A stretch of DNA of 6,470 nt from Acidobacteriaceae bacterium (GTDB lineage Bacteria > Acidobacteriota > Terriglobia > Terriglobales > Acidobacteriaceae), in assembly GCA_025462805.1 (NCBI GenBank), contig JAOAPJ010000038.1, forward strand, positions 1 to 6,470. Direction: 5' to 3'. Below are positions 1 through 6,470 of the stretch, one piece after another. Under the pieces are notes generated by a model that did no database searches, was not told the DNA's origin, and worked only from the letters and a program-made list of their open reading frames with translations. The position numbers and the translations under genes were made by a program. Position 1 is the stretch's first letter. The number at the start of each line of letters is the position of its first letter.

Positions 1-303
1 CACCACATCGCCTTTCGCGCGCCAGAGGATGCTGCGCAACGTGCCTGGCGTGAAGAGCTGAAGAAGGAAGCACTGGACGTGACGCCGGTGCTGGATCGGA
101 CCTACTTTCACTCGATCTACTTTCGCGAACCGGGCGGCGTGCTGTTCGAGATCGCAACCGATCCGCCAGGGTTCACATTTGATGAGCCGATCGAATCGTT
201 AGGCGAAGCGCTGAAGTTGCCGCCCTGGCTCGAGCCGAAGCGAGCGCTGATCGAACGTAGTCTGCCAGCCCTTACACTGCACCATCAGCGAGAGAAGCGA
301 TGA
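1..303 (+). CDS. ring-cleaving dioxygenase, VOC/glyoxalase superfamily (3' part)
   Basis: This is the C-terminal 100 residues of a gene whose start lies upstream of the window; the frame is open from base 1 and ends at TGA 301-303. The fragment begins [10 protein letters not shown], continues with [22 protein letters not shown] and ends with a tail containing LPPWLEPKR. This is the pattern of the last VOC module of extradiol-type ring-cleaving dioxygenases such as Bacillus MhqA/MhqO. In that family the metal (usually Fe2+) is held by two His and one Glu; the second His of HHIAF (fragment residue 2) and Glu50 in LFEIATD are the likely ligands in this half. Members are thought to open the ring of hydroquinone or catechol-like compounds in the cytoplasm. 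The stop overlaps the next start as ATGA, so the two genes are surely cotranscribed. The substrate cannot be read from the sequence. Confidence 0.9.
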
Positions 304-983
304 GCGCGCGCACTGCGGAACAGGGGAACGCGAACGACGATCCGCACGCGGGCTCTGCTGTGTTGTACGGCGGTGCCGCTCTGGAGCAGGCATCGCATGC
401 GCTGGTCCTGCTGCACGGCCGGGGCGCCTCCGCTGAGGACATCCTTTCGCTGGGTGGCGCACTCGCTTCCAGGCTTCATGCGGCGGGGCTTGCGTTGATT
501 GCGCCGCAGGCGGCGGGGTCCTCGTGGTATCCCTACTCGTTTCTCGCGCCGCGCGAGCAGAACGAGCCGTGGCTCTCCTCCGCACTGCGGCTGGTGGCAT
601 CGCTCGTAGAAGGCTGCATGGGGCGTGGGATTGCCGTTGAGCGGATCGGGGTCTGCGGGTTCTCGCAGGGCGCATGTCTGGGGACGGAGTTTGTCGCCAG
701 CAACCCCCGGCGCTATGGAGCGCTGATCGCATTCACGGGCGGACTGATCGGGCCACCAGGATCCGACTTGCGACACGCCGGATCACTCGAGGGAATGCCG
801 GCTCTGTTCAGCTCGGGCGATCCGGACCCGCATGTGCCGTGGCAGCGAGTGGAGGAATCGGCGGCCGTACTGCGGGAGATGGGCGCGACGGTAGAAGTGA
901 TGCGGCACGCTGGCCGTCCGCACACAGTGCTGCCGGTGGAGGTACGGGCGGCCCAGACGATGCTGCAGGCCTCCGGTTTTTAG
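300..983 (+). CDS. alpha/beta hydrolase, phospholipase/carboxylesterase family (MhqD-like)
   Basis: A 227-residue serine hydrolase of normal length for the family. Visible motifs are the oxyanion-side loop [10 protein letters not shown] (35-44), the substrate-side [14 protein letters not shown] (68-81), the nucleophile elbow GFSQG with Ser122, the acid in [10 protein letters not shown] (probably Asp176) and the catalytic His208 in GRPHTV. There is no signal peptide or membrane segment, so it should act in the cytoplasm on carboxylic esters or thioesters; the real substrate is unknown. The ATG at 300 overlaps the dioxygenase stop by 4 nt, and a purine-rich stretch (GAGAGAAG, 290-297) just upstream can serve as its ribosome site. 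In Bacillus, MhqD-type hydrolases are co-regulated with ring-cleaving dioxygenases under quinone stress, and the tight pairing here suggests the same two-step role. An acyl-protein thioesterase-like esterase with another role is the alternative. Confidence 0.9.
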
Positions 984-1047
984 CCCGGCGGCTGAGTGTG
1001 TCAAGCCGGAGGGAGTGGCGAGACGGAGGGTAAGTCACGGCAGGTAT

Positions 1048-1063
1048 GTGAGTTAGTGAGTTA
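1048..1063 (+). repeat. tandem 8-bp repeat (GTGAGTTA x2)
   Basis: Two perfect head-to-tail copies of GTGAGTTA lie in the non-coding gap after the hydrolase gene. They could form a small direct-repeat protein-binding site, but two copies of an 8-mer can also arise by slippage. I see no other function for them. Confidence 0.4.
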
Positions 1064-1130
1064 CAGAATGGTGTCTCAAGTGTCCTGAGCGGATTGATAT
1101 TCTGGACATAAGAGTTGAGATAGAGGCACG

Positions 1131-1167
1131 AGGGGTGGAGCGTAAGCGCTCTGCCCCTTTTTCTTTT
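1131..1167 (+). terminator. Rho-independent terminator hairpin
   Basis: AGGGGTGGAGCG (1131-1142) pairs with CGCTCTGCCCCT (1147-1158) over 12 bp, including two adjacent G-U pairs, closed by a TAAG loop. TTTTTCTTTT follows (1158-1167). The arrangement is a textbook plus-strand intrinsic terminator; the other strand has no T-run, so it is one-directional. It lies about 150 nt after the hydrolase stop and would end the dioxygenase-hydrolase transcript. It also ends only 8 nt before the first possible start of the next gene, so it may act as an attenuator for that gene. Confidence 0.82.
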
Positions 1168-1175
1168 GGTCTGGT

Positions 1176-1637
1176 TTGGGCGTGATTGGGGCAGTGGTGA
1201 CGAAGCAGGTGGGTTTGGGAAGCGGGGCGGCTGGGAGAGCGCGGAAGAGGGCTGCGAACGGACGGTTTCAGGGGTCGAAGCGGGTCGTGGCTAAAGCAGA
1301 TGCGGAGAAGGCGCCAGAGAAGAAGAAGCGGCCGATCAAGAACGTCGAGGAGTATGCGGATCGCGAGTTCCGGAGGGAGTTTCCGGAGATCTTCGACGGG
1401 CTATGCGGCGAGGCGAAGAAGGGCGGGGCGACGCAGGCACGGCTATTGGCGCAGTGGAGCAAGGCGGGCGATGCGAAGACGTCCAAACGGCGGGGCAAGA
1501 AGAGCCTGAGCGAGATGCTGCTGGACGAACTGAAGCGGCGGCAGGATGAGCGGGAGGCCGCAGCGGAGATGGCGGCAGGCGAACGAGAGCGCAGCAGCAA
1601 GGGAGCGACGAGTGGCGGCGATGCTGAACAGGACTAA
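1176..1637 (+). CDS. small highly charged protein of unknown function
   Basis: I do not recognise this family. The frame encodes up to 153 residues. The N-terminal third is basic and probably disordered (RARKRAANGRFQGSKR at 21-36, then EKKKRP at 48-53). A predicted helical core follows at about 54-98 (NVEEYADREFRREFPEIFDG and ATQARLLAQWSKAGD). After a second basic patch (KTSKRRGKK, 101-109) comes a long amphipathic helix, SLSEMLLDELKRRQDEREAA, and a Ser/Gly/Asp-rich tail. Such a layout fits a nucleic-acid-binding or scaffolding protein, but that is inference only. The start is uncertain: TTG 1176 is the longest choice, and GTG 1182, 1194, 1197 or 1209 are possible. None has a good Shine-Dalgarno, and GGGG (1188-1191) before GTG 1197 is the best. 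The 3' end overlaps the next gene by 17-26 nt, so the two are probably translationally coupled. Coding is supported by consistent GC-ending codons and an amphipathic pattern. Confidence 0.72.
   Translation: MGVIGAVVTKQVGLGSGAAGRARKRAANGRFQGSKRVVAKADAEKAPEKKKRPIKNVEEYADREFRREFPEIFDGLCGEAKKGGATQARLLAQWSKAGDAKTSKRRGKKSLSEMLLDELKRRQDEREAAAEMAAGERERSSKGATSGGDAEQD
1600..1605 (+). promoter_or_regulatory. Shine-Dalgarno favouring GTG 1612 as start of the large gene
   Basis: AGGGAG lies inside the upstream small gene and is 6 nt before GTG 1612, the ideal spacing. Relative to ATG 1621 the gap is 15 nt, which is too long. This supports GTG 1612 as the start, adding only three residues (MAA) in front of MLNRTNR. 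An ATG start with a weak site remains possible. Confidence 0.5.
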
Positions 1638-1707
1638 TCGGGGTTGGTGGCGTGGTGTGCTGTTGCTGGCGGGTTTGCTGGTGCTGGTGACATCGCCGGG
1701 CGTGGCA
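1612..1707 (+). other. signal peptide of the large protein
   Basis: A basic start (NRTNRGWWRG) is followed by the hydrophobic run VLLLAGLLVLV and a cleavage-like TSPGVA before LQTTT. This is a normal Sec signal peptide with probable signal peptidase I cleavage after Ala32. No lipobox Cys is present, so it is not a lipoprotein. An uncleaved N-terminal anchor is the alternative. Confidence 0.8.
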
Positions 1708-4700
1708 CTGCAGACGACGACGGTGCAGGACAGGGTGTACCGGGCAGACGGAACACCCGCGCAGGGGACGGTGCTGCTGAGCTGGCCAGCGTTCACGGCG
1801 GCGGATGGAACCGCGGTGGCGGCAGGCAACCAGACCTTGACCATCGGTGCGGGCGGCGCGCTGTCGATCGCGCTGACGGCGAATGCGGGCGCGACGCCGG
1901 CGGGCTCCTACTACACGGCGGTGTACCACCTGAACGACGGCACTGTGCAGAAGGAGTACTGGGTGGTGCCGCAGGCGGGACCGACGACGCTGAGCGCGAT
2001 TCGGGCGAATGTGGTGCCGGCAGCGGTGGCGCAGACGTGGTCGAGCCAGGCGACCATCAACGCGGCGTTGAGCTCGATGCAGACCAGCTTTCTACCGTTG
2101 AAGGGTGGTGCGGTCTCGGGGCCGATTACGTTGCCTGGGGATCCGTCGGCGGGACTGCAGGCAGCGACGAAGCAGTATGTGGACAGCCGGACGAGCCTTC
2201 CTGCGAATGCGATTCCTTATCAGGGCTCGAACGGTTCAGGGGTGGTGGCGGCGACCTTCGACAAGATCGTGGCGCCGTTTCACAGCACGGTGTATGTAAG
2301 TAATACGGTTACCTATTTCAGTACGGCTTTTAACGAAGGGGCGGCGGGCTCTGGGCTGATCGGCACGAGACCGGCGACTGACGTGCCGGGATCGTCCTGG
2401 ATCGGCAGTTCCGGGAGTACTACAGGGGGTGGCGTCTTCGTTTCGGGCGGCGGCGCACAGTTCGGGCCGGCGAACGCGGGCGCTCCCACGATTACTCTGC
2501 TGGACACGGGCAAGGCAGACTTTACCTGGACGCTGAGTAGTGTTCATTTGAGCGGAAGCGCGAGTGGCGGATTCCAGATCTACGCGCGAGCCAACAACCC
2601 GCTGAGCGCAGCTGAGGTGATTCAGTGGAGCCCGGGCGGGATGGTCGCCATTCAGGACGCCACGGGGAGCGGCTCTCCGGCGATTGTGGCTTCGGCGCAG
2701 ACTTCGGGCCTTAGCGGCGATATCGTTGTCACGCTCCATGGCCAAGCGATCACAGTGAACTGGTTCGGCACGGTGATCTCAGGGACGATACCGACGACCA
2801 CGAACAGCGGCAACACCTTCCTTGGGTTCAACCCCAACGGCAGCCTGGGAAACACCAATGACTGGGCGATGACGGTGAGTTCGATGACGGTGTCGCTCTC
2901 CGGACCAATGCCCTCGATGGTGGCCTGCAACGGCATTGTGCATTCGGACGGGAGCTGCGGGACGGTGGCTCCGAATCAGGGCATCGCTACGGATGCGAAC
3001 GGACACGCCACTCATCTTCCGGAGGTGCAGTACAGCACCGACAGCGCAGGCAATACGACGATTGCCTGCCAGGAGGATCATGACCGCGGCATCTTCGATC
3101 CGCGCTGCTCGCGGACGGAGAAGATCGACGGCAACAACACGGTGGTGACGATCTACACGAGCCCGGCTCTGGCGCTGCAGGAGACGGCGAACGAGGCGAA
3201 CTGCTGGGTGGCGAAGAACCATCGCGCGGCCACGATCAACTTGCCTCCAGGGAACTTCAAGGTTGGTTTACCGACGGAGCAGACGCTGACGTTTGGACCG
3301 GGTCAGCACATCCTGGGGTCGCCGAGCGGCACGGTGGGCGTAGGCGGTGCGAGTAACGAAGGCGGGACAATCTTCAACGCGACCTACACCAACGCGTATG
3401 TGGTGCAGGTGATCTCGCCCTACACGTCGATCTGTGGGGATGGCACAACGGCCACGAACGGAATGGACGGCGGCGATGTGGAGAACCTGCAGGCGGTGGG
3501 CTGCTCGGAAGGCGGATGCATCAATGCCCCGGGTGACACCAACACCTACGGGGGCGGCGGCCCCGGACAGGGCGGCATTTACGTGCTGCTGGGGCACGGC
3601 GTGGGCCGCAATCTGCGTGCGGCTTTCACCGGCGGCGTAGGCGTGAATGCGAACGGGCTGGACTCCGAGTTTTGGGATATGTGGTCTTACTCGGCCCTCG
3701 GCTACTATCGCTATGATCGCAGTCCGATCAACCCGGCTGCCGCACCTGGCACGGTGACGCCAGCCGCGTTCACTACGGGCGGAACGCTGGCGGCAGGAAC
3801 GTACTACTACGTGGTCACCGCAGTGACGACGGGAACCGCCGTGAAGGGAGAGACGACGGGCTCGCCGGAAACCATCGCGGTCACGACCAAGGGCACCGGC
3901 AGCATTGCGCTGAATTGGGCGCCAGTCAACAATGCGACCGGCTACAAGGTGTATCGCGGCACCGCATCTGGCGCGGAATTGGTCTACTACACGACCAGTA
4001 CGAACAGCTTCACCGACACAGGGACCGCTGGCACCGCAGGGGCCGTGCCCACGTCCAACACCAGTGGCTCCTACGATCCAACGACGGATCTTATCCACGG
4101 CGGCGTGGAGGCCGACGCGCTCGATGGGCGCTTCCATCACATCGAGACCTACGGCAGCTTTACCGCGCCCGGCAGCTCTGGCAGCGGGGCGAGCGAGTAT
4201 GGACACGTTTGCGGCGTGGTGGTGAACGGAGGCAATTCGACGGTGGATGACATCTTCGAGCAGATCGACGAGATGGGTGTCTGCAAACCATACGGGGGAA
4301 GCCGCGTTCGCATTTCGAATATCCGCGCGGAGGGCAACGCCGGGCCGAGCTTGTTTAATCAGGACTCGGACACCCTAGTCACACAAGGCGTGTTAACTCA
4401 GGGTTGCACGGTGCAGGCTGTCGTAACGCAGCAGGGCTTTTGTGATGACCTGGAGGACACCAGCGCGGGCGGCGGCACCTATGTCAACGTGAAGATCCGC
4501 GACGATCCCCACGCCCTGGGCACCAGCTACCGCACGGGATTCATCTCGCCGGGCAAGGCCAGCTTTTACGGAGTGGACCAGGCGAATGGAGATGGATTCG
4601 ATAAGACGTTCCCTGGCGCCAACGGCGACCAGATTGGGATTTACACGCAGGTTCCAGAGACGGATCCGGCGCTGCCCCAGGGCGGCACGACGCTGACTGG

Positions 4701-6470
4701 GAGTACTCCGGACGTTGGCGCGTTGCACCGTATCCAGATGCAGAATGGCAGTCCGACGAACATCACGGATGTGACGAATCCGACGATCGGCCAAGCGATG
4801 CATATTACCCTGGCGAGTGTGAATGATGTGCTGGTGGCGAAGGCAAACGGCGGCGCATGGCAGACCTGCACCGGCCAGAACATTGCCGGGCCGGCGGGTC
4901 CGATGACCTTCTGGGTGTTCGATCATGGGCAGCATCGGACGATTGCGGAGGAGTGCGACGCGTTGCCGGCCAGCCAGGTGGCGAACGCGGCGGACAAATC
5001 CAGCACCAGCGCGCAGGCGTTTAACGGGCAGATCACCGCGCCGCAGATTGGGACCGTGTATCAGGTGGACGGCTTTCCGTCCTCTTGCACCGTGGGCGGA
5101 ACGGCCTACACGACCAAGGCCGACTGCGCTTTCTATACGGCGAAGGCCGACGCTATAGCGCATAACTCCGTGCCGCTGGTTCAGTTCGGGGTAGGGAAGT
5201 ACCCGACCTGTGCGGGCCTCGACATGGGCAACGCGACTGCGTATGCAGTCAGCCTGAAGGGTGTGGGCGCAACTGCGCAGGGCGGTCATTTCGCCAACTC
5301 GACGACGACACTGCAGGCAAGCTGCGCGATGACCAATGTCATCAACCACGGTGACGTGTCCACGACCTCGAACTACTATCAGTTAGCGAACCTCAGCATC
5401 TCCGACCTCACTGTTGATGCTAACAACCTGGCGCAGCACTGTTGGGACATCGACGGTCTGGCGATGGCGACATTCAAGAACCTGACTTGCGGGTTCGCGA
5501 CCGGCACAGATTTTTATGCTCGCTTCGGTGACCCGTTTCCCGCAGGCGGTTTCCTGGGCGGCGATAACAACATCTACACGGACAACCTCTACATCGTAGG
5601 TGGGGGGCACGGTGTGCCTCAGTGGGCACAGGTCACAGCCTCGCAGACGGGCGGCGTCCCGAACTTCGCCGTCGCCAGCGGTGGCAGCTACATCAACTCG
5701 ATCTCGAAGGCTTATCTCTACGGCTACGGCGCTGGAGCATTCCCATGCACGAGAATGGGAACACTCACCGTCACCATGAGCGGATCAACCGTGTCAGCAG
5801 TGAGTGGCAGCGGATTCTCCGGCTGCACGGGGACGATGTACGTCGTCATCCCGGACATCCCTCCGGCGCAATATGGTTTGATCGTCACGGCCTCCGACTC
5901 TACTTTGAAAGACCTGGACGTATTCAACATCGGACAGACGGCGGGCCTTCAGGCCAACGGGGGAAACACCCACTATATCCACCTCCATACGCTGAGTCAG
6001 CCTGTGGGAGTGATCGATAACGGGGGGTCAACGTTCGACGCGCTGGAGATCGACTCGCCGGTTCACTACGGCATGCAGATCCAGAGTGCGACGACCGTTG
6101 TATCGAGCAAATCCTACTGGAATGCCTCATGGCCAGCCAGCGGAGACTTCTTCATAGGGAATAACTCCAGTGGCGCTCAGCTGCTCAACCATACCTGCGG
6201 AAACAATCAGACCGCCGGTGGCTATGCTGAGATCACAAGCCCGAATGGCCAGTTCCTCGGCGTCGCGCCGACGGCCAACCAGCCGGTGGCGTGGCCAGCA
6301 GGCGTGATCGCAGTCAATGCCCAGGAATGTGGTGGAGGCCATCAGAGTCTTAACTACAGGACGGGAGCGCAGCGCATTTACGGTTCTCTGAACCTGATCC
6401 CTCTCGGCTTCCCAATCATTTCGAGCGTAGTGCCCAACACGACGGGAACTTCGACGGTTACCTATGAAGT
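1612..6470 (+). CDS. giant secreted tail-fibre-like multidomain protein (5' part, open at window end)
   Basis: The frame is open for 1619 codons with no stop and leaves the window, so the full protein is larger. Residues are numbered from GTG 1612. In order it shows a Sec-type signal peptide (1-32), a beta-rich N-terminal domain (about 35-145, with RADGTPAQGTVLLSWPAF and KEYWVVP), a short helix, and a tail-fibre motif (160-192). These are followed by a lectin-like beta-sandwich (about 248-433), a beta-helix-like stretch (523-708 and 825-1018) split by a fibronectin-III-like domain (712-819), and a second beta-helix-like stretch (1150-1593). The protein is Gly/Thr/Ser/Asn-rich and poor in Lys, and it has 24 Cys, all after residue 438, as expected of an exported disulfide-bonded protein. 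No clear catalytic motif of pectate lyases or GH28 enzymes was found. Likely roles are cell-surface adhesin, polysaccharide binding or depolymerisation, all inferred. It overlaps the small charged gene upstream. I recall N-terminal domains of this type in acidobacterial hypothetical proteins, but could not check this. Confidence 0.9.
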   Translation, partial: MAAMLNRTNRGWWRGVLLLAGLLVLVTSPGVALQTTTVQDRVYRADGTPAQGTVLLSWPAFTAADGTAVAAGNQTLTIGAGGALSIALTANAGATPAGSYYTAVYHLNDGTVQKEYWVVPQAGPTTLSAIRANVVPAAVAQTWSSQATINAALSSMQTSFLPLKGGAVSGPITLPGDPSAGLQAATKQYVDSRTSLPANAIPYQGSNGSGVVAATFDKIVAPFHSTVYVSNTVTYFSTAFNEGAAGSGLIGTRPATDVPGSSWIGSSGSTTGGGVFVSGGGAQFGPANAGAPTITLLDTGKADFTWTLSSVHLSGSASGGFQIYARANNPLSAAEVIQWSPGGMVAIQDATGSGSPAIVASAQTSGLSGDIVVTLHGQAITVNWFGTVISGTIPTTTNSGNTFLGFNPNGSLGNTNDWAMTVSSMTVSLSGPMPSMVACNGIVHSDGSCGTVAPNQGIATDANGHATHLPEVQYSTDSAGNTTIACQEDHDRGIFDPRCSRTEKIDGNNTVVTIYTSPALALQETANEANCWVAKNHRAATINLPPGNFKVGLPTEQTLTFGPGQHILGSPSGTVGVGGASNEGGTIFNATYTNAYVVQVISPYTSICGDGTTATNGMDGGDVENLQAVGCSEGGCINAPGDTNTYGGGGPGQGGIYVLLGHGVGRNLRAAFTGGVGVNANGLDSEFWDMWSYSALGYYRYDRSPINPAAAPGTVTPAAFTTGGTLAAGTYYYVVTAVTTGTAVKGETTGSPETIAVTTKGTGSIALNWAPVNNATGYKVYRGTASGAELVYYTTSTNSFTDTGTAGTAGAVPTSNTSGSYDPTTDLIHGGVEADALDGRFHHIETYGSFTAPGSSGSGASEYGHVCGVVVNGGNSTVDDIFEQIDEMGVCKPYGGSRVRISNIRAEGNAGPSLFNQDSDTLVTQGVLTQGCTVQAVVTQQGFCDDLEDTSAGGGTYVNVKIRDDPHALGTSYRTGFISPGKASFYGVDQANGDGFDKTFPGANGDQIGIYTQVPETDPALPQGGTTLTGSTPDVGALHRIQMQNGSPTNITDVTNPTIGQAMHITLASVNDVLVAKANGGAWQTCTGQNIAGPAGPMTFWVFDHGQHRTIAEECDALPASQVANAADKSSTSAQAFNGQITAPQIGTVYQVDGFPSSCTVGGTAYTTKADCAFYTAKADAIAHNSVPLVQFGVGKYPTCAGLDMGNATAYAVSLKGVGATAQGGHFANSTTTLQASCAMTNVINHGDVSTTSNYYQLANLSISDLTVDANNLAQHCWDIDGLAMATFKNLTCGFATGTDFYARFGDPFPAGGFLGGDNNIYTDNLYIVGGGHGVPQWAQVTASQTGGVPNFAVASGGSYINSISKAYLYGYGAGAFPCTRMGTLTVTMSGSTVSAVSGSGFSGCTGTMYVVIPDIPPAQYGLIVTASDSTLKDLDVFNIGQTAGLQANGGNTHYIHLHTLSQPVGVIDNGGSTFDALEIDSPVHYGMQIQSATTVVSSKSYWNASWPASGDFFIGNNSSGAQLLNHTCGNNQTAGGYAEITSPNGQFLGVAPTANQPVAWPAGVIAVNAQECGGGHQSLNYRTGAQRIYGSLNLIPLGFPIISSVVPNTTGTSTVTYE
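2089..2187 (+). other. phage tail-fibre-type motif within the large protein
   Basis: Residues 160-192 read FLPLKGGAVSGPITLPGDP, then SAGLQAATKQYVDS. This closely matches the LPLxGGTMTGPLxLxGDPxxxLxAATKQYVD motif that occurs, often repeated, in phage tail fibres and collar-type fibres. Only one copy is seen here, preceded by a short helical stretch (ATINAALSSMQTSF). In fibres this unit is linked with trimer formation, so the protein may be a trimer; that is inference. Confidence 0.8.
2350..2910 (+). other. possible LamG/concanavalin-like lectin domain
   Basis: About 185 residues (248-433) with alternating beta strands. The strand GDIVVTLHGQAITVNWFGTV, then a loop, then NTFLGFNPN and DWAMTVSSMTVSLSG resemble the end of laminin-G-like jelly rolls, where a hydrophobic 'V.L.G..I.V...G' strand precedes 'G..GF....W.....V'. 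It contains no Cys. Carbohydrate binding is plausible but not shown; it may be another beta-sandwich. Confidence 0.4.
3181..4665 (+). other. first beta-helix-like (pectin-lyase-fold) region, interrupted by an FN3-like domain
   Basis: The region opens with a helix (ETANEANCWVAKNHRA) and then ATINLPPGNFKVG, the usual entry of pectate-lyase-3-like beta-helices (helix, then 'I.LPPG.Y.I'). Short turns such as GDVENLQAVGCSEGG follow. After the inserted domain the pattern resumes with FHHIETYGSF, VDDIFEQIDEMGVC, SRVRISNIRAEGN and TYVNVKIRDD, all typical of beta-helix rungs. No catalytic Asp or Lys set of the known lyases could be assigned. Confidence 0.6.
3745..4068 (+). other. fibronectin-type-III-like domain
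   Basis: Residues 712-819 contain GTLAAGTYYYVVTAVT, a middle strand ending GSIALNWAPVNNATGYKVYR, and NSFTDTGTAG. These are the strands of an Ig-like/FN3 fold as seen in secreted bacterial enzymes ('G.YYY.VTAV...G', 'L.W..V..A.GY.VYR', 'F.DTG'). It has no Cys. It sits within the first beta-helix region and may be a linker or a carbohydrate-contacting insert. Confidence 0.75.
5059..6390 (+). other. second beta-helix-like (pectin-lyase-fold) region
   Basis: Starting at VYQVDGFPSSCTVGG, it has an entry helix (DCAFYTAKADAIAHNS), then PLVQFGVGKYPTCAGLDM, and then many rung-like strands: AYAVSLKGVGATAQ, YYQLANLSISDLTVDANN, AMATFKNLTCGF, NIYTDNLYIVGGGHG, YINSISKAYLYGYG, YGLIVTASDSTLKDLDVFN and THYIHLHTLSQPVGV. 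The last run resembles tail-spike and pectin-lyase-like ladders. Enzyme function is not evident. Confidence 0.65.
6412..6470 (+). other. probable start of another FN3-like domain, cut by the window edge
   Basis: The last residues read PIISSVVPNTTGTSTVTYE. A Pro-rich linker followed by 'GTSTVTYE' looks like the first strands of an FN3-like domain, comparable to 'GTYYYVVTAV' in the earlier one. Only about 19 residues are visible, so this is tentative. Confidence 0.35.

Follow-up and report, generated by a model that had tools for sequence, protein, structure and literature searches.

Phage fibres are assembled in the cytoplasm and normally carry no signal peptide. What, then, is a very large protein made of tail-fibre and tailspike-like parts, headed by a predicted Sec signal, doing on a bacterial chromosome? 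The gene in question, gene B, closes a 6,470-nucleotide stretch of DNA from an Acidobacteriaceae bacterium (contig JAOAPJ010000038.1; the window, hereafter, is this whole stretch at its full length). An initial annotation had taken its product for a host protein that uses tail-fibre parts at the cell surface. We consider it likely, instead, that the small gene A and gene B behind it open a cluster of caudoviricete origin that the Acidobacteriaceae and near relatives have domesticated and inherit vertically, an element like a gene transfer agent (GTA-like), with B as an exported tailspike-like protein. The window contains the following features:

1..303, + strand: 3' end of a glyoxalase-fold gene (PF00903, E 2.6e-5); left host flank, outside the cluster
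300..983, + strand: alpha/beta hydrolase gene (PF02230, E 1.5e-15); left host flank, outside the cluster
1094..1119, + strand: leader motif TTGATATTCTGGAnnTAAGAGTTGAG, common to the window and KBS 83; possible promoter region
1130..1168, + strand: terminator-like hairpin (13 pairs) with a T-run, directly 5' of gene A; possible leader terminator
1197..1637, + strand: gene A, ~146 aa; start at 1176, 1182, 1194 or 1197
1612..6470, + strand: gene B; start at GTG 1612 or ATG 1621; 5' end overlapping gene A; no stop codon within the window
1621..1707, + strand: B aa 1-29, predicted Sec signal peptide
1714..1971, + strand: B aa 32-117, conserved N-terminal beta-sandwich domain, family-specific
2089..2190, + strand: B aa 157-190, phage tail-fibre repeat (KQYVD type)
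2305..2898, + strand: B aa 229-426, lectin- or CBM-like beta-sandwich
3013..4800, + strand: B aa ~465-1060, right-handed beta-helix of the tailspike and alginate epimerase/lyase type
3757..4017, + strand: B aa ~713-799, FN3-like insert within the beta-helix (our assignment)
5002..6351, + strand: B aa 1128-1577, second conserved module (32-34% to six homologues)

Domains and predicted export of B

The architecture first proposed for B was borne out. Its very large frame, which stays open as far as the window reaches, begins with a Sec-type signal; behind this come a tail-fibre repeat, a sandwich of lectin-like type, a beta-helix like that of tailspikes and a further conserved module. The claim of two beta-helices holds for the first of them (aa ~465-1060, tailspike-type fold), while the second conserved module (aa 1128-1577) is probably another; we assign an FN3-like insert in the beta-helix (aa ~713-799). 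B matched no sequence in the PDB, and neither gene A nor gene B matched a Pfam, PHROGs or NCBIfam family at E 0.001. The best PDB fold matches of B include exported polysaccharide enzymes. Identity is ~10% to the phage tailspikes Dettilon gp208, Sf6 and HK620, from which B differs by its added signal and family-specific N-terminal domain, and 13-14% to the alginate epimerase/lyase family (8ja4, AlgE4). From this fold, B may bind or cleave polysaccharide.

The B of the window has both the tail-fibre repeat and the beta-helix fold by which a phage tail fibre or tailspike would be known; its family departs from such proteins in the matter of cytoplasmic assembly with no signal peptide, as hydropathy predicted a signal in every one of the 22 B proteins examined. 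A clear failure of signal prediction, named by the initial annotation as grounds for giving up its reading, was thus not seen, and export of B through Sec is well supported by sequence. The N-terminal region is the constant part of the family: aa 50-130 are covered by 118 of the 119 homologues compared (the best-scoring 119 of 280), and the strict tail-fibre repeat pattern is absent from 12 of 22 relatives. Across homologues the start is conserved and the middle and end are exchanged, which fits a recognition role. The combination of signal and N-terminal domain occurred in none of 80 viral loci among the viral-contig matches listed. Viral-contig matches that seemed to span the N-terminal domain proved to be alignments along repeated tail-fibre units, or partial.

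Gene A encodes a conserved helical protein with 152 homologues; its predicted structure is all-helix (pLDDT 60, a model too weak for a fold search). A peptide-pattern scan of genome contigs found it at one locus, the A-B pair of KBS 83, and at none in viral contigs, and profile searches matched it in 25 of 200 genomes. It is present in 13 of the 21 clusters of relatives described below. If we were to guess from its position, A would be a putative small terminase subunit; such subunits are small, helical, DNA-binding oligomers whose genes adjoin that of the large subunit. The genomes G031 and G033, the latter of which we take to be Ellin345, have an extra gene between A and B that looks by eye like a dual-specificity phosphatase.

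The cluster around B in related genomes

A search for homologues and for phage genes beside them, as the initial annotation had proposed, placed B in company. Among 200 genomes of unstated completeness drawn evenly from the family Acidobacteriaceae, the N-terminal region of B was matched in 136, nearly always as a single copy, a terminase in 111, and both in 105. In all 90 genomes with the two on one contig, B lies upstream of the terminase on the same strand, at 1.7 to 14.2 kb (median 5.0 kb; one piece was used per genome where a gene came in several). Phage genes beside B are therefore the rule. The conserved signal, the phage-fibre-like parts and the location in bacterial chromosomes all support the idea of a host protein with tail-fibre parts; what fell away is its isolation, since B belongs as a fixed component to a cluster of packaging and head genes of phage origin (ahead of the terminase in 90/90).

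The order of this cluster can be read in KBS 83: A and B, a 127-aa frame, the terminase large subunit (phrog_2, E 8e-29), a HipA-like gene, a DUF3037 gene, the portal (PF04860, E 2e-53), a protein at the protease position, a coiled-coil protein, the capsid candidate, a head-tail adaptor (phrog_442, E 1e-17), four unknown genes and, beyond these, host genes resembling purE and purK. For the capsid candidate there are 4148 homologues; two among those listed are labelled automatically as 'Major capsid protein' and 'Capsid protein'. The candidate owes its own name to these labels and to its position, since PHROGs, Pfam and the PDB (the last searched by profile) gave no match. Neither a tail tube nor a tape measure was recognised among the cluster genes. 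The integrase, replication and lysis genes that would mark a prophage were likewise unrecognised among the 15 KBS 83 cluster ORFs (13 by PHROGs, 2 by Pfam; divergent ones could escape).

Reading around the terminase in 21 genomes, we found B and nine other cluster genes in every one. In 20 of the 21, the terminase and the portal are separated by the HipA-like and DUF3037 genes (for example L081:15360-17161); purE and purK are present in 15 and an XRE-like gene in 16, and at least one common host flank is present in 20. A Gfo/Idh/MocA flank gene was identified by profile; the names purE, purK, bkdE2, lipB and mltG are those that we presume for flank genes from their sequences. Three genomes (G150, G168, G196) have the block from the protease to g312 shifted ahead of B and the terminase.

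The window itself stops ahead of any terminase, and we judge its membership of the cluster from A, B and the leader that it has in common with KBS 83; from the synteny and other features observed in relatives, we infer that the remainder of the cluster follows B in the window's organism. Its left flank of hydrolase and glyoxalase genes is unlike that of relatives, which have a sigma-like gene (18/21) and the XRE-like gene (16/21) upstream. The hydrolase was considered as a site marker and rejected: it has homologues in 21 of the 200 family genomes, and in none of these does it adjoin a terminase.

B occurs without a terminase match in 31 of the 136 genomes, and 15 of these loci (L312-L326) were fetched and read. 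Eleven have other cluster or flank genes at the site, two of them on contigs that end shortly past B. In eight of these 11 (of the 15 in all), B is followed at once, at the same site, by the closing genes of the cluster or by host genes of the downstream flank; these loci look like deletion remnants that have lost the head genes and kept B and the last genes. The stretch examined in the remaining four (G003, G016, G079, G190) holds no cluster or flank gene, and B may there stand without the cluster.

Inheritance, and what the cluster may be

Taken singly, the cluster proteins from A to g83 have distances that track the rpoB distances (r 0.70-0.91), and eight joined cluster proteins gave a Mantel r of 0.91 (p 0.002, 499 permutations; frames were checked, and G181 was included by a partial rpoB). 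Ten of 18 cluster splits are common to the rpoB tree, as against at most four when the labels were shuffled 1000 times. The rpoB tree lacks six of the 16 cluster splits that are well supported, and the cluster tree lacks four of the 12 rpoB splits, which points to some residual exchange or tree error. The capsid candidate and purE are alike in conservation (mean identity 0.80 and 0.77). By the Nei-Gojobori method, four pairs gave dN/dS values of 0.02-0.29 for genes other than B; for B itself, the three pairs that allowed the calculation gave 0.17-0.49 (some ratios were not computable). The ratios are rough because dS exceeds 1 in many cases. The cluster genes are under purifying selection.

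In a sample of the phylum, 41 of 396 genomes had a terminase match at E 1e-15, 35 of them at 49% identity or more and six at 37% or less. The cluster terminase is only distantly related to those of phages, the closest being 35% identical. Seven viral contigs among the best 80 matches reach 54-66%; six of these hold further cluster genes, and the seventh ends inside the terminase. These contigs (L202-L208) are pieces of the chromosomal cluster catalogued as viral in IMG/VR. The sporadic sites and horizontal spread of prophages were not what we observed: the site is shared and the cluster co-diverges with its hosts. Nor did homologues fall mainly inside intact prophage tail modules, the outcome that the initial annotation had set against itself; as worded this did not occur, as the neighbours of B are packaging and head genes of a vertical element in which an integrase was unrecognised.

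The definition of GTAs in the part of PMC9662315 available here combines caudoviricete-derived proteins, full endogenisation and mostly vertical inheritance with co-diversification with the host; a GTA also packages mostly random host DNA, not its whole own genome, and delivers it to other cells. Functional GTAs are listed there for alphaproteobacteria, a deltaproteobacterium, a methanogen and a spirochete. The three marks that can be tested by sequence are present, which is why we call the cluster GTA-like: relatives, the window itself excepted, have caudoviricete-derived proteins by profile (terminase, portal, head-tail adaptor); the cluster sits among host genes (common flank in 20/21); and it is mostly vertical, co-diversifying with the host (r 0.91, 10/18 splits), with six of 16 supported splits disagreeing. 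Like GTAs it is a chromosomally fixed set of packaging and head genes; unlike known GTAs, as far as the literature consulted describes them, it has a signal-bearing tailspike-like gene at its head. No GTA of Acidobacteriota was described among the matches listed in a search of titles and abstract starts of the open-access literature, bioRxiv being outside its scope.

The element has nonetheless been seen before, as a prophage. In the portion at hand of Eichorst et al. 2018 (PMC5900883), six acidobacterial loci form prophage cluster 153 and are called prophages, probably active; the Ellin345 range of that cluster, 5150000-5190000, contains the G033 terminase. Vertical inheritance, the shared site and an exported B are not discussed in that portion. 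The phage-like contigs matching an Acidobacteriaceae genome in the accessible text of PMC12142844, which raises GTAs as a general possibility, or the Terriglobales provirus group mentioned in that of PMC11924767, may touch the same element.

How might a GTA-like cluster use an exported protein? Producer cells would make capsids that package DNA, as the terminase, portal, adaptor and capsid candidate suggest, with A perhaps as small terminase subunit. The producer would export B through Sec, and B would bind or cleave extracellular or capsular polysaccharide, letting particles leave the producer's matrix or reach the recipient's surface. A protein out of the cytoplasm before lysis could not be assembled onto particles there; exported B would act on the matrix or join particles after their release. 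We put forward only tentatively the full form of this proposal, a functional, independently domesticated GTA of the Acidobacteriaceae that exports its own glycan-active tailspike-like protein via Sec, so that the component which recognises a target or opens the matrix would work, or be attached, outside the cell rather than being assembled onto particles in the cytoplasm. If it is a GTA, one of the commonest groups of soil bacteria has a built-in route of gene exchange. The candidate could be tested at once in the cultured genus Acidobacterium, to which G048 presumably belongs, and the exported tailspike-like gene raises a new question: what use a particle of phage origin makes of a protein exported from the cytoplasm.

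Among the alternatives, B could be a genuine fibre of the particles, one that reaches the periplasm by export and joins them at lysis, or one whose signal is bypassed. We regard this as a real possibility, though well short of an even chance: the pattern of a constant N-terminus and exchanged C-terminal parts that it shares with phage fibres, the tailspike-type beta-helix with its tail-fibre repeat, and the position in the cluster all speak for it, against which stand the signal retained in 22 of 22 proteins, the strict repeat missing from 12 of 22, and the pairing of signal and N-terminal domain in none of the 80 viral loci among the matches listed. It is rather unlikely that the cluster is a domesticated capsid system serving protein delivery, a nanocompartment or defence with no DNA transfer. 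Tail genes are indeed unrecognised, and the HipA-like and DUF3037 genes are constant (20/21 clusters), but terminase and portal are kept under purifying selection, which implies DNA packaging.

A free-standing host surface adhesin or polysaccharide enzyme with borrowed tail-fibre modules seems less probable again. The conserved signal (22/22), the exported polysaccharide enzymes among the best PDB matches and the 31 of 136 genomes with B and no terminase would suit it; B is, however, nearly always single-copy and ahead of the terminase in all 90 genomes that have the two on one contig, and 11 of 15 terminase-less loci retain other cluster or flank genes. Least probable is an ordinary prophage or remnant whose fibre gene has a hydrophobic N-terminus by chance: packaging and head genes are present and prophage cluster 153 is made up of six loci of this kind (in the portion of PMC5900883 cited above), but the common site and gene set over 20-21 genomes, co-divergence with rpoB, purifying selection, the unrecognised integrase, replication and lysis genes among 15 KBS 83 ORFs and a nearest phage terminase only 35% identical all argue against it.

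Leader, hairpins and candidate regulators

The GTA-like cluster also has recurrent signals in its DNA. The leader motif is common to the window and KBS 83 despite a different upstream gene; no sigma-70 consensus was found in the leader region ahead of gene A. A hairpin of the window's type, with a different stem sequence, lies near the start of A in 11 of 13 genomes. Among the 18 clusters with the normal gene order, 15 have a terminator-like hairpin ahead of A or B and 17 have one ahead of the portal, and these clusters contain 88 hairpins as against 15 in one block shuffle; three of ten control genes also have them (portal 20/21, capsid 11/21, adaptor 11/21). Conserved hairpins inside a co-directional cluster, together with the shared leader, make control by antitermination, or terminator read-through, possible. 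A candidate regulator of the cluster is a sigma-70 region-4-like gene found upstream of it in 18 of 21 genomes (for example L140:5278-5829, - strand), with a Pfam match below the cut-off (E 0.0045).
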